A stretch of DNA of 64,000 bases from a virus. The stretch covers positions 1 to 64,000 of IMG/VR virus record IMGVR_UViG_3300017708_002392, one strand, 5' to 3'. Position 1 is the stretch's first letter. Each line of letters opens with the position of its first letter. Shown here piece by piece: positions 1-64,000 of the stretch. Below the pieces are notes generated by a model. That model was not told where the DNA came from, did not search any database, and was given only the letters and a program-made list of their open reading frames with translations. The position numbers and the translations under genes are program-made.

Positions 1-189
1 AAATATCAAACTCCATGCTCCTGTCACCATGCCTAAATAAAAAAACAATGGTTGGGCAAAGATAGTAATCCAAAAACCGGTATTGCGTTCGTTGGGTGTT
101 TTACCAGATATCAAATGTAATGCCGTCACTGATGCAATTATACATATACTATTGATCCAAAACATTGGATCACTTACAAATTCACTCAT
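1..189 (-). CDS. Partial membrane protein, runs off the left edge
   Basis: An open frame of 63 codons starts at ATG 189 and reaches base 1 without a stop, so the C-terminus lies outside the window. Two hydrophobic stretches are visible (about residues 9-27 and 39-63), suggesting a small inner-membrane protein. The start overlaps the stop of the next gene upstream (182-403) by 8 bases, which fits translational coupling. I recognise no family. It is certainly open, but its function is unknown. Confidence 0.6.
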   Translation of the reverse strand, partial: MSEFVSDPMFWINSICIIASVTALHLISGKTPNERNTGFWITIFAQPLFFYLGMVTGAWSLIF

Positions 190-403
190 TAATAATTGTT
201 TGTGCTTGTTCTACTTTATGTTTGACAACTACTGCTGTTGTTAGTTTTGTTGCACCCTCTAGATTTGCTATCTCCACAATTTCTTCAAGCACAGGAACTA
301 ACCTTTTCAGTTTGTATTCTAATTGTGAAATCTTAAGACGAGCATCCATGATGTTTGCTTCTGCGGTATGCAAAGCCGAGTTGTCTGAATTGTTTTGTGA
401 CAT
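182..403 (-). CDS. Small helical hypothetical protein (73 aa)
   Basis: The 73-residue product is charged, lacks cysteine and looks almost wholly alpha-helical, with heptad-like leucine and isoleucine spacing that suggests a coiled coil. No family is recognised. It sits downstream of the DUF3307-like gene. A TTGTAA-N17-TACAAT promoter just upstream puts the predicted transcription start within a base of the ATG, so the message may be leaderless. There is no Shine-Dalgarno sequence. Confidence 0.6.
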   Translation of the reverse strand: MSQNNSDNSALHTAEANIMDARLKISQLEYKLKRLVPVLEEIVEIANLEGATKLTTAVVVKHKVEQAQTIINE

Positions 404-408
404 ACTTT

Positions 409-437
409 ATTGTACAACAATTATTGGAAGTTTACAA
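409..437 (-). promoter_or_regulatory. Sigma70-type promoter, TTGTAA-N17-TACAAT
   Basis: The -35 (437-432) overlaps the stop codon of the upstream gene and the -10 is at 414-409. Seven bases beyond the -10 lies position 402, next to the ATG at 403. Confidence 0.5.
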
Positions 438-836
438 CCAGTACTTAAGAAATAACCAACAGTATAAAAAATAACAACTGTAATGAAAACATTGATCAAT
501 AGCAGTTAATTTCCAAAATGCTCTATCACTAATTGTAAGTCCATACTTTTTTGTAATGATGTTTTTTCGCCAGTCGATTATCAAATGCAAAACATAATCT
601 ATACTTGCAAAAAACGGAATAGCTAACCATGGAGTCAACATACTCATATCGTGTGAAATATTCATTACAATTAAAATGACTATCGATGTTCCAACAGCAT
701 GATCTAATGCATGTAAATTTTTCTTTTTGGAAAGTAATTTATTTTCGTTGCCTCCACCTTTCAGTCTGCCTTGCAACATGAAATCACACAGAGCATGTTT
801 GACCATTAACAAATAAAAAAGTAAAGCAATCAGCAT
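432..836 (-). CDS. DUF3307-like integral membrane protein
   Basis: This 134-residue protein has several hydrophobic segments. An early motif with H and D residues in a hydrophobic helix (LMVKHALCDFMLQ, residues 10-22) is followed by a basic loop rich in K, G and N, an HALDH motif and a later IDYVLHLIIDW segment. This order matches the DUF3307 family of small bacterial inner-membrane proteins of unknown function. Its start shares base 836 with the stop of the gene upstream, so the two are co-transcribed. The family call is from memory of the motif pattern. Confidence 0.6.
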   Translation of the reverse strand: MLIALLFYLLMVKHALCDFMLQGRLKGGGNENKLLSKKKNLHALDHAVGTSIVILIVMNISHDMSMLTPWLAIPFFASIDYVLHLIIDWRKNIITKKYGLTISDRAFWKLTAIDQCFHYSCYFLYCWLFLKYWL

Positions 837-1639
837 TATGATCTATATAGAATTTTATCTACACCTGCTAACACTGTTGATGAATCTGTCATCTGGACTA
901 CAAAAGCCACACGTTCAAAAACTCCTGTAAAGTTTACATACTTGATGCCTGATTGCTCAGTGTAGTCTTGTCGATCAACTTGGAAGAATTCTGCTTTTTT
1001 GTCATCAGTACCATACGAGGCACCTGCTGACATAGTGGCCATTATTTTGATTGAGCCTGTAAAATTAGTCAAATAGTATGCCGCCGTGTGCAAGCCATCA
1101 TTTGAATTTTGGTTTGGATTTGCATTTACCGATGTGGAAGAAAACTCATCATCGATTGCAGTAAATGTATTAATTTCTTGTGATGCTGTAAATTCTGGTG
1201 ATACACCTTTTACCACTTCAAAGTTTATGCCAGCATCAAATCTTGTGTCAGCATACAGTATTTGCACAGTTGAGTCATTGCCGGTAAATCTTAATGCACC
1301 TGTATAGAATGTGCCATCAAGATCTAACATGTTTGACTCTGTGATTGTAAACTTGATATGTCCTTTGGTTGCTGTACTAGAACCATCATCTTGCACAACA
1401 CCAGCAACAGTGACCACAAGTTTATTATCTTCATCTGATATTTGTAGTTCACACGAAGCATCATTCACAAACTGTTTCTTCTGATCTTGATTTTTGACCA
1501 CGATAGTAAATGAATTGTCAAATTCTCTGTATAATTTTATAGGTCTTTCGTACACTTTTTCATGTCTCCGTTCGAGGCCGTCTGTGTGCATTTGCACATC
1601 AATTTGATTGTCGAGAATGTATCCAGTAACATATTGCAT
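836..1639 (-). CDS. Probable virion or baseplate-type structural protein
   Basis: The 267-residue product is rich in S, T, N and beta-branched residues and has no transmembrane segment. An early YERPIKLYREFDNSF stretch is followed by alternating polar and hydrophobic strands. This composition is typical of phage beta-sandwich structural proteins, but no named family is recognised. It is the first gene behind a TATAAATA late box (1658-1651), supporting late expression. The gene to its left overlaps it by one base. Confidence 0.55.
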   Translation of the reverse strand: MQYVTGYILDNQIDVQMHTDGLERRHEKVYERPIKLYREFDNSFTIVVKNQDQKKQFVNDASCELQISDEDNKLVVTVAGVVQDDGSSTATKGHIKFTITESNMLDLDGTFYTGALRFTGNDSTVQILYADTRFDAGINFEVVKGVSPEFTASQEINTFTAIDDEFSSTSVNANPNQNSNDGLHTAAYYLTNFTGSIKIMATMSAGASYGTDDKKAEFFQVDRQDYTEQSGIKYVNFTGVFERVAFVVQMTDSSTVLAGVDKILYRS

Positions 1640-1650
1640 AGCATTTGTAG

Positions 1651-1658
1651 TATTTATA
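1651..1658 (-). promoter_or_regulatory. T4-type late promoter box TATAAATA
   Basis: A perfect TATAAATA reads leftward, with its last A 12 bases before the ATG at 1639. The predicted leader is about 6 bases with no Shine-Dalgarno sequence. Confidence 0.7.
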
Positions 1659-1704
1659 GGCCAGACTGTTTGCTCTGTGTGAACTTGTCTGGTAATTACC
1701 TACA

Positions 1705-2079
1705 ATGAAGTTGAATGTAGAAGAAATTAAAGAAAATTACCCATTTCTATCCTTGGTGCAAGTTGGAAAAATAGAACAAGTTGGGATCATACAAAATGCT
1801 GATCCTAAAGTGTTGAGCATATATTGTGTGGACTCAGTGCCAAAATCCTTGATAGAGGACTTCTTACAGTTCGGGCAAACATGGTGGTGGGAAAGCAATA
1901 GAAAATTGCCTATCAACATTTTTATTGGTAAGGATTTCGGCAAATTTAAAAATGCGTTGAAAACCTTTTCAGCCAAAGATTGTTCTGTATCTTTCGGGCC
2001 TGTGACACGTCTAACTGATCTAACAAAAGACAAAAGAATCAGACGCAAAACTATTCAGCTAGTACGCAGAGTCAAGTAA
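1705..2079 (+). CDS. Hypothetical phage protein (124 aa)
   Basis: One of the few rightward genes in the left arm, diverging from 836-1639. The product is a small basic mixed alpha/beta protein with a tryptophan cluster (TWWWES, about residues 59-64) and a very basic C-terminus (KRIRRKTIQLVRRVK). No family is recognised. Its last 21 bases overlap the 3' end of the DnaE-like gene on the opposite strand (convergent overlap). No Shine-Dalgarno or clear promoter box was found. Confidence 0.6.
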   Translation: MKLNVEEIKENYPFLSLVQVGKIEQVGIIQNADPKVLSIYCVDSVPKSLIEDFLQFGQTWWWESNRKLPINIFIGKDFGKFKNALKTFSAKDCSVSFGPVTRLTDLTKDKRIRRKTIQLVRRVK

Positions 2080-2622
2080 ATTCATATTGACCACAACTGC
2101 TCCAGCATACCCAAATGCATGAGCCTTCTTAAAGAAATAACTGCCGTCTTTCGGTTTGACCCATACCTCTTCCAGTATTTCTGGCCATGTCTTCTGTATC
2201 AAATGATATTTGGCTGGACGTATTACTGCAAGAGTTGCCGCAAGTTGTTCTAGATTGGCAGGCATCAGTTTAGCCACTGTATTGCTGTGACCATTGAGAT
2301 GAAACAATTGATCCACAAAAGTTTTATCATCAAGCCTGTGCCATGGTGGCTCACGATCGAACAGTTCTTGCAGATGATCACGTGATTTAATTTGTGAATA
2401 CAAGTTTACATTGAGAACATCAATTTTGAAGTATCCTAATTGGTCCATAACTTTGTAATCAATTGAACACTGGTCGGTGCCTGGTATACGTGGTGCTTCT
2501 GTAAAATATACGCCTGTGTTGTGAGGCTTAGTGCCTTTGTCATCAATGATAGTTGCTCGAGTGTGCTTCACATGTTGCAACAACTCATTTCTATCTGCTA
2601 CATCGATATCTATATCAGGCAT
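2059..2622 (-). CDS. Miniature C-family (DnaE/PolC-like) DNA polymerase palm protein
   Basis: This 187-residue protein keeps, in the correct order, landmarks of the bacterial replicative polymerase (DNA Pol III alpha) palm. It begins with PDIDID (D3, D5, D7), like the PDxD catalytic motif. A GYFKIDVLN segment follows (D68), like the third catalytic aspartate region KxDFLGL. Then come LEQLAATLAVIRP (124-136), like the DLxAxxALYRPGP motif, and FKKAHAFGYA (164-173), like FxKxHAxAYA. The PHP, fingers, beta-binding and OB domains of the usual roughly 1,100-residue enzyme are absent. It could be a degenerate or accessory polymerase-derived protein. The homology is inferred from motifs only and activity is unknown. 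A consensus promoter predicts a leaderless mRNA. Confidence 0.6.
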   Translation of the reverse strand: MPDIDIDVADRNELLQHVKHTRATIIDDKGTKPHNTGVYFTEAPRIPGTDQCSIDYKVMDQLGYFKIDVLNVNLYSQIKSRDHLQELFDREPPWHRLDDKTFVDQLFHLNGHSNTVAKLMPANLEQLAATLAVIRPAKYHLIQKTWPEILEEVWVKPKDGSYFFKKAHAFGYAGAVVVNMNLLDSAY

Positions 2623-2628
2623 AGTTGT

Positions 2629-2657
2629 ATTATAAATTGTTATTGTGGTAATGTCAA
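2629..2657 (-). promoter_or_regulatory. Consensus sigma70 promoter TTGACA-N17-TATAAT
   Basis: TTGACA (2657-2652) contains the TGA stop of the upstream gene. A 17-base spacer and TATAAT (2634-2629) follow. The predicted +1 is 2622, the A of the ATG. Confidence 0.8.
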
Positions 2658-2953
2658 TCGTCGCCGTATACTAACATGAACAGTGTTGCATCAGACTGAT
2701 GTTCAAATGTTACTACTGCAATTTGATTTTCGTAAAAGTCATATTGTTGATTTACATCTGGTTTAGGAATAAAATGCCAACCAAATTTTCCTGTGCAATT
2801 ACTTTTTAACCACTCGACTCTGTCACCACCTACGCCCCAGGTGTTTAACTTTATTTCATACTTGTAATGTTGTCGATACCCACAGCCTTTAGGCACATAT
2901 TCTTCACGTGATAATATTCCTAATCCGTTATCAAGTGTTGTCGTCGAGTGCAT
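2654..2953 (-). CDS. Hypothetical protein (99 aa)
   Basis: A small mixed alpha/beta protein with several aromatic residues and two cysteines (C24, C53). No family is recognised. Its first 23 bases overlap the end of the SpeD-like gene, so it is translated from the same leftward message. Its stop codon forms part of the consensus -35 box serving the next gene. Confidence 0.6.
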   Translation of the reverse strand: MHSTTTLDNGLGILSREEYVPKGCGYRQHYKYEIKLNTWGVGGDRVEWLKSNCTGKFGWHFIPKPDVNQQYDFYENQIAVVTFEHQSDATLFMLVYGDD

Positions 2954-3317
2954 ACTCTCTATCTAACAATTTGGTTTCTATACCTACAGGGTCGAATTCT
3001 TCTAATGCTTTCATTACAACTTTGGTGTCCAAAGATGAACAAGTGTATACGTCTAACTGTATAAGTGCAGGATCTAATTCGTCCCATACGTGCATAGCAA
3101 TATGACTTGTTTCAATAATGCCTGCAATGGTCAGTCCTGAATTGCCAGGTGTGTCTACATACCCACAGATTGGATTGTGTTCTACATCTAGTTTTTTCAT
3201 CCCTATATCTTTGACCAATTGATTCCACCATGCCACTGCATCGTCTGGCCACATCGGAGGATTGTTGCATTCTGCTCTTACAATAATATGTTTATGTTGT
3301 ATTGCTTGGTGTTCCAT
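2931..3317 (-). CDS. speD: S-adenosylmethionine decarboxylase (SpeD)-like protein
   Basis: The 128-residue length and motif order match bacterial SpeD, the pyruvoyl enzyme that supplies decarboxylated SAM for spermidine synthesis. Visible are ETSHIAMHVWDE (69-80), corresponding to the ESHxxIHTWPE self-processing site with the pyruvoyl-forming serine at S71 and H72 next to it, and LDVYTC (88-93), corresponding to DVFTCG with the catalytic cysteine C93. The residue immediately before the serine is T rather than E, so it may belong to a phage-specific SpeD-like branch. A late-type box lies 9 bases before the ATG. SpeD homologues are known in marine T4-like phages. Confidence 0.72.
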   Translation of the reverse strand: MEHQAIQHKHIIVRAECNNPPMWPDDAVAWWNQLVKDIGMKKLDVEHNPICGYVDTPGNSGLTIAGIIETSHIAMHVWDELDPALIQLDVYTCSSLDTKVVMKALEEFDPVGIETKLLDREYALDDNT

Positions 3318-3325
3318 TATGTGTG

Positions 3326-3333
3326 TATTTAAT
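3326..3333 (-). promoter_or_regulatory. Late promoter-like box ATTAAATA
   Basis: Reads leftward, last A 9 bases before the ATG at 3317. No Shine-Dalgarno sequence lies between the box and the start. Confidence 0.55.
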
Positions 3334-3336
3334 ACA

Positions 3337-4344
3337 CTAGGAGATTTGGTGCTTAGTTTTTATCTCTTCCAGCCAACGTTTTATAAAAGCATCCGCAGTT
3401 TTGTTAAGATATTTGTCTTGCAATAGTTTTTGATTGTGCAACGTATCTTGGATGGTTGCATCATAAAACTGCTGTGGAGTATGACTGTCTAGTGTAGATT
3501 GAAGTTGAATAATTGCCTTGTTAATTCTTATTATGTCATCTGGTTCGTTATCATATTGATGATTGATAACATCATCATAAACTTTGAATCCACAGTCTCT
3601 CAGTGCTTGAACGTATTTGTATCCAGCAACATAGATAGCTGGAATTCCAACAGTCATTGGACGTATGGATTTTTCTGTGATAAAAATTAAATTATTAATG
3701 AACGCTTCACTGACCAGTTCTATCATTATATCGTTGTATAGTGGTGTGTCTGTGATATGACCCTTGTATGTTTCTTTATCTACTTCTCTAGTATCAGCAA
3801 ATAAATCTTGTTCTATTAATCCAGGCACATCAAATGTACGTTGATGATAAACCACATTACCTCGATTGAGTAACCATCGATGATGCAGATTCAATAAGGT
3901 TTGGTCCCTGTGATCTCTATGGTTGTTCATTAGACACACATATCGCGATTCGCTTGTGTTTGGTTTTTGCGGAACAATAATCTTACCCGAAAACTCTGCA
4001 ACAAAATTGCTTGGTATTGCATAAGATTGATCAACGCACTTGTGTACCTCTTCTTGTAGAAAACCGTCAGTGTACCAAAATAAATTTTTGTGTTCTAGTA
4101 TCTTGGCTCCTAGATCGTTTGCGTGTTTAAGACGTCTATAGATTAAACAAGCGTCACAAAATGGCGCCACAAACAATCGATTGCTATGCAGTAGTTCAGA
4201 CAGTCGATCATAGTGCTGTTTTGCCTCTTCTGCATTGTCACTAGCAATAGGATCAAAGTGCCTAGGTGAAATTATAATGTCTTGGTTTTGATATCCAGAA
4301 AATAATGGACCACCTTCTGGTAATGCTTGTTCATCAATAATCAT
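3337..4344 (-). CDS. GT10 fucosyltransferase-like glycosyltransferase
   Basis: The 335-residue product carries a C-terminal segment FITEKSIRPMTVGIPAIYVAG (nucleotide-sugar binding half) that aligns with the TEKxxxPxxxGxxPxxxG signature of GT10 alpha-1,3-fucosyltransferases. The same segment occurs in the two tandem genes at 8793-10699. It would transfer a sugar to a phage or host surface glycan; donor and acceptor cannot be read from sequence. I chose the ATG at 4344 over an in-frame TTG at 4359. The start lies inside the end of the small membrane-protein gene at 4334-4489. Confidence 0.55.
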   Translation of the reverse strand: MIIDEQALPEGGPLFSGYQNQDIIISPRHFDPIASDNAEEAKQHYDRLSELLHSNRLFVAPFCDACLIYRRLKHANDLGAKILEHKNLFWYTDGFLQEEVHKCVDQSYAIPSNFVAEFSGKIIVPQKPNTSESRYVCLMNNHRDHRDQTLLNLHHRWLLNRGNVVYHQRTFDVPGLIEQDLFADTREVDKETYKGHITDTPLYNDIMIELVSEAFINNLIFITEKSIRPMTVGIPAIYVAGYKYVQALRDCGFKVYDDVINHQYDNEPDDIIRINKAIIQLQSTLDSHTPQQFYDATIQDTLHNQKLLQDKYLNKTADAFIKRWLEEIKTKHQIS

Positions 4345-4489
4345 AGTATTGTATTTCAATAGACTCGTCTAATACGAAGATACTCTGCAGGTCATAAAAC
4401 ATATCATACAATTCATTTATCTGTATTTGTTGATTGATGAGAATCACAAACAAAAATAAGATAATAATCAATATGAACAAATATTTCAT
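4334..4489 (-). CDS. Small single-pass membrane protein (51 aa)
   Basis: ATG at 4489 opens a 51-codon frame ending in TGA at 4334. Residues 3-19 are almost all I, L, F and V, forming one transmembrane helix followed by an acidic, tyrosine-rich tail. Its start overlaps the preceding gene in an ATGA arrangement, and its end overlaps the start of the glycosyltransferase gene, as expected for a real small gene in this tightly packed operon. No family is recognised. Confidence 0.55.
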   Translation of the reverse strand: MKYLFILIIILFLFVILINQQIQINELYDMFYDLQSIFVLDESIEIQYYDY

Positions 4490-4638
4490 TTCTTTCTGCC
4501 CATACCTTCTAAGAATTGTTTTGTTGTGTCAGGAGATAATTTATTCAAATCGTCGGTTGAAATTTTTTTTCTAAATATAGAATCATAGTTTTCTCTAAAT
4601 TTTTTTGTTGGCAAATGGGTACCATCTTTAATTGCCAT
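4486..4638 (-). CDS. Small basic hypothetical protein (50 aa)
   Basis: I place the start at ATG 4638, not at an upstream ATG, because AGGAGC lies 6 bases ahead of it. The product is highly basic (many K and R) with a helical C-terminus ending in GMGRKK. No family is recognised. It overlaps the gene before it by 11 bases and the small membrane-protein gene after it by 4 bases (ATGA). Confidence 0.55.
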   Translation of the reverse strand: MAIKDGTHLPTKKFRENYDSIFRKKISTDDLNKLSPDTTKQFLEGMGRKK

Positions 4639-4870
4639 TTTTTTGCTCCTGATATTTTGCGGCCGCATCTATTCTTTTACGTTCCACAAATTTTTCCTTT
4701 ATAAATTCTGCACCATGAAACTTACCATCATATGCAACCCACATTTCGTGTAGTTCGATATTTACTGACTCGTCGTTGAACCAATGCACCAGTTCGATTG
4801 GGTCGTCTGTCTTAAACAATTCACGATATGTGTCAACATGATGTATGGTAAAATATTTTTTCTTTGCCAT
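4628..4870 (-). CDS. Hypothetical protein (80 aa)
   Basis: The start at ATG 4870 follows the MazG-like gene's TAG by one base; a longer frame upstream only overlaps that gene. The product has a basic N-terminus, aromatic residues and a C-terminal basic helix. No family is recognised. It is part of the MazG-SufE leftward operon. Confidence 0.55.
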   Translation of the reverse strand: MAKKKYFTIHHVDTYRELFKTDDPIELVHWFNDESVNIELHEMWVAYDGKFHGAEFIKEKFVERKRIDAAAKYQEQKNGN

Positions 4871-4871
4871 G

Positions 4872-5216
4872 CTAATTCTTTTTGCCTCCCATTCCTTTTG
4901 GCATTGGGTCCGTAATTCCTTCTTCTTTGACAAATATTCCATCAACCATTTTGCCTGTTCTGTGTTTTATAGAATCGTATGCTTTCTGTAAACACACATC
5001 TACAGTAAGATTGTTTCTGTGCATGATGTTCAACATCACTACCATCATATCGCCTAGATCATCAGCTATCAGCATAGGATGATTGTTTTTGCAAACATTG
5101 TCACTCAGTTCACCCAATTCTTGTACAAGTTTTAACACTTGGTCTTTGTCAGTGCTACCTTCGATCAAATTTCGATCTTTGTGCCACTGTATAATGTTGT
5201 CTATTAAGTTTTGCAT
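4872..5216 (-). CDS. mazG: MazG-like nucleoside triphosphate pyrophosphohydrolase
   Basis: This 114-residue protein shows the single-domain MazG/all-alpha NTP-PPase pattern: KLVQELGELSDN (29-40, metal-binding EExxE-like segment), then DDLGDMMVVMLNI (52-64, ExxD-like second metal site), then a helical region ending in KHRTGKMVDG. Such enzymes hydrolyse (d)NTPs to NMPs and pyrophosphate. MazG homologues are common in marine T4-like phages, where roles in nucleotide recycling or alarmone control have been proposed. It overlaps SufE by 13 bases. Confidence 0.75.
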   Translation of the reverse strand: MQNLIDNIIQWHKDRNLIEGSTDKDQVLKLVQELGELSDNVCKNNHPMLIADDLGDMMVVMLNIMHRNNLTVDVCLQKAYDSIKHRTGKMVDGIFVKEEGITDPMPKGMGGKKN

Positions 5217-5617
5217 GATTTTGCGTACTCCTTTATTTTCAGCAACATACTGTATGCCCCGTTGCGACGGTTGACCGAAAGTATGTTGCCAAAGTTTAGT
5301 TCTTCGGTCAAATCTCTTTCATTTGCTGTTATCTCATCTGGTGTGTGTCCGCCATAAATGTAACTGAATAACGTGACTACTCCTTTTGTAATCTGTGCAT
5401 CTGAATCTGAATGAAATTTAATTATTCCATTCTTGAACTCTGGTACTAACCAAACTTGACTAATACAGCCTGAAACTTTAAATTCTGGCAGTCTATATTC
5501 TTCATTGAAAGGATCAGCCTGCTCTCCTTTTTCCATTAGGTATCGATATCGATCTAGTGGATCTTCAAATATATTCATTACTTCTTTTATTTCATCTATC
5601 TTCTTGTCTATAGTCAT
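5204..5617 (-). CDS. sufE: SufE-like iron-sulfur cluster assembly protein
   Basis: At 137 residues it has the size of SufE, which accepts persulfide sulfur from the cysteine desulfurase SufS and passes it to the SufBCD scaffold. The diagnostic segment VSGCISQVWLV has its cysteine at C51, the same position as in E. coli SufE. It is followed by FHSDSDAQITKGVV and a GGHTPDEI motif, both family hallmarks. The start overlaps the upstream gene by 4 bases. With the ferredoxin gene 2 kb away it suggests the phage supports host Fe-S metabolism during infection. Confidence 0.88.
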   Translation of the reverse strand: MTIDKKIDEIKEVMNIFEDPLDRYRYLMEKGEQADPFNEEYRLPEFKVSGCISQVWLVPEFKNGIIKFHSDSDAQITKGVVTLFSYIYGGHTPDEITANERDLTEELNFGNILSVNRRNGAYSMLLKIKEYAKSCKT

Positions 5618-6288
5618 TCTATTCCTGCTTCTCTCAAAGTGTTTCTCACAAAATCCTTGTCCTCATCACGTTTTTTGAATGTTCTTTTCCACCATTCCGG
5701 ATCAATCATTTCATATATTATTTTTATCTGATCATCATGCATTATGGTCAACATGTCTTTGCCTGTCTCACAGTTCAACATCACCCATGGTGATATTTTG
5801 CCATTTGCTATCATCTGCGTGACTCTATTCAAATTTACATATTTGAAAAAGTCTTCTAGTCTTGCATTTTCTTGTTGTGCCCATTCATCCATTGCAAGTA
5901 TAGTCCTGTTTAGTGCTTGAGGTACTGGCTCTGTGCGTATTAATTGTTTGATGTATGTGTCCACAGTACCCTGTTTGGCCCATGAGTCAACTCTTATTTT
6001 TGATGTGCAAAGCCAATCAATAAACGCACCTATCTCGATAGGAGTGTTTGCTGTGATAAACTCTGCTGTCTTTATAAATGCCCTGTAATACTGTGATTGT
6101 GCAAAGTCTGTAAATGTTTTTGGTTTTTGATTGTTGTAATTGATTTCATAAAATCTACGAAATATTTCAAATGCCAACACATGGACTTTGTTGTCTTTTT
6201 GTGCCCATCTGCGTTTTGGCTCGCACATATGCACATCCATAGTGGACTGTCGTGAGAAATGTTTGTTACAATATTCGCAAGTTGGCAT
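5614..6288 (-). CDS. Zinc-finger-like conserved phage protein
   Basis: The 224-residue product starts with a compact metal-binding motif, CEYCNKHF...H..C (residues 4-22), resembling a C2H2/C2HC zinc finger. A long helical, tryptophan-containing body without recognised domains follows. Nucleic-acid binding is plausible but unproven. A TTAAAATA box, a variant of the late box, ends 5 bases before the ATG at 6288. The 3' end overlaps sufE by 4 bases. Confidence 0.6.
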   Translation of the reverse strand: MPTCEYCNKHFSRQSTMDVHMCEPKRRWAQKDNKVHVLAFEIFRRFYEINYNNQKPKTFTDFAQSQYYRAFIKTAEFITANTPIEIGAFIDWLCTSKIRVDSWAKQGTVDTYIKQLIRTEPVPQALNRTILAMDEWAQQENARLEDFFKYVNLNRVTQMIANGKISPWVMLNCETGKDMLTIMHDDQIKIIYEMIDPEWWKRTFKKRDEDKDFVRNTLREAGIE

Positions 6289-6291
6289 AAC

Positions 6292-6489
6292 TTATTTTAA
6301 CATCTTGTGTATGTTCTTGTAAAATGAATAGTCTCCTAATATAAACAAAATTTGATGTAAAAATAATGACGGTGATGTTCCTGTAAACAAAACCATAAAT
6401 CCTATTAAAAAAAGTTGTTGTTGTAGAATGTACATGATGTATAAACCTACTGCTTTGCGAGGCACAGCATAGTTTAACCAATCAGTCAC
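6292..6489 (-). CDS. Small membrane protein (65 aa)
   Basis: Starts at GTG 6489 inside the last codons of thyX (8-base overlap) and ends 4 bases before the next gene. Two hydrophobic helices are visible (about residues 14-35 and 39-54). A second open frame on the same strand (6266-6481) would clash with the downstream gene start and reads less like a protein. No family is recognised. Confidence 0.5.
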   Translation of the reverse strand: MTDWLNYAVPRKAVGLYIMYILQQQLFLIGFMVLFTGTSPSLFLHQILFILGDYSFYKNIHKMLK

Positions 6490-7171
6490 TTATCAAATCC
6501 TCAGCCATTGGAAATATTTTTGCAATCACTTCAGCACAAGCATGAGCAATATCCATGTGTTCTTTTTGTGTGCCATGCCCTCCACGTAATTCTATGTAGT
6601 GTATCCAACTTCTCAGTGTGCCATTCATATACAATCTTGTTTTGGTTAATCCTTCTGGCAACACTGCTCTGGCTTGTTCTTTTGCTATGCCTTTTTCTAG
6701 TGCCTCATTGTAAATGTTTTTTGCAACTTCTATGACATGTTTTTGTTTTGCATCCCACCACAACTGCAAATCCATATCAGCACTTGCAATACTATTCTGT
6801 CTGTTCGTTGGATCTTGCATTCGTGCTTCTCTCACTTCAAACGTATCGTCCATGTCTTGTGGGTTTGCATATCTTTGTGAAAACTCTTGAAAGGAAAATG
6901 ATCTGTGTCGCACAATTTGATGTGCTATGTCTCTTGTGGTGTTGATTTCCAAACATGCAGACACCATTTCTAATGGTGACCAGTGTTGATGTTTAATCAA
7001 ATACCTAATCAGTTTTTCAGAAGTGTCACTGTTCATTTGGTTTGCAGGATTACTGACTCTGGCACAATAGGCAATCAGTTCCTGACAGTCCATGGGCATT
7101 TTGTTCAAACTATTTAGGCCTAAAAATGTTTGATCACCTACCTGCGAGTATGATATTAATTTTGCAATCAA
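6482..7171 (-). CDS. thyX: Flavin-dependent thymidylate synthase ThyX
   Basis: The 229-residue protein carries the ThyX signature RHRSFSFQEFSQRY (88-101; family RHRxxSxNxxSxRY), plus HWSPLEMV (63-70) and a C-terminal RSWIHYIELR helix for substrate and FAD binding. ThyX makes dTMP from dUMP using methylene-tetrahydrofolate, FAD and NADPH. It supplies thymidine for replication of the AT-rich genome and is frequent in marine T4-like phages. Length and motifs are complete. The start overlaps the preceding gene by 4 bases. Confidence 0.93.
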   Translation of the reverse strand: MIAKLISYSQVGDQTFLGLNSLNKMPMDCQELIAYCARVSNPANQMNSDTSEKLIRYLIKHQHWSPLEMVSACLEINTTRDIAHQIVRHRSFSFQEFSQRYANPQDMDDTFEVREARMQDPTNRQNSIASADMDLQLWWDAKQKHVIEVAKNIYNEALEKGIAKEQARAVLPEGLTKTRLYMNGTLRSWIHYIELRGGHGTQKEHMDIAHACAEVIAKIFPMAEDLISD

Positions 7172-7422
7172 TGTTTACTCCCCGAGTGCATGGGTTGAAC
7201 TAGGTCAGTCATTTCATACAATGTGGCACAAAAGGATTTGTAATCTTCATCGGACATTTCTGTTTTGTAAATTCTTAATGCAGAATTGAGCATATTGGCC
7301 GCAATGATCATAGAGTCATATTTTTTGATCCAATCTAATGTAGCAGACCAAACAATTTCGTTTGCTTCTATAACATCTTTTTCTGTTTCTGGCTCAAGAT
7401 CAAATTCAAATTGATTACTCAT
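7168..7422 (-). CDS. Hypothetical helical protein (84 aa)
   Basis: A small acidic, largely helical protein with a central TLDWIKKYDSMIIAANML stretch. It looks soluble and has no recognised domain. It overlaps the membrane-protein gene upstream by 8 bases and thyX downstream by 4, so it is co-translated within the early operon led by the 7729-7756 promoter. Confidence 0.6.
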   Translation of the reverse strand: MSNQFEFDLEPETEKDVIEANEIVWSATLDWIKKYDSMIIAANMLNSALRIYKTEMSDEDYKSFCATLYEMTDLVQPMHSGSKH

Positions 7423-7705
7423 GTTCGCCGCCAGGTGCTCGTGTCAATATACCGTCTATCCTTTGTCTGCGTACTTGTTTGAAATAAATTGCTGTCAGTA
7501 CAGTCATTGTTATGAACAATGCATGTGCGATTGCAGATATACCAAATGCATATATGCTTTCGATAATGTATATCCCAAATACAGCAGACCACATCCATGC
7601 TAGTATTTGCATAGACATAAATTTAACTTGAAACGGAAGATCTTTCAGTGCATTTACCTTGTCGTCCATAATAGCATCATAAGATTCTTTAATATCTTTT
7701 TTCAT
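7415..7705 (-). CDS. Two-helix membrane protein (96 aa)
   Basis: Two transmembrane helices (about residues 29-50 and 55-76) lie between a charged N-terminal helix and a basic tail. No family is recognised. It is the first gene after the consensus promoter at 7729-7756 and has a strong Shine-Dalgarno (AAGGAG) about 7 bases before the ATG, unlike the leaderless genes elsewhere in the window. Confidence 0.65.
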   Translation of the reverse strand: MKKDIKESYDAIMDDKVNALKDLPFQVKFMSMQILAWMWSAVFGIYIIESIYAFGISAIAHALFITMTVLTAIYFKQVRRQRIDGILTRAPGGEHE

Positions 7706-7728
7706 GTTACTCTCCTTGTTAAAATTAT

Positions 7729-7756
7729 ATTATACAACAAATACCACAGTTGTCAA
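7729..7756 (-). promoter_or_regulatory. Consensus sigma70 promoter TTGACA-N16-TATAAT
   Basis: TTGACA (7756-7751) overlaps the ferredoxin TGA stop and TATAAT is at 7734-7729. It gives a leader of about 17 bases containing AAGGAG, driving the operon 7705 to thyX and beyond. Confidence 0.85.
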
Positions 7757-8073
7757 TCGCCTGGCTCGAATAAATCTGTCTTGTCTGGTATTTTACTTGC
7801 TTCTTCATATCCCTCCATTGGTTCTTTTTCTTCGGTAATTTGTGTCCATTTGTCAGCATACTCTTTGTTAATATTTGTCCAGTGTATGATACTGTCTGAA
7901 TCAGGTTTGATTGCATCCTCAGGACATTCAGGCTCACATACACCACAGTCTATGCATTCATCTGGGTGGATGACCAGCATGTTTGGTCCTTCATAGAAAC
8001 AATCTACAGGACACACAGACACACAGGTTGTGTGTTTGCACATGATACATTTGTCATCCACCACATAAGTCAT
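7753..8073 (-). CDS. fdxA: 7Fe ferredoxin (FdxA type)
   Basis: This 106-residue ferredoxin has two cluster-binding motifs: [14 protein letters not shown] (C9, C12, C17, C21) and [12 protein letters not shown] (C40, C43, C46, C50). They are separated by the [17 protein letters not shown] segment typical of proteobacterial FdxA [3Fe-4S][4Fe-4S] ferredoxins. Almost the whole host-type length is kept; only the C-terminal tail diverges. It would carry low-potential electrons, possibly to ribonucleotide reduction or Fe-S biogenesis. A TCTAAATA box ends 5 bases before the ATG. It is the best clue to a proteobacterial host. Confidence 0.92.
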
Positions 8074-8077
8074 ATTG

Positions 8078-8085
8078 TATTTAGA
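8078..8085 (-). promoter_or_regulatory. Late promoter-like box TCTAAATA
   Basis: Last A lies 5 bases before the ferredoxin ATG at 8073. No Shine-Dalgarno sequence is present, so a leaderless message is predicted. Confidence 0.5.
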
Positions 8086-8263
8086 TTTTCTTACGCAGGT
8101 GATCTACGTCTGTAGACACACTTCTAAGATCATCTTGCATCTGTGAAAAACGCATTCTCAACATTCTTATATTTTCTCTTATTCTGCCTAGAAGATATAC
8201 AAGATACAATAGCATACAAAATGATATTGCAAGTACAATCAATTCTATTATGTGTGGTGCCAT
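8081..8263 (-). CDS. Single-pass membrane protein with coiled coil (60 aa)
   Basis: An N-terminal transmembrane helix (about residues 6-26) is followed by a charged amphipathic helix with heptad spacing, consistent with a membrane-anchored coiled coil. No family is recognised. Translation is signalled by AGGAGG about 9 bases before the ATG, and transcription by the consensus promoter at 8295-8322. Confidence 0.6.
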
Positions 8264-8294
8264 ACTAACCTCCTATGGATAATTGGTTACTACT

Positions 8295-8322
8295 ATTATA
8301 CACTGGTTATTTGTGTTGTCAA
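8295..8322 (-). promoter_or_regulatory. Consensus sigma70 promoter TTGACA-N16-TATAAT
   Basis: TTGACA (8322-8317) again contains the upstream gene's TGA stop, and TATAAT is at 8300-8295. It gives a leader of about 24 bases with AGGAGG before the ATG at 8263. Confidence 0.85.
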
Positions 8323-8765
8323 GTAATGCCGTGTTCTTTTTTGAGTGCTGTGAAATCTTTGGTGCTCATGGTTGCATCTAAAACATCTAGATCTGCCTGT
8401 TTGGCATTAGGATAAAGATCCTGTAATTCTTTCATTTTGGATTTGGTTGATCCTGTTTTCTTTTTGGGATATATCCATTTGTGAAACAACACAAAAGTTG
8501 ATCCACACATGGCACTCAGTTTCCATAACAATCCTTTATGATTTTTAGAAAGAGTCCATAGATGTTTATTGATATTCGAATTGGCTTCTTCGATATAAAA
8601 CTCTTGCACAGCACGATCTTTGTGTTCAACTGACGCAGTCCATTTCAGTGTCATGTATGGTGAATATAATTTTTTATCTTCTTCTGACAAATTCTGAAAC
8701 CAGTTTTTATCTCTGGTATCAACTGCTCTCATCATTTGTTTTATATCTAAAAACTTACCAGCCAT
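8319..8765 (-). CDS. gp62: Probable sliding-clamp loader small subunit (gp62-like)
   Basis: The 148-residue product has the arrangement I associate with gp62 of marine T4-like phages: an N-terminal helix, a LYSPYMTLKWTASV segment (34-47), NKHLWTLSKNHKGLLWKLSAM (67-87), then HKWIYPKKK. Gp62 joins gp44 to load the gp45 clamp. No gp44 or gp45 gene lies in this window, so neighbours do not confirm it. The promoter upstream (TTGGCA-N17-TACAAT) puts +1 at or next to the ATG. Confidence 0.5.
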   Translation of the reverse strand: MAGKFLDIKQMMRAVDTRDKNWFQNLSEEDKKLYSPYMTLKWTASVEHKDRAVQEFYIEEANSNINKHLWTLSKNHKGLLWKLSAMCGSTFVLFHKWIYPKKKTGSTKSKMKELQDLYPNAKQADLDVLDATMSTKDFTALKKEHGIT

Positions 8766-8770
8766 ACACT

Positions 8771-8799
8771 ATTGTAACATAATTACTTGCCTATGCCAA
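8771..8799 (-). promoter_or_regulatory. Sigma70-type promoter TTGGCA-N17-TACAAT
   Basis: The -10 is at 8776-8771 and the predicted +1 is 8764, beside the ATG at 8765. It overlaps the start of the divergent gene at 8793. Confidence 0.5.
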
Positions 8800-9722
8800 T
8801 CATTTCTCATCATCCACAACATTATACCACATGGAATTTGGTATCGCAAGTATATAATGAATTTGTATCCGACAAAGTAACAGTGATTGATACTATGTGG
8901 AGAGAGAACAAAGAAATGGAAAAATTGGTAAGTCAGGCGTTGGATAATAATCACAAAGTTGTTGTTATGAATTGGTTAGACGAGTTACGTGGCGAGTTTA
9001 GAAACGACATATATCAACATAACGATATACTAGTCCTGCACTATCTTTGGCCGCTGTTAAAAACTTGTGAACAATATTTTCAACCAGTAGAATGGGATCA
9101 AGTGCAACCAAATAATTTTGATTATAATTTTATGTGTTACGGATTCAAAGAAAAACCATGGAGGAAAAAATTGTACCGTGCGTTGCAAGACACAAAAGTT
9201 AAAGGATTGTTATCTTATGGAACAGAAAAAAATTTTACAGAGAAAATAGAATACACTTGGGGTAATAGCAATATGGAACCAAGCAATGATGATCCTAATT
9301 TTCCAAAGACAGTTGATATCTACTCATTGGGCGACATGACATTGTGGCGTTCACATTTTTTGAATATTGTATCTGAAAGCCAAGTTGGAGTATATGAACC
9401 AGTATGGATCACAGAGAAAACATTCAAACCAATTATAGGAGGTAGGCCGTTTATTGTGTATGGACACCCAGACACAGCCAAGCATCTACAAGAAATAGGA
9501 TTTGAAATTTTTGACGAGGACTTTGGTCATACTCCAGACCCTTGGTACAAATATCATGCATATCATATTGCAGATATAGTGAAAGAGGTATCTACAACCG
9601 ATGTAAAAAGTTGGTATGAAAAACTGTTGCCCAAAATAGAACACAACTTTCACAACTGGACTACATATGCACAACATGAACACAATAAAATGATATCGCG
9701 TGTGCAGGAATTTCTATGTTAG
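8793..9722 (+). CDS. GT10-like glycosyltransferase, tandem copy 1
   Basis: A 309-residue protein homologous along its length to the next gene: both begin with an IS..P.H.....V.QVY segment, share YSLG(D/N)...W..HFLNIV, then WITEKT(F/L)KPIIG.RPF(I/V).YG, and end with LLPK(I/L)EHNF..W. The TEKxxxPxxxGxxP segment is the GT10 fucosyltransferase-type signature. I start at ATG 8793, which aligns with its partner, rather than at a TTG at 8787. It is transcribed rightward, against most neighbours. Sugar and acceptor are unknown. Confidence 0.6.
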   Translation: MPIISHHPQHYTTWNLVSQVYNEFVSDKVTVIDTMWRENKEMEKLVSQALDNNHKVVVMNWLDELRGEFRNDIYQHNDILVLHYLWPLLKTCEQYFQPVEWDQVQPNNFDYNFMCYGFKEKPWRKKLYRALQDTKVKGLLSYGTEKNFTEKIEYTWGNSNMEPSNDDPNFPKTVDIYSLGDMTLWRSHFLNIVSESQVGVYEPVWITEKTFKPIIGGRPFIVYGHPDTAKHLQEIGFEIFDEDFGHTPDPWYKYHAYHIADIVKEVSTTDVKSWYEKLLPKIEHNFHNWTTYAQHEHNKMISRVQEFLC

Positions 9723-10699
9723 CAATATCCAAATATCCTACTCATTGGGCATCTTATCCTATGGTAAGACAGGTGTATGATGACATAGTAGATGATAAGA
9801 CGTTGTTGGTGGATACCACCTGGACACAAAATCCTGCAGAAGTGCAAGACAATATTGAACGTTGGTTGAACAATGATCATCACAAAGTAGTCATTATGAA
9901 TTGGTGGGATGATTTCGGCGGATATGCCGATTACGTTTCAAAATATAAAAACAATGATCGTGTGTTGGTGTCAGACTATAAAGCAAGTTGGTTGAATATT
10001 TGTGATAATAAATTTGTACAGTACACATGGGAGGATGTGCAACCTAAATCCTTTGAACATTTGTTTTTGTGTTATCAAGGAAAATGGCGACACAATCGAG
10101 ATGCTATGTACACAATGTTGACTGAATGGAACAGTGAACGTGCAAAGACAGGAATTGTAACACTTCAAGGAAAACATTCATTGCAAGATAATATTCCGCC
10201 ACATGAAGGCGATGCAAGTATAGATAACAATCCTGATGTGCAAGATAAAAATTATTATCCAAACGACATCTATTCTTTGGGCAACATCGATATATGGAAC
10301 AATCATTTTTTAAATATTGTGACTGAAACTTTAGATGAACCAAGTGGACTGACTTGGATCACAGAAAAAACTTTGAAACCAATAATTGGTTCTAGACCTT
10401 TTGTATTGTATGGTGATGAAAACGTATATGACTTACTTGAATCATTTGGCTTAGAACACTTTCAAAAAGAATTAAACTTTCCTGCTGTGGAAATTTTAGA
10501 TCCAGCATTTCCATCTTATCATTGGCAAAAAATGGCAATTAGAAAAGGACTCAAACAGTTGCTACAAGTTGATCTACAAAATCTATATCAACAGTGTTTG
10601 CCTAAATTAGAACACAATTTTTATGCATGGCGTAAAGTTGCACAGAGTCAATATTCTTCCATGATAGAAACTGTTTCAGAATTTAAAAGTCGTTCATAG
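9716..10699 (+). CDS. GT10-like glycosyltransferase, tandem copy 2
   Basis: A 327-residue paralogue of the gene just before it, overlapping it by 7 bases. The same landmarks are present: YSLGNIDIWNNHFLNIV, WITEKTLKPIIGSRPFVLYG and LPKLEHNFYAW. The pair looks like an old tandem duplication, now diverged. The N-terminal half contains WWDDFGGYADYV, an acidic aromatic patch lacking in the third family member at 3337-4344. Its 3' end overlaps the sulfotransferase-like gene on the other strand by 52 bases. Confidence 0.6.
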   Translation: MLAISKYPTHWASYPMVRQVYDDIVDDKTLLVDTTWTQNPAEVQDNIERWLNNDHHKVVIMNWWDDFGGYADYVSKYKNNDRVLVSDYKASWLNICDNKFVQYTWEDVQPKSFEHLFLCYQGKWRHNRDAMYTMLTEWNSERAKTGIVTLQGKHSLQDNIPPHEGDASIDNNPDVQDKNYYPNDIYSLGNIDIWNNHFLNIVTETLDEPSGLTWITEKTLKPIIGSRPFVLYGDENVYDLLESFGLEHFQKELNFPAVEILDPAFPSYHWQKMAIRKGLKQLLQVDLQNLYQQCLPKLEHNFYAWRKVAQSQYSSMIETVSEFKSRS

Positions 10700-11259
10700 A
10701 TTTCATAATCTTTCTCATATTTGTTTCTGCACCATCCAGACATCCATAACGGTTCACGTGTGTAAGCAGTGTCTCCTTGCCATAACGCAACTACAGGTGG
10801 AGGGTAATCTGCAGACACATTTAGTCTGGGAAGATTATCAAATACAATTCCTGTCGCTTCAAACATCATTGATTCAATTGCTTCATAGGGATACACAATT
10901 AATTTTTCCTTCTCTGGCACTATATCTACAACTGTATCATATTGCGATAGAGCATGATCCAACTCAAACATTGATTGTGGATTGTTAGACCAGTAATTCA
11001 TTTTATCTTCGATTGCCGCATGTACCCTGCTCAAATTATTATCATATACTCCGCACAGTTCACGTTGCAGAACACTTATCAATCTTTCATATGGATTTCT
11101 CCAAACTGTATAGTATGTAAAATTTCCTTTTGGATATCTATCCTTAGAGATTGTGAATCCATTTTTTTGCAACACAAATTCTAACATTGATGATGCGTTT
11201 CGCATGATAGGAATTACAGCAGTTTTTGTTTGATTGTTAATTAGATATGATTGAGTCAT
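10648..11259 (-). CDS. Sulfotransferase-like protein
   Basis: The 203-residue product has an early loop TAVIPIMRNASSML (13-26) at the position of the PAPS 5'-phosphosulfate-binding loop, and YTVWRNPYERLISVL (50-64), which matches the 3'-phosphate-binding VRDPxxRxxSxY motif of carbohydrate sulfotransferases. The lysine usual in the first loop is replaced by R. It lies between glycosyltransferases and kdsA, fitting surface-glycan modification. Translation is coupled to kdsA by a 23-base overlap. Confidence 0.6.
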   Translation of the reverse strand: MTQSYLINNQTKTAVIPIMRNASSMLEFVLQKNGFTISKDRYPKGNFTYYTVWRNPYERLISVLQRELCGVYDNNLSRVHAAIEDKMNYWSNNPQSMFELDHALSQYDTVVDIVPEKEKLIVYPYEAIESMMFEATGIVFDNLPRLNVSADYPPPVVALWQGDTAYTREPLWMSGWCRNKYEKDYEIYERLLNSETVSIMEEY

Positions 11260-12067
11260 CTTTTACAAACTGATCAAGATTTTTTAGTTTTGCAACCAAA
11301 TCATGAAAGTCTCCTAGATGTAATGCATTTGGACCATCTGAAGGTGCATTGTTTGGATCGTCATGTACTTCTAAAAATACTCCTGCGATAGATTGAGCCA
11401 CAGCACTCATACATAGAGGCTCAACCATAGTTCTGTCACCACCTGATGATTGTCCTTGTCCACCAGGATGTTGAACAGAATGAGTAGCATCAAATATGAT
11501 TGGAGTATCATTCCTTTTATGGTGTTCAAATCCACGCATGTCCACAATCAAGTTTCCATATCCAAAAGAAGTGCCTCTCTCAATAATCACACTTTGGTTG
11601 TTGCCTGCTTCAGCAACTTTCCTACAAATATTATTTGTGTCTGTGTAAGAAAGAAATTGTCCTTTTTTAATTGTGACAATTTTGCCTGTGTTTGCGGCCG
11701 CAACAATTAAATCTGTTTGTCTACACAAGAAGGCAGGAATTTGTAACACATCTACAACTTCAGCAACAGGTTGTGCTTGATCCGGCAAATGGATATCTGT
11801 TGTAACTGAGACATCTAATTCTTTTTTTATTGTTTGTAATATTCTCAATCCTTCATCCATGCCTATTCCACGTTTTCCACTCATCGATGATCTGTTGGCT
11901 TTGTCGAAGCTTGCTTTGAACAGTAATGGCACAGACAGTTTGTCGCAGGCCTCTTTTACATGTTCAGCAATCATGATAGCATGATCACGTGATTCAATTT
12001 GGCACGGACCTGATATAATCATCAGTGGTGTGTCGTTGTAAAAATTGTCGTAACTAATTGCGGCCAT
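11237..12067 (-). CDS. kdsA: 3-deoxy-8-phosphooctulonate synthase (KdsA)
   Basis: A complete 276-residue enzyme that condenses arabinose-5-phosphate and PEP to Kdo-8-phosphate, the first committed step of Kdo for lipopolysaccharide. Diagnostic segments are SGPCQIESR near residue 20, KASFDKANRSS, TDIHLPDQ, FLCRQTDL, IKKGQF, ERGTSFGYGNLIVDMR, FDATHSVQ and EVHDDP. The cysteine in GPCQIES marks the metal-dependent class, in contrast to the E. coli enzyme. KdsA has been found in other marine T4-like phages and would act with the phage's glycan genes. Confidence 0.93.
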   Translation of the reverse strand: MAAISYDNFYNDTPLMIISGPCQIESRDHAIMIAEHVKEACDKLSVPLLFKASFDKANRSSMSGKRGIGMDEGLRILQTIKKELDVSVTTDIHLPDQAQPVAEVVDVLQIPAFLCRQTDLIVAAANTGKIVTIKKGQFLSYTDTNNICRKVAEAGNNQSVIIERGTSFGYGNLIVDMRGFEHHKRNDTPIIFDATHSVQHPGGQGQSSGGDRTMVEPLCMSAVAQSIAGVFLEVHDDPNNAPSDGPNALHLGDFHDLVAKLKNLDQFVKDDSIISN

Positions 12068-12572
12068 TCCAAAATAATTTGTTCAAATGTACAGAGTCAT
12101 TGTTTCTGTTGATGTCTTTGATAAAGTAAGCACACTGTGGTTCTGGTTCTAAGTCTAATGGCACAGCAATCATTTGATTGTTTCTAACTCTAGGAAAGAA
12201 CCATTCTACTTCATTGTAAATGTTTGTGATTTGCACATCATGATACTTTGGTAATAGTCCGTTGATTGGGTTGAAACAAAATGCTTGAAAGGATCGGTCG
12301 TTCAATGATGTCAGTGGCACAATTTCTAGTTCGCCCACTTCAGAGTCACCTAACAGTATGTGCCAATCCAACGGCATCTGTATAAGACTGTTTGCAATTT
12401 TCAATGTGACTGATGGTGACGAAAATGATTCTAAATAAATCAAAGGCATAAAGAAAAAATCTGGTTCGTTGGGATCTGAATTGTCTAACACAGAAAATCT
12501 TAAATCTTCATCCACTTGATCCGGAATCTTATTCAGTACAAAGCATTCATTGTCTACTGTTAGTATTTGCAT
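12054..12572 (-). CDS. Conserved hypothetical phage protein (172 aa)
   Basis: A soluble acidic protein rich in proline and aromatic residues (EVEWFFPRVRNNQMIAVPL, about 118-136). No domain is recognised. It lies between uvsW and kdsA, overlapping kdsA by 14 bases. A TTGACT-N18-TATAAT promoter predicts a transcription start 3 bases before the ATG and there is no Shine-Dalgarno sequence. Confidence 0.6.
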   Translation of the reverse strand: MQILTVDNECFVLNKIPDQVDEDLRFSVLDNSDPNEPDFFFMPLIYLESFSSPSVTLKIANSLIQMPLDWHILLGDSEVGELEIVPLTSLNDRSFQAFCFNPINGLLPKYHDVQITNIYNEVEWFFPRVRNNQMIAVPLDLEPEPQCAYFIKDINRNNDSVHLNKLFWNGRN

Positions 12573-12581
12573 ATATTACTA

Positions 12582-12611
12582 TTATATGCTTTATGGTTGT
12601 TGGTAGTCAAC
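12582..12611 (-). promoter_or_regulatory. Sigma70-type promoter TTGACT-N18-TATAAT
   Basis: Lies partly inside the 3' end of uvsW. The -10 is at 12587-12582 and the predicted +1 at 12575, three bases before the ATG at 12572. Confidence 0.65.
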
Positions 12612-14048
12612 CTTTGTGATATTAAATGGATATTGTGCTTCGCGATAGAACTTTTTGCGTTCAGTCAAATGTCTTTTAGAAAATTTTGCAGTGGAACAAA
12701 TATCCCACACTTGCACAAAGTCTTTGTCTTTGGCTTTACGTATGCCCCTACCTATTGACTGTATCACTCTCACAAAAGATTTACCTGGTTCCAGCAACAC
12801 AAGATTGAATATGCGTGGCAAATTAATGCCTACTGCCGCCACACCATAAGTGGCAATTATGACTTTGCCTTCACTTTCTTTGACTTCGTCATATGTTTCT
12901 TTTCTGTCATCTGCCTTGGTTGCACCGCTGACAAATGTTGAATCTGGCACTGCTTGTTGCAACAGTTCACCTGTTTTGATTCTGTCTATGAGAACCAGTG
13001 TGTTACCACTCTTGGCCATTTGCTCTACCAGTTTTCCTATGTAATCGATTCTGTGTTGTTTAGTCACAAGATGTGTTTGTTCTTCTCTGTAATTCTTGTA
13101 TTCTACAAAGTCCACCATTTGCATGATTTCTATATTGAGATTTGCTAGTAGACCTTTGTCTTGTAATTCTTTGGCACTGACCTTGTTGATCACATCACCC
13201 AGTGACACATGCAGTGATTTGAATTCATAATCTTTCTTTGGTATAGTTCCTGTCAATCCCCAACGTATGGGCACAAATCCAAAGACGTTGCTCAACAGTC
13301 TTCTCAGCACATCTGCTTTGGCCATATGAACCTCATCCACTATGACACATACTAGATCACGTTTGAATTCTTCTATCAGATTGTCTTCTGCATTCTGTCT
13401 TTTCTTTTCTAGGATGTTCAATGACTGCCATGTTGCAATAGTGTGTGTATGTCCAATTTGTTTTCTGTCACCAAAGTATACACCTACATCTAATCCCATG
13501 TTGATATAATCTTCTTCGGTTTGTGTAACCAAAGATTTGTTTGGCACAATCACAATACTTCTACCATATGGTTCAATCAGTTTACTCAGTGCCGCCGTGA
13601 TAATTGTTTTACCAGCCGCAGTTGCCACTTCCTGTAAACATTGTGGATTGTTTACAAAGTTATTGATTACTTCCACTTGATGATCACGCAGTTGAATTGA
13701 TTCGCCTGCGTTGTTGTGTCCTGCTGGCCACTTGACATGTTCGAAAGTGTTTGTGTTTACTGGTTCAAACTTTAAATCATAATGTTCTCTTTCATCTTGC
13801 AAATCAAATGTGTAATTCATTTGTTCTAGTATGGGCATGATCTCATCTAACAAATTTACATATGTGAGACCACCTTGTGAAAAGAATGACACAGTGCCAT
13901 CCCATCTGCCCAGTCTGACAGCAGGCATATACCTTGCTCCTGGGATTTCATATTTGAATGTGTTGGTAAGTTTACGTCTAGTGACTAGATCTAGTCCCTC
14001 TAGTTTTACATTTACTTCATCTTTTATGACTATATTACAGTGCGGCAT
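12591..14048 (-). CDS. uvsW: UvsW-type superfamily 2 helicase
   Basis: A 485-residue helicase with UvsW architecture: an N-terminal DNA-binding region, then RecA-like domain 1 with LRDHQVEVI (Q-motif-like), Walker A ATAAGKT (142-148) and Walker B VDEVH (237-241), SAT-like GLTGT, and domain 2 ending in motif VI SIGRGIRK. T4 UvsW unwinds R-loops and branched DNA and drives the switch from origin- to recombination-dependent replication. Its own promoter predicts +1 exactly at the ATG. Confidence 0.93.
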   Translation of the reverse strand: MPHCNIVIKDEVNVKLEGLDLVTRRKLTNTFKYEIPGARYMPAVRLGRWDGTVSFFSQGGLTYVNLLDEIMPILEQMNYTFDLQDEREHYDLKFEPVNTNTFEHVKWPAGHNNAGESIQLRDHQVEVINNFVNNPQCLQEVATAAGKTIITAALSKLIEPYGRSIVIVPNKSLVTQTEEDYINMGLDVGVYFGDRKQIGHTHTIATWQSLNILEKKRQNAEDNLIEEFKRDLVCVIVDEVHMAKADVLRRLLSNVFGFVPIRWGLTGTIPKKDYEFKSLHVSLGDVINKVSAKELQDKGLLANLNIEIMQMVDFVEYKNYREEQTHLVTKQHRIDYIGKLVEQMAKSGNTLVLIDRIKTGELLQQAVPDSTFVSGATKADDRKETYDEVKESEGKVIIATYGVAAVGINLPRIFNLVLLEPGKSFVRVIQSIGRGIRKAKDKDFVQVWDICSTAKFSKRHLTERKKFYREAQYPFNITKVDYQQP

Positions 14049-14054
14049 CCGTTT

Positions 14055-14083
14055 ATTATAATTGGAAACCTGTGATCAGTCAA
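14055..14083 (-). promoter_or_regulatory. Sigma70 promoter TTGACT-N17-TATAAT for uvsW
   Basis: The -35 is at 14083-14078 and the -10 at 14060-14055. The seventh base after the -10 is 14048, the A of the uvsW ATG, so the mRNA should be leaderless. Confidence 0.75.
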
Positions 14084-14126
14084 CGATAGTTGCTTAAATG
14101 TTTTCGTACCAGTGACTCTCGAACAT

Positions 14127-14204
14127 TGGTCCAAAACCGTGTCTGCCATTCGGTCTTTGCGGTCAGGACCATCTGTTCTGCATTTGATATCCGTAGATCG
14201 GATA
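14127..14204 (-). other. Structured intergenic segment (hairpins)
   Basis: On the leftward transcript a hairpin TATCCG-ATCTA-CGGATA (14204-14188) begins just after the stop of the upstream gene. A longer imperfect stem follows: 14171-14166 with 14132-14127 (6 bp) and 14163-14160 with 14139-14136 (4 bp). There is no clear U-tract. It could be an mRNA 3'-end structure or a small RNA. No coding frame is seen here. Confidence 0.4.
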
Positions 14205-14206
14205 AT

Positions 14207-14542
14207 CTAAACTGCGATAGCAATTTCTTCATTCACTTGCTCTTGAGCAACTACGTCTGCTTGTGCTTGTACATCAGCAGTGATTTGGTTAGTAGTCTTT
14301 GTTGCAATACCTGTGAATCTTGTAACAGTGCCGTCTACTAATACTTTGAATGAACCAGCAGTTTTCCAAGTGACTGAAGCATCTTCTTCTGTGTGCATTT
14401 TCTTTACTACACCGTTGATTGTTCCTTCAGCAGTTGTTTTTCCTGTGATAAATTTGAATGTGCCTGAACGTCCTGCATATGTGGTTCCTTCAGTACATAT
14501 AGTTTCTTGTATTTTATCTAATACTAATTGTGCGTTTGTCAT
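14207..14542 (-). CDS. Hypothetical protein, possibly structural (111 aa)
   Basis: The product is rich in T, A, V and G with alternating beta-type segments (TFKFITGKTTAEGTING, SFKVLVDGTVTRFTG) after a short N-terminal helix, and a Q/A/E-rich tail. This resembles small virion or decoration proteins, but no family is recognised. It is preceded by AAAGG 8 bases before the ATG and by a sigma70 promoter at 14579-14607, so it has a normal leader of about 30 bases. Confidence 0.55.
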   Translation of the reverse strand: MTNAQLVLDKIQETICTEGTTYAGRSGTFKFITGKTTAEGTINGVVKKMHTEEDASVTWKTAGSFKVLVDGTVTRFTGIATKTTNQITADVQAQADVVAQEQVNEEIAIAV

Positions 14543-14578
14543 TTGTTGTTACCTTTATAGTTGGTTATTAATAATACT

Positions 14579-14607
14579 ATTATATGGTATTTTTCCAAAT
14601 GCGTCAA
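14579..14607 (-). promoter_or_regulatory. Sigma70-type promoter TTGACG-N17-TATAAT
   Basis: The -35 is at 14607-14602 and the -10 at 14584-14579. The predicted +1 at 14572 leaves a 29-30 base leader with AAAGG before the ATG at 14542. Confidence 0.7.
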
Positions 14608-14626
14608 CCAGTTGTAAGTGCTTGAT

Positions 14627-15172
14627 CTAGTTGAGGAAATCCATACCCACATACAGAGATAATCTTGTGTGAGCAGATGAATTAGGTTTTACTCCGTGTA
14701 ATTGAGACTTATTATTTTGCATCAAATACCCTGTGTTAAAGTTGTAGTCAAAATTATAACGTTCAGATCGGTCCATGTGGTAAAATGTTGTGCCGGATTG
14801 TCCTTCATTTTTTCCTAGATATATTTGCAAAGCAACATCTGGTCTGGGATTTTCATCACCATCAATATGTTCTTTCATTGCAAATCCAGGTTCGTCATAC
14901 CATATACGTGGAACATGTAATAATGTATCTCGTTCAAAAAACTTAGTAAAGTATGTTTCAATATATTCCCCATTTAGATATTCTGCCATTTTGTAAAACG
15001 AATGTGAAGAAGGACAAGTGTTTGCATCAATTACTCCACGTGGAAAATTTTCTTGTTGTCCTTGCACCTGCCAATTGATATTATCAATTGATAGATCAAG
15101 CAATAATTCTTGTGTGAACATTTCTTCGACTAAGAATAAATCTTCAGCTGAATCAACGGCTGTAATTTTCAT
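14627..15172 (-). CDS. 2-oxoglutarate/Fe(II)-dependent oxygenase-like protein
   Basis: I start at ATG 15172, one base after the preceding stop (181 residues). The second half shows the double-stranded beta-helix pattern of 2OG-Fe(II) oxygenases: KEHIDGDE (HxD iron ligands), ALQIYLG, a distal histidine in NNKSQLHGVKPN and the 2OG-binding arginine in TRLSLYVGM. Such phage enzymes hydroxylate proteins, nucleic acids or small molecules; the substrate cannot be inferred. 2OG-oxygenases are common in marine T4-like phages. Confidence 0.75.
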   Translation of the reverse strand: MKITAVDSAEDLFLVEEMFTQELLLDLSIDNINWQVQGQQENFPRGVIDANTCPSSHSFYKMAEYLNGEYIETYFTKFFERDTLLHVPRIWYDEPGFAMKEHIDGDENPRPDVALQIYLGKNEGQSGTTFYHMDRSERYNFDYNFNTGYLMQNNKSQLHGVKPNSSAHTRLSLYVGMDFLN

Positions 15173-15173
15173 T

Positions 15174-15536
15174 TTATTTTTTTGATTTGGTGGTTTTTCC
15201 AATATTTGTTTTGAGAAAGTCTAAAAACCACGGATTGTCTTTGAACACTCCGATCAACCAATTGGAAAGAGAGTTGGTTGTTTGTTCTTCTGCATCTTCA
15301 TCTTTGAGCGGACCACCTGGTTGATTTAATGATGAATGATACACAATAGCATGTATAACTTCGTGCAATAATGTGTTAGCAAGATCATCACCTGCAATTT
15401 CTTCCTGCAATTCTATCTTGTTTTCTCTATTCAAATATTGGCCGTAACAATCTGTGTTGTCTTTTTTGAATGAGGCTTTTACATAGTCTATATTGATGTC
15501 TTTCCAGCCTACTTTAATGTTTGTTGGTTTGCTCAT
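15174..15536 (-). CDS. HExxH zinc metallopeptidase-like protein
   Basis: The 120-residue protein has a single zincin motif LLHEVIHAIVYH (56-67; HExxH) and downstream acidic residues (EDAEEQ, about 80-85) that could supply the third ligand. Size and layout resemble small phage or ImmA/IrrE-like and SprT-like metallopeptidases, but I cannot assign a subfamily. It is co-transcribed with the oxygenase from overlapping sigma70 and late-type promoters. Confidence 0.65.
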   Translation of the reverse strand: MSKPTNIKVGWKDINIDYVKASFKKDNTDCYGQYLNRENKIELQEEIAGDDLANTLLHEVIHAIVYHSSLNQPGGPLKDEDAEEQTTNSLSNWLIGVFKDNPWFLDFLKTNIGKTTKSKK

Positions 15537-15546
15537 ATTATATGTG

Positions 15547-15554
15547 TATTTAAT
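15547..15554 (-). promoter_or_regulatory. Late promoter-like box ATTAAATA
   Basis: Last A lies 11 bases before the ATG at 15536, immediately downstream of a sigma70-type promoter, so the gene may be read both early and late. Confidence 0.4.
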
Positions 15555-15556
15555 TA

Positions 15557-15585
15557 ATTGTAACTTATTGCACTGACATTGTCAA
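15557..15585 (-). promoter_or_regulatory. Sigma70-type promoter TTGACA-N17-TACAAT
   Basis: A consensus -35 (15585-15580) and near-consensus -10 (15562-15557) sit in the gap between the amidinotransferase stop and the ATG at 15536. Confidence 0.7.
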
Positions 15586-15589
15586 GACA

Positions 15590-16570
15590 CTAATCTTCGC
15601 GGTGTAATGGCAGTGTAATACAGGTCAATCCAGATCCAAAGAAATGGCTATGCTCAAAATTCACAAATTCTATATCAAAATTGTGCTGTTCTAAATTTTG
15701 TATGAAGTTTTTTTGTAGTTTTTTTGATGTGTCTGTCATTAAAATTGTAGACTGATCTATGCTCAAACTATTCACTGCTAACACAGAATTTTCTTGGTCA
15801 TCATCTTGCAATCTGCTGTCTATGAATTCTGTTGGTTGCGTAACATGATCAACCTGAATAAATGACCAATTGTCAAAGTAAGCGGGAAAATCTTCTTTGG
15901 CATGAAACGTTGCAACTACTCCGGGTCGCAATATGTTGAAGTGACAGTCTAGGTGCCCTGCAAATTTTGTAGGATCCATTTCAATAAATTTTTTACCTGG
16001 CAAAATATTTTTCATCCATTCGTAACCTAAGTCGTTGCTGGCCCCCACCATGCTGACAAAAACATAATCATCATGAATGTACAAACAAGGACCATCGATG
16101 ATAGGATCTAAATTTGGTATATCTTGATCCATAAGATCTATTTCATTCACATCATGCAAAGGCATTGGCATAGTCAGCCAATTGTTGCCTTCTGCCAGTG
16201 CAGAACGCATTATGTCTCTCCAATACATGCCAGTAAAAGATGCTTCCTTGGTCCAACTTGCTGTTTCTATTATTGTGTTGTCTACAACAAAAAAATTATC
16301 TGCAGGATTCAAAGGAATTCTATGCCCTATGGTATCAAAGTATGGTGTGACTAGTTTTTTATCACAGTTTAAACTTTTTGGACGAAATATTTTTACACCT
16401 AATGTTTCTAATTTATTTTGTATTTTATCAAGATCGACTTCTGCACGTTCAAGCATCACTTGAAGTTTTGTTTTTTTGTATTCATCCATTTGAGACAACA
16501 CACTAAAATCAACGTTGCCTAACATACAACTTTTAAGTTTTTCGTAATGATTATGTATTTTAATTTTCAT
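15590..16570 (-). CDS. Amidinotransferase family protein
   Basis: The 326-residue protein belongs to the guanidino-group-modifying superfamily (glycine amidinotransferase / arginine deiminase fold). Evidence: NPADNFFVVDNTIIET (N-terminal repeat), the catalytic histidine segment FAGHLDCHFNILRPG, and the C-terminal nucleophile loop GSGLTCITLPLHRED with the cysteine before a conserved ITxPLxR. It probably transfers an amidino group from arginine or hydrolyses arginine. Amidinotransferase-like genes occur in other marine T4-like phages. Exact substrate is unknown. Confidence 0.78.
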   Translation of the reverse strand: MKIKIHNHYEKLKSCMLGNVDFSVLSQMDEYKKTKLQVMLERAEVDLDKIQNKLETLGVKIFRPKSLNCDKKLVTPYFDTIGHRIPLNPADNFFVVDNTIIETASWTKEASFTGMYWRDIMRSALAEGNNWLTMPMPLHDVNEIDLMDQDIPNLDPIIDGPCLYIHDDYVFVSMVGASNDLGYEWMKNILPGKKFIEMDPTKFAGHLDCHFNILRPGVVATFHAKEDFPAYFDNWSFIQVDHVTQPTEFIDSRLQDDDQENSVLAVNSLSIDQSTILMTDTSKKLQKNFIQNLEQHNFDIEFVNFEHSHFFGSGLTCITLPLHRED

Positions 16571-17114
16571 TTCTAGACCATTGATATTTTATTTTGTCTT
16601 TGTCTTCGAATATAAAGGGAGTCTTGAGCCAAGCAATTCTTTCTTGTTCTGCTTCTTCACACAAATATTGTTTTGATTTATCTGCACCACTAAAATATTC
16701 ATATATGATTTGGCCGAACCAACCAAAATGTGCATTGTTGTTGACATGTATAACTTCTTGATATTTTTTTTGTTCTTTGTCTGACAAAGTTTGCCACCAA
16801 TCTTGATTAATTTTTGGATCATAATAATTGTGCAATATATCAAGTTTATATCCTTGAACATCTATGCTGTTTATTTTTAGATATCTGTGTTCACTTTCTT
16901 TGCCACCATCATAATCTATACAAATAACATTCTTACCACCATCAGGTACAGCATGTTCAAAATGCACTACTTCATTTGTTTTGTCTCCTGGTGCATATGC
17001 TTTTTGATGCACTATGGTATTATTAAATTTTATAGTAACAGATGTAGGAGACACATCATGGAAAATATCAAAATCAATTTTGTGATTGTATACTAATTGG
17101 AAGTTGCTGTGCAT
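16560..17114 (-). CDS. Hypothetical protein (184 aa)
   Basis: A soluble protein with an N-terminal beta-rich half (TSVTIKFNNTIVHQ, HRYLKINSIDVQGYKLDIL) that resembles a small carbohydrate-binding-type beta-sandwich, and a helical C-terminal half. No family is recognised. It overlaps both neighbours (22 bases upstream, 11 bases downstream) and so sits firmly in the operon. Confidence 0.55.
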   Translation of the reverse strand: MHSNFQLVYNHKIDFDIFHDVSPTSVTIKFNNTIVHQKAYAPGDKTNEVVHFEHAVPDGGKNVICIDYDGGKESEHRYLKINSIDVQGYKLDILHNYYDPKINQDWWQTLSDKEQKKYQEVIHVNNNAHFGWFGQIIYEYFSGADKSKQYLCEEAEQERIAWLKTPFIFEDKDKIKYQWSRNEN

Positions 17115-17773
17115 TTGTTGTTCAGTTGTTCATAAGTCATTGTAGAAACATTGTCCAATGTCGATATGTCACTAGGAATATTACCTTCTACAAAAGTCCA
17201 TTGTATATCTGAATGCTCTCTAATAAATTGTGTAATTTGTCTGCCCCATACTGTTTGGTGCACCACTGTTTCCGCACTGTCATAAGCATTAGTTCCAGTA
17301 TACACATTTAAATTTGGACCGTCTTCTGCACAATCAAAACCTAAACATATTAAATTTGTATGTCCATCATGTATTGCAATATGCATGGCGGTGGTGCCTG
17401 CTCCCATGTGTGGATTCTCAGGTATCAAATGACTACTGCCTCCCAGTCTAGTCATATTAAAATGGTTGGTGTATACAATGTTTTTTTCTAAGTATTCTGA
17501 ATCTTTTATCTCTGTATACATTCTTCGGTCAACAACAATTAAAAAATCAGGTTCATAATCTCTGTACACAGCATTACATCCATAAGAGTCTTGTGGTAAT
17601 TTGTATAGATCAAATCCTATTCTTGATGGACCATTGCCTATGATATAAGCATCTTTGCCTGCAGGATCGTTGTTTACAGTGCGTGGCATGTACACACGTT
17701 CTTCAGTTTTCTTACCACCCTTGATTATGATTTTGGCGATTATCTCTTCACCTTTGTATTCACTAAGTGCCAT
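17093..17773 (-). CDS. DUF115/MptE-like Rossmann-fold protein
   Basis: I start at ATG 17773, where TAATG couples it to the peroxiredoxin stop (226 residues). The core motif AYIIGNGPSR followed by GCNAVYRDYEPDFLIVVDRRMY matches the family grouping DUF115, MptE-like pyrophosphokinases and related glycan proteins (GxGPS, then N, then PDxxxxxD). Another member of this family in this window is 35384-36244. Its place at the edge of the glycan cassette suggests a role in sugar or surface-polymer synthesis. Confidence 0.6.
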   Translation of the reverse strand: MALSEYKGEEIIAKIIIKGGKKTEERVYMPRTVNNDPAGKDAYIIGNGPSRIGFDLYKLPQDSYGCNAVYRDYEPDFLIVVDRRMYTEIKDSEYLEKNIVYTNHFNMTRLGGSSHLIPENPHMGAGTTAMHIAIHDGHTNLICLGFDCAEDGPNLNVYTGTNAYDSAETVVHQTVWGRQITQFIREHSDIQWTFVEGNIPSDISTLDNVSTMTYEQLNNKCTATSN

Positions 17774-18267
17774 TATAAATTTTTTAAAATATTTTCCGCT
17801 GTTGATTGATCTATGTCTTTTTCGTCTACAAACATTGTTGTGACTTGGCCGTCTTCTATTATTGCCGCAAAACGTTTGCAACGATTTCCAAGTACACCCA
17901 TGTCTGTTGCTAATCCTATTTGTTCAGAAACTTCGCCAAATGGATCAGCGGCCATTGTAATCTCTGAACCTTCATGATTCATATAATCATCAAATGCAAT
18001 CATCACAAATGGATCATTCATACTCATACAGATAATTTCCTGTATTCCTTTCTTGTACAATGCTCTTTCATGCTTGATAAAACCAGGCATATGTTTTTCT
18101 GTACAACCTGGTGTAAATGCTCCAGGAATTCCAACCAGCACAACTTTGCGATCACCTATGTATTGATCTATGTTGTGACCTTCAAACGGAGGTCCTTCTT
18201 CATCGTGTGTTGGTATGAATACTTCTCCTGTTGGCATACCATAACTGTGAAATTCAAATAATGACAT
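17773..18267 (-). CDS. Peroxiredoxin (Prx5/AhpC-TSA type)
   Basis: The 164-residue protein has the Prx5 active site GAFTPGCTEKHMPGF (49-63) with peroxidatic cysteine C55, and the later MSMNDPFVM and GVLGNRCKRFAAII segments typical of atypical two-cysteine redoxins. It reduces peroxides, possibly protecting Fe-S enzymes during infection. Length matches bacterial Prx5. It is followed by the DUF115-like gene through a TAATG overlap. No Shine-Dalgarno sequence is evident. Confidence 0.9.
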   Translation of the reverse strand: MSLFEFHSYGMPTGEVFIPTHDEEGPPFEGHNIDQYIGDRKVVLVGIPGAFTPGCTEKHMPGFIKHERALYKKGIQEIICMSMNDPFVMIAFDDYMNHEGSEITMAADPFGEVSEQIGLATDMGVLGNRCKRFAAIIEDGQVTTMFVDEKDIDQSTAENILKNL

Positions 18268-18275
18268 ATACTAAT

Positions 18276-18731
18276 TTATCCTTTCTGTCTTAACCTGATG
18301 TATCTTTTCTTGGTAACAGATTCCCATTTGCCGGCTCCTGTCAATTGTTCTTTGATTATTTTTGGCACAACTTTGCCTACATCTTTGATGTGTGCATTGC
18401 CTTGAAAATTGTCTCGCACATGTTTCATTAATGTATTTTTTGTGTATGTGCTGTTGTTTGTTATGACTTCATCCATTATTGTTTTGACCTGAGACAAAGT
18501 TTCATACTTGTCTCCTTTGCCGTCATTCTTTTTGGCTCTGGCAAATCCTAGCCAATATGGCCTGCCTTCTTGTTCTGCTTTTAATTGACTGATCAACAAA
18601 CGTTTCACAAATAATTTGCCGTCTTTTACTGCTTGTTCGTTAGTTGGAATCTCTCTGTGGTTATTCCATTCTTCTGTGGTAAATTCTGTGTCAGGTTCAT
18701 CGACTCTTATATAGATATCATCTTCACTCAT
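18276..18731 (-). CDS. Hypothetical protein (151 aa)
   Basis: A hydrophilic protein with an acidic N-terminus and a basic C-terminus ending in a helix-turn-helix-like stretch (KDVGKVVPKIIKEQLTGAG, then KKRYIRLRQKG). DNA or RNA binding is possible but unsupported by a recognised domain. It overlaps the GT-A gene upstream by 4 bases. Confidence 0.55.
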   Translation of the reverse strand: MSEDDIYIRVDEPDTEFTTEEWNNHREIPTNEQAVKDGKLFVKRLLISQLKAEQEGRPYWLGFARAKKNDGKGDKYETLSQVKTIMDEVITNNSTYTKNTLMKHVRDNFQGNAHIKDVGKVVPKIIKEQLTGAGKWESVTKKRYIRLRQKG

Positions 18732-19411
18732 CGCCAGTGCTCCATTATTGTTGGATCATGTTTTATATCGCCCGGATCAGGTTTGCCGTGAAACACAGCT
18801 ACACAACAATCATTAGGAATCGATGCATTACGTATTTTGTCGTTAGGGCGCCTTTGATCTTCCTTCATTAAACCTATTTCCCATTTGTAACTCATTATCC
18901 AATCATGTGGCCACATGCAAGAGTGCGGACGTTCTGCAGTCACATAGTTTTGATCTCCTTGGTATGAGCTTTGTATTTTTGTTGGATTGTTTTTGAACTT
19001 GTGCCACATGTCAACTTCATTGCCTGCAAAAAATTTCATCACAGATGAATTACGCACTTGATAATCTTTGATTCTGCATCTGTTGAAGTCTTGTATGATC
19101 ACAAAAGCATCACCTTCAAACTCCCACAGGTGATCTATATTTTTCAGTATTACAACATCCAGATCCATAAAAATTACTGTGCCTTCTAACCCTATGTCAT
19201 CTCTAAACATATGCACTTTATTCCACCAGGACTTGTATAATGGTGCAATAACAATTTGTTTAATGTTGGGATCATATCCTATTTTGTTTGAATCTGTAAT
19301 CACATGAAATCGCACATCAGTTGAATTTCTTTTAACCATATTGTATAGTGTATTCACATAACTTGGTGGATACTTGTTCCCTGTGCATACACAAACAAAA
19401 CTCTTTATCAT
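18728..19411 (-). CDS. GT-A glycosyltransferase, GT8-like
   Basis: I start at ATG 19411, which overlaps the preceding stop as ATGA (227 residues). The N-terminus SFVCVCTGNKYPPSYVNTLY is typical of GT-A folds, and FMDLDVVI (about residues 75-82) is a DxD metal/nucleotide-sugar motif. A conserved histidine near the C-terminus (VFHGKPDP) is as in GT8-like enzymes. It belongs to the surface-glycan cassette. Confidence 0.7.
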   Translation of the reverse strand: MIKSFVCVCTGNKYPPSYVNTLYNMVKRNSTDVRFHVITDSNKIGYDPNIKQIVIAPLYKSWWNKVHMFRDDIGLEGTVIFMDLDVVILKNIDHLWEFEGDAFVIIQDFNRCRIKDYQVRNSSVMKFFAGNEVDMWHKFKNNPTKIQSSYQGDQNYVTAERPHSCMWPHDWIMSYKWEIGLMKEDQRRPNDKIRNASIPNDCCVAVFHGKPDPGDIKHDPTIMEHWR

Positions 19412-20301
19412 ATATGTGACCATTGTCCTGTGAGACCGTCTGCTAATCTTTTACGCAGTCTTCTCCATGGAATCCCTTTTTTAATTTCGTCTACAAACCA
19501 TTCACTGTAACTTAATTTGTTCAACCAGTGCTGTCTGTCAAACTGTTTCAACACATTTATATCACCGTTAAGCGGGTTGCCTACTTCTCGGCACAACGAA
19601 CTTTCATGAACCATTACAGGTACGCCGGCCAACACAGCTTCGACAGCAGGATTAGAATTGTAATTGATCACACAATACGCATTGTCTAATTTATTTTTGA
19701 AATCAACAATATCGCCCTTTATAAAGTTTGGTGTGTCTTCTTGCACATTAGGAAATTTTGTCAAAAGCAATTTGATGTTTGATTTATGTCTAGGATGTTG
19801 TCGCACTAGTATTGGTCTATGACTCTGTGATCGTACATGTTCTAATGTGTCTTGTAACCATACCTCTAGAGGTCCACCGGTCCATGCTTCTGATTTTGTA
19901 TTTTGCAAACAAATAATAATAGGACCACCTTCACCTATCCTACGCCATGGTTGCATAGTAATACCAAGTTTTCTTACACGTGAATCATCTACATGGTCAA
20001 CATCATCTGTAGCAAAATCAGCCACACTGTTGATTCCTCCTATACCCATTCGCCATGTTTGGTTTCTCAATAGTCCGCCAACTTCAATCACAAGTATTTT
20101 TGCTTTGTCTTTGTAATAGTCATATATGGGTTTCCTGCCATACATGTGAAGTAGCACTGACCATATGACTATTACATCTACTTCAGGTCGTTGATCGTTT
20201 GTGCATACAACATAGTCTTCATCTTTGATTGATTCTATAAATGCATCCATGACAGGTTTTCCTGCTTGTGCGGCTGTGTCTTTGAATACTGCTATCTTCA
20301 T
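19408..20301 (-). CDS. GT-B-like glycosyltransferase / capsule-type protein
   Basis: I start at ATG 20301 because it forms an ATGA overlap with the upstream stop (297 residues). The C-terminal half shows the GT-B pattern: RPILVRQHPRHKS, then INYNSNPAVEAVLAGVPVMVH, the nucleotide-sugar loop seen in KpsS/LpxB-like enzymes. The N-terminal half holds a Rossmann-like DVIVIWSVLL. The likely role is addition of a sugar to a capsule- or LPS-like polymer. Donor is unknown. Confidence 0.6.
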   Translation of the reverse strand: MKIAVFKDTAAQAGKPVMDAFIESIKDEDYVVCTNDQRPEVDVIVIWSVLLHMYGRKPIYDYYKDKAKILVIEVGGLLRNQTWRMGIGGINSVADFATDDVDHVDDSRVRKLGITMQPWRRIGEGGPIIICLQNTKSEAWTGGPLEVWLQDTLEHVRSQSHRPILVRQHPRHKSNIKLLLTKFPNVQEDTPNFIKGDIVDFKNKLDNAYCVINYNSNPAVEAVLAGVPVMVHESSLCREVGNPLNGDINVLKQFDRQHWLNKLSYSEWFVDEIKKGIPWRRLRKRLADGLTGQWSHI

Positions 20302-21089
20302 TGCCAATGCTCATGGTCCCATTTTACTTTGAGCGAGTCTTTGCTATTCTTTGCATCTTTTCTATCACCCTTCAAATGGTCCATGTATTCTCCTAATTCT
20401 GAATTAACAAATGGATGTTTTGATCCTCTGTACCCTAAAAATCTACCATCATTCAAATCGTTGTCTAAGTATCTTGGTGTTGTATCTAATCGTGCCGCAT
20501 CATACGTGAATGAGTCTGTAAAACCTTTTAAATTTTTCCACAAGTCTTGATCATAATATTCTTGCCAACGCGAAAAGAATTTTTTTGCATGGGGCAGTGC
20601 AAGATTGAATGTAATAAATCCTGTCTCGGAAAATCCTTTTTTGGGTCTACCTAGAAATGTTGAAAATTTATCTGCTGGAGCAATATGATCCAGCCAACTT
20701 GTAGGTATGTCCTTGTATGTGACTGTGTCAGCATCTACAAAGATTAATCTATCAGTATCACATCTGCTTGCCGCATCTATCATGCAAAACACTTTCCAGG
20801 AAAATCTTACAGCATCATACTCAAATGCTGATCTCAAAGGCTTTGCCATTTTTTCTTTAATAAAATTATTGTCTTTATTTCTGTTAATAAATTCTTGCAA
20901 CTTGGGTTGTGTCTCTTGCAAAGTGTAATATTCTGTGTTAGGTGCTGGTACAGATTGTGCAACATCATCTGGATAAAATATCTTCTTTACATCAGATGGC
21001 CAATGCTGAAGTATGGATTCAACACATCGTTGTCCATACACGTTCCAGTGCTTTGATCCCCATGTGGTGGTTACAGTAAAAGTCGTCAT
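20298..21089 (-). CDS. GT-A glycosyltransferase (DAD motif)
   Basis: The 263-residue product starts with a GT-A-type beta strand (TVTTTWGSKHW) and contains RLIFVDADTVTYKDIP (about 113-128) with the DAD metal-binding motif. A GFITFNLALPHAKKFF region follows. Three conserved histidines lie near the C-terminus. It is the first gene of a block behind the TTGTAT-N17-TATAAT promoter, with a predicted leader of 2 bases. Confidence 0.68.
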   Translation of the reverse strand: MTTFTVTTTWGSKHWNVYGQRCVESILQHWPSDVKKIFYPDDVAQSVPAPNTEYYTLQETQPKLQEFINRNKDNNFIKEKMAKPLRSAFEYDAVRFSWKVFCMIDAASRCDTDRLIFVDADTVTYKDIPTSWLDHIAPADKFSTFLGRPKKGFSETGFITFNLALPHAKKFFSRWQEYYDQDLWKNLKGFTDSFTYDAARLDTTPRYLDNDLNDGRFLGYRGSKHPFVNSELGEYMDHLKGDRKDAKNSKDSLKVKWDHEHWQ

Positions 21090-21097
21090 ATAAGTGT

Positions 21098-21126
21098 ATT
21101 ATATATTAGTTGATAAAATTATACAA
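21098..21126 (-). promoter_or_regulatory. Sigma70-type promoter TTGTAT-N17-TATAAT
   Basis: The -10 is at 21103-21098 and the predicted +1 at 21091, two bases before the ATG at 21089. The -35 is weak and lies in the preceding gene's 3' end. Confidence 0.5.
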
Positions 21127-21726
21127 GTTTTCTGCAATTAATTCATGTCCTTTTTGATTTGGATGATATTTGTTAGGACTTATAAATGGATTGTTTTGAA
21201 ACTTTGCAAGTTCTAATGTTTTTGTGTTTGTTTCTGCACCGAACATTTCAGTTGCACTTTGTGGTATAAATTTTGTTTTGTCGATTCCGATATATTTCCA
21301 ATCTATATTGGTCCAACCTTCTATGTAATAATCTTTGTAATTGAAATAATTGCACATTTTTTGCAGTGCCAGTATTGATATATTTGCTTTGTGGTAATCT
21401 AATTCATCTGATTGAACCTCACCAAAATAAAATTTTGTCAAAGCACTTTTATCGCCAGTTGGTCTCAATATTTTTTCATTACCATTTTCAAAATAAAGAT
21501 ATCGTGCTGGATTGGTTATAAAGAATACGCAGATACAATCTTGTATTTTTTGTTTCATGAATCTATCCAACTGTAATACCAATGAATCAATTGTACTGCC
21601 TTGTTGTGCTTGGTTGAAATATCTTTCAGTGCCTAGTTTTTTGTGCAACAAGTCTCCAAACGGCAATTCACCTTGTTTTAGTTCAGTGCCAACGGGCCAA
21701 CTGTCTCCAAACACTGCTAGATTCAT
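21106..21726 (-). CDS. SGNH/GDSL hydrolase-like protein
   Basis: The 206-residue protein begins with LAVFGDSWPVG (block I, nucleophile serine in GDS) and ends with KYHPNQKGHELIAENL (block V, catalytic histidine); an NQAQQGSTIDS segment matches the block II/III region. SGNH enzymes remove acetyl or acyl groups from polysaccharides. Its place among glycosyltransferases suggests trimming or acetylation control of a surface glycan. The D preceding the H in block V is replaced by K-Y in the usual DxxH spacing. Confidence 0.68.
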   Translation of the reverse strand: MNLAVFGDSWPVGTELKQGELPFGDLLHKKLGTERYFNQAQQGSTIDSLVLQLDRFMKQKIQDCICVFFITNPARYLYFENGNEKILRPTGDKSALTKFYFGEVQSDELDYHKANISILALQKMCNYFNYKDYYIEGWTNIDWKYIGIDKTKFIPQSATEMFGAETNTKTLELAKFQNNPFISPNKYHPNQKGHELIAENLYNFIN

Positions 21727-22406
21727 TGCATAGCCTCTTTGAGTCTTTTTACATCATCCGGGAAGAAACATTGTTTTGTTTTCTCATACAACCATTTGTC
21801 TCTATGATGTACAGAGTCAGTTCTGATTCTTTGTGCTGTTGCATCTTCTGTAATTTTTTTTACTTTGATCATTACGTCTTTGAGAAAAATATATCTATCT
21901 ACAGCCACGGCAAGATCTTTTGTGTATGCATCTAAAAACCAATGATGAAATTGTGGTGGCCAAAAATAACCAAGTGCATCACGCCATGGTCTGGCAATAG
22001 TAGGGTGTGGACATGTCTGATGATCAAGGCCGTGTTGTTTGCCTGTGGCAGTGCCGATTGCAAATATGCCATCAGGATATTTTTCCAACTGCTCTAAGAA
22101 TATTCTGTCCCACTGTGGTGTCACAAACTCTGCGTCATCACCTACCATTTTGTACATTTTGCTTTGTTCAGATTCTGCCAACACATTCCAGCTCATCACT
22201 GTGCTTCTGTCTATTCCTATTTCAGCATCACGTAATTTTTGTTGTTTGTATTGTGGCAATGCAGGATCGTCATTGTTCAAATAAAATTTCACTTTTATTT
22301 TATCTGGCCATTTGGCAGTGTCATATGCAGACTGCTCCATTCTTTTTGCAAGGTCTGGTCGTCCTCTGCTGGGGCAACAAATTGTTATATTAGTTTCTTT
22401 GTCCAT
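21723..22406 (-). CDS. GT2-like glycosyltransferase
   Basis: The 227-residue protein starts ITICCPSRGRPDLAKRM, a GT2-type N-terminus, and contains KMVGDDAEFVTPQWD with a GDD in the position of the DxD metal site. A conserved late RTDSVHHRDKWL follows. It lies between the SGNH hydrolase and an epimerase, overlapping both by a few bases, so the genes are co-translated. Substrate is unknown. Confidence 0.65.
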   Translation of the reverse strand: MDKETNITICCPSRGRPDLAKRMEQSAYDTAKWPDKIKVKFYLNNDDPALPQYKQQKLRDAEIGIDRSTVMSWNVLAESEQSKMYKMVGDDAEFVTPQWDRIFLEQLEKYPDGIFAIGTATGKQHGLDHQTCPHPTIARPWRDALGYFWPPQFHHWFLDAYTKDLAVAVDRYIFLKDVMIKVKKITEDATAQRIRTDSVHHRDKWLYEKTKQCFFPDDVKRLKEAMQ

Positions 22407-23389
22407 GTTGCTGGTGTGTGTTCGTTATCAATTTCTATAGGCAAAGAGTAGTTGAACTTTCTTATGCCTCTTGTTCTAATGTATTGTAACGTATTTTGTA
22501 TGCCTTCTGCAATAGAAACTTTGGTTTCGTAGTTGAAGTATTTGCGTATTTTGTCCGATGAGCAGGTAGCATATTTTACTTCTTTGGGTCTGCCTGGCAT
22601 GTACTCATGTTCACCGTTGAACCCTGTTGCATTTGCTGTCAAATTTGCCAGTTCATTTATTGTGATGTAATCTTCATCTGGACCCAAGTTAAAAGTTTCA
22701 CCGACTGCTTCGGCATCGAAACAAATTTTATCAAACACTTGCAGTGTGTCATCGATGTAAGAAAAACATCTCATTTGTTCTCCATCACCATATATTATGC
22801 ATGGTTTTCCTTGCAGGTTCCTGTGCAAAAATATAGACACAACATTTCTAAACGGATCATCATACACTTGATTAGGACCATAGATATTGTGTGGCACAAC
22901 AATACTCCATTCGATGCCATTAACATCACACAAACATTTTACTGTATCTTCAGCGGCCACTTTGGCTATGCCGTACGGGTCTTCTGGTGCTGGTGTCATA
23001 GTTTCTGTAAAAGGTGGTTTTTGTTTGCCATATCTAGCCATGGAACTCATGTATACAAAACGTCCAATCTTATGCTTTATGGATGCACTAAGCACATTTA
23101 CAGTAGCGTCAAATGTGTTTCTTGTTACAAGCACAGGAGATACCACACTTAGTCCTTCATATGCTGTGCAGGCCGCATGTATTACCAGATCAAATTTTTC
23201 TCGTGCAAACAATTGATCTACACTGCCTTGATCACAACAATCTATTCTAAGAGTCTGCACTTCTGTAAGATTGTCATCATATCCACCTACTCCGTTGTCT
23301 ATGCCGATCACTGTGTGTCCTTGGTTATAATATCTTTTTGCTAAATGTGATCCCACAAAACCCAATGAGCCTGTGACTAAAATTTTCAT
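22385..23389 (-). CDS. NAD-dependent nucleotide-sugar epimerase/dehydratase
   Basis: A full-length (334-residue) extended short-chain dehydrogenase: N-terminal NAD-binding GSLGFVGSHL, the AACTAYEG region, YMSSMARYGK, the active-site YGIAKVAAED (YxxxK) and PHNIYGPNQ. It is closest in pattern to UDP-glucose 4-epimerase-type enzymes. It would make an epimerised or dehydrated nucleotide sugar for the transferases around it. Start overlaps the methyltransferase upstream by 4 bases. Confidence 0.85.
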   Translation of the reverse strand: MKILVTGSLGFVGSHLAKRYYNQGHTVIGIDNGVGGYDDNLTEVQTLRIDCCDQGSVDQLFAREKFDLVIHAACTAYEGLSVVSPVLVTRNTFDATVNVLSASIKHKIGRFVYMSSMARYGKQKPPFTETMTPAPEDPYGIAKVAAEDTVKCLCDVNGIEWSIVVPHNIYGPNQVYDDPFRNVVSIFLHRNLQGKPCIIYGDGEQMRCFSYIDDTLQVFDKICFDAEAVGETFNLGPDEDYITINELANLTANATGFNGEHEYMPGRPKEVKYATCSSDKIRKYFNYETKVSIAEGIQNTLQYIRTRGIRKFNYSLPIEIDNEHTPATWTKKLI

Positions 23390-23931
23390 TCGTACACTCC
23401 TATTGAGGCAACCTGTTGATTAGGAGAACCAAGTATTTCTTCAACTGCTTGTTTGACTCCAGTTGCTCTGTGGAAAAAATCATGAAACAACATTTTTCCA
23501 TCTGAAAGAATGTGTATATTTTTGGTCAATAGTTTCATCCATTCGTAGGTATGATTTGCATCAATGAAAATTAAGTCATAAAATTCAGGTAAAGGTTTTT
23601 TGTTTAGTTCCATCACATAGTTGATTGCATCAGCAGTAACATAATTTATATTGACGTCTACTTTTATATTTTGTTTTGTTTGCAAAATGTTTTCTTCAAA
23701 CACATCTAAAGTTGTGATTGAACCTTTATTGCCTGCGTCGTATTTTGCTTGGGCCATTATGCTTGTCGACAAACCATGATAAGAACCTAGTTCCAAAATG
23801 TTATGTGACCGGTATGCACACTCATACAGATAATGTGCTTCTACAGGTTGTAACCAACCTTTTATATCAGATTTTATGACACCATTCTCAGTTGGCAAAT
23901 GTAATAGACTTTCGTGATATTCATTTAACAT
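23386..23931 (-). CDS. Class I SAM-dependent methyltransferase
   Basis: The 181-residue product shows motif I ILELGSYHGLST (SAM-binding loop), an acidic TLDVFEENI, then YDLIFIDANHTYEWM (motif IV-like) and DGKMLFHDFF. This is the Methyltransf_24 pattern often seen near sugar genes. It may O-methylate a glycan. It overlaps genes on both sides (11 and 4 bases). Confidence 0.78.
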   Translation of the reverse strand: MLNEYHESLLHLPTENGVIKSDIKGWLQPVEAHYLYECAYRSHNILELGSYHGLSTSIMAQAKYDAGNKGSITTLDVFEENILQTKQNIKVDVNINYVTADAINYVMELNKKPLPEFYDLIFIDANHTYEWMKLLTKNIHILSDGKMLFHDFFHRATGVKQAVEEILGSPNQQVASIGVYE

Positions 23932-24553
23932 AGATACAGTCTCTGGTTACTTTCACTGCTCTTTTGTATCCAAGTTCTACTAGCAAATCATGACTGTCGT
24001 TCTTTGTGTATCCGTATGCTTCCGAATTCAACACACATCGTTCTATTATAATCACAGGTGAACAACGCTCTAAAGTTTTCCGTGCTCCGTTTAGCACAGG
24101 TATTTCAAGTCCTTCTACATCTATCTTCAAAACATCTATTTTATCGTAGTTGTGTTCATCCATTGTTTTCAACACAATATTACCTTCGTCACCCGGCCAT
24201 ACCCTTGTTGATCCCAGATGTTGCTCAATTGCCACAGCAAGTTTGCCTTTGCCTGGTTTGTCTGCTAGGCCATATTCATGCAGTGTGATATTTGATTTGC
24301 TTTGGGTGTTTATTTTGAAACATTCAATATTGTAATCAGCAGGTTCAAATGCTGTGACTTGGTCAAAGATGTCAGCATAATAGTTTGCCCATCTTCCAAC
24401 ATTACCGCCAACATCTATCATGTGCGATCTTCCTTGGGTTAGTTTCAATACTTGTTCATGAATTTTGTTGTCGTGTTCTTTGACGTTGCCGCCTACATGA
24501 TGAACTGGATCGTCACCATCTGGAATATAATAACCGTCTTCTAGAAGTTTCAT
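23921..24553 (-). CDS. FkbM-family methyltransferase
   Basis: The 210-residue protein contains MIDVGGNVGRWANYYA (motif I), TAFEPADYNIECF, and DVLKIDVEGLEIPVLNGA, the FkbM hallmark, followed by PVIIIER. FkbM enzymes methylate hydroxyls of sugars or lipids. It is the second methyltransferase in a row in the glycan cassette and overlaps the epimerase gene upstream by 4 bases. Confidence 0.85.
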   Translation of the reverse strand: MKLLEDGYYIPDGDDPVHHVGGNVKEHDNKIHEQVLKLTQGRSHMIDVGGNVGRWANYYADIFDQVTAFEPADYNIECFKINTQSKSNITLHEYGLADKPGKGKLAVAIEQHLGSTRVWPGDEGNIVLKTMDEHNYDKIDVLKIDVEGLEIPVLNGARKTLERCSPVIIIERCVLNSEAYGYTKNDSHDLLVELGYKRAVKVTRDCIYVK

Positions 24554-25272
24554 CTAAGTTTTGTATCCATCACATTTACTTTTGGTTCCCAACCTAAAGC
24601 TCTCAATTTTGATGATGGTAAAACATTAGATTCTAATTCAAAATCTTCTCCGTCTGTGACTGGCACGTCGAAGCCATTTTTTGCAACCAGTTGATCAACT
24701 TTGAATGCAATTCCACAACCACATTCAAACACACCTTTTTCTTCTGGATTGTCAATTATGGTTTGTATAGCATTTACAACATCTGCAACATTGATAAAAT
24801 CTCTAGTGTGCGTTGTTGCATATTTTACTATGCCCAACTTAATCTTTGATATCAGCATAGTGTCTCTTGCTCCATCTCCCCACACAGTTGAAAAACGTAG
24901 ACCAACTGAGTTTTTAGGAGCCATGAATTCATCCACATACTTGGATAGTGCATATGGATTTCTATGCCATTCTAAACAAGCAGATGATGATGCGTAAATT
25001 ACTCTGATGTTATGTTCATCACACTGCTCAAACACTTTTCTACATTTGACCACATTTTCGTTCCAATACAAATCAGGATTTTTAAAACTTTCTCTTATGT
25101 CTGCTTTGGCGGCTAGATGTATGCAAAGATTTGATTTTGGATCAATGTCAAAGTTGCCAATGTCTTTGTTTATTAACAGATCCCAACAGTCCACTGTGTG
25201 ACCATTTGCTTCTAGATGATTGCGTAAATGTGTGCCTATAAAACCATGTGATCCTGTGAGTGTAATGTGCAT
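24550..25272 (-). CDS. NAD-dependent epimerase/dehydratase, short form
   Basis: The 240-residue protein has GSHGFIGTHL (NAD-binding), LAAKADIRES, YASSSACLEWHRNPYALSK (catalytic S and YxxxK) and GLRFSTVWG. It is shorter than the 334-residue epimerase nearby, lacking part of the C-terminal substrate domain. A TATATATA box lies 6 bases before the ATG, the same spacing as the late boxes. Confidence 0.8.
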   Translation of the reverse strand: MHITLTGSHGFIGTHLRNHLEANGHTVDCWDLLINKDIGNFDIDPKSNLCIHLAAKADIRESFKNPDLYWNENVVKCRKVFEQCDEHNIRVIYASSSACLEWHRNPYALSKYVDEFMAPKNSVGLRFSTVWGDGARDTMLISKIKLGIVKYATTHTRDFINVADVVNAIQTIIDNPEEKGVFECGCGIAFKVDQLVAKNGFDVPVTDGEDFELESNVLPSSKLRALGWEPKVNVMDTKLR

Positions 25273-25276
25273 ATGT

Positions 25277-25909
25277 CTATATATAGAAGTTTCTGTTGGA
25301 TGTTAATGATTCTTGATTGTTCACTTTGACTGCTCTTGGAGTCACTACTTGTATGTTACAGTACAGATCTTTCACAAACATGTCAGCGGCAGTGAGACCT
25401 TCTTCATATGCTCCACGTATTAACCGTTCAGCAGTTTTTGGTTTGATCACATATCCGTATGTGCCTTGTAATTGTTGTTGTCCTTTGCGATAGTGCTCTA
25501 GTTTTTCTATGCTAGGTTCTTGTCCTAGATCAGGATCAGGTTCTACAAACCGATGTTTGTCCAAATGCAGTAATTGATCAAACGGTGTTTTGTATGAGTC
25601 TGATACCACAATAGAATCATGTTCAAGTATGACCACTGTTTCGTCCAGTTCAACACATTTTTTCCACATTTCTAAATGTGAAATCATGCATCCTCTGACA
25701 CCACCTTTATTCCATTTTATTTTGTACAACTTTGGTCCAGGAAAATATGGTTTCAAATTTTCTCGTTTGATATATTCATCAGCACGTGAAGGTGTGTACC
25801 CTTCAAACATCTCAGCGTCCAGTCCATGTGCTTTGGCACTGACCATTGCATCAATAGCTGGCTGATGTGTGCTTTCAACTTCTCTTAAAAATAATACAAA
25901 TGCTTTCAT
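25277..25909 (-). CDS. GT25-like glycosyltransferase
   Basis: I start at ATG 25909, which forms an ATGA overlap with the DUF2061-like gene (210 residues). The segment GVRGCMISHLEMWKKC followed by VVILEHDSIV matches the GT25 (LOS galactosyltransferase) pattern GxxGCxxSHxxxW...ILEDD, though the usual EDD is EHD here. It would transfer a hexose to an LPS-type acceptor. Confidence 0.65.
   Translation of the reverse strand: MKAFVLFLREVESTHQPAIDAMVSAKAHGLDAEMFEGYTPSRADEYIKRENLKPYFPGPKLYKIKWNKGGVRGCMISHLEMWKKCVELDETVVILEHDSIVVSDSYKTPFDQLLHLDKHRFVEPDPDLGQEPSIEKLEHYRKGQQQLQGTYGYVIKPKTAERLIRGAYEEGLTAADMFVKDLYCNIQVVTPRAVKVNNQESLTSNRNFYI
25278..25285 (-). promoter_or_regulatory. Possible late-type box TATATATA
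   Basis: One base off TATAAATA, with the last A 6 bases before the ATG at 25272, matching the spacing of the stronger boxes. Confidence 0.35.
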
Positions 25910-26097
25910 TTTTTTGTGAACTTTTCCCATATCATTTCATAAATTACATAAACAAAAATACTCACCACAACAACTACAAGAGTAAAACTTAAAGATCGAA
26001 TCAAGTCACCAAACCATATATAGGATAATATAGATATCCAAAACATGCCAATCAGTTGCCAGATAATCGATTTATAAAATAACATTTTTTTATTCAT
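25906..26097 (-). CDS. DUF2061-like membrane protein (63 aa)
   Basis: Two hydrophobic helices follow a KSIIWQLIGMFW start and the protein ends in IYEMIWEKF, matching the DUF2061 pattern (K-S-xxWR... then ...YxxHExxW) of small bacterial membrane proteins. Function is unknown. It is coupled to the methyltransferase upstream by an 8-base overlap. Confidence 0.6.
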   Translation of the reverse strand: MNKKMLFYKSIIWQLIGMFWISILSYIWFGDLIRSLSFTLVVVVVSIFVYVIYEMIWEKFTKK

Positions 26098-26722
26098 TTA
26101 CTTTTCCTGCCACTTGTAAGAATTGATTGCGTGAAAAAAACTGTATGTCACGGCCCCATTCTTTACAAGCTAATAATTCATGATTCCAAACATTTTCCCA
26201 TTTTGCTAAATCGGCCTTCTCAAAAGCATGAAACTGTCCAAACACTATTATAGTGTCATTTGTAATGTTGTCATCCAATGCTTTCAAAATTTGTTGTGCT
26301 GATTTATAGTAGTTGGAATCTATATGCAAAAAACTTATTGGTTGGTTGTGTTGAGCAACAAAGTCTGGCAATGTGTTTTCAAACAATCCACTCCAAAATA
26401 TTTGTGTGTCGTCTGATTCTGGAATAGTTTTAGCGGCAAGATGCGGCCCAGTCTTTTCTGGTTCTACCAATCTTGCAAGTTGCAATGGCCACGGCAATCC
26501 AGTCCACGAGTCGAACCCATGCACCACGTCCGCATATTCTTTGATCACATTGAAAGTGTTTCTATCTCTCACGCCAAACTCTAAAAACAAGTTTTTTGTT
26601 GTGACCTGTTCTAGTGCGTATCTTAAATGTTGCACAACATCTTTGTTTGGAAATACTTTTATGTTAGAAATTGTATGATTTGCAAACCAAGTGTCTGCAT
26701 CATTTTTTGATAATGGACCCAT
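26090..26722 (-). CDS. Class I methyltransferase-like protein (TylF/Methyltransf_24 type)
   Basis: The 210-residue product contains NLFLEFGVRDRNTFNVI in the place of SAM motif I, then VHGFDSWTGLPW (FDSFxGLP, typical of TylF-like sugar O-methyltransferases), and ISFLHIDSNYYKSAQQIL with the metal-ligand aspartate. The glycine-rich loop is unusual (GVRDRNT instead of GxxxGxS), so SAM binding may be weakened. It is the third methyltransferase of the glycan cassette. Confidence 0.65.
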   Translation of the reverse strand: MGPLSKNDADTWFANHTISNIKVFPNKDVVQHLRYALEQVTTKNLFLEFGVRDRNTFNVIKEYADVVHGFDSWTGLPWPLQLARLVEPEKTGPHLAAKTIPESDDTQIFWSGLFENTLPDFVAQHNQPISFLHIDSNYYKSAQQILKALDDNITNDTIIVFGQFHAFEKADLAKWENVWNHELLACKEWGRDIQFFSRNQFLQVAGKVNE

Positions 26723-27113
26723 GTACTCTCACTCTTATGTGACCGTTGTAGTAATCATCTGATTCCAGCACACCTCTAGCAAACTGTTCTTTTGCTTCAA
26801 GATAATTGCATTCGCCTTTGGATTTGCATAGATGAATTATTTCTCTTTTGAATTGTTCTTTGCCTAGTTTGTTCACATCTTCTGTTAGCAAGTCACTTGA
26901 ACCATAATAGTCTTGCCAGTCACTTTCTACTGTGTGCCTGCGTTTGTTTTTCCTGCCTTTGAGTGGTGGCCTTGATCTTTTGAATTTGGCTAATTTTTTA
27001 CCCACATACATTCGACCTGTGGTGGTGTTGGTTATGAGATACACAAACCCTACTACACCGTCAGGTAATGCTTCTACTGGTTCTCCTTGATATGTCCAAT
27101 TGACTTTTGTCAT
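26700..27113 (-). CDS. GIY-YIG endonuclease-like protein
   Basis: The 137-residue protein has GFVYLITNTTTGRMYVGKK (22-40), the GIY-YIG core (G(F/I)(V/I)Y...YVG), then a basic segment, and E106 near C-terminal LEAKEQF in the region of the catalytic glutamate. Such single-domain nucleases occur in T4-like phages as free-standing homing endonucleases or DNA-degrading enzymes. It is the first leftward gene of its block, diverging from 27136. Confidence 0.72.
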   Translation of the reverse strand: MTKVNWTYQGEPVEALPDGVVGFVYLITNTTTGRMYVGKKLAKFKRSRPPLKGRKNKRRHTVESDWQDYYGSSDLLTEDVNKLGKEQFKREIIHLCKSKGECNYLEAKEQFARGVLESDDYYNGHIRVRVHGSIIKK

Positions 27114-27135
27114 GCTTTATTTTATTATATACTAT

Positions 27136-27666
27136 ATGCATGATGCCACACAACCAGTAATCGATAGTATTCTCCAGTGGATGGAAAAGTTTGTAGAAGT
27201 ACCACATCCATCATTTGGTAACATGCCTCCATGTCCTTATGCACGGCAATATCGAGTGCAAGACAAGATCAAAATTGTACAAGCACCTTTGCATGCCGGC
27301 AATCCGCCTGATATTTGGCAGACTGCTGAACAAGTGTTTGAAACATGGAACGATGACTTTGAAGCCATTATTGTGGCACGTGAAAACGTGGCCCGTCAAT
27401 ATAACAGTGCAGAAATGGTATCGGCTCAAATTACAGAATTAAATGACAAATACAAATCGAAAGATTTAGTTGCCTTGGAAGATCATCCAATGGATCCCGA
27501 AGAGATTGACGGCGTACAAATGAACCATGGCGGTTTAATTCTTGTTGTGATTCAACGTTTGAGCAAGATAAACAAACACTCAGAGATGCTTAGAGGTGGA
27601 GAATACTACGACAAGTGGTCAAAAGAGAATTTAGATGATGTAGTCAATTGGCGTTTTAAGAAATAG
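27136..27666 (+). CDS. Conserved hypothetical protein (176 aa)
   Basis: I choose ATG 27136; a longer frame from 27100 overlaps the divergent gene. The product is soluble, with PPCPYARQYRVQDKIKIV (about 31-48) and a later DPEEIDGVQMNHGGLILV. The CPYAR segment recalls DUF1415 proteins, but only weakly. It is one of five rightward genes in the left arm and converges with 27656-27844 (11-base overlap). An AT-rich TATA-like stretch precedes the ATG by about 5 bases. Confidence 0.55.
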   Translation: MHDATQPVIDSILQWMEKFVEVPHPSFGNMPPCPYARQYRVQDKIKIVQAPLHAGNPPDIWQTAEQVFETWNDDFEAIIVARENVARQYNSAEMVSAQITELNDKYKSKDLVALEDHPMDPEEIDGVQMNHGGLILVVIQRLSKINKHSEMLRGGEYYDKWSKENLDDVVNWRFKK

Positions 27667-27844
27667 ACTTCAATGCTTCTAATTTGTCCATAGCTGTTGC
27701 AAGTACATCCAATTTCTTTTCAGCAGTGGCAACATAATCAATATGTTCTGCAACACCTATCTGCTTTTCTAAAAAAATATTAAGATCTACTTTGGCAACT
27801 TCTATATCGCCTTCTAGTTTTTTTATTAGTGCTTCTTTAATCAT
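27656..27844 (-). CDS. Small coiled-coil hypothetical protein (62 aa)
   Basis: An almost wholly helical protein without cysteine, with alternating acidic and basic residues and heptad-spaced hydrophobics. No family is recognised. The start lies 8 bases inside the end of the secreted-type gene upstream. Confidence 0.55.
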   Translation of the reverse strand: MIKEALIKKLEGDIEVAKVDLNIFLEKQIGVAEHIDYVATAEKKLDVLATAMDKLEALKSIS

Positions 27845-28028
27845 AACTTATCTCACAAAAAAATTCAAAACCTGTTAGACCAGGTTCATCTATAAATGTT
27901 TTGACTATTTCTACTTTGTTTTCATAGATATAATCTTCGCATGTTGCCAATGTATCGAATTGAATCGGCAAATCTGTAATTGTAATAAATCCGGCATACA
28001 CATACATTATACTCATAAACCAATACAT
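27837..28028 (-). CDS. Small secreted-type protein with two cysteines (63 aa)
   Basis: A hydrophobic N-terminus (residues 1-17) resembles an uncleaved or short signal sequence. It is followed by an acidic domain with C30 and C58 placed as in a disulfide pair. The gene at 63207-63437 has the same layout. Translation is signalled by AAAGGAGA about 9 bases before the ATG. The function is unknown; periplasmic action during infection or lysis is a guess. Confidence 0.55.
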   Translation of the reverse strand: MYWFMSIMYVYAGFITITDLPIQFDTLATCEDYIYENKVEIVKTFIDEPGLTGFEFFCEISYD

Positions 28029-28045
28029 ACAGTCTCCTTTTTGCT

Positions 28046-28064
28046 ATTGCAAACTATTTGCAAT
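28046..28064. other. Perfect 8-bp inverted repeat (hairpin)
   Basis: ATTGCAAA and TTTGCAAT flank a 3-base loop. On the leftward transcript the hairpin ends about 8 bases before the Shine-Dalgarno sequence of 27837-28028, so it could modulate its translation. Confidence 0.5.
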
Positions 28065-28078
28065 ACGTGTTTCACAAG

Positions 28079-28103
28079 AAAAGGAAACACATGGTTTCCT
28101 TCT
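28079..28103 (-). terminator. Terminator-like hairpin
   Basis: A stem of about 10 bp (AAGGAAAC / GTTTCCTT core, 28081-28088 with 28094-28101) closes a 5-base loop and carries a T-rich right arm on the leftward strand. It lies between the stop at 28124 and the next gene. An alternative overlapping pairing (GTGTTTC with GAAACAC) is possible. Confidence 0.5.
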
Positions 28104-28123
28104 TAATTGTACTTATAAAAAAT

Positions 28124-28801
28124 TTACAATTGGATCTTGAAATCAATATCCTTTTGAATAGCCTCTTTGTAAGTATCTGTGTCGTCACTCCAGTCTTTCC
28201 CGTTCCACCATTCAAATCCAGGTATGGATGCTTTCCATTTGCAAGATTTATCGTAACTGGCTCCTAGATAGAACCATTCATAACCTAGTTCATGTGCATG
28301 ATGTATTTCGTGCCACAGACTGTATTTGCCCAGTTGCAGTTTGAAGTCAGCATAGTTCCATGCCATTTGCCAGTTGTCTAAACTTTTGCTGTAAGTGGTC
28401 CAAATGGAAAATCCTATTAGATCATTTTTCAATCTGTACAACCACACAGTGTCTGCATGGCCAATGTCTTCTAGTGGGTTTGGTTCCAACATGGTATATC
28501 CGTGATGATCAAGATATGCTTCATATACAGGCATCAATTGAGGCATCATTAATTTTGCTTCCAGACCATAAATTTTTTCAGCAATTATGTCAGGGTCAGT
28601 TTTTGGTTTCTTTGCTTTTTTGATAAATTTTTCTATGTTGATTCTCACTACACGAACTTGTTGCCATGCATCTTCTAATTGTATAAAACCTTGTGCCAAT
28701 GCTTCGTCTGATTCCTGGGGATGTACGTCTGCCCACACTCTCATAAATTGTATGTCTTGTTGATCCAGTTTGCCAAATAAATGTTCATACCAAATTTTCA
28801 T
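28124..28801 (-). CDS. Arginyl/leucyl-tRNA-protein transferase-like GNAT protein
   Basis: I start at ATG 28801 (225 residues); the longer frame overlaps the divergent gene. The C-terminal half, LGKYSLWHEIHHAHELGYEW (157-176) followed by FYLGASYDKSCKWKASIPGFEWW, parallels the Ate1/Bpt segment (LGxxSxxxxIxxAxxxGxxYxYLGYWI...MxYKxxFxPxE). Those enzymes add an amino acid to protein N-termini to trigger degradation. The N-terminal cysteine motif of true Ate1 is not seen, so the substrate may differ. The call is from motif memory. Confidence 0.5.
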   Translation of the reverse strand: MKIWYEHLFGKLDQQDIQFMRVWADVHPQESDEALAQGFIQLEDAWQQVRVVRINIEKFIKKAKKPKTDPDIIAEKIYGLEAKLMMPQLMPVYEAYLDHHGYTMLEPNPLEDIGHADTVWLYRLKNDLIGFSIWTTYSKSLDNWQMAWNYADFKLQLGKYSLWHEIHHAHELGYEWFYLGASYDKSCKWKASIPGFEWWNGKDWSDDTDTYKEAIQKDIDFKIQL

Positions 28802-28818
28802 GTGTAAGTATCCTGTAT

Positions 28819-29166
28819 ATGGATATCTATCACATTTTTGCAGATCACCATCCTGAAGTGGATTCATATGAATTTGCTGACAAGATGAGAGCATTTCTAG
28901 ATGGCATGGTGAGTCTAGGAAAAATGCAAAGTTACAGATTGACCAGAGCCAAACTGGGATTTCGTTCTATGGATCTTCCAGAGTTTCATGTGATGATGGA
29001 ATTTGAAAACATGCAACAACTGGATGACGCAATGACTTCTGTGTTACGCAACGAAAAAAGTATTGACGAAAAACATGTCAACTTCAATCAATTGGTTGAT
29101 GGTGAAACCATACAACATTTTCTATATAGAGACTTTCCGGATCAGATCGACGACAGTAAATCTTAG
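28819..29166 (+). CDS. DUF6614-like protein
   Basis: The 115-residue protein starts MDIYHIFADHHPEVDSYEF, contains SYRLTRAKLGFRSMDLPEFHVMMEF and ends near FLYRDFPD. I associate this order with the DUF6614 family known mainly from marine alphaproteobacteria, a ferredoxin-like-fold protein of unknown role. It diverges from the Ate-like gene with only 17 bases between the two ATGs. It may be a host-derived gene. Confidence 0.5.
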   Translation: MDIYHIFADHHPEVDSYEFADKMRAFLDGMVSLGKMQSYRLTRAKLGFRSMDLPEFHVMMEFENMQQLDDAMTSVLRNEKSIDEKHVNFNQLVDGETIQHFLYRDFPDQIDDSKS

Positions 29167-29513
29167 GTCGGTATAATATAGTTGTGCAAGGCAATCAAGG
29201 CACTTCAAAAAAAATCTTAGGCAACATAACGTCTCCGAACACAGCGAACTACTCTGTAACAACAGCGGCGAATCGCTTGACGTCTAATATTCATACGGTA
29301 TCTACGTTTACCACCGCGTAGTGTAAAAAAAGCGAGACCATAGGTTGGTATAATCCTCCGTTGCAACAATGTCTCTGGATGCTTGGCTGTGCGACTCACA
29401 TCAAGAAAAACATTCACCTGGCAACAGGTGGATACTGACTTAACAATCTACATCAAGCAACGGCATTTTAAAATGCTCGAGTGCAAACGAAGAGCGATTG
29501 ACGTAGTCAATCT
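29164..29513 (+). other. Gene-poor segment, candidate structured RNA
   Basis: About 350 bases with no convincing gene. It contains two near-identical 14-mers, TAGGTCGGTATAAT (29164-29177) and TAGGTTGGTATAAT (29341-29354), each ending in a -10-like TATAAT. It also has a hairpin CACCTG-GCAA-CAGGTG with a GNRA-type loop (29415-29430), a palindrome GCATTTTAAAATGC (29463-29476) and a final hairpin at 29496-29512. Base composition is more GC-rich than the neighbours. This suggests a rightward non-coding RNA; no known family (tRNA, tmRNA, RNase P) fits. Confidence 0.4.
29496..29512 (+). terminator. Terminator-like hairpin ending the RNA candidate
   Basis: GATTGAC and GTCAATC pair around a 3-base loop and are followed by TTTACTTG on the plus strand. 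It is a weak, AT-rich rho-independent-type structure. Confidence 0.35.
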
Positions 29514-29741
29514 TTACTTGTCGTCCACTTTGTGAGCATCATACTCACTCATAAAATCATTCAATGTTATATCCGCACGTCTTAGATCTGTGTGTTTTTC
29601 AAAAAAGTCAAACAGCAAATTTGCACACTCTTTGGGAGAATGTGTCATCAACATCTTTTGTAGCACATAGTTGGTTTTGTTTCTGCGTTGTTCAGTGTTC
29701 AACACCGCATGTTTGGGAACAGGAGCAAAGTCGTTCTTCAT
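29514..29741 (-). CDS. Hypothetical phage protein (75 aa)
   Basis: A charged helical protein (NYVLQKMLMTHSPKECANLLFDFFE in the middle, split across two helices) with an acidic C-terminus. No family is recognised. It follows the 29784-30224 gene after a 42-base gap and no Shine-Dalgarno sequence is seen. Short proteins of this kind flank structural genes in T4-like marine phages. Confidence 0.55.
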   Translation of the reverse strand: MKNDFAPVPKHAVLNTEQRRNKTNYVLQKMLMTHSPKECANLLFDFFEKHTDLRRADITLNDFMSEYDAHKVDDK

Positions 29742-29783
29742 AGTAGTAGCTATATTAACTGTGTTCCCTATTAAGTTGTAGTA

Positions 29784-30224
29784 TTAAAAATTTTGTTTCT
29801 TCTTGGCAAACTGTTTGCCGAACCCGCCACCTTTTAGGCCTTTATTTTTGAACTCTTTTTCTTTGGCGTTGATCTGATCAATCATTTGCGACAACAATCC
29901 ACGCACATATTTAGAGTTGGGTTTTCCATTTTGCACAATTTTGTCTGGTTCAACATTCAAGCCAAAACTTTTGATACCTGCCTTTTTGCCCACTTCTTCG
30001 GCCCAATCAGCAAAAAATGGAGCCACTGCTATGTCAGGATTATCATTCAACTTTGCATTAAGTTTTTTGTTGAAATCATTCAACATGGTTTCCATGTCTT
30101 GCAATTTTGCTGTGAGTGGAATGGGTCCCTTTAGTGTATCTCCAGCTTGCCCAATACCTTGTGCGGCTCTGCCTAGTGCGGCACCAACTCTGGGATCATA
30201 TTCAAATAGGTCTAATAGTTTCAT
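29784..30224 (-). CDS. Hypothetical late protein (146 aa)
   Basis: The 146-residue product has an N-terminal MKLLDLFEYD motif, as do several virion-associated genes here (MQLFEFF, MKTFREL), a glycine/alanine-rich region, a helical middle and a very basic C-terminus. A virion or core role is likely but unproven. It has a perfect TATAAATA box exactly 6 bases before the ATG, predicting a leaderless late mRNA. Confidence 0.6.
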   Translation of the reverse strand: MKLLDLFEYDPRVGAALGRAAQGIGQAGDTLKGPIPLTAKLQDMETMLNDFNKKLNAKLNDNPDIAVAPFFADWAEEVGKKAGIKSFGLNVEPDKIVQNGKPNSKYVRGLLSQMIDQINAKEKEFKNKGLKGGGFGKQFAKKKQNF

Positions 30225-30229
30225 ATCAA

Positions 30230-30237
30230 TATTTATA
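30230..30237 (-). promoter_or_regulatory. T4-type late promoter box TATAAATA
   Basis: Last A (30230) is 6 bases before the ATG at 30224. The box overlaps the stop codon of the upstream chaperone-like frame. Confidence 0.75.
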
Positions 30238-30463
30238 GTAAAGGCATTTTTGTAGTCTTAGTAAGCTCTATGTTGTCTTTTACAAGTTCAGCCATCATGG
30301 ATCTATCGTCAGGTCCTAGCAAAAATGCTGTATTATAGTCCAACGATCCACGCATGTACCAACACAGTTTGATCAGATCATTCTTGAAATTTTTGTTTGT
30401 GTTTTCTAGTTCTTTGAAATATTCTTCCAGTTCAGAAGGCGAGAGAGTTAGGATCTTGATACG
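30233..30463 (-). CDS. Tail-chaperone-like frame reached by -1 frameshift from gp26
   Basis: A 76-codon open frame follows gp26 but has no ATG, GTG or TTG near its beginning; the first ATG falls in its middle. Its sequence is protein-like: LSPSELEEYFKELE, then WYMRGSLDYNTAFLLGPDDR, ending MPLL. This resembles the small second product of frameshifted tail assembly chaperones and the cyanophage gp51-type protein. It is in the -1 frame relative to gp26 and is continuous with it after the slippery T TTT TTC (30469-30463), so the likely product is a gp26 fusion. Confidence 0.6.
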   Translation of the reverse strand, partial: RIKILTLSPSELEEYFKELENTNKNFKNDLIKLCWYMRGSLDYNTAFLLGPDDRSMMAELVKDNIELTKTTKMPLL

Positions 30464-31311
30464 AAAAAATTGGAGTTATCCATGGAGATAGGTTGTTCAA
30501 AACTTTTAGGTGCTCCTTTTTCTATCTGTTCTTTGGTTGGAGTTATTGTGATAGGCTGTATTTTGCCGATTCCTTTTTGTGCATCTAATCTTTTCTTAAT
30601 CAAGTCTGCAGTAGCTCCATCCATGTTGTCTACAAATTCTTCGATGTACACACGATCAGTGATGGTCTGGCCATCTGCGGTCACTTCAAGTATAGATTCT
30701 TTCATGTTTGCTAGAGTCAAATCAGTCATATGGCCAAATATCTCTGCAAATTTTTCCTGTTTTTGTGATGCATTTAATTCATTGGTATCAATCACTTGTG
30801 AAATAATTCTTTGTTGCTCAAAAGTGCGTAATTGCAAATTGGTAAGTTGTCTATAACTCATTGGTTTGATTTTGAATGAAACATCTTTGGCAGGCACATA
30901 TCCATCAAATTTTGTTTTATCAATTTTGTCTCCTGCTGTACGCAGATCGACATTGTAGGTCACTTTATCTTCGGTATTAGGAACAGTAACAGTTATATCC
31001 ATCATGTGTCCATAAGTTGCAATTCTGATGGCAATCATTACAGAGTCTAAATCCAACACCGGCATCATCCACGGATCTTGTATGCCTGGCACACATGATC
31101 GGATAACATTCACTGTGGATTCTCCGTTGAGCAGTGCATCAGGTGTGTTCATGGTCATTTCATCTTTTGCAGTCATTGGATACACAGCAAGTTCTTTCTC
31201 ATTGTCAAACACCAATGCTCCTTGCGGATACCAATCGCCACCAGATGGTAAAGTTGTGTATATTGCTGGTTGCCTAAAGAACTTAGCTAATGGGTTCTGT
31301 GGATTGGTCAT
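30448..31311 (-). CDS. gp26: Baseplate hub / tail assembly protein gp26-like
   Basis: The 287-residue protein has the start seen in gp26 of marine T4-like phages (NPLAKFFRQPAIYTTLPSGG...WYP), MTAKDEMTMNTPDALLNG (about 47-64) and CVPGIQDPWMMPVLD. It lies back to back with the tape-measure gene. T4 gp26 acts in central baseplate hub assembly; position and frameshift signal also suggest a tail-tape-measure chaperone. The last codons contain the slippery heptamer. Expression is from a CATAAATA late box 33 bases upstream, with GGAG before the ATG. Confidence 0.8.
   Translation of the reverse strand: MTNPQNPLAKFFRQPAIYTTLPSGGDWYPQGALVFDNEKELAVYPMTAKDEMTMNTPDALLNGESTVNVIRSCVPGIQDPWMMPVLDLDSVMIAIRIATYGHMMDITVTVPNTEDKVTYNVDLRTAGDKIDKTKFDGYVPAKDVSFKIKPMSYRQLTNLQLRTFEQQRIISQVIDTNELNASQKQEKFAEIFGHMTDLTLANMKESILEVTADGQTITDRVYIEEFVDNMDGATADLIKKRLDAQKGIGKIQPITITPTKEQIEKGAPKSFEQPISMDNSNFFVSRS
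30463..30469 (-). other. Slippery heptamer T TTT TTC (-1 frameshift site)
   Basis: In gp26 frame the codons read AAT TTT TTC, giving the X XXY YYZ pattern. A -1 slip keeps Phe-Phe pairing and enters the 76-codon frame. The normal gp26 stop follows four codons later. Confidence 0.6.
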
Positions 31312-31322
31312 GTTTTATACTC

Positions 31323-31330
31323 CATAAATA
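31323..31330 (+). promoter_or_regulatory. Late promoter box CATAAATA for the tape measure gene
   Basis: Predicted +1 near 31336 leaves a leader of about 26 bases before the ATG at 31362. It faces an identical box on the other strand. Confidence 0.7.
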
Positions 31331-31343
31331 CTTACTATAACAA

Positions 31344-31351
31344 TATTTATG
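31344..31351 (-). promoter_or_regulatory. Late promoter box CATAAATA for gp26
   Basis: Mirror image of the box at 31323-31330. The predicted +1 near 31338 puts both start sites within about two bases of each other. Confidence 0.7.
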
Positions 31352-31361
31352 TGCGTATAAA

Positions 31362-33368
31362 ATGGCTGGATTTAAAGAGATTAACATAGAAGACATATCG
31401 GTCAAGGTCCCTGATCAGGGATTTGCATCTGAAGAAACTCTACAAGAATTGGTAAGAGCACTGGGTGGTCGTACTGCTGGCGGTGGTGCCGCTGCCGGTG
31501 GAGCCAAGGCAATGGCCGGAGCCACAAAAGGAGCGGGCAAAGATGTAAAAGCATTTGGTAAGTCTTTGTACAAAATGAATCCTGCTCTTACAGCTTTGGA
31601 AACTGGTTTCAATTTGCTAGGCAACACAATTACTGGTACAATGGGTTTGATAAAGTCGATGGCCACAATGGATGGCAGTTTTGAATCTTTGAATTCGGTA
31701 GTGGATTTTGGTGTTGACCAAATCACAAAATTTACATCAATGATTCCTATATTGGGTGGGTTGCTGACAGCGGCAGCTGAAACCACCGGAGAAATGATGA
31801 AGTTAAGATTAGCATTCATGCAACTTCAACAAGAATCATTCCAAAAATTAGCAGACACAGGTTTGAGACTGAGCGGTCCTCAAGGTTTAGGAGGAACTCT
31901 TGAAACAGCACTTAGAGCCAACATCAGTATAGAAACGTTTGGAAATTTGGTGATGGAAAATGCTGATGGGTTGAGAATATTTGGTGGAACAATCAACAAC
32001 GCGGCAGCCACTTTCGCCACTCGTTTAAAAGCTTTAACTGATCAAAACTCTGAAGTAGGCATGGGGTTACGGATGCTGGGTATGAATTCAACTGCGATTG
32101 CTGAAGAGTTCACTGATTTTGTTACAACAAACAGATTGAACTCTGCATTGATGACAGGCGGTGAAAAGCAGTTGAATAATGAATTGTTGAAACGTTCCAA
32201 GAATGAAAGAATTATTGCTGAATTGACCGGCAAGAACATCAAAGAACAACGTGCGGCACAAATGGCAGCTGTGGCCGATTCTGCCTTCCAGGCAGCTATA
32301 GCAGGCATGGGAGAAGAGGGGGCAGAGTTGACCACGTTTGTGGCAGGATTGCCGGGACCAATAGGTGATGCTGTGAAACAGATTATTGCATTTGGCACAG
32401 TGACAAATGAGGAGTCAGCAAGACTGATAGCAACTATACCAGGGTTGAGAGAAACACTGGAAAACAATATTGAAGGTATCAAAAGCGGCAATGTCAGTTC
32501 AAGCAAAGCAGTGGCAGACACAATCCAATTGGGGCAGAATGCAATTGAAGACGGCAACGGATTGTTCCTAGCAAAACTTGCCATGATTGATCCTGCCTTC
32601 CAAGCAGTGGCGGATTTCATCATGCAAGGTAGAGCATCGTCAATACAGTTGAAAAATATCAACGACGTGTTAGACGAAAGTTTCACTGATCTCGGTGACG
32701 CTCAGGCAGCCTTCAATACAGCACATGAGTCGCAACTTAAAACAGCAGAAGATTTAGCTAGGACAGGCAAATTAACTGAAGAAAGACTTAGAGAAGAAGG
32801 CATTACAGATGACAAGACAATTGCCATATTGTTGAATGCAGTGAAAGTGGAAGATGCTGTGGGATCGTTTCAAGCAGGTTTGTTTGGAGCAGTCAACAAC
32901 CTTGATTTGCTTGATGTTGCAATCGATGGACTGATAGACACAATGAATGATGCAATAAGGATGATTGATCCCAACTATGTAGGCCCGAATGAGTACAGGA
33001 AAAACAATAGCAATAACGATTTGTCTTTAGATGAACTACAGAATATGGCAGGAGCCGCTGAAAACGGTTTGATGAATGCTGGGTTTATGAATGAATTCCG
33101 TGTCAATGAAGCCAAGAAGGAATTAATAGCAAGTGGAGTAAGCGAAAGGAGAGTTAACAGTGCAGGTGATGACATGACACCTAATCAGATCAAAGAATAT
33201 GATGACAATATGAAAAAGGTAGTAGAGAATAGTGGATACACAAATGACCCACTAGGGTATAATGATAAAGTAGACATGACAACTACTAATGACTTATTGA
33301 TTGATGTCAATAAAAATATCAAAAAACTCCATACAGTAATCCACCCAGGCCTAATGGAAAAAAAGTAA
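31362..33368 (+). CDS. gp29: Tail tape measure protein (gp29-like)
   Basis: A 668-residue protein with a Gly/Ala-rich segment (36-56), amphipathic and hydrophobic central helices (NLLGNTITGTMGLIKSM; MIPILGGLLTAAAETTGEMM) and long helical A/E/K/L-rich regions, as in tail-length tape measures. It lies next to gp26 as expected for T4-type tails, where gp29 sets tail length and forms part of the hub. The family is inferred from composition, size and position; direct sequence motifs are few. It has no Shine-Dalgarno sequence. Confidence 0.65.
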   Translation: MAGFKEINIEDISVKVPDQGFASEETLQELVRALGGRTAGGGAAAGGAKAMAGATKGAGKDVKAFGKSLYKMNPALTALETGFNLLGNTITGTMGLIKSMATMDGSFESLNSVVDFGVDQITKFTSMIPILGGLLTAAAETTGEMMKLRLAFMQLQQESFQKLADTGLRLSGPQGLGGTLETALRANISIETFGNLVMENADGLRIFGGTINNAAATFATRLKALTDQNSEVGMGLRMLGMNSTAIAEEFTDFVTTNRLNSALMTGGEKQLNNELLKRSKNERIIAELTGKNIKEQRAAQMAAVADSAFQAAIAGMGEEGAELTTFVAGLPGPIGDAVKQIIAFGTVTNEESARLIATIPGLRETLENNIEGIKSGNVSSSKAVADTIQLGQNAIEDGNGLFLAKLAMIDPAFQAVADFIMQGRASSIQLKNINDVLDESFTDLGDAQAAFNTAHESQLKTAEDLARTGKLTEERLREEGITDDKTIAILLNAVKVEDAVGSFQAGLFGAVNNLDLLDVAIDGLIDTMNDAIRMIDPNYVGPNEYRKNNSNNDLSLDELQNMAGAAENGLMNAGFMNEFRVNEAKKELIASGVSERRVNSAGDDMTPNQIKEYDDNMKKVVENSGYTNDPLGYNDKVDMTTTNDLLIDVNKNIKKLHTVIHPGLMEKK

Positions 33369-33372
33369 ATAG

Positions 33373-33401
33373 TTGCAATAAGGAACAAAATCAGGTATAA
33401 T
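33373..33401 (+). promoter_or_regulatory. Promoter TTGCAA-N17-TATAAT before the portal gene
   Basis: The -10 (33396-33401) also reads as the late-like GTATAATA. The predicted +1 at 33408 is one base before the ATG at 33409. A GTAAATA at 33365-33371 may be a second, upstream late box. Confidence 0.6.
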
Positions 33402-33408
33402 ACAACAT

Positions 33409-35124
33409 ATGGCATGGAAAAAATATTTTAATCTTGTACAACCAGACGGTTCAATGTCACCAGTGAGTGGTACCAACACTGCCAACGGTGGTGCAATGAT
33501 GGGCAAAAGAAACTACACTTCATATCTGCCAGAAGTGTACACAGGACATCCAAACAGACAAGAACGTTACTATCAATATGATTCAATGGATCAAGATTCA
33601 GAAGTGAATGCGGCATTGGATATCATTGCAGAATTCTGCACACAGAACAACGAAAAAACAAAAACACCCTTCACCATACAGTACAAAACAGAACCAACAG
33701 AATCAGAAGCAATGATTTTGAATGATGCAATCAAGCAATTCACATCATTGAATGATTGGAGCAGAAGAATGTTCCGCATGTTCCGTAACACATTAAAGTA
33801 TGGTGATTCATTTTTTATCAGAGATCCTGAAACACAACAGTTGATTCATGTGGCTGCCACAAAATGTGAAAAGATTATTGTGAATGAATCCAAAGGCAAA
33901 CAACCAGAACAGTATGTGTTCAAAGATTTGAACTTGAACTTAGAATCATTGTCTGCTTCACAGGTAGCGGCCAACATCACATATTCATCACCGGGTGCTT
34001 CTGCTATAATGGATCAAGGATATGGCAAGTCAGGAGGAGCATATTCAGGACCAGGCACATATGGCACAGGCGGTGCAGGTAGATTCGAAAGCACACAGAA
34101 TCAATATGCAATTGATGCCAATCATGTTACTCATATGAGCATGTCAGAAGGACTTGATGCAAACTTCCCGTTTGGTACATCCATACTGGAAACTGTGTTC
34201 AAAACATTCAAACAGAAAGAAATGCTAGAAGATGCCATCATCATATACAGAGTACACAGAGCACCTGAACGTAGAGTGTTCTATATTGATGTGGGCAACA
34301 TGCCAACACATATGGCCATGGGTTTTGTTGAAAGAGTTAAAAACGAAATTCACCAAAGACGTATTCCATCTGTGAGCGGTGGACAGAATTCAGTGGATGC
34401 CACATACAACCCGTTAAGCATAAACGAAGATTATTTCTTCCCACAAACAGCAGAAGGCAGAGGATCTAAAGTGGAAACATTGCCAGGTGGCACAAACCTA
34501 GGCGAAATTGATGATTTAAGATACTTCACTAACAAACTGTATCGTGCTTTGAGAATTCCAAGTGCTTATTTGCCAACAGGTCCAGATGATGGCGCCAACC
34601 CACAATACTCAGATGGCAGAGTAGGCACAGCATACATTCAAGAATTAAGGTTCAACAAGTATTGTGAAAGATTGCAGGACATTGTAATTCCACCAATCAA
34701 TCATGAGTTCAAGTTGTTCCTTAAACAAAGAGGCATCAACATAGACACATCATTGTTTGATGTAAAACTTACACCGCCACAAAACTTTGCCGCATACAGA
34801 CAGATTGAATTAGACAATCAACGTGTACAAGCATTCACACAGATAGAGCAAGTGCCATATTTGAGTAAAAGATTTGCTCTACAGCGATTCTTAGGATTGA
34901 GTGAACAAGAACTTGCTAAAAACATGGAGATGTGGGCAGAAGAAAAAGGTGAGTCAATGGATGATGCTGTGAAAGGTGAAGATCTACGTAATGTAGGTGT
35001 CACTGGCGGCGATCTCAACACAGACATATCAGATCAAACTCAACCCGATGAAGCACCAACTGGTCCTGGACCAGGCGAAGAAGAAGGCGAACTCGGAGAC
35101 GACGATGATGATATTGAGATCTAG
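33409..35124 (+). CDS. gp20: Portal vertex protein gp20
   Basis: A 571-residue T4-type portal protein, the dodecameric DNA gate of the head. Recognisable segments are SYLPEVYTGHPNRQERYYQYDSMD, split here into SYLPEVYTGHPNR and YYQYDSMDQDSEVNAALDIIAEF, then LKYGDSFF, VYRAPERRVFYIDVGNMP-type text (RAPERRVFYIDVGNMP) and LRIPSAYLP. The C-terminus ends in an acidic DDDDD tract. It starts the head module and is followed by prohead core genes as in T4. No Shine-Dalgarno sequence precedes the ATG. Confidence 0.95.
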   Translation: MAWKKYFNLVQPDGSMSPVSGTNTANGGAMMGKRNYTSYLPEVYTGHPNRQERYYQYDSMDQDSEVNAALDIIAEFCTQNNEKTKTPFTIQYKTEPTESEAMILNDAIKQFTSLNDWSRRMFRMFRNTLKYGDSFFIRDPETQQLIHVAATKCEKIIVNESKGKQPEQYVFKDLNLNLESLSASQVAANITYSSPGASAIMDQGYGKSGGAYSGPGTYGTGGAGRFESTQNQYAIDANHVTHMSMSEGLDANFPFGTSILETVFKTFKQKEMLEDAIIIYRVHRAPERRVFYIDVGNMPTHMAMGFVERVKNEIHQRRIPSVSGGQNSVDATYNPLSINEDYFFPQTAEGRGSKVETLPGGTNLGEIDDLRYFTNKLYRALRIPSAYLPTGPDDGANPQYSDGRVGTAYIQELRFNKYCERLQDIVIPPINHEFKLFLKQRGINIDTSLFDVKLTPPQNFAAYRQIELDNQRVQAFTQIEQVPYLSKRFALQRFLGLSEQELAKNMEMWAEEKGESMDDAVKGEDLRNVGVTGGDLNTDISDQTQPDEAPTGPGPGEEEGELGDDDDDIEI

Positions 35125-35131
35125 GTAAATA
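35124..35131 (+). promoter_or_regulatory. Late promoter box GGTAAATA
   Basis: Last A is exactly 6 bases before the ATG at 35137. It overlaps the portal stop region. Confidence 0.7.
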
Positions 35132-35136
35132 CTGTC

Positions 35137-35364
35137 ATGCAACTATTTGAGTTTTTCACAGAATTAGATCAAGACAGATACAACAGTGATATGGACATCA
35201 CTGTGTACGAAAAGAGCGATACAAGAAAATCCAAACTCACACTAGAAATGCTGAATCAACTTAGACATCACATGCAGTCACGCAGACAAGAAAAGGTCAA
35301 GGCTATGGAACTGTATCAAAAAATGTACGGTGGATCAGTTGGCGACTCAGCTGAAGTAGCCTAG
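35137..35364 (+). CDS. Small prohead-region protein (75 aa)
   Basis: A charged helical protein in the place where T4 has gene 67 (prohead core). It begins MQLFEFFTELD and has a central LTLEMLNQLRHHMQSRRQEK helix. I cannot confirm gp67 homology from sequence. The late box 6 bases ahead predicts a leaderless message. Confidence 0.55.
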   Translation: MQLFEFFTELDQDRYNSDMDITVYEKSDTRKSKLTLEMLNQLRHHMQSRRQEKVKAMELYQKMYGGSVGDSAEVA

Positions 35365-35383
35365 TACTAATTAATCTACATCA

Positions 35384-36244
35384 ATGGCAGGAAGAAGAGC
35401 ACAATGGAGACTCGCATCAGCACAGGCGGCTGTTCGTGGAGAAAAAACTGTATCCTTGTATGGCAAGACAGGTGAGATATCTGCATGGCTCAATCCTGAA
35501 CAACTCAAAGATCCTAAAAAAACTCTTGCAGAACTGGAAAAAATAACAAAAAAATCTTACAAAGCAGACATACCAAAATCAGAACCTATACCACCCAAAG
35601 ACACTGCATACAAGCCTGAAGGCGAAGTGTGTTTTTTAATAGCCAACGGTGAATCAAGACGTGAATTCGATCTTAACAAACTCAAAGGCAAAGGATACAT
35701 CATTGGAATGAATGTGTTGCCTGTGGTAGAAGATTTTTGGCCTGACATGTTGGTCAGTGTGGATATCGCTACGGTCAAATGGTTGAGCGAAAGAAATGTG
35801 CCAGCTAAACTTGAACACTGGAGTTATCCGCGAGGCGGAGTTAAAGATCCAAGGATTAAAAGAATAGCAAAAGACTGGGGCTGGTCATCAGGCCCAACAG
35901 CAACAAGAATAGCACTTGAATACAAACGATTCAAAACATTATACATCCTTGGCATGGATTTTTTTGGCATAACTTCTTCAGGGGAAGTTGATGAGAAAAA
36001 GGGTGACAAATTGAACAACATGTATAAAGGGCAAGAAAGGTACCGCAAAGCAAACTCTAGTAGAACCTATTTTGGCAACTGGCAGAATCAAATGGAGACT
36101 AATACCAAGAATCATCCAGATGCAAAATTTTACCATGTAGTGCTAGATAATCAGACATCACCTAATAAACTAGCACAAAAGTCCAATTGGATTGACATAA
36201 ATTATAGTATATTTGAAGAACATCTTCAAAAAATGTCAAAATGA
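35384..36244 (+). CDS. DUF115-like protein inserted in the head module
   Basis: The 286-residue protein has VCFLIANGESRREFDLNKL (83-101), GYIIGMNVLP, DFWPDMLVSVDIATVKW and TLYILGMDFFG, the same G(N)GxSR...N...PDxxxxxD pattern as 17093-17773. It is not a known head component, so its place between portal and prohead core genes looks like an insertion of a glycan or nucleotide-sugar-type gene. No promoter box or Shine-Dalgarno sequence is obvious before the ATG. Confidence 0.55.
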   Translation: MAGRRAQWRLASAQAAVRGEKTVSLYGKTGEISAWLNPEQLKDPKKTLAELEKITKKSYKADIPKSEPIPPKDTAYKPEGEVCFLIANGESRREFDLNKLKGKGYIIGMNVLPVVEDFWPDMLVSVDIATVKWLSERNVPAKLEHWSYPRGGVKDPRIKRIAKDWGWSSGPTATRIALEYKRFKTLYILGMDFFGITSSGEVDEKKGDKLNNMYKGQERYRKANSSRTYFGNWQNQMETNTKNHPDAKFYHVVLDNQTSPNKLAQKSNWIDINYSIFEEHLQKMSK

Positions 36245-36275
36245 GCCTCTTAAAAAGGTCTTAACTCCTTACAAC

Positions 36276-36283
36276 CTTAAATA
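36276..36283 (+). promoter_or_regulatory. Late promoter box CTTAAATA
   Basis: Predicted +1 near 36289 gives a leader of about 27 bases carrying AAAGGAGA before the ATG at 36316. Confidence 0.55.
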
Positions 36284-36315
36284 CAACACCTAACAACCAA
36301 CCAAAGGAGACAATC

Positions 36316-37227
36316 ATGTCTAAATTTGAAAAACTCCTGGACTTGCTTGTGAATGAGCAAAAGGATGAAGCTGAAAAAGTATTTCATGAAATAGTTGTTG
36401 AGAAATCAAGACAAATTTATGAAGGAATCCTTGCTGACGAAGAAGCAACAGAGGACACAGTAGAATCTGCTGAAGAAGTTGAAGAAGCATCGGACAAAGA
36501 TGAAGATGCTGAAACTACTGAAGTAGACGAAGCACAAGATGATGACGTCGACGAAGATATGCACGGCGACAAGAAAAAGAAAAAGAAAAAAATGGAAGAC
36601 GAAGTAGACGAGTCAGAAGAAACTGACGAATCAGCTGAAGAAACCATTGAAGAAATCGGCGGAGACGCTACAGACGATTTAATATCAGATATCGAAGCAG
36701 AAGCAGAAGGCGACGACATGGCTGACATGGACAATGACATGGACGATGACGGCGATGCAGATCCTGAAGCTGAAGAAATGTTCGAGCCATTAGAAAAAGA
36801 ACTTGACGCTCTAAAAGCTGAGTTTGCTAAAATGATGGACAGCGATGACGATGAGGGTGCTGAAGAATCAGTAAATCCTTTCGAAGACGCAGAACCAAAA
36901 GATGCTGACACTATCGTTAAAGAATATGCAAACATGGTGAAAGACGGTCATGGTGCAGAAAAAATGGGCAAAGAAACAACGGCTGATTCAAAAAAATCAG
37001 TAGTTGCTTCTAAGAACAAACCAGTTAATAATGCATCTCCAGTAAAAATGGACCAAGGCGGCGAAGAAAAAGGCGGCGTTGGAAAAGCACTAACAGGTGA
37101 CACAGCAAAACCTATGGGCGGATCTTTTAAAAATGCAGGTGGAATTAATAAAGTTTCAACTGAAAAAGCTCCAGCACCACAGACAGACACTGCGTCAACT
37201 GATAAGTCACCAGTTGCTACAAAGTAA
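36316..37227 (+). CDS. gp68: Acidic prohead core protein (gp68-like)
   Basis: The 303-residue product is extremely acidic (D/E-rich, residues 40-180) with one lysine run (about 85-91), as expected for prohead core proteins that fill the head before DNA entry. The N-terminus FEKLLDLLVNEQKDEAEKVFHEI resembles the gp68 start in cyanophages. Its order (portal, core, protease, scaffold, capsid) matches T4. It has a strong Shine-Dalgarno AAAGGAGA. The exact gp67/gp68 assignment is uncertain. Confidence 0.7.
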   Translation: MSKFEKLLDLLVNEQKDEAEKVFHEIVVEKSRQIYEGILADEEATEDTVESAEEVEEASDKDEDAETTEVDEAQDDDVDEDMHGDKKKKKKKMEDEVDESEETDESAEETIEEIGGDATDDLISDIEAEAEGDDMADMDNDMDDDGDADPEAEEMFEPLEKELDALKAEFAKMMDSDDDEGAEESVNPFEDAEPKDADTIVKEYANMVKDGHGAEKMGKETTADSKKSVVASKNKPVNNASPVKMDQGGEEKGGVGKALTGDTAKPMGGSFKNAGGINKVSTEKAPAPQTDTASTDKSPVATK

Positions 37228-37239
37228 GGAAATAGGATA

Positions 37240-37863
37240 ATGCAAGTACTATCAGAACACTTAACATTTGATCAAGCACAAGTTGTGGTTGAATCAAGTA
37301 ATGAAGGTAAGGACTTGTACATGAAAGGCATTTGCATTCAAGGTAACGTTAAAAATGCAAACCAGAGAGTGTATCCTACTTTCGAAATTAGTAAAGCAGT
37401 ACAAAAAGTATCCGACCAAGTTGCCGGGGGCTCAAGTGTCCTCGGCGAGGTTGACCATCCAGAAGATCTCAAAATCAATTTAGATAGAGTATCTCACATG
37501 ATTACAAGCATGTGGATGGAAGGCCATAACGGATATGGTAAATTAAAGATTCTCCCAACACCAATGGGAAAATTAGTAGAAACAATGTTACAATCAGGCG
37601 TAAAATTAGGCGTATCATCCAGAGGATCAGGCAACGTAGACGAGGCATCAGGGAACGTATCAGAATTTGATATTATTACCGTAGATGTTGTGGCTCAACC
37701 ATCAGCTCCCAATGCTTACCCAACACCAATATATGAAGGTCTTCTTAACATGAAGCACGGACATAAACTTATGGGTGTTGCAAAAGCGGCAAGAGAAGAT
37801 GTTAGAGTTCAAAAACATCTAAAAGAAGGAGTGATCCAATTAATAAAGGATCTTAAACTATAA
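37240..37863 (+). CDS. gp21: Prohead core protease gp21
   Basis: The 207-residue serine protease (herpesvirus-assemblin-like fold) shows MKGICIQGNVKNANQRVYP, GEVDHPEDLKINLDRVSH with likely catalytic H73, and GVKLGVSSRGSG with the serine nucleophile (S126 or S127). It cleaves core and capsid proteins during head maturation and is then removed. It is flanked by core and scaffold genes and has AAGGA upstream. Confidence 0.93.
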   Translation: MQVLSEHLTFDQAQVVVESSNEGKDLYMKGICIQGNVKNANQRVYPTFEISKAVQKVSDQVAGGSSVLGEVDHPEDLKINLDRVSHMITSMWMEGHNGYGKLKILPTPMGKLVETMLQSGVKLGVSSRGSGNVDEASGNVSEFDIITVDVVAQPSAPNAYPTPIYEGLLNMKHGHKLMGVAKAAREDVRVQKHLKEGVIQLIKDLKL

Positions 37864-37873
37864 GGAGAAAATT

Positions 37874-38941
37874 ATGCTAGAAGTAATCAAACAACTCCTT
37901 GACAAAGACCTGGTAAACGAAGAAACTCGTGCCGAAATACAAGAGGCATGGGATCAGAAGTTATCAGAGGTCAAAGAAGAAGCAAAAACCGAAGTAAGAG
38001 AGGAATTTGCAACAAGATACGAGCATGACAAGTCCGTAATGGTAGAAGCAATGGACCGACTAGTCAACGAAGCTCTGCAAAAAGAAATTGCAGAATTTGT
38101 TGAAGATAGAAAACAACTAGCGGCCCAAAGAGTAATGTACAAAAGAGGTGTTAAACCACACATGGAAACACTTCAAAAGTTTGTTACTCGTCAACTTGCA
38201 ACTGAAATGGCTGAGTTACAAGCAGATAGAAAATCAATGGCAGAGCAAATTAAAACTCTAGAAGCATTTGTTACATCAACACTTGCTAAAGAGCTTAATG
38301 AGTTTGAAACTGATAAACGATCTGTTGTAGAAACTCGCGTCAAACTGGTTAAAGAAGCAAAAGAAAAATTTGCTCAAATCAGAAACGCATTCATTAAGAA
38401 AGCAAGTAAAATTGTAGAACAAGTAGTAAGTGAGAATATCACTAAAGAGATGACACAATTTAAAGATGACATCAAAACTGCTAGGGAAAACAATTTTGGA
38501 CGTAAGATTTTTGAAGCATATACTTCAGAATATCTAACTTCATACCTGCATGAGACTTCTGAAATTCGTAAATTGCAGAAACAACTCGACGAGACCACAG
38601 CACAAGTTGAAGAGAACGAAAAACTTCTTGAGTCTGAGAAAATCGAAAAACATAAGATTGAATCAAGACACAGAAGAGATAAAGTTCTTAACGAAATGTT
38701 AGGTCCACTTTCAGGTGATAAGAAAGAAGTAATGGGCAATCTGTTAGAAACAGTTCAAACAGACAACCTAAAAACTGCTTTCACAAAATATCTTCCACAC
38801 GTAATGAAAGATGCTAAAAAAGCTTCAATCATAAGTGAGTCAAGAACAGAAAAAACAGGCGATAAAACACAGGCAAACACACAGGCAAAAGAACAAGACG
38901 CGGATGTATTAAGCATTCGTAAATTAGCAGGTATAAACTAA
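37874..38941 (+). CDS. gp22: Prohead scaffolding core protein gp22
   Basis: A 355-residue, almost entirely helical E/K/R-rich protein with long coiled coils, the expected gp22 scaffold that is later degraded by gp21. The C-terminus ADVLSIRKLAGI is conserved in scaffolds of this group. It lies directly before the major capsid gene and has AAGGAGA 7 bases before the ATG. Confidence 0.88.
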   Translation: MLEVIKQLLDKDLVNEETRAEIQEAWDQKLSEVKEEAKTEVREEFATRYEHDKSVMVEAMDRLVNEALQKEIAEFVEDRKQLAAQRVMYKRGVKPHMETLQKFVTRQLATEMAELQADRKSMAEQIKTLEAFVTSTLAKELNEFETDKRSVVETRVKLVKEAKEKFAQIRNAFIKKASKIVEQVVSENITKEMTQFKDDIKTARENNFGRKIFEAYTSEYLTSYLHETSEIRKLQKQLDETTAQVEENEKLLESEKIEKHKIESRHRRDKVLNEMLGPLSGDKKEVMGNLLETVQTDNLKTAFTKYLPHVMKDAKKASIISESRTEKTGDKTQANTQAKEQDADVLSIRKLAGIN

Positions 38942-38954
38942 GGAGAACAAAAAC

Positions 38955-40130
38955 ATGACATCCCAATTGCTAGAACATAAATGGCAAGAAACTAAAGGCG
39001 CTTTAATGGAAGGCGTCGAAGGTTCTAAAGCCAAAAACTTGGATGTGGTCTTAGAGAATACACGCAAATACTTGTCAGAGCAGGCAACATCTGGAGCTAC
39101 TGGTTCCGGTAACGTTGCAACTCTAAACAGAGTAATTTTGCCTGTAATTCGTAGGGTCATGCCAACAGTGATTGCTAACGAGCTAGTAGGTGTACAACCT
39201 ATGACTGGCCCAGTTGGTCAAATTCACACATTGAGAGTTAGATATGCTGACGCAACAACAGGCGGTGCTACAAACATCGCGGCTGGTGACGAAGCATTAT
39301 CACCTTTCAAAATTGCATCATCTTATTCAGGTAACGACAGTGACCCGGCTAAGGGTGCATCAACAGCTACTTTAGAAGGTACTGCAGGTAACAGATTAAA
39401 CGTGCAGATCCTAAAACAAGTAGTAGAAGCTAAATCAAGAAAACTATCTGCAAGATGGACTTTTGAAGCGGCTCAAGACGCACAAGCACAGCAAGGTGTT
39501 GATATTGAAGCAGAAATCATGGCGGCATTAGCTCAAGAGATTACTGCTGAGATCGACCAAGAAATCATCGGCTCACTAAGAACATTAGCGGGTACGGCGG
39601 CTGCGGCTTTTGATCAATCTGCTGTTTCAGGTACAGCAACATTCGTTGGTGACGAACATGCGGCTCTAGCTGTACTGATCAACCAACAAGCTAACTTAAT
39701 TGCACAAAGAACAAGACGTGGTGCAGGTAACTATGCTGTTGTTTCATCTGAAGCATTAACAATCTTACAATCTGCTACAACTTCAGCGTTTGCTAGATCT
39801 ACAGAGGGTGTATTTGAAGCACCAACTAACACTAAGTTTGTTGGAACTTTGAACAACTCAATGAGAGTCTACGTAGACGGTTATGCAGCTACAGGAACAG
39901 ATGTATTAGTAGGATACAAAGGACCATCAGAAGCAGATGCTCCAGCGTTCTATTGCCCATACATTCCGTTAATGAGCTCAGGCGTTGTACTGGATCCGTC
40001 TACATTCGAGCCGGTAGTAAGTTTCTTAACTAGATATGGATACACTGAGTTATCAAACACAGCATCATCTCTAGGTAATGCGGCTGACTATCTTGCTAGA
40101 ATTAGCATCAGTAACGTATCATTCAAATAA
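38955..40130 (+). CDS. gp23: Major capsid protein gp23
   Basis: The 391-residue HK97-fold capsid protein has the T4-type segments LNRVILPVIRRVMPTVIANELVGVQPM, given here as LPVIRRVMPTVIANEL and VGVQPMTGPVGQIHTLRVRY, then SRKLSARWTFEAAQD, EITAEIDQEI, and YCPYIPLM near the C-terminus. It is shorter than T4 gp23 (521), as usual in marine phages. It has AAGGAGA before the ATG and a strong terminator after it, as befits the most expressed gene. Confidence 0.97.
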   Translation: MTSQLLEHKWQETKGALMEGVEGSKAKNLDVVLENTRKYLSEQATSGATGSGNVATLNRVILPVIRRVMPTVIANELVGVQPMTGPVGQIHTLRVRYADATTGGATNIAAGDEALSPFKIASSYSGNDSDPAKGASTATLEGTAGNRLNVQILKQVVEAKSRKLSARWTFEAAQDAQAQQGVDIEAEIMAALAQEITAEIDQEIIGSLRTLAGTAAAAFDQSAVSGTATFVGDEHAALAVLINQQANLIAQRTRRGAGNYAVVSSEALTILQSATTSAFARSTEGVFEAPTNTKFVGTLNNSMRVYVDGYAATGTDVLVGYKGPSEADAPAFYCPYIPLMSSGVVLDPSTFEPVVSFLTRYGYTELSNTASSLGNAADYLARISISNVSFK

Positions 40131-40145
40131 TTTTATTTGGATACT

Positions 40146-40173
40146 AGAAGGGGGGCCATTGTGCCCCTCTTCT
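40146..40173 (+). terminator. GC-rich hairpin after the major capsid gene
   Basis: Ten pairs (one G-T) between 40146-40155 and 40164-40173, AGAAGGGGGG with CCCCTCTTCT, close an 8-base loop. It begins 16 bases after the gp23 stop. The following sequence is only moderately T-rich. Confidence 0.75.
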
Positions 40174-40192
40174 CTTGAGTTCAGTTTACTTC

Positions 40193-40200
40193 AATAAATA
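40193..40200 (+). promoter_or_regulatory. Late promoter box AATAAATA
   Basis: Last A is 7 bases before the ATG at 40207, giving a predicted leader of one base. It follows the gp23 terminator. Confidence 0.7.
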
Positions 40201-40206
40201 CTTCAT

Positions 40207-41856
40207 ATGAAGATCATCCAAGGACAAGAAAAAGTAATTCTACGAGCAGTGTCGCCGGACGGAGCAACCACATCTGGAGATTTATTAACTGCATTTGCTG
40301 AAGACAGTGGGTCAACAGGTATCAGAATTTCCAATCTAGAAGTAGAAACACAAACAACACTCAACAGCACAACCACCACAATTGAAGATTCATTTTTAGA
40401 AGTCAATAGAAATAATTCAACAGCAGACAGTGAAGATTCAGGATTATTTTTTAACAGGGGATCAGAAAATCATGCACTGTTATATTGGGACGCAGGTGAC
40501 GACAATTTTGTGGTTGGAACCACAACACATGAGGCAACAGTAACAGCAATTTCAAATGTTACTCTGGCACAACTTAAAGTTGCCACTACACCAACTGACG
40601 CAAATCATGCCGCAAGTAAAAGTTATGTTGATTCAAGAACAATCACAGTAGCAGGAGACAACAGTGCGGCTATCACAATAGATTTTGATGATGCAGAATT
40701 AGTGTTATCCGGAGGAAACAGTATAACAACAGCTACCACAGCAGGAGGTAATGCTTTTGATATAAGTGTTGATGCCGCAATGACAGGAATCAATTCCATT
40801 ACATCGGCTTCAAGTGAAAATATCACATTGGTAGCACAAAGTAATTTGATTGTGATCGATGATTTCTTAACATTTCAAAACAATCAAACAGATCCATCAG
40901 CGGCTGCAATATCAAAATTTTATGCCAAAACACCAGGAGCAGGTGGCACAGGGTTTTTTGCTATCAACAGTGCTGTCGATGGCGGTGAGGCTACAGAATT
41001 ATTAGGAGCCACAAGTGCTGACTTAAAAATATTTGGTGACGATTCGACCACAATGGAAGTCAATCTGCCAACACAGGAATTGCACATAAAAGGTGGAGCA
41101 GGCATAATAACCTCCACATCCAGTACACAAACATTAACAATTTCAGTGAGTGGTGATATCAGTGTAAACAACATTTCATCTCCTGACTCAACTGCGGTTG
41201 TTATCAATGACGGGTTGGATGTGATTGGTACCCTACAAGTCAGCGATATAGGCGGACATGATTCTACAGCAATTCAACTAAATGAAGATGTGAATGTAAA
41301 CGGTAATCTTAGAGTAAACACAAAAAATATATTCTTAGGGGACAGCAGTGGAGCCTTTGACAACTGTATAATGCTTGGTGCTGGAGAGGATTTACAACTT
41401 TTCCACGATGGCTCCAATTCTTTCATAATTGACAGCGGAACAGGTAATTTAGAAATTCAAACCGCAGCTGGTGAGATACGCATGGTAGGCGGTGCATCAA
41501 TGGCTCATTTCATCCGTGGTGGTGCTGTAGAACTATATCATAATGGCAATAAAAAAATAGAAACAACATCTATTGGTGTAACATTGACAGGCGCACTGAA
41601 AATGACAGAAGTTTCAAAACCTAGTGCAGTTGCTGATCATGGTTTTGTGTATGTAAAAAATGATAGTGGAACAGCAGAAGTATTTGTGTTAGATGCCGCA
41701 GACAATGAAACTAAAATATCACCACACAACGACGACGGCGAATGGGAATATTACTCACGAAATACTAAAACTGGTAAAACAATAAGAATCAATATGGAAC
41801 GAATGATTCGTGATCTAGAAAATTTTACAGGTAACAAGTACATAGAAACTGTATAG
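40207..41856 (+). CDS. Tail-fibre-like structural protein (549 aa)
   Basis: A beta-rich protein of S, T, G, D and N with the fibre module LNSTTTTIEDSFLEVNRNN...LLYWDAGDDNF, also found in the 1853-residue fibre downstream. Later comes an HDGSNSFI.DSGTGNLEIQT motif typical of marine phage fibres. The C-terminus (SPHNDDGEWEYYS, then RINMERMIRDLENFTGNKYIE) forms a distinct helical end domain, possibly a trimerisation or attachment point. It follows the capsid gene. Confidence 0.75.
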   Translation: MKIIQGQEKVILRAVSPDGATTSGDLLTAFAEDSGSTGIRISNLEVETQTTLNSTTTTIEDSFLEVNRNNSTADSEDSGLFFNRGSENHALLYWDAGDDNFVVGTTTHEATVTAISNVTLAQLKVATTPTDANHAASKSYVDSRTITVAGDNSAAITIDFDDAELVLSGGNSITTATTAGGNAFDISVDAAMTGINSITSASSENITLVAQSNLIVIDDFLTFQNNQTDPSAAAISKFYAKTPGAGGTGFFAINSAVDGGEATELLGATSADLKIFGDDSTTMEVNLPTQELHIKGGAGIITSTSSTQTLTISVSGDISVNNISSPDSTAVVINDGLDVIGTLQVSDIGGHDSTAIQLNEDVNVNGNLRVNTKNIFLGDSSGAFDNCIMLGAGEDLQLFHDGSNSFIIDSGTGNLEIQTAAGEIRMVGGASMAHFIRGGAVELYHNGNKKIETTSIGVTLTGALKMTEVSKPSAVADHGFVYVKNDSGTAEVFVLDAADNETKISPHNDDGEWEYYSRNTKTGKTIRINMERMIRDLENFTGNKYIETV

Positions 41857-41864
41857 GTTAAATA
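41857..41864 (+). promoter_or_regulatory. Late promoter box GTTAAATA
   Basis: Last A is exactly 6 bases before the ATG at 41870, so the predicted +1 is the A of the ATG. Confidence 0.7.
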
Positions 41865-41869
41865 TTATT

Positions 41870-42148
41870 ATGAGATTCACAGACTTTAAAATTGTAATTG
41901 ATGGAAAATTAGAAGGCGATGAAGACGCAGATTCTATCAAAGCAATTTTTAACAAAGTAGAAAAATCAAAAGAAAAAGAAAACGATTCTGAGGATCAGCC
42001 ACCGATGATGTCCCCGCAACAACAAGAAATTGAATTAGACAAAGCAGAACAAGGCAAAACATCTGATGCAATTGATTCATTAGTGGACGATGATGAGGAA
42101 GCAGAAGAACCAGATCCAAAAGACAATCTATCGCGATTAGGATTGTAA
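41870..42148 (+). CDS. Small acidic protein (92 aa)
   Basis: A very acidic, low-complexity protein with a central PPMMSPQQQEIELDKAEQG stretch. It sits between two fibre genes and ends 1 base before the next ATG, so it is co-translated with it. A fibre assembly or virion role is possible. No family is recognised. Confidence 0.55.
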   Translation: MRFTDFKIVIDGKLEGDEDADSIKAIFNKVEKSKEKENDSEDQPPMMSPQQQEIELDKAEQGKTSDAIDSLVDDDEEAEEPDPKDNLSRLGL

Positions 42149-42149
42149 C

Positions 42150-43025
42150 ATGGCCTTTAGAAAGATCAAAGGCTCTTTCAAAAACAGAGACATTTCAACA
42201 CATATTATAGAAGACACCTATCTTGCACATGACACAGTTACAGGTCAATTGAGAATAGGAGATGGCGTAACACCTGGAGGAACAATAGTAAGCACAGGTG
42301 GCAGTAGTTCTCTAACAATTCAAGATGAAGGCAGTTCCCTTTCAACATCAGCAACAACTATTAATTTTGTTGGCGATGGAGTAGAGGTTACAGGAACAGG
42401 AGCGACCAAAACAGTTACCATAAGTGGTAGTGGAGGCGGATCGGCTGATTTAGGTGAATTACAAATATCAGGATCTAAATTGTCTGTGCAAGATTCGAGC
42501 ACAGTTGGCGTTGGTATAGAAAATATTAGAATTGCTGGATCTAGTTTTACAATTGATGATTCAACTGACACAGGATTTGAATTTACTGGTCACCTAGTGC
42601 CGTCACAAGATGGCGTGTTCGATTTGGGTAAAGCAGGAAAAAGGTGGAAAACGGCTTTTTTATCTGCAGAAACAATTGATATAGGCGGAGCAACAATTAG
42701 TTCGGATGGTACAGGAGCTATATCTATTGCTTCCAGCGGAGTTACACTGCCTGAAAATTCAAAGGTTGGTCAGGGTGTGATTGTTAAAGGAGGTACAACA
42801 GCAGGTACTGGTGCACGTCCTATTCAAGAAGTTAAAATTTTTACCAGTGACGGATCTAGTACTTTAACAGATGCACAATTATTAGCAACAACAGCTCCGT
42901 TATCGCTGGAATTTAATGCTTCCATTGAAACTGTGGCGGTATACACAGCGGCAGGGCAAAAATTCACTCTATCAGACGGGAATGACTTAGAGTCGCAAGA
43001 CACCATTACTGTCTTTCAATTTTAA
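42150..43025 (+). CDS. Tail-fibre-like structural protein (291 aa)
   Basis: The N-terminus FRKIKGSFKNRDISTHIIEDTYLAHDTVTGQLRIGDG-type (FRKIKGSFKNRDIST, then GQLRIGDGVTPGG) resembles phage fibre or collar proteins with a display-of-quantity repeat. A beta-rich region follows with DGVFDLGKAGKRWKTAFLSA, a motif widespread in marine phage fibres. It may be a short fibre or a linker to the giant fibre next door. Confidence 0.7.
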   Translation: MAFRKIKGSFKNRDISTHIIEDTYLAHDTVTGQLRIGDGVTPGGTIVSTGGSSSLTIQDEGSSLSTSATTINFVGDGVEVTGTGATKTVTISGSGGGSADLGELQISGSKLSVQDSSTVGVGIENIRIAGSSFTIDDSTDTGFEFTGHLVPSQDGVFDLGKAGKRWKTAFLSAETIDIGGATISSDGTGAISIASSGVTLPENSKVGQGVIVKGGTTAGTGARPIQEVKIFTSDGSSTLTDAQLLATTAPLSLEFNASIETVAVYTAAGQKFTLSDGNDLESQDTITVFQF

Positions 43026-43029
43026 TTAG

Positions 43030-43037
43030 GTTAAATA
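43030..43037 (+). promoter_or_regulatory. Late promoter box GTTAAATA
   Basis: Last A is exactly 6 bases before the ATG at 43043. Confidence 0.7.
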
Positions 43038-43042
43038 TGTAA

Positions 43043-46000
43043 ATGGCAGACAAAACCCCAGTAAGAGTAGTATTCGATTCGAGTAACGTAGCAACAGGAC
43101 TCGCAGAATTCCAAACAGGCGAAACACTTGCTCTGTCACATGGTGGTACAGGAAGTGCCCTATCAATAGGTTTATCAGGACAAGTTCTACGTGTAAATGC
43201 CGCCAGAGATGCTTTGGAATTTGTCGATCCTGGAGACATAGATATAATTGCATCATCAGATTCAACAGGGGTTCAAGTACAAGATGATTTAAATGTGTCA
43301 GGCACATTGAGCGTGAATGTAATAGATGTCAATGAAATATCATCGGTAGATTCCACGGCGATCACAATCAAAGATGATCTCATGTTGGCAGGCACACTGC
43401 GGGCAGAAGACTCGGGCACAATCAGTATAGATGGTGCTGTTGAATCTTCAGGAGCAGTCACATCAGGTGGCATTGTAACAGCAACAGGATTCACTATAGG
43501 ATCTGCTGTAATTAATGAAGCAGAACTAGAAACCATTGACGGAATCACAGCAGGTACAGTGACTGCCTCAAAAGCAATAGTGGTTGATTCCAACAAGGAT
43601 ATAGGTACCCTAAGAAATATCACGTCCGACGGCACAATTCAATTTGGCTCATTGTCAGACGGTACAATTACTGTAACAGCTTTTGTTGATGAAGATGACA
43701 TGTCATCCAATTCAGCAACATTGATTCCAACACAACAATCAGTGAAGGCATATGTTGATGCGAATGCAGGAGGCGGTACATTAAACGTGCTCGGCGATGA
43801 TTCAACTGATATGGAAATTACACTTGGGACAGATAGATTGTTTTTCCAAGGTGGTACTAATGTTTCGACCTCAACTGATAGTGGAGCACAGATAACGATT
43901 TCAATTGCAGATGCTCCATCATTCAGTGGAGCAGTCACAGCCGCTGGATTCACTATTGGGTCAGCCGCAATAAATGAATCTGAACTAGAAACAATTGATG
44001 GAGTAACAGCAGGAACTGTGGCCGCAAGTAAAGCTGTAGTAGTTGACTCAAGCAAAGACATTGGCGACTTTAGAAATGTAACTGCAACTGGTTCATTTAT
44101 AATTGGTTCTGCAGACATGAATGAAACTGATCTTGAAAAATTAGATGGAATAACCAATGGCACTGTGGCAGCTAATAAAGCAGTGGTTGTAGATGGAAAC
44201 AAAGACGCTGGATCATTTAGAAACATTACAGCAACAGGCACAATAACAACTGCAACCTTGGATGTAAATTCAATAAAGTCTACTGACTCAACAAATATTA
44301 GAATAGATGAAGGTTTAGATGTTGTAGGCGGTCTGTTTATATCTGAAATCAATGCTATTGATTCAAGTGCAATCGAAGTCAACGAAGCCACTAACTTTAA
44401 TGCCAATGTTGTTGTGAAAGCAGATGTAGAAGCAACTGGTTCATTTATTATTGGTTCTGCATCAATGAATGAAACTGATCTTGAAAAACTGGATGGCATC
44501 ACAAATGGTACTGCCGCGGCAAACAAGGCAGTTGTGTTAGATGGATCAAAAGATATTGGCACATTAGGAGCTGTCACTGCAACATCATTTGTAATTGGCT
44601 CTGCTGATATTAACGAAACTGACCTTGAGAAAATAGATGGCATAACAAATGGCACAGTGGCGGCAAGTAAAGCTGTTGTGGTAGATTCAAACAAAGACGC
44701 AGGATCATTTAGAAATATAACAGCCACTGGCACAGTAACCACAGCAACACTGGATGTGAATTCAATCAAATCAACTGATTCATCCAACATACGCATTGAT
44801 GAAGGACTTGATGTTGTTGGTGGATTGTTTGTATCAGAGATTAATGCGATTGATTCCAGTGCAATTGAAGTGAATGAAGTTACTAACTTTAATGCCAATG
44901 TTGTTGTCAAAGCAGATGTAACAGCCACTGGATCATTTATTATTGGCTCTGCGTCAATGAATGAAACTGATCTTGAAAAACTGGATGGCATCACAAACGG
45001 TACGGTAGCGGCAAACAAAGCTGTTGTTGTCGATGGCAACAAAGATGCAGGATCATTTAGAAATATAACAGCCACAGGAGCAACAACTAGTGGAACTTTT
45101 GTTATTGGAAGTGCGGACATTAACGAAGCAGATCTAGAACAAATTGACGGACTGACAGCAGGAACAGTTACAGCAAGTAAAGCTGTTGTGGTAGATTCAA
45201 ACAAAGATATTGGTACATTCAGAAACTTAACTGCAAGTGGCAATGGAGAATTTGGCGGCAATTTACAAGTTGGTGGCAACCTTACAGTATCAGGAACACA
45301 GACGTCAGTCAACACAACAAATTTAGAAATACAAGATGCACTGCTAGAACTTAACAAAAACAATTCAGGTGGTGCTGATGTTGATGCTGGTATATTTGTA
45401 CAACGTGGATCAGCAGGCAATAATGCTGTGTTGTATTGGAACGAGGGAGATGACACATTCAAAGCGGTGCTATCAAACTCGGCTGCCACAGCAACATCAG
45501 TTACTGATTCATCTTTTGCAGGATTAGAAGTTGGATCATTAACAATCAACGGTGGAATGTCTTTTACACATGACGGCGGAGACGTAACTATTGCAAATGC
45601 TACATCCAACAAAGATTTATTATTCACTGTGAATGATGGTGGCTCTGCCACAGAAGTGTTTAGATTAGACGGTGACGTTTCAGCATTACTAGTTGCATCA
45701 GGAAAAGAATTACAGTTTGCAGATTCCGGAGAAAAAATATCTGGAGATGGCACAGACTTAACAATAGCATCAGGAGCCAAAATAAATTTAAATGCAACGT
45801 CAGATATTCATATTCCAAATGATGTTGGAATTGTGTTTGGTGGTGCGTCGGAAAAAATCGAAGGTGATGGAACTGACTTGGTCATTTCAGCAAACAATCT
45901 CACAATAGATGCCGCGGCAGATATTGTATTAGACGCCGCCGGAAATGATTTTAACTTTAAAGCAAACGGTACAGAAATATTAAGAATAACAAACTCATCA

Positions 46001-48604
46001 AGTGATGTTATTATTCGACCAGTTGTTGATGCGAAAGATATAATATTTCAACAAAGAGATGGCACAGAAGTTGCAAGAGTAGAAGACAACGGCACATTCA
46101 ATGTTGTTACAAGCAAGTTAGCAATCAATGGAACAGCAATTACATCAACTGCCGCGGAACTTAATGCACTAGCTGGTATCACTGCTGTTGTTGGTGAACT
46201 TAATGCCCTAGATATAGGTAGTACCGCTGTTGGAACTGCCGTTGCATCTAAGGCCGTAATACTAGATTCAGATAAAGATTACACTGGTATCAGAAACTTA
46301 ACTGTTACTGGTTCGTTTATAATTGGATCAGCTGACATGAATGAAACCGATCTTGAAAAATTAGACGGTATCACAAATGGAACAGCGGCAGCTAATAAAG
46401 CAGTGGTTGTAGATGGAAATAAAGATATAGGTACTCTAAGAAATATTACATCCAATGGCACAATACAATTTGGTTCATTGTCAGATGGAACTATAACAGC
46501 CACAGCATTTGTTGATGAGGATGATATGTCTTCCAATTCTGCTACACTTATTCCAACACAACAATCTGTAAAAGCATACGTTGATAGTGAAGTAGGCGGA
46601 GTCAGTGGCGGATCAAGTACAATTAACATTGTTGGTGACGATTCAACTGACATGGAACTCACACTTGGCACCGATAGACTATTCATTGCTGGTGGCACTA
46701 ATGTTTCTACGTCTACTGGTAGTAGTTCGCAGATAACAATTTCAGTTGCTGATGCACCTACATTTAGTGGAGCAGTCACAGCTGCTGGATTCACAATTGG
46801 TTCTGCCGCAATAAATGAATCAGAACTTGAAACAATCGACGGAGTAACAGCAGGCACAGTGGCGGCAAGTAAAGCTGTTGTGGTAGATTCAAACAAAGAC
46901 GCAGGATCGTTTAGAAATATTACAGCCACGGGAGCAACAACCAGTGGCACTTTTGTTATTGGATCTGCTGATATCAACGAAGCAGATTTAGAACAGATTG
47001 ATGGACTAACAGCAGGAACAGTCACAGCCAGCAAGGCAGTTGTTGTTGATTCAAACAAAGATATTGCTTCATTCCGAAATATTACATTGACAGGTGAACT
47101 AGATGCAGGATCATTGGATGTGTCAGGTAATGCTGATATAGACGGTACACTAGAAGCAGATGCAATCACAGTAAATGGTACATCACTAGCTGAAACAATT
47201 CAAGACACTGTGGGTGCTATGGTAAGTTCTAATACTGAATCAGGTATCACTGTTGCTTATCAAGACAGTGACGGCACTTTAGACTTTACAGTTGGTACAC
47301 TGAACCAAGACACAACAGGTTCGGCAGCTACTTTGACAACTGCAAGAAATATTGGTGGCGTCAGTTTTGATGGTAGTGGAAATATTGATTTACCTGGAGT
47401 AAACAGTGCTGGTAATCAAAATACAAGTGGAACAGCCGCAATAGCAACCACGGTCACAGTAAGTGACAACGAAAGTACAAATGAAAATAATGTGATTCTG
47501 TTTGCGGCAGGAGCCGCAGGATCAGGTAACCTTGGCGTTGAAGCTGACGGCAACATGACATACAATCCGAGTACAGGCAAAATTACTGCCACAGGATTTA
47601 TAGGTGCTTTGACTGGTGATGTCACAGGTGATGTTACAGGTAATGCCGACACAGCAACAGCTTTAGCCACAGCAAGAAACATAGCTGGCCAATCATTTGA
47701 TGGTACTGGCAATATTTCAATTGCACCAACAGATTTAACAAGTGTGACAGCTGTTGCTGGTGAAATCAATGCACTAGACCTAGGCAGTACTGCGGTTGGA
47801 AATGCTATTGCTAACAAAGCTGTTATTTTAGATTCCAACAAAGATTACACTGGTTTAAGAAATGTTACACTATCAGGTGAACTTGATGCAGGAAGTTTAG
47901 ATGTATCAGGTAATGCCGACATTGATGGTACATTGGAAGCAGATGCAATCACAGTAAATGGTACATCTTTGGCAGATGTGATTGCAGGGACCACAGTGAA
48001 CGTTGCCACACTAGCGACCACTGTGACTATCACAGACAACGAATCAACCAATGAAAACAATGCTTTAATCTTTACAGCCGGCGGCGATACAGATGGTGGT
48101 AATCTTGGATTAGAATCAGATGGTACATGCACATATAATCCAAGCACAGGTAAAATCACTGCCACAGGATTCGTAGGTAACTTAACAGGAACGGCATCAG
48201 CCGCTCAATACTCTGACTTGGCAGAACGTTATCATGCTGATGCTGTGATGGAGAAAGGTGATGTGATTGAGATAGGTGGCGAAAATGAAATTACTAAATC
48301 TACACAAGCAATAAGTCCAGATGTGTTTGGTGTTATATCTCATGAGGATCAAGCGGCATTCAAAATGAATGATGGACTTCCAGATGACACTCACCCACTA
48401 GTTGCATTGACTGGTAGAGCAGATGTCAAAGTGATAGGGCCGATCGACAAAGGTGACAGACTTGTTACATCATCTACACCAGGCGTTGCACGTAAGGCAC
48501 TTATGTCAGAATGCACAGCATTCACAGTAATTGGTAGAGCATTACAGGATAAAACTACTGAAGATGTAGGACTTGTTTTGTGTTATGTGACTGCTAAATC
48601 TTAG
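43043..48604 (+). CDS. Giant repetitive tail fibre protein (1853 aa)
   Basis: A long beta-rich fibre built of repeats. About ten copies of a unit of about 50 residues (IGSAxxNExxLE, then DGxTxGTxxA.KAVVVDxxKD, then FRNxTxTG) plus two divergent ones are spread over the protein, and larger blocks are duplicated (for example VNSIKSTDS...NFNANVVVKADV and LDAGSLDVSGNADIDGTLEADAI). One central region shares the LLELNKNN...LYWNEGDDTF module with the 549-residue fibre. The C-terminal 130 residues (YSDLAERYHADAV...GRADVKVIGPIDKGDRLVTS) form the conserved end domain of marine phage fibres. It likely binds the host surface. Confidence 0.85.
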   Translation: MADKTPVRVVFDSSNVATGLAEFQTGETLALSHGGTGSALSIGLSGQVLRVNAARDALEFVDPGDIDIIASSDSTGVQVQDDLNVSGTLSVNVIDVNEISSVDSTAITIKDDLMLAGTLRAEDSGTISIDGAVESSGAVTSGGIVTATGFTIGSAVINEAELETIDGITAGTVTASKAIVVDSNKDIGTLRNITSDGTIQFGSLSDGTITVTAFVDEDDMSSNSATLIPTQQSVKAYVDANAGGGTLNVLGDDSTDMEITLGTDRLFFQGGTNVSTSTDSGAQITISIADAPSFSGAVTAAGFTIGSAAINESELETIDGVTAGTVAASKAVVVDSSKDIGDFRNVTATGSFIIGSADMNETDLEKLDGITNGTVAANKAVVVDGNKDAGSFRNITATGTITTATLDVNSIKSTDSTNIRIDEGLDVVGGLFISEINAIDSSAIEVNEATNFNANVVVKADVEATGSFIIGSASMNETDLEKLDGITNGTAAANKAVVLDGSKDIGTLGAVTATSFVIGSADINETDLEKIDGITNGTVAASKAVVVDSNKDAGSFRNITATGTVTTATLDVNSIKSTDSSNIRIDEGLDVVGGLFVSEINAIDSSAIEVNEVTNFNANVVVKADVTATGSFIIGSASMNETDLEKLDGITNGTVAANKAVVVDGNKDAGSFRNITATGATTSGTFVIGSADINEADLEQIDGLTAGTVTASKAVVVDSNKDIGTFRNLTASGNGEFGGNLQVGGNLTVSGTQTSVNTTNLEIQDALLELNKNNSGGADVDAGIFVQRGSAGNNAVLYWNEGDDTFKAVLSNSAATATSVTDSSFAGLEVGSLTINGGMSFTHDGGDVTIANATSNKDLLFTVNDGGSATEVFRLDGDVSALLVASGKELQFADSGEKISGDGTDLTIASGAKINLNATSDIHIPNDVGIVFGGASEKIEGDGTDLVISANNLTIDAAADIVLDAAGNDFNFKANGTEILRITNSSSDVIIRPVVDAKDIIFQQRDGTEVARVEDNGTFNVVTSKLAINGTAITSTAAELNALAGITAVVGELNALDIGSTAVGTAVASKAVILDSDKDYTGIRNLTVTGSFIIGSADMNETDLEKLDGITNGTAAANKAVVVDGNKDIGTLRNITSNGTIQFGSLSDGTITATAFVDEDDMSSNSATLIPTQQSVKAYVDSEVGGVSGGSSTINIVGDDSTDMELTLGTDRLFIAGGTNVSTSTGSSSQITISVADAPTFSGAVTAAGFTIGSAAINESELETIDGVTAGTVAASKAVVVDSNKDAGSFRNITATGATTSGTFVIGSADINEADLEQIDGLTAGTVTASKAVVVDSNKDIASFRNITLTGELDAGSLDVSGNADIDGTLEADAITVNGTSLAETIQDTVGAMVSSNTESGITVAYQDSDGTLDFTVGTLNQDTTGSAATLTTARNIGGVSFDGSGNIDLPGVNSAGNQNTSGTAAIATTVTVSDNESTNENNVILFAAGAAGSGNLGVEADGNMTYNPSTGKITATGFIGALTGDVTGDVTGNADTATALATARNIAGQSFDGTGNISIAPTDLTSVTAVAGEINALDLGSTAVGNAIANKAVILDSNKDYTGLRNVTLSGELDAGSLDVSGNADIDGTLEADAITVNGTSLADVIAGTTVNVATLATTVTITDNESTNENNALIFTAGGDTDGGNLGLESDGTCTYNPSTGKITATGFVGNLTGTASAAQYSDLAERYHADAVMEKGDVIEIGGENEITKSTQAISPDVFGVISHEDQAAFKMNDGLPDDTHPLVALTGRADVKVIGPIDKGDRLVTSSTPGVARKALMSECTAFTVIGRALQDKTTEDVGLVLCYVTAKS
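43480..47090 (+). repeat. Intragenic coding repeats of the giant fibre
   Basis: Repeats of about 150 bases, spaced 150-400 bases apart, with third-position differences between copies. The encoded units are highly similar while the DNA copies have drifted, indicating repeated duplication and selection on protein sequence. Confidence 0.7.
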
Positions 48605-49023
48605 ACTATCAAATCTAAAATAGTTTGTAATTTTGTTTCGATTTGTTTATTTTGTAAAGTTTTCTTTACGCCTTCATGCAAAGGCAAAGGCCAAGCGTTT
48701 ACACTGACCCATGCATAACCATTGTGTTCTATATTTAATTTTGGAACAAATTCTGTATCAACCACACAAACAAAAGTGTGAAATTTAAATCTTGTGTCTT
48801 TGGAAACAAATAATTCTAACGGAATAGTTTTTGATATTGTTGGTTGAAAGCCTATCTCTTCGACAATTTCTCGTTGTAGACCTTGCCACGGAGTTTCTGT
48901 TTCGTGTGTTGAACCGCCAACCATACCCCATGTACCTTTTTGTTTTTGTTGTCTATGTAAAAATAAAAATCGTTTTGATGATTTTGCGTAGAACAAACAA
49001 CCAGAAGCTGTGATTTCACTCAT
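48601..49023 (-). CDS. Nudix hydrolase
   Basis: The 140-residue protein has the Nudix box GGSTHETETPWQGLQREIVEEIGF, read as GGSTHETETPWQG and LQREIVEEIGF (35-58), matching Gx5Ex7REUxEExGU, on a MutT-like fold start (SGCLFYAKSSKRFLFLHR). It hydrolyses nucleoside diphosphate-linked compounds (sugar nucleotides, oxidised NTPs, caps). It lies on the opposite strand to the fibre gene (tail-to-tail, 4-base overlap) at the head of the inverted block. An ATAAAATA box ends 5 bases before the ATG. Confidence 0.88.
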   Translation of the reverse strand: MSEITASGCLFYAKSSKRFLFLHRQQKQKGTWGMVGGSTHETETPWQGLQREIVEEIGFQPTISKTIPLELFVSKDTRFKFHTFVCVVDTEFVPKLNIEHNGYAWVSVNAWPLPLHEGVKKTLQNKQIETKLQTILDLIV

Positions 49024-49027
49024 GTAA

Positions 49028-49035
49028 TATTTTAT
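49028..49035 (-). promoter_or_regulatory. Late promoter-like box ATAAAATA
   Basis: A variant of TATAAATA with its last A 5 bases before the Nudix ATG. It lies just beyond the gp15 stop. Confidence 0.35.
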
Positions 49036-49038
49036 GCT

Positions 49039-50532
49039 TTAAAATGTAATAGACCAAGTTCCTGGCTCGTAAAAACCTTCGTAGGATTTAACCCACACAG
49101 ACCCTGTCCATTTGTATTGAATACCAGTTGTGATATTGGTTACATATTGCACTTTGGTAAAACTACTGTCACCACCGGTCATGCCTCGTGTGCTGTCGAC
49201 AAATGTAGATGAATCGAGCAAACCTGTGCCTAATTGAGTAGAATCGTCAAAGTTAGCATTAAAATCAACAATCCATTCTGAACCTACTTTTTCAACAATA
49301 TCATTTGCTTCAGCAACTAAATTGCCCCATGGGGTAGTTTTATTTGCTGTCTCTGTCAGTCTGTCACCTATGTCTTCTGTAAGCAAGTATCTTGTTCCGG
49401 CCGGAGCACCTGTTGGATTAAATCTTGTAGGATTTATTACGGCATCAACAGCATTAATAGTGTTGGTTGGAGTTGTATCTTCGTCGATAGTAATCAACAT
49501 TGTGAATTCATCTTGTGGGTCTAATGCAATAGTGCCTGTCACTTCTACAATTATGTCATCACCATTTATAGTGGTTGCTGATTGTTGTAATTGTATAGTG
49601 GATAAGCCACCTCTAAATTCTTTAGAATACAGTGCTTCAAGAGCCAGCCAATTTGTTTTAGTGCCATATTGTGTATCAGCTTTGAACACAAGATTATCAC
49701 GGTTATCGGTGTGTGATGTTTTACTGCCCATCTGTCCTAGTAGTGTTACTCTATTACCTAACACAAGCAAAGCATATTGTCCTGGAGTAACAAATTGTCT
49801 AGAAATTAAACTTTCACCTAATATACCATCAACATCAACAGTGCCTGCTTCTTCATCATATATACTCATAATAATTTTTTCTATCACACCTAACTTTTTC
49901 AATTTGGCAGGAGGTGATATAAAAATAGGGGTGCGGAAATCTAGTGTTGCTACATCAATATCGTCTGCTATACCTGCCGGTATTGCTCTAGATGAAAAAT
50001 TAATATTTGTCAATTCTACAAAAGACAAAGACGTCCAGTCTAAAAAATTATCAGTAGTCTGTAATTCTAATGCTGGATTGAATAGGACTAATATTTGTTC
50101 TAGTATTTGCAGTTTTTGATCTGTGTTGGTAGAAAAAATATCAGCTCTAAAAGACAACTCGAATGGCGTAGGCATAATTCTTTCAATGGTGTGTGCTTGT
50201 CCTGGCTCACCAGTGTATTGTTCTGTGACCGGATCAAATGCTCTTTCACGTATGTGCTTCTTGTCTATGTGATATGGATTGTACATTCTTTCTCTGTCAT
50301 ATCTCATATCCGTTATATAACAAGAAATTTGTGGTGCTGGAATCAGTGTATTCTCTGATCCTTTTCTAATAATTTGTGCTACCTGTTTGCTCATGTCTCC
50401 ATATTTGACCGGCACTTGCAAAGTTTCAGATACACCTTTAGAATTTTTACCTGTCACATATGAAAAGTTACTCATCATACGGATAAATTGTAGAATGTAT
50501 CGTCTTATTTGAGCATCGTAAAAGTGTTGCAT
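49039..50532 (-). CDS. gp15: Proximal tail sheath stabiliser gp15
   Basis: The 497-residue protein begins like T4 gp15: HFYDAQIRRYILQFIRMMSNFSY, read as FYDAQIRRYILQFIRMMSNF, then VPVKYGDMSKQVAQI, APQISCYITDMRYD, TPFELSFRADIFS and LEQILVLFNP. Gp15 caps the tail and joins it to the neck. Here the T4-like core (about 250 residues) carries an extra C-terminal half ending in a WTGSVWVKSYEGFYEPG module. It starts 1 base after gp14 and is transcribed leftward, against the neighbouring tail genes. Confidence 0.85.
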   Translation of the reverse strand: MQHFYDAQIRRYILQFIRMMSNFSYVTGKNSKGVSETLQVPVKYGDMSKQVAQIIRKGSENTLIPAPQISCYITDMRYDRERMYNPYHIDKKHIRERAFDPVTEQYTGEPGQAHTIERIMPTPFELSFRADIFSTNTDQKLQILEQILVLFNPALELQTTDNFLDWTSLSFVELTNINFSSRAIPAGIADDIDVATLDFRTPIFISPPAKLKKLGVIEKIIMSIYDEEAGTVDVDGILGESLISRQFVTPGQYALLVLGNRVTLLGQMGSKTSHTDNRDNLVFKADTQYGTKTNWLALEALYSKEFRGGLSTIQLQQSATTINGDDIIVEVTGTIALDPQDEFTMLITIDEDTTPTNTINAVDAVINPTRFNPTGAPAGTRYLLTEDIGDRLTETANKTTPWGNLVAEANDIVEKVGSEWIVDFNANFDDSTQLGTGLLDSSTFVDSTRGMTGGDSSFTKVQYVTNITTGIQYKWTGSVWVKSYEGFYEPGTWSITF

Positions 50533-50533
50533 A

Positions 50534-51682
50534 TTAGTTGTCCGCTTGTGGTTTCAATAGTTTACTTAACGCAACACGTTCATTGGTTGTGGTAGAACCA
50601 TCTTCTAATGTGGTTGTGTTTGTGTTGTTTATGAACCCAGTTTTGTGAGTATCACGTGTGTTAGTCTGTGTCATTGTCATTCTTACATTATCTTCTATTT
50701 TCACAAATCTTCTCCCATCAAATCTAAAAAGTCTGTTTGGTGAATAATCAGTACGCAAGAAAAACATACCCTCAACTGGTTGTGCAGGGAATGAGGTACC
50801 AAACGTATATGTTTCACCATTAGCAGGAATACCATCTCCAGTAAGATAACCTTCGATATATCCCTTGCTATCCGGAGTTTGGTATACTTTGTCCACGTTA
50901 ATATGTCCGGTATCTGTTTTGACATCGTCATCAACAGTTACTAATGCAACCTTGCCTTCTTCGTCTGTAGGCATCACATGTAATTGTTTTGTATTGTATC
51001 CGGATAATGGTGCATCAGTTTCTGCTTGTGTTACTATTGCATCATTGATTTCTAATTCTTTATCTCTTGTTTTTTGATCAGTATTTTCATCTTTGTCACC
51101 TAGTATATCTCTAAATTCTTGTGCGTCTGTGATTCCTTTTACTCTAACTCTGTACAAGTGTGGCCACCATGTTCTTGAGAAACCTTCTGATGCTCTGCTG
51201 ACATCTTCTACCACATAATATCGTTTCAATGTTTCTGTGTCAGTTTCATCCAGCGAATGATCATCTTTCAAGTGTGGCAACTCAATTACATCACCCGACA
51301 TAATTTTTCTGCCTAATGCTTCCACAATGTCTTTGATGTGGAATGTCATGAATAATTGGTCGTTTTGCAAGAATAGACCAAACTGTGACAGGTCAAAATC
51401 TATGTCTGACACATTGTATATCACTCTTGTATGATACACATCGGGATCATATTTTCTGTCTCTATTTTCTAAGAACAACATGTCTTGTATAGCTAGTTCA
51501 TTAAGGCTGTCACCTGATCGTTGTGGTTGTGTTGCATCTTCAGATGTGCCTTGATCATTGGGGGAAATGTATTTGTGTATGTAGGCATCTGTGCCGCCTA
51601 TCTGAAACATTTCAGATATGTTACGATCTAAGAAAGCATAATCATTACCTTTTTCTGGTTTGAATAGTGATAGTCTAGGCAT
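50534..51682 (-). CDS. gp14: Neck protein gp14
   Basis: The 382-residue product matches the gp14 pattern of marine T4-like phages: LSLFKPEKGNDYAFLDRNI start, MLFLENRDRKYDPDVYHTR, DIDFDLSQFGLFLQNDQ, MSGDVIELPHLKDD and YYVVEDVSRASEGFS. Gp14 with gp13 forms the neck that seals the head portal. A C-terminal LFRFDGRRFVKIED module (about 318-331) recurs in other tail proteins here. A GGTAAATA box lies 7 bases before the ATG. Confidence 0.82.
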   Translation of the reverse strand: MPRLSLFKPEKGNDYAFLDRNISEMFQIGGTDAYIHKYISPNDQGTSEDATQPQRSGDSLNELAIQDMLFLENRDRKYDPDVYHTRVIYNVSDIDFDLSQFGLFLQNDQLFMTFHIKDIVEALGRKIMSGDVIELPHLKDDHSLDETDTETLKRYYVVEDVSRASEGFSRTWWPHLYRVRVKGITDAQEFRDILGDKDENTDQKTRDKELEINDAIVTQAETDAPLSGYNTKQLHVMPTDEEGKVALVTVDDDVKTDTGHINVDKVYQTPDSKGYIEGYLTGDGIPANGETYTFGTSFPAQPVEGMFFLRTDYSPNRLFRFDGRRFVKIEDNVRMTMTQTNTRDTHKTGFINNTNTTTLEDGSTTTNERVALSKLLKPQADN

Positions 51683-51688
51683 ATAACA

Positions 51689-51696
51689 TATTTACC
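51689..51696 (-). promoter_or_regulatory. Late promoter box GGTAAATA for gp14-gp15
   Basis: Last A is 7 bases before the ATG at 51682, pointing away from the box for gp13 on the other strand. Confidence 0.65.
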
Positions 51697-51713
51697 GTCC
51701 TTATCAATACGCC

Positions 51714-51721
51714 TATAAATA
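51714..51721 (+). promoter_or_regulatory. T4-type late promoter box TATAAATA for gp13
   Basis: A perfect box whose last A is exactly 6 bases before the ATG at 51727. Confidence 0.8.
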
Positions 51722-51726
51722 GTAGT

Positions 51727-52512
51727 ATGGCAGACACAGCACTATCCCAAGCAACCAATAATCAGATCAATGCGGCCAAGCAAGAAATCTATGATTATGT
51801 GAAAATACGTTTGGGTGACGGAATGGTTGAAGTAGAACTAGATCCTAAGCATCTCGAAAACGCATTCATCACAGCAGTTGATAGGTTCAGACAACGTTCT
51901 TCCAATTCTGCAGAAGAATCATATGGTTTTCTAGAGTTACAGAAAGATCAAACAGAATACACAATGCCAGCTGAAGTTATACACGTCAGTAGAATTTACA
52001 GAAGAACAGTAGGTGGAGCATCATCGACAGAGGGTGGATCTACATTTGATCCTTTTGAGTTGGCATACACCAACATATATTTGTTGCAGACAGGACGTAT
52101 CGGAGGACTAGCAACATATGATATGTTTGCAGGATACCAAGAGTTGGTTGCAAGAATGTTTGGTGGATTTATCAATTTCAAATATGACCAACCTACAAGA
52201 CGATTACAGATATTTAGGCGACAAAAGTCAGCTGAAACTGTATTGATTGAACAATACAATCATAGGCCAGACTTTATATTGCTAACTGACATATATGCAA
52301 AACCTTGGATCAGAGATTATACTTTAGCCATAGCGAAGTTTACCCTAGGTGAAGCAAGATCTAAGTTTTCAACCATTGCTGGTCCACAGGGAGGCGGGCA
52401 ATTAAATGGTGATGCACTCAAGGCAGAAGCACAAAATGAGATGCAGATATTAGATCAACAAATAGGAAACTATCAAGAAGGTGGCACACCACTTTCATTC
52501 ACAATAGGCTAA
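51727..52512 (+). CDS. gp13: Neck protein gp13
   Basis: The 261-residue protein shows gp13 features: IYDYVKIRLGDGMVEVELDPKHLE, read as YDYVKIRLGDGMVEVELDP, ENAFITAVDRFRQRSSNS, VARMFGGFINFKYDQPTRRL and YAKPWIRDYTLAIAKFTLGEARSK, in the order seen in other T4-like phages. Gp13 binds the portal after packaging. It has no Shine-Dalgarno sequence and is predicted to be leaderless. Confidence 0.88.
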   Translation: MADTALSQATNNQINAAKQEIYDYVKIRLGDGMVEVELDPKHLENAFITAVDRFRQRSSNSAEESYGFLELQKDQTEYTMPAEVIHVSRIYRRTVGGASSTEGGSTFDPFELAYTNIYLLQTGRIGGLATYDMFAGYQELVARMFGGFINFKYDQPTRRLQIFRRQKSAETVLIEQYNHRPDFILLTDIYAKPWIRDYTLAIAKFTLGEARSKFSTIAGPQGGGQLNGDALKAEAQNEMQILDQQIGNYQEGGTPLSFTIG

Positions 52513-52541
52513 TTGACACATTACATATATTATTGTATAAT
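52513..52541 (+). promoter_or_regulatory. Consensus sigma70 promoter TTGACA-N17-TATAAT for gp1
   Basis: Starts one base after the gp13 stop. The predicted +1 is 52548, the A of the gp1 ATG. It is an early-type promoter inside the late region. Confidence 0.85.
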
Positions 52542-52547
52542 GTGAGC

Positions 52548-53138
52548 ATGATCATAGGAGTATGCGGATTAATTGGTTCAGGTAAAGACACAATCGCAGA
52601 ACATCTTATTAAACAGCACAAATTTCACAAGACATCATTTGCAGACAAACTGAAAGACGCAGTTGGTTCTATGTTTGATTGGGACCGTGACATGCTAGAA
52701 GGCAAAACAGAACCCAGCAGACAGTGGCGAGAACAACCAGATCCATTCTGGACTGAGGAAGCAGGGTTTGATGTATCGCCGAGATATTTGCTACAAAGGT
52801 TCGGAACTGAATGTATGCGGGAAGGATTTTTTGATGGCATTTGGGTAAGTTTGACCAAGAAGAAAATATTAGATAATCCTGACATAAGTTGGGTGATTCC
52901 TGATGTAAGATTTCCAAATGAGATATCTATGATTAGAAACATAGGCGGACAAATTTGGAGAGTGCAACGAGGTGCAGATCCTGACTGGGTCCACGACTAT
53001 GTTGAAGGGAACAAAGAACCTAACGGTGTGCATCCTTCCGAATGGAGATGGTTAAATGAACCATATGATGCCTTGATCCAAAACAATGATACTATTGATG
53101 CATTACAAGAAGATGTTGATAGTCTTTTAGGATTTTAG
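52548..53138 (+). CDS. gp1: Deoxynucleoside monophosphate kinase gp1
   Basis: The 196-residue kinase starts MIIGVCGLIGSGKDTIAEHL with a P-loop GLIGSGKDT, followed by FHKTSFADKLKDAV, SPRYLLQRFGTECMRE and DVRFPNEI, as in T4 gp1, which phosphorylates dTMP, dGMP and hydroxymethyl-dCMP for replication. I choose ATG 52548 because of both the promoter and the glycine-loop position; an upstream GTG is possible. It has its own early promoter though surrounded by late genes. Confidence 0.88.
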   Translation: MIIGVCGLIGSGKDTIAEHLIKQHKFHKTSFADKLKDAVGSMFDWDRDMLEGKTEPSRQWREQPDPFWTEEAGFDVSPRYLLQRFGTECMREGFFDGIWVSLTKKKILDNPDISWVIPDVRFPNEISMIRNIGGQIWRVQRGADPDWVHDYVEGNKEPNGVHPSEWRWLNEPYDALIQNNDTIDALQEDVDSLLGF

Positions 53139-53500
53139 TTATCGGCAATCAAATCGCCCTGACGCCAGCCTTGTTTTTTTACATGTAGCAATCGATTACA
53201 ATTTGCACACACAGTTTTTAGGTTGCTTGTGTTGTTGTTACTCATGTTGCCATCTACATAATGTACATCCAGCTGATATGGATGTTGTGCATTGAACCCA
53301 CACATTTCGCAACTGTTACTTTTTGTATATCCTGAACGTTGCCACGCAGGTGTTGATATTGTAGATGAATTAGATTTTCTTATACATGAGTCACATTTTT
53401 TTCTGTAATAAATTTTGTCACCACGGCGATAATTGTATGCCGCAGGCTTACTATTACATTCTTGACACAATGGTCTTGTTTGCTTTTTATCATTAAACAC
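53135..53500 (-). CDS. HNH endonuclease-like protein
   Basis: I place the start at GTG 53500 (121 residues), because a CATAAATA box ends exactly 6 bases before it; a TTG at 53545 is the longer alternative. The product has CQECN...CDSC (metal-binding pairs), CEMCG, LDVHYVDGNMSNN (HNH-like, with Y in place of the second H) and NLKTVCANCN. It resembles free-standing homing endonucleases inserted between phage structural genes (here gp1 and gp18). It converges on gp1 with a 4-base overlap. Confidence 0.75.
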   Translation of the reverse strand: MFNDKKQTRPLCQECNSKPAAYNYRRGDKIYYRKKCDSCIRKSNSSTISTPAWQRSGYTKSNSCEMCGFNAQHPYQLDVHYVDGNMSNNNTSNLKTVCANCNRLLHVKKQGWRQGDLIADN

Positions 53501-53505
53501 GCATA

Positions 53506-53513
53506 TATTTATG
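53506..53513 (-). promoter_or_regulatory. Late promoter box CATAAATA for the HNH gene
   Basis: Last A is exactly 6 bases before the GTG at 53500. Confidence 0.65.
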
Positions 53514-53573
53514 TGCACCTTTCCGGTGCTCTTTAAATATGGCAATTTTCGTGTATATAAATCAGTCCTATTA

Positions 53574-53581
53574 GGTAAATA
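53574..53581 (+). promoter_or_regulatory. Late promoter box GGTAAATA for the tail sheath
   Basis: Predicted +1 near 53587 gives a leader of about 28 bases containing AAGGAG before the ATG at 53615. Confidence 0.7.
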
Positions 53582-53614
53582 TTCATAACGAATGTTTTTA
53601 AGGAGTAAAACAAA

Positions 53615-56600
53615 ATGGCATTAACATCACCAGGAGTAGAGGTATCCGTAGTAGACGAAAGTTTTTACGTCCCCGGTATACCAGGAGCAGTACCACTAGT
53701 TGTGGTTGCAACTGCTCAAGACAAAACATCAGGAACAGGTAGCGGCACAGCATCTGGTACACTGAGCACTAACGCAAACGAAATATTTTTGATATCGTCA
53801 CAGAGAGAATTAACTCAAACGTTTGGCGATCCAACATTTTACACAGACGCATCAGGAACACCTATACAAGGTTATGAACTGAATGAATACGGCCTCCAAG
53901 CGGCTTACTCCTTCCTTGGAATTGCCAACAGAGCGTTTGTGATCAGAGCAAACATTAACACTTCAGAATTAACTGGATCAGCAGATGCACCTGGTGGCAG
54001 ACCTGATGATGGTTTTTATTGGTTAGACCTAGCAAGTACAAACTGGGGAATCAAAGAATGGAGTGAATCAACACAATCATTTACATCAAAACAACCAATC
54101 TTTATCACATCAACTGATGATGTCACTGGTTCACCTCCGGCGCCTATTGCGGCAAAAGGATCAATTGGTGATTATGCGATTGTGGCAACAAATCCTTTCA
54201 ATAGATTATTTTATAAAACAAGATCAAACACTTGGGTAAGAGTTGGATCAGCTGATTCAGCTACAAAAGATGCATCATGGTCATCAGCACACCCAATAGT
54301 GACAGGAACAGCAACGAATCCGACAATAACAAATTCAGAATCAGTTACCATTAATGGAAGCACAGTATCGTCACTAGGTACTACTGTGGCAACGTTTGCA
54401 ACAGCAATTAACAACGAAGGCATTGAAGGTGTAAAAGCGGCAGCTGTTGATGGAAAACTAGAAATATATGCAATCCCAGTAGCGTCAGGTGGAGACTCAT
54501 CAACTTTGGCAGTAGGTGCCGTAGAATTAGATGAAGCGTCAGGAACACCTTTTGCAGATGCCGGAATAGCAGTAGGCACAGCAAACAGATTGTTTCCACC
54601 AAAAGTTTTCATAGGAACACACACTGAAGACTTTGGTTTTAGATCAGGAGATACTAGATCAAGACCAAGTGGATCTGTTTGGATTCAACAAACAGCACCA
54701 AACAGCGGAGCAACGATATCAGTCAAAAAATATTCAGAAACTTCTGGACAATTTGAATCAGTAAATGCTCCTGTGTTTAAAACACATGAACAGGCATTAC
54801 AGCAACTTGATAAAGCAGGTGGCGGTTCAAACCTTACAGTAAATGATGTAATGGTACAAGTGAATACTACTGAACATGAATGGGGTGATTCAACTAGAGA
54901 TTCAGGTGAATTAATAGATTATGTTTTATTTAGAAGAGCAGTTGGTGTTGGTTCAAACACAAATATTGTTTCAAATAAAATTACAACAAAATCATCGGCA
55001 ATCACAGGCACTGGTACTGTGCGTATGGCAGAGACTATGGTCAACAATGCTACACAAACAAACAGTCTTTCAAATTTATTAAATGAAAAAACTGTAACTG
55101 TAAGTGGCACAGATGCAGATGATGTGGTAGCAGGAATAGCTGCGGCAGGATTTAAACATGTGTCTGCATCATATGACGCAACCACAAAAAGAATCACTGT
55201 ATCCCATGACAAAGGTGGAAACATCTACTTCACAGATACTTCCAGCAATCCAATGGGGGACTTAGGATTTAATGCTACATTTGCCAACACATACGGTGAC
55301 AACACAAGTCTAAGTGCAGAGAAAATTGCAAACTTATACACAGCACCAGCTGGTGACAAAGATGATTATTCAACAATCATAAGTGGTGATGGATTTGACT
55401 TTGTGGCATCTAACTGGCAACCAGTACAAAACACACCAGATTCAGGAACTACTTACACAGCAATTCAGAGTGTGAATGAGCCATCAAAAGATCCTGCTAA
55501 CAATCAACTTTGGTATAACACAACTGTTGATGAAGTAGATATTTTAATACATGATGGATCAGCATGGACAGGATACCAAAATGTATCATCAGATGCTAGA
55601 GGATTCAATCTAGCAAATACAGATCCAAAAGGACCACAAATTGTTGCAACTGAACCAACTACACAGTCAGATGGTACAGCATTAGTAGACGGAGACCTTT
55701 GGTTGAATACATCAGATCTTGAAAACTATCCAAAACTTTACAGATATGATTCATCACAAGACAATGGACAAGAGTGGGTACTAATTGACAACACAGACCA
55801 ATCAGGACAGGACGGAATATTGTTTGCAGACTTTAGATTCCACACAGATGCAACAAAAGATGTAGTTACTGAAGAGTCTTTGATTACTGACTTGTTAACA
55901 TCAACTTACCTTGATATTGATGCACCAGAATCTGCTTTATATCCAAAAGGAATGTTAGGGTTCAACCTAAGACGTTCTGGATACAATGTTGCTAGATTCA
56001 AAAAAGATTACTTCACAAGAACTAACTTTACAAGCGTGGTAACATATCCAACTCTACCTACAGAAAAGGATGCATGGGTATCTGAATCACCATTAAGAAC
56101 AAATGGTGCACCAAACATGGGTAGAAAGGCACAGAGAGCAGTTGTTGTAGAAGCAATGAAATCATCAGTAGCATCTACCACAGCACTAAGAGAAGAACAA
56201 AGAGAATTTAACTTGTTGGCAGCTCCAGGCTACCCAGAGTTAATTTCAGACTTAGAAACTCTTAATGCTGATAGAAAAGACACAGCATTTGTTGTTGGAG
56301 ACACTCCATTGAGATTAGAAGCAACTTCAACTGCGGTAACAAACTATGCAAACAACACAGCAGGTGCGGCAGACAACGGAGAAGATGGACTGTTAACTAC
56401 AGATTCATTCACTGGTGTTTATTATCCTTCAGGATTTACAACTGCTAACAGCGGTGAATCAGTTGTTGTTCCGGCTTCACACATGATGTTGAGAACGATT
56501 GCATTTAATGACCAAGTGGCATTTCCATGGTTTGCACCAGCAGGTGTTAGACGTGGTAAAGTTGATAACGCTTCTTCAGTTGGATTTATTAATTCAGAAG

Positions 56601-57058
56601 GTGAGTTTGAAACAACACAAGTGTCAAGTGGATTAAGAGATTCACTTTACAGTGTAAACATTAACCCAATATCATTTGTGACAGGTGCAGGACTTACTGT
56701 ATTTGGACAAAAAACAAGACAACTTACTGCATCAGCACTTGACAGAGTCAATGTTGCTAGACTAGTTGCATTTGTAAGATTGAACTTAGATAAAATTGCA
56801 AGACCATTTATCTTTGAACCAAATGATACACTTACTAGAAATGAAATCAAACAATCAGTCGAATCATTCTTATTAGAATTAACTTCACAGAGAGCATTGT
56901 TTGACTTTGCTGTTGTGTGTGATGAAACAAACAACACGCCAGCAAGAATAGATAAAAATGAATTGTATGTTGATGTAGCCATAGAGCCAGTCAAAGCAGT
57001 TGAGTTTATCTTCATTCCAGTAAGGTTGAAAAACACAGGAGAAATTGGCGCCCTTTAG
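53615..57058 (+). CDS. gp18: Tail sheath protein gp18
   Basis: A contractile sheath protein of 1147 residues, much longer than T4 gp18 (659). The N-terminus SPGVEVSVVDESFYVPG and the C-terminal half (MGRKAQRAVVVEAMKSSVAS, PWFAPAGVRRG, FGQKTRQLTASALDRVNVARL, ending VKAVEFIFIPVRLKNTGEIG) are the conserved core. The extra length is in the middle (about residues 130-760), where fibre-like modules such as NQLWYNTTVD and GDLWLNTSD occur. A Shine-Dalgarno AAGGAG precedes the ATG. Confidence 0.93.
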   Translation: MALTSPGVEVSVVDESFYVPGIPGAVPLVVVATAQDKTSGTGSGTASGTLSTNANEIFLISSQRELTQTFGDPTFYTDASGTPIQGYELNEYGLQAAYSFLGIANRAFVIRANINTSELTGSADAPGGRPDDGFYWLDLASTNWGIKEWSESTQSFTSKQPIFITSTDDVTGSPPAPIAAKGSIGDYAIVATNPFNRLFYKTRSNTWVRVGSADSATKDASWSSAHPIVTGTATNPTITNSESVTINGSTVSSLGTTVATFATAINNEGIEGVKAAAVDGKLEIYAIPVASGGDSSTLAVGAVELDEASGTPFADAGIAVGTANRLFPPKVFIGTHTEDFGFRSGDTRSRPSGSVWIQQTAPNSGATISVKKYSETSGQFESVNAPVFKTHEQALQQLDKAGGGSNLTVNDVMVQVNTTEHEWGDSTRDSGELIDYVLFRRAVGVGSNTNIVSNKITTKSSAITGTGTVRMAETMVNNATQTNSLSNLLNEKTVTVSGTDADDVVAGIAAAGFKHVSASYDATTKRITVSHDKGGNIYFTDTSSNPMGDLGFNATFANTYGDNTSLSAEKIANLYTAPAGDKDDYSTIISGDGFDFVASNWQPVQNTPDSGTTYTAIQSVNEPSKDPANNQLWYNTTVDEVDILIHDGSAWTGYQNVSSDARGFNLANTDPKGPQIVATEPTTQSDGTALVDGDLWLNTSDLENYPKLYRYDSSQDNGQEWVLIDNTDQSGQDGILFADFRFHTDATKDVVTEESLITDLLTSTYLDIDAPESALYPKGMLGFNLRRSGYNVARFKKDYFTRTNFTSVVTYPTLPTEKDAWVSESPLRTNGAPNMGRKAQRAVVVEAMKSSVASTTALREEQREFNLLAAPGYPELISDLETLNADRKDTAFVVGDTPLRLEATSTAVTNYANNTAGAADNGEDGLLTTDSFTGVYYPSGFTTANSGESVVVPASHMMLRTIAFNDQVAFPWFAPAGVRRGKVDNASSVGFINSEGEFETTQVSSGLRDSLYSVNINPISFVTGAGLTVFGQKTRQLTASALDRVNVARLVAFVRLNLDKIARPFIFEPNDTLTRNEIKQSVESFLLELTSQRALFDFAVVCDETNNTPARIDKNELYVDVAIEPVKAVEFIFIPVRLKNTGEIGAL

Positions 57059-57090
57059 AAAGGCGTAACAAGAATAATACTATAGAGCAT

Positions 57091-57098
57091 AGTAAATA
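57091..57098 (+). promoter_or_regulatory. Late promoter box AGTAAATA for the tail tube
   Basis: Predicted +1 near 57104 gives a 14-base leader that begins almost at AGGAG, before the ATG at 57118. Confidence 0.65.
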
Positions 57099-57117
57099 CA
57101 ATTAGGAGAAAAACAAA

Positions 57118-57738
57118 ATGGCAATATCAACACTTTCAAAGTTTACAGTACCTTTAGCAAGTAACCAGTCTTCAAGTTCACAAGGCTTGTTAATGCCAAA
57201 ATTACAATATCGCTTTAGAGTGATACTTGAAGGATTTGGTGTGTCAACTCCTAGATCAGAACTTACTAAGCAAGTTGTAGATGTTACAAGACCTAACATT
57301 ACTTTTGACCAAATCACACTTGATGTTTACAACTCAAGAGTGTACATGGCAGGTAAACATACTTGGGATCCAATTACTCTTAATGTAAGAGATGATGTCA
57401 ACAATGAAGTTACTAAACTTGTTGGTGAGCAATTACAGAAACAGTTTGATTTCTTTGAGCAATCATCTGCCGCTTCTGGAATTGATTACAAATTCACAGG
57501 TAGAATAGAAATGCTTGACGGTGGTAACGGTGCCGACGCAGTAAATGTCTTAGAAACTTATGAATTATATGGTTGTTACTTAGACAACGTTCAATACGGA
57601 ACAATGGCATATGCTACTTCAGAGCCTGTACAGATTACAATGTCAATCAGATATGACAATGCAATCCAAACTCCAAGAGGATCAGGCGTAGGAGCAGACG
57701 TAGCTAGAACCATTGGAACTGCTGTTACTGGCGGTTAA
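57118..57738 (+). CDS. gp19: Tail tube protein gp19
   Basis: The 206-residue tube protein has LQYRFRVILEGFG, TKQVVDVTRPNITFDQITLDVYNS (read as QVVDVTRPNITFDQITLD), YMAGKHTWDPITLNVRDDV and YELYGCYLDNVQYG, the conserved gp19 order. It stacks in hexamers inside the sheath. Gene order sheath-tube matches T4. It has AGGAGA about 7-8 bases before the ATG. Confidence 0.95.
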   Translation: MAISTLSKFTVPLASNQSSSSQGLLMPKLQYRFRVILEGFGVSTPRSELTKQVVDVTRPNITFDQITLDVYNSRVYMAGKHTWDPITLNVRDDVNNEVTKLVGEQLQKQFDFFEQSSAASGIDYKFTGRIEMLDGGNGADAVNVLETYELYGCYLDNVQYGTMAYATSEPVQITMSIRYDNAIQTPRGSGVGADVARTIGTAVTGG

Positions 57739-57760
57739 TAAACCACCCACATCTTAAGTC

Positions 57761-57768
57761 AATAAATA
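57761..57768 (+). promoter_or_regulatory. Late promoter box AATAAATA
   Basis: Last A is 7 bases before the ATG at 57775. Confidence 0.7.
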
Positions 57769-57774
57769 TCTTAT

Positions 57775-59229
57775 ATGAACTTTAGACAGTTATTTCTTGA
57801 CCAATTAGTCAACGGTGATACCATGAAGGATTACAAACATGCGGCTCGCTTGTACCTTGATGAAGCATTCAGACTGTCACCAAAAAATAGATTCTTATAT
57901 CATGTGGTATTCAACATCAATCCTTTAGCTGCAGGCAACATGCTCAACAGAGCAAAAGGAGAACAGATTGAACTAGGTATGCTTGTTAAAAGTGTTGATT
58001 TGCCTGCTTATCAGTTTAATGTTGAAATGAAAAATCAATACAACTACAAAAACTATGTGCAAACAGGAATCACTTATGAGCCAGTGACAATGACTCTTCA
58101 TGATGATATGGGTGATGTTGCAACAGCATTTTTTAAATCATATTACCAACATTATATGACAGATACTCTACACCAACAAGGTGAATACAACTCCATTAAG
58201 TTTGACAACAAGAATACACCCGAGCCTGCCGCAGGCAGATGGGGCATGGACAACGGCGAGAACGAAAGATTTTTGAATTCTATCTCAATCTTTCAATTGC
58301 ATAGACAGAGATTTACAGAATTTAGATTGATGAATCCAATCATAAACGATTACAGAAATGGTTCAATGGATCAGGCTGATGGCGGAGGAGTAAGTGAACA
58401 ATCATTCTCTGTGTCTTATTCTGGTGTGCTAATTGAAGCAGGTGCAGTCCGTAGAGATAACCCACAGGGGTTTGCAGTGTTACATTACGATCGTTCACCC
58501 TCACCTATCAGACCACTAGGTGGCGGCACTGATTCTATATTTGGGCGTGGTGGTGTCCTAGCAGGAATATCCACAGCATTTGGATTGGCCAAGTCAGGCA
58601 ATTTTCTTGGTGCATTATTATCTGGAGTCACCACATACAAAACTATCAAACGTGGCAAGGCAACCCGAGGTATCAAGGAAGAAATATTCGGACTTGCTGG
58701 TACTTTTTTAACCGGAGCTGTAAACAATCTGGGAGCAACTAGTAGACCAGGAGTACAGTTTCCAAAAGATACAAGAAAAAGAAGACGCACAGCATTACCT
58801 ATTGATTCTCAATTGAACAATGTTATCAAACAAAATACAACACAAAAAACAGATAAAGAAATATTCTTAGCAGGAAATCAAGTGGCTGATTATTTGTCTT
58901 TGGATGACAATGCCAAATTAAAATTTGCAAAATTCGAAACATTTAGACGTGACATTAATGTCGATGTGTCGTCTATAGATTCTGAATGGAATAAACTTTC
59001 AACAAAACAACAAAATGATTATCTAGCATCAACACCATCAGAAGCAAAAAAACTTGTCAAAGATGGATTGTTAGTGTACAAAGTATCTAAACAAAAATAC
59101 AATGCTGTGATATCACAACAGGGAATTTCAGATACAACGAAAACTTTAAGTGCAACTAATTCAACTAGTTCAACTTCTACTTCAAGTTCAAGTTCTAGTT
59201 CTAGTTCTAGTGGAAGTGGAGGATACTAA
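57775..59229 (+). CDS. Tail-tube-related structural protein (484 aa)
   Basis: The N-terminal 250 residues resemble a tail-tube/initiator fold: RFLYHVVFNINPLA, MLVKSVDLPAYQFNVEMKNQYN, GITYEPVTMTLHDDMGDVA and SVSYSGVLIEAGAV, parallel to gp19 and to gp54/gp48-type tube initiators. A Gly/Ala-rich hydrophobic middle and a helical region follow. The end is a run of serines and threonines (last 25 residues). It is coupled to the next gene by a 1-base overlap. The gp54 identity is unproven. Confidence 0.65.
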   Translation: MNFRQLFLDQLVNGDTMKDYKHAARLYLDEAFRLSPKNRFLYHVVFNINPLAAGNMLNRAKGEQIELGMLVKSVDLPAYQFNVEMKNQYNYKNYVQTGITYEPVTMTLHDDMGDVATAFFKSYYQHYMTDTLHQQGEYNSIKFDNKNTPEPAAGRWGMDNGENERFLNSISIFQLHRQRFTEFRLMNPIINDYRNGSMDQADGGGVSEQSFSVSYSGVLIEAGAVRRDNPQGFAVLHYDRSPSPIRPLGGGTDSIFGRGGVLAGISTAFGLAKSGNFLGALLSGVTTYKTIKRGKATRGIKEEIFGLAGTFLTGAVNNLGATSRPGVQFPKDTRKRRRTALPIDSQLNNVIKQNTTQKTDKEIFLAGNQVADYLSLDDNAKLKFAKFETFRRDINVDVSSIDSEWNKLSTKQQNDYLASTPSEAKKLVKDGLLVYKVSKQKYNAVISQQGISDTTKTLSATNSTSSTSTSSSSSSSSSSGSGGY

Positions 59230-59657
59230 TGGCATATAGACCAGCAACACCCGGAGGCTCATCATCGGGCACAGCGGCAAAATCCTTAAGTAATTTAGGT
59301 ATATCGAAAGCAACAGGCACAGAAGCCACTGTTCAATTTTTATCTGGAATAGGAGAAGAAAAAGTTGAACTTAATGCAGGAGAATATGATGCGGCTGTGG
59401 CATTTTTTGAAAACAGAGATTACGATAGATTAGCGTCGGAGTCAATTGCATATGTATTAATGCGTCAAGCAAAAGTAGATGATGTAAATGTATTCAAAAT
59501 ATTAGATACTCTTGAAGCACAAGCAAGTAAAGATCCAGTTACTCTCAACAATCTTGTTGGAGAAATATTAAACCTTAACAGATTCAAAACATCAATTCTC
59601 GGATTCAAATCTGCTGGCCCACAAAACACATTAGCAAAAAGAAACATCAAGGCATAA
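59229..59657 (+). CDS. Conserved virion-region protein (142 aa)
   Basis: A mostly helical protein with a flexible S/G/T-rich N-terminus and a conserved-looking core (ELNAGEYDAAVAFFENRDYD, then VLMRQAKVDDVNVFKILDTLE). It lies between tail-tube-like and gp4 genes. Its role is unknown; a head or neck accessory is possible. Confidence 0.6.
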   Translation: MAYRPATPGGSSSGTAAKSLSNLGISKATGTEATVQFLSGIGEEKVELNAGEYDAAVAFFENRDYDRLASESIAYVLMRQAKVDDVNVFKILDTLEAQASKDPVTLNNLVGEILNLNRFKTSILGFKSAGPQNTLAKRNIKA

Positions 59658-59660
59658 TGT

Positions 59661-60083
59661 ATGGCACGTTGGGCACAAGGATTATATCAGCCTAAACATG
59701 TTGACAAATATATAGGAAAGAAAACTCCTAGATATAGATCATCATGGGAATGGGCCTTTATGAATTTTTGTGATAATAATCCTTCAGTAATGCAATGGGC
59801 ATCGGAATCAATTCAAATACCTTATAGACATCCACTTACAGGTAAGAACACAATTTATGTTCCTGATTTTTTTATTGTGTATAACAGTAAAAACAAAAAA
59901 AGAATTGCTGAATTGATTGAAGTCAAACCTAACAATCAAGCAAAGTTAGAAAATATTGGAAAGAATGTACAAAATCAAGCGGCATATATTGTGAACAAAG
60001 CCAAATGGGAAGCCGCAGGCAAGTGGTGCAAACACAAAGGCATTCGTTTCCGCATACTGACCGAGAGCGATATCTTTAAATAG
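59661..60083 (+). CDS. gp4: Head completion protein gp4
   Basis: The 140-residue protein has PRYRSSWEWAFMNFCDNNP, VMQWASESIQIPY, YVPDFFIVY and ELIEVKP, a TnsA/restriction-endonuclease-like core (E...D...ExK) that characterises T4 gp4 (gp50), needed to finish heads and trim DNA ends. It is next to the packaging genes as in other marine T4-like phages. Confidence 0.9.
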   Translation: MARWAQGLYQPKHVDKYIGKKTPRYRSSWEWAFMNFCDNNPSVMQWASESIQIPYRHPLTGKNTIYVPDFFIVYNSKNKKRIAELIEVKPNNQAKLENIGKNVQNQAAYIVNKAKWEAAGKWCKHKGIRFRILTESDIFK

Positions 60084-60087
60084 ACAG

Positions 60088-60603
60088 ATGACGAAAAAAC
60101 TTGAAGAAATATTTGACCTTGAACAAGACAGTACATCTCAAACGGCAGATGATATGCGAGAATCGTTAGAAGTTGAACAAGCCGAAAAAGACAACGCCGA
60201 AGCAGACATAATGATCAGAGAAAAAGTAGCAGTTGATAAGATCGACGCCGCACTTCCACAGGTCGGTGGGTTGGAAGATGACAAAGAGATTGATGAGTAT
60301 GCACAAGAATCCTTTCAAGCATATAAAGATTTAATGGACCTGGGCATGAATATTGAACCTAGACTGGCAGGACGTATCATGGAAGTTGCTTCCAGCATGA
60401 TGAATAATGCTATCACGGCAAAAAATTCGAAAATTGACAAAAAATTAAAAATGATTGAACTACAACTGAAAAAAGAGAAGTTAGATCAAGGAAAACCCGA
60501 AGAAGAAGTTGTTTCTGGCACAGGATCAGTGGTTGCAGACCGTAACGAACTGATAAAACAGATTCTAGCGAACAAACCTCAAGATGACAAGGAAGATAAA
60601 TAA
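60088..60603 (+). CDS. gp16: Terminase small subunit gp16
   Basis: The 171-residue, acidic and helical protein contains EIDEYAQESFQAYKDLMDLGM and IEPRLAGRIMEVASSMMNNAITAKNSKID (read as PRLAGRIMEVASSMMNNAIT), then a C-terminal ADRNELIKQIL helix, as in gp16. It regulates the gp17 motor and DNA cutting. It starts 4 bases after gp4 and lies two genes before gp17. Confidence 0.8.
   Translation: MTKKLEEIFDLEQDSTSQTADDMRESLEVEQAEKDNAEADIMIREKVAVDKIDAALPQVGGLEDDKEIDEYAQESFQAYKDLMDLGMNIEPRLAGRIMEVASSMMNNAITAKNSKIDKKLKMIELQLKKEKLDQGKPEEEVVSGTGSVVADRNELIKQILANKPQDDKEDK
60595..60602 (+). promoter_or_regulatory. Late promoter box GATAAATA
   Basis: Last A is 8 bases before the ATG at 60610; it overlaps the gp16 stop. 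Confidence 0.6.
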
Positions 60604-60609
60604 TATAGT

Positions 60610-61203
60610 ATGAAAACATTCAGAGAACTATTAGCCGAATCAACTAAAACTTATGCAGTCCGTGTAAAGATTGCAGGTGACTTGCCAGAAGCATTTGAGA
60701 AAAAATTTAAAGACTACATGACAAAGTATGAAGTGGTTGAATTCAAGAAGGTTGGTAGCACGCCAGTTCAAGAACACCCACATGAATTTCCAAGAATAAA
60801 AAATAAAGAAGTAGCAATATTTGATGTTGAAACATCTTATCCTATTTCATTTCCGCAACTTGAAGGTGTACTTGCTGAACATTTTGGAGTATCAGCTGAT
60901 CACATAAGAGTTAAACATCCTGCAGACGTAACAGAAATTATGCCTGACGATGAAGGCGAGTATGAGTCAAAATTAATGGATGGTGAATACAAAGATTCAC
61001 CAAAAACAGAGCCAACTTTTGGAGATGAGTACAACATGAGTCTGTTTAAAGAATTAATGAAGGATCGCTCAGAACAATCTGCAACACAAGAAGCAGGCAA
61101 ACTGGTAAGCATGGGTGACGAGCAAGGCGAAACCATGTTTAAACGTACAGATGCTAATCCAGATGGCGTACAAGCTGGATCACTTACAAGACACTCCAAA
61201 TAA
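60610..61203 (+). CDS. Conserved structural-region protein (197 aa)
   Basis: Begins MKTFRELLAES, like many virion proteins of these phages. An alpha/beta domain follows (YAVRVKIAGDLPEAFEKKFKDYM; AIFDVETSYPISFPQLEGVL), and a charged C-terminus with EYNMSLFKELMKDR. The two ferredoxin-like beta-alpha units hint at a small folded domain, but no family is named. It lies between gp16 and gp17. Confidence 0.6.
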   Translation: MKTFRELLAESTKTYAVRVKIAGDLPEAFEKKFKDYMTKYEVVEFKKVGSTPVQEHPHEFPRIKNKEVAIFDVETSYPISFPQLEGVLAEHFGVSADHIRVKHPADVTEIMPDDEGEYESKLMDGEYKDSPKTEPTFGDEYNMSLFKELMKDRSEQSATQEAGKLVSMGDEQGETMFKRTDANPDGVQAGSLTRHSK

Positions 61204-61208
61204 TCCAC

Positions 61209-61216
61209 AGTAAATA
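61209..61216 (+). promoter_or_regulatory. Late promoter box AGTAAATA for gp17
   Basis: Last A is exactly 6 bases before the ATG at 61222. Confidence 0.7.
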
Positions 61217-61221
61217 GTTGT

Positions 61222-62802
61222 ATGGGACAAAGTTTACAAGGTAATCTCACCAAAAAAGCACACACAAAACAAAAGTATACTGAACAAAACATTCTTGAGT
61301 TAAACAAGTGTATCGATCCTAAATCAGGTCCATTATATTTCTTGCAAAACTACTGTATGATTCAACATCCTACCAAAGGTTCTATGAAATTTGAAATGTT
61401 TGAGTATCAAAAAGGATTAGTAAACACATATCATGACAATAGATTTGCTATTGCCATGTTACCGCGACAAACTGGTAAGACAACATGTGCGGCCGCTTAT
61501 CTAATATGGTATGCTATGTTTGTGCCAGACTCACAAATACTGATTGCGGCACATAAATTCACAGGTGCACAGGATATTATGAATAGAGTAAGATTTGTTT
61601 ATGAAAATTTGCCTGACTTTCTACGTGCTGGAGCATATTCTTATAACAGAAACACACTAGAATTTGATAATGGCAGTAGAATAAAAGCAACCACAACAAC
61701 AGAAAATACTGGTAGGGGTATGTCATTGTCTTTGATATATTGCGATGAGTTTGCATTTGTGCAACCTCCACAAAAGGCCAAAGAGTTCTGGACTTCATTA
61801 GCACCTACATTAGCAACAGGCGGTAAATGTATCATCACATCAACGCCAAACTCGGATGAGGACCAATTTGCCCTTATATGGAAAGAAGCAAACAAAAAAC
61901 TAGATGACTATGGAAATGAATTGCCTGTGGGCAGGAACGGATTTGCCGCATTCAAGGCAAGTTGGAGAGAACACCCTGACAGGACAGAAAAATGGGCAAA
62001 AGAAGAACGTGCAAGAATAGGCGAAGAAAGATTTAGGCGTGAGCATGATTGCGAATTCTTAATTTATGACGAAACACTTATCAAACCAACAAAATTAGCA
62101 GACCTAGAAGGAATAGATCCTATTTCACGTCATGGTCATGTACGTTGGTATGCCAAAGTTAAAAAAGGTTGTGCTTATATTGTGTCTTTAGATCCTAGTT
62201 TAGGCACAGGAGGAGATTTTGGTGCAATACAGGTATATGAATTACCTACTATGACACAAGTTGCTGAATGGCAACACAATAATACACCAATCCAAGGACA
62301 GATCCGTATCATGAAACAGATGATAGATCAGATTGCTGAAGATTTAAAACAGTTTGGTGTGTCTCAACCTGAAATTTATTATTCTATAGAAAACAACACC
62401 ATAGGAGAAGCAGGATTAATTGCCATTTCTGACATAGGTGAAGAAAATATACCAGGACAAATGCTGTCCGAGACAGCAAAAAAAGGACATGTACGCAGAT
62501 TTCGAAAGGGTTACAACACAACACACAATTCAAAAATGAGTGCCTGTGCAAAATTTAAACAGATGCTGGAAGGTGATTCAATGAAGATACAATCCAAGAA
62601 TCTTGTGTCAGAATTAAAGAATTTTGTTGCATCCGGCAACTCATACAAGGCAAAACCAGGCGAACATGACGATTTAGTCATGTCTACACTACTAGCTGTG
62701 CGTATGGCAAGCACAGTATCTGCATGGGATCAGAAGCTTTTTGAAAGATTACGTGATTCTGAAGAAGAAATAGTGATGCCTATGCCTATTATCATCACAT
62801 AA
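61222..62802 (+). CDS. gp17: Terminase large subunit gp17
   Basis: A 526-residue packaging motor. The ATPase has Walker A LPRQTGKTT (80-88), Walker B LIYCDEF (171-177) and a coupling STPN motif (207-210). The RNase-H-like nuclease has VSLDPSLGTGGDFGA (D324), a YSIENN segment and HDDLVMSTLL (metal ligands). It pumps and cuts genomic DNA at the portal. It has no Shine-Dalgarno sequence and is predicted leaderless. Confidence 0.96.
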   Translation: MGQSLQGNLTKKAHTKQKYTEQNILELNKCIDPKSGPLYFLQNYCMIQHPTKGSMKFEMFEYQKGLVNTYHDNRFAIAMLPRQTGKTTCAAAYLIWYAMFVPDSQILIAAHKFTGAQDIMNRVRFVYENLPDFLRAGAYSYNRNTLEFDNGSRIKATTTTENTGRGMSLSLIYCDEFAFVQPPQKAKEFWTSLAPTLATGGKCIITSTPNSDEDQFALIWKEANKKLDDYGNELPVGRNGFAAFKASWREHPDRTEKWAKEERARIGEERFRREHDCEFLIYDETLIKPTKLADLEGIDPISRHGHVRWYAKVKKGCAYIVSLDPSLGTGGDFGAIQVYELPTMTQVAEWQHNNTPIQGQIRIMKQMIDQIAEDLKQFGVSQPEIYYSIENNTIGEAGLIAISDIGEENIPGQMLSETAKKGHVRRFRKGYNTTHNSKMSACAKFKQMLEGDSMKIQSKNLVSELKNFVASGNSYKAKPGEHDDLVMSTLLAVRMASTVSAWDQKLFERLRDSEEEIVMPMPIIIT

Positions 62803-62807
62803 ATTCG

Positions 62808-62815
62808 TATAAATA
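62808..62815 (+). promoter_or_regulatory. T4-type late promoter box TATAAATA
   Basis: A perfect box, last A 9 bases before the ATG at 62824. Confidence 0.75.
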
Positions 62816-62823
62816 CGTATATA

Positions 62824-63207
62824 ATGGCAAACCAATTAAAAGTTTCTGACAACACATCTATCTCTATGCCGATGCGTAATTTGATAAGCATTGTAATCGC
62901 AGTAGGAATGGGAGTGTGGGCATATTTTGGCGTGGTGGAAAGACTCAACAAAATTGAAACAGAACTACAATTAATGCAACAAGATTTATCAGCCGCTACA
63001 GAATTTATTGCAGGTGTGCCAAAAGGTGATATGGTATCACCACAAATACAAGAACTGTTTATGCTCGTAGAGTTTTTAGGCGGTAATGTAGACAAGCTGA
63101 AAGCACAAATGGAAGAAGAAATTCCAATGATTCAAAAGAATGATATGGTCATTCAGTTCCATGAAGAAAGATTAATTGATTTAGAAGAGAAAAACGGGTC
63201 ACACTAA
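62824..63207 (+). CDS. Membrane-anchored coiled-coil protein (127 aa)
   Basis: One transmembrane helix (about residues 19-40) is followed by a long charged helix with heptads (ERLNKIETELQLMQQDL; VDKLKAQMEEEIPMI). This N-in, coiled-coil-out layout resembles inner-membrane spanins, but no outer-membrane partner lipoprotein is recognised. It overlaps the next gene by 1 base. Confidence 0.55.
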   Translation: MANQLKVSDNTSISMPMRNLISIVIAVGMGVWAYFGVVERLNKIETELQLMQQDLSAATEFIAGVPKGDMVSPQIQELFMLVEFLGGNVDKLKAQMEEEIPMIQKNDMVIQFHEERLIDLEEKNGSH

Positions 63208-63437
63208 TGATAGAATTAGTATTTGCCATGCTTATGATACAAAATGGCAACACAATAGAATATGTGCCTACTGATGGCATGACCGATTGCCTACAACAAA
63301 AGAGAGTTGTGGCAAGATCGATAGGTGAAGACCAAGAAGGCATATACCTACAATGCACACAACTAAAAGCGGAATTGTATGAAGATTGTGTAGGCGATAC
63401 TTGTAGATTAAAGATTAAGAAGATCATCGAAGATTAA
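63207..63437 (+). CDS. Small secreted-type cysteine protein (76 aa)
   Basis: A hydrophobic N-terminus (residues 1-12) is followed by a small domain with four cysteines (DCLQQ, LQCTQ, DCVGDTC). It has no lipobox. Its layout matches the gene at 27837-28028. A periplasmic role, perhaps with the coiled-coil protein before it, is an inference from position. Confidence 0.5.
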   Translation: MIELVFAMLMIQNGNTIEYVPTDGMTDCLQQKRVVARSIGEDQEGIYLQCTQLKAELYEDCVGDTCRLKIKKIIED

Positions 63438-63438
63438 C

Positions 63439-63446
63439 AATAAATA
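63439..63446 (+). promoter_or_regulatory. Late promoter box AATAAATA
   Basis: Last A is exactly 6 bases before the ATG at 63452. Confidence 0.7.
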
Positions 63447-63451
63447 TAGTC

Positions 63452-64000
63452 ATGGACTTATCAGCAGTAGCATCAGACCTATTTGACGAGATTAAATCAC
63501 GCTATACCAACCTCACACTTGGGGATGATACAGCACAAGTTACCACTGATCCTCAATTAGCTCGTTTTTTCAAGTTCAATTTCAATGGCAATGCAATTAG
63601 TATAGCAGTTGATGAAACTGAATTACGTTTGATCTACAACAGAGATATCACTGATATGCTTGATGAAGAACAAGAATCAGATTGGTATAATTTTTGCAGA
63701 ACCATGCGTGAATTTGCTGTGACACACAATTTAGGATTCAAACCACAAGACATAGAAAAATTAGATCTCGAACAAGGGGATTTTGAATTCATGTCGCAAG
63801 TAAATACAGTTAAGGAAAGCAAAATGCACGGAACAAGTAAAACATCATACGACAAACTAGACAAAACTAAGATGATCGTACGTCATTCTAAAAAAGTTGA
63901 CGAAGATGTACCTGGTGCAAGGTCAAGAAACATATCAGCAATTTTTATTGAGAACGCACAAGGAGAAAGATTCCGTTTTCCATACAATTATCTAGCAGGT
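63452..64000 (+). CDS. Partial conserved phage protein, runs off the right edge
   Basis: An ATG at 63452 opens 183 codons to the end of the window without a stop. The sequence is soluble and mixed, with FFKFNFNGNAISIAVDETE, a QVNTVKESKMHGTSKTSY segment and GARSRNISAIFIENAQGERF near the edge. I recall similar segments in a long conserved protein of marine T4-like phages, of unknown function. A late box 6 bases ahead marks the start. Confidence 0.7.
   Translation, partial: MDLSAVASDLFDEIKSRYTNLTLGDDTAQVTTDPQLARFFKFNFNGNAISIAVDETELRLIYNRDITDMLDEEQESDWYNFCRTMREFAVTHNLGFKPQDIEKLDLEQGDFEFMSQVNTVKESKMHGTSKTSYDKLDKTKMIVRHSKKVDEDVPGARSRNISAIFIENAQGERFRFPYNYLAG

Follow-up and report, generated by a model that had tools for sequence, protein, structure and literature searches.

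In the stretch of viral DNA analyzed here (the window, 64,000 nucleotides forming part of the 69,942-base virus record IMGVR_UViG_3300017708_002392), a gene 26-like reading frame very likely undergoes a conserved programmed −1 frameshift, which would yield a short and a long tail assembly chaperone (TAC), termed TAC-N and TAC-NC. We hold with high confidence that gp26 and the −1 frame form such a chaperone pair, in which TAC-N is gp26 itself and TAC-NC is the 359-aa frameshift fusion. The programmed frameshift is strongly supported by the conserved heptamer, by the homology of the −1 frame from the Phe-Phe of the slip site onward, and by the selection on that frame. The locus comprises the following elements.

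Positions 30448 to 31311, minus strand: gene 26-like TAC-N, 287 aa, 0 frame, with its TAA stop at 30450-30448.
Positions 30463 to 30469, minus strand: slippery heptamer T TTT TTC in the gp26 0 frame, read from the sequence.
Positions 30233 to 30469, minus strand: −1 frame coding for TAC-C, FFRIKILTLSPSELEEYF...MPLL stop, 78 codons including the shared Phe-Phe.
Positions 30236 to 31311, minus strand: predicted fusion TAC-NC, 359 aa, as implied by the heptamer together with both open frames.

The last codons of gp26 read ATG GAT AAC TCC AAT TTT TTC GTA TCA AGA TCC TAA (M D N S N F F V S R S stop) and contain a heptamer of the X XXY YYZ type, located inside a 28-nt overlap of the gp26 and −1 frames. 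Starting at the heptamer, the −1 frame stays open until a stop at 30235-30233 and translates as FFRIKILTLSPSELEEYFKELENTNKNFKNDLIKLCWYMRGSLDYNTAFLLGPDDRSMMAELVKDNIELTKTTKMPLL. Its 76 codons beyond the shared Phe-Phe, added to the 283 gp26 residues through the second Phe, make up TAC-NC. The first ATG, GTG, or TTG in this frame is an ATG at 30355, mid-frame and 95 nt past the gp26 stop. The preliminary description had reported a heptamer within AAT TTT TTC at the gp26 end (30469-30463, minus strand) and a 76-codon −1 frame with no usable start before its middle; these coordinates and frames are correct. Two-letter heptamers with a −1 extension of at least 40 codons occur at three places in the whole window: the gp26 site, one place opposite a gene, and one running into a normal downstream gene. 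Three overlapping heptamers also cluster where a redoxin-like gene ends (17776-17788, minus strand); an ordinary gene overlap is likelier there because the following frame has its own ATG (MALSEYKGEE).

The window gp26 is a homologue of T4 gp26/gp51. It matches Pfam PF12322 (T4_baseplate; E = 1.2e-9, 38.6 bits, above the curated cut-off of 24.5) and PHROG 150 (baseplate hub; E = 9.4e-13). Its AlphaFold2 model (mean pLDDT 84) matches predicted T4-like baseplate hub assembly chaperones and gp26 of Aeromonas phage 25 in BFVD. By tblastn, the nearest named gp26 relatives are jumbo phages, among them Atu_ph07, Phosso, CBB, GAP32, PA5oct, and 121Q, at 26-30% identity. In the alignment of gp26 proteins (A3), relatives carry zinc-finger-like cysteines (CPxC...CxxC) that are missing from the window protein around residues 109-118 and 255-265; a CPKC motif is also present in T4 gp51.

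The site is conserved far beyond the closest relatives of the window. We collected 42 loci that carry it, 29 of them distinct by shared 12-mers (30 counting the window), from metaviromes, Rhizobiales jumbo phages, the 121Q, GAP32, CBB, and PA5oct groups, and a number of classical T4-like groups. This non-exhaustive set reaches down to ~25% amino-acid identity in gp26. In all 42, the T TTT TT run lies in the gp26 0 frame, 10-40 nt upstream of the gp26 stop, and all 30 distinct loci have it at the same place, encoding xFF near the gp26 end. The heptamer is TTTTTTC in 28 of these 30, TTTTTTT in one, and TTTTTTG in one. The residue before the two phenylalanines varies (N, S, H, Y, or D), and its codon ends in T throughout. 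Across 8,110 gp26 codons there are only 32 in-frame TTTTTT runs, 30 of which are this site. Under each gene's own codon usage, the joint probability of the codon choice (a T-ending codon followed by TTT for Phe) is ~10^-16.6, a figure that is overstated because the loci are treated as independent. With all 30 distinct loci agreeing on its position, a chance heptamer is ruled out.

The preliminary description had named, as evidence against frameshifting, relatives that combine a normal start codon for the second frame with loss of the heptamer. We find the heptamer in nearly all relatives and no conserved start codon, although in some members an ATG occurs within the first few codons of the frame. 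Two other gp26 genes that we retrieved, from the T4-type phage AS-gz and Pseudomonas phage Cygsa01, lack the site. The Cygsa01 gene ends AGC ATT TTC ACC TAATG, without a T TTT TT heptamer, and its hub-catalyst frame begins at the ATG overlapping the gp26 stop; this phage possibly represents a switch from a frameshift to a separate gene.

The −1 frame encodes a conserved domain, TAC-C, that measures 59-79 residues across the site-carrying loci. By tblastn, its relatives comprise 24 viral contigs together with phages Atu_ph07, Phosso, and Vibrio 2.275.O. In the alignment of this family (A1) and in the sampled loci, homology begins exactly at the Phe-Phe of the slip site. Purifying selection acts on the −1 frame: its dN/dS is ~0.06-0.25, and substitutions between the window and the related locus L005 are concentrated at third codon positions (5/2/19). 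The AlphaFold2 model of the window domain is helical (pLDDT 82) and found no match in structure searches; a W-Y-M-R-G motif marks the domain in the closest group. The window −1 frame matches no PHROG, and eight A1 members match PHROG 18291, a family of unknown function. All six classical T4-like −1 frames (P-SSM5, phiAS5, S13, LG08, RL38J1, and VmeM-32) match PHROG 634, "baseplate hub assembly catalyst". Between the A1 family and the classical family (A2) there is marginal similarity (hhalign probability 11%, E = 0.003), and between A1 and T4 gp51 none was detectable. The window TAC-C, at best weakly similar to the T4 gp51 C-terminus, would probably do the same job.

Elements that might stimulate slippage differ between lineages. 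The window has no stable stem downstream of the heptamer (z ~+1.7 for 60 nt), nor do its closest relatives, and there is no Shine-Dalgarno-like stimulator upstream of the heptamer in this lineage. The window heptamer may thus act alone or with an unrecognized element. A sister metavirome group carries an 11-bp stem that starts 6 nt past the heptamer, with 98.9% of cells paired; it is visible as the inverted repeat GCCTAATTAGA...TCTAATTAGGC in L006, L010, L012, L013, L016, L019, L020, and L021. Covariation in this stem is slight, and a repeated LIRL/LIGL peptide also constrains the stem and could explain it. The repeat is a candidate frameshift stimulator of the sister group that is absent from the window lineage.

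The slip site consists of six consecutive Ts (seven in VmeM-32), on which RNA polymerase could itself slip: a U added within the T6 run would cause some mRNAs to fuse gp26 in frame to the C-terminal domain, giving a nearly identical protein. Six Ts, however, are short for efficient slippage by a bacterial polymerase, and the run is not longer in AT-rich relatives. TTC also closes the heptamer in 28 of 30 loci even though most of these genes use TTT more often for Phe, and the stem 6 nt past the site in the sister group fits a ribosomal stimulator. On this evidence transcriptional slippage is improbable. An error of one base in the assembly or sequencing of the T run could likewise split a single gene in two, T runs being error-prone, but the same arrangement in 30 distinct loci, including many independently sequenced isolates, refutes this account and leaves it a negligible probability.

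It is also very improbable that the two frames are separate genes, with the second translated from its own start by coupled reinitiation or from a non-canonical codon and no fusion made. Such an arrangement would suit the ATG found between −1 and +23 nt relative to the gp26 stop in 121Q, Phosso, Atu_ph07, and GAP32, and annotators do call a separate ORF at that place in relatives. The position of a start codon is nevertheless not conserved across the loci, and the PA5oct frame contains no start codon at all. In the window, the first ATG falls within a long conserved helix. Homology that extends back to the two phenylalanines at the slip site, together with a heptamer kept nearly everywhere, also speaks against separate genes.

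For the favored programmed −1 frameshift, we infer that slippage occurs, how often it does so, and which partners are bound, as follows. The majority of ribosomes would terminate at TAA and release gp26 as the short chaperone, TAC-N. In a minority, tRNA-Phe in the P and A sites on U UUU UUC would move back by one base, so that these ribosomes would bypass the gp26 stop and append the 76-residue helical TAC-C to form the 359-aa TAC-NC. Many short and few long copies would then coat the tape measure protein, in the manner of lambda gpG/gpGT, with tail tube subunits brought in by the C-terminal domain. The virion would need to contain neither TAC-N nor TAC-NC.

The slippery heptamer of lambda gpG/gpGT is G GGA AAG, which differs from the T TTT TTC of the window. 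The overall scheme is alike: lambda also makes a short chaperone and, at low level, a −1 frameshift fusion (review PMC5009743). A fusion of the lambda G/GT type was what the preliminary description had envisaged, and the conservation of the heptamer and the open frame strongly supports it. Another parallel is the TAC locus of Pakpunavirus Adele (PMC12846349), which has a conserved −1 frameshift at an invariant poly-T (GTTTTT) at the TAC-N end and a second frame usually annotated as hypothetical; it belongs to another phage family, however, and its tape measure gene lies directly downstream.

Frameshifting of this kind has precedents among T4-like phages, of which the preliminary description was unaware for T4-type gp26. 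Vladimirov, Gautam and Davidson (2022, Virology 566:9-15) identified TAC genes of T4-like phages, and later papers credit that work with poly-T −1 frameshift signals in TAC-N genes (PMC12846349) and with the observation that some T4-like phages use separate short and long genes instead (PMC10885494). The frameshift described here is thus not new in kind, as far as the work is represented in these accounts. As credited there, the shared features are a gp26-family TAC-N, a poly-T −1 site near its 3′ end, and a short −1 C-terminal domain, and the six classical T4-like loci that we examined have the same site as the window. The window lineage differs from the classical phages in that it belongs to jumbo-size lineages, its TAC-C is longer (71-79 versus 59-64 residues) and only marginally similar, and its candidate tape measure gene is transcribed away from gp26 instead of lying downstream of it.

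T4 itself represents the two-gene arrangement. PF12322 matches both T4 gp26 (8.8e-64), which is thereby homologous to the window gp26, and residues 1-201 of T4 gp51 (3.9e-52), while PHROG 634 matches gp51 residues 147-246, so that gp51 consists of a PF12322 domain plus a C-terminal domain. From these matches, gene 26 of T4 encodes the short form and gene 51 the long one, and the six classical T4-like relatives can make both forms from one gene; in T4 the two are separate, oppositely oriented genes with no frameshift. The abstract of the Vladimirov study reportedly describes T4 genes 26 and 51 in this way too. This contrast between a two-gene and a one-gene layout agrees with what the later papers attribute to Vladimirov et al. 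(2022).

A broader evolutionary scenario, to which we give about an even chance, is that the T TTT TTC frameshift at the gp26 end is ancestral to the whole T4-related assemblage including the jumbo phages, that the separate genes 26 and 51 of T4 are a later replacement by duplication, and that the jumbo TAC-C (PHROG 18291 and the WYMRGG family) is a new or greatly diverged type coupling to a different tape measure protein. With the present analysis, the recently described class of frameshifted tail chaperones from T4-like phages also takes in jumbo-phage and metavirome lineages that lack such annotation. There, the second frame is either entered in databases as a truncated hypothetical protein or overlooked. 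Such genomes could be re-annotated by a rule based on one heptamer, T TTT TTN where gp26 ends.

The finding also points to the neighboring virion protein as a candidate for the tape measure.

Positions 31362 to 33368, plus strand: 668-aa neighbor of gp26, divergently oriented; tape measure candidate.

This protein belongs to a family encoded between gp26 and the portal gene gp20 and conserved beside gp26 in metavirome and jumbo phages. Profile-profile comparison matches it to the corresponding ORFs in IMG/VR relatives (E = 9e-12) and to equivalent jumbo-phage ORFs annotated as virion structural protein (E = 1e-5), and detects no similarity to T4 gp29; tblastn found no relatives of it in the phage collection. 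The jumbo versions are filed in PHROG 14121, head and packaging. That it is the tape measure protein is plausible but unproven, a guess from its position and size. The preliminary description had placed the frameshift beside the tape measure gene: a gene of a virion protein family is indeed adjacent, whereas its identity as the tape measure is not established, given its divergent orientation and the lack of similarity to T4 gp29.

Several ORFs in the window and in sister loci begin with short N-terminal tags ending in (L/I)xE, similar to prohead protease sites of the T4 type. The ORF that immediately follows the −1 frame, at 29784-30224 (minus strand), starts MKLLDLFEYDP; elsewhere in the window, 60610-61203 starts MKTFRELLAES. 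Nearby ORFs in the sister loci L020 and L022 start MKVYEIISES or MKIYEIISEA.
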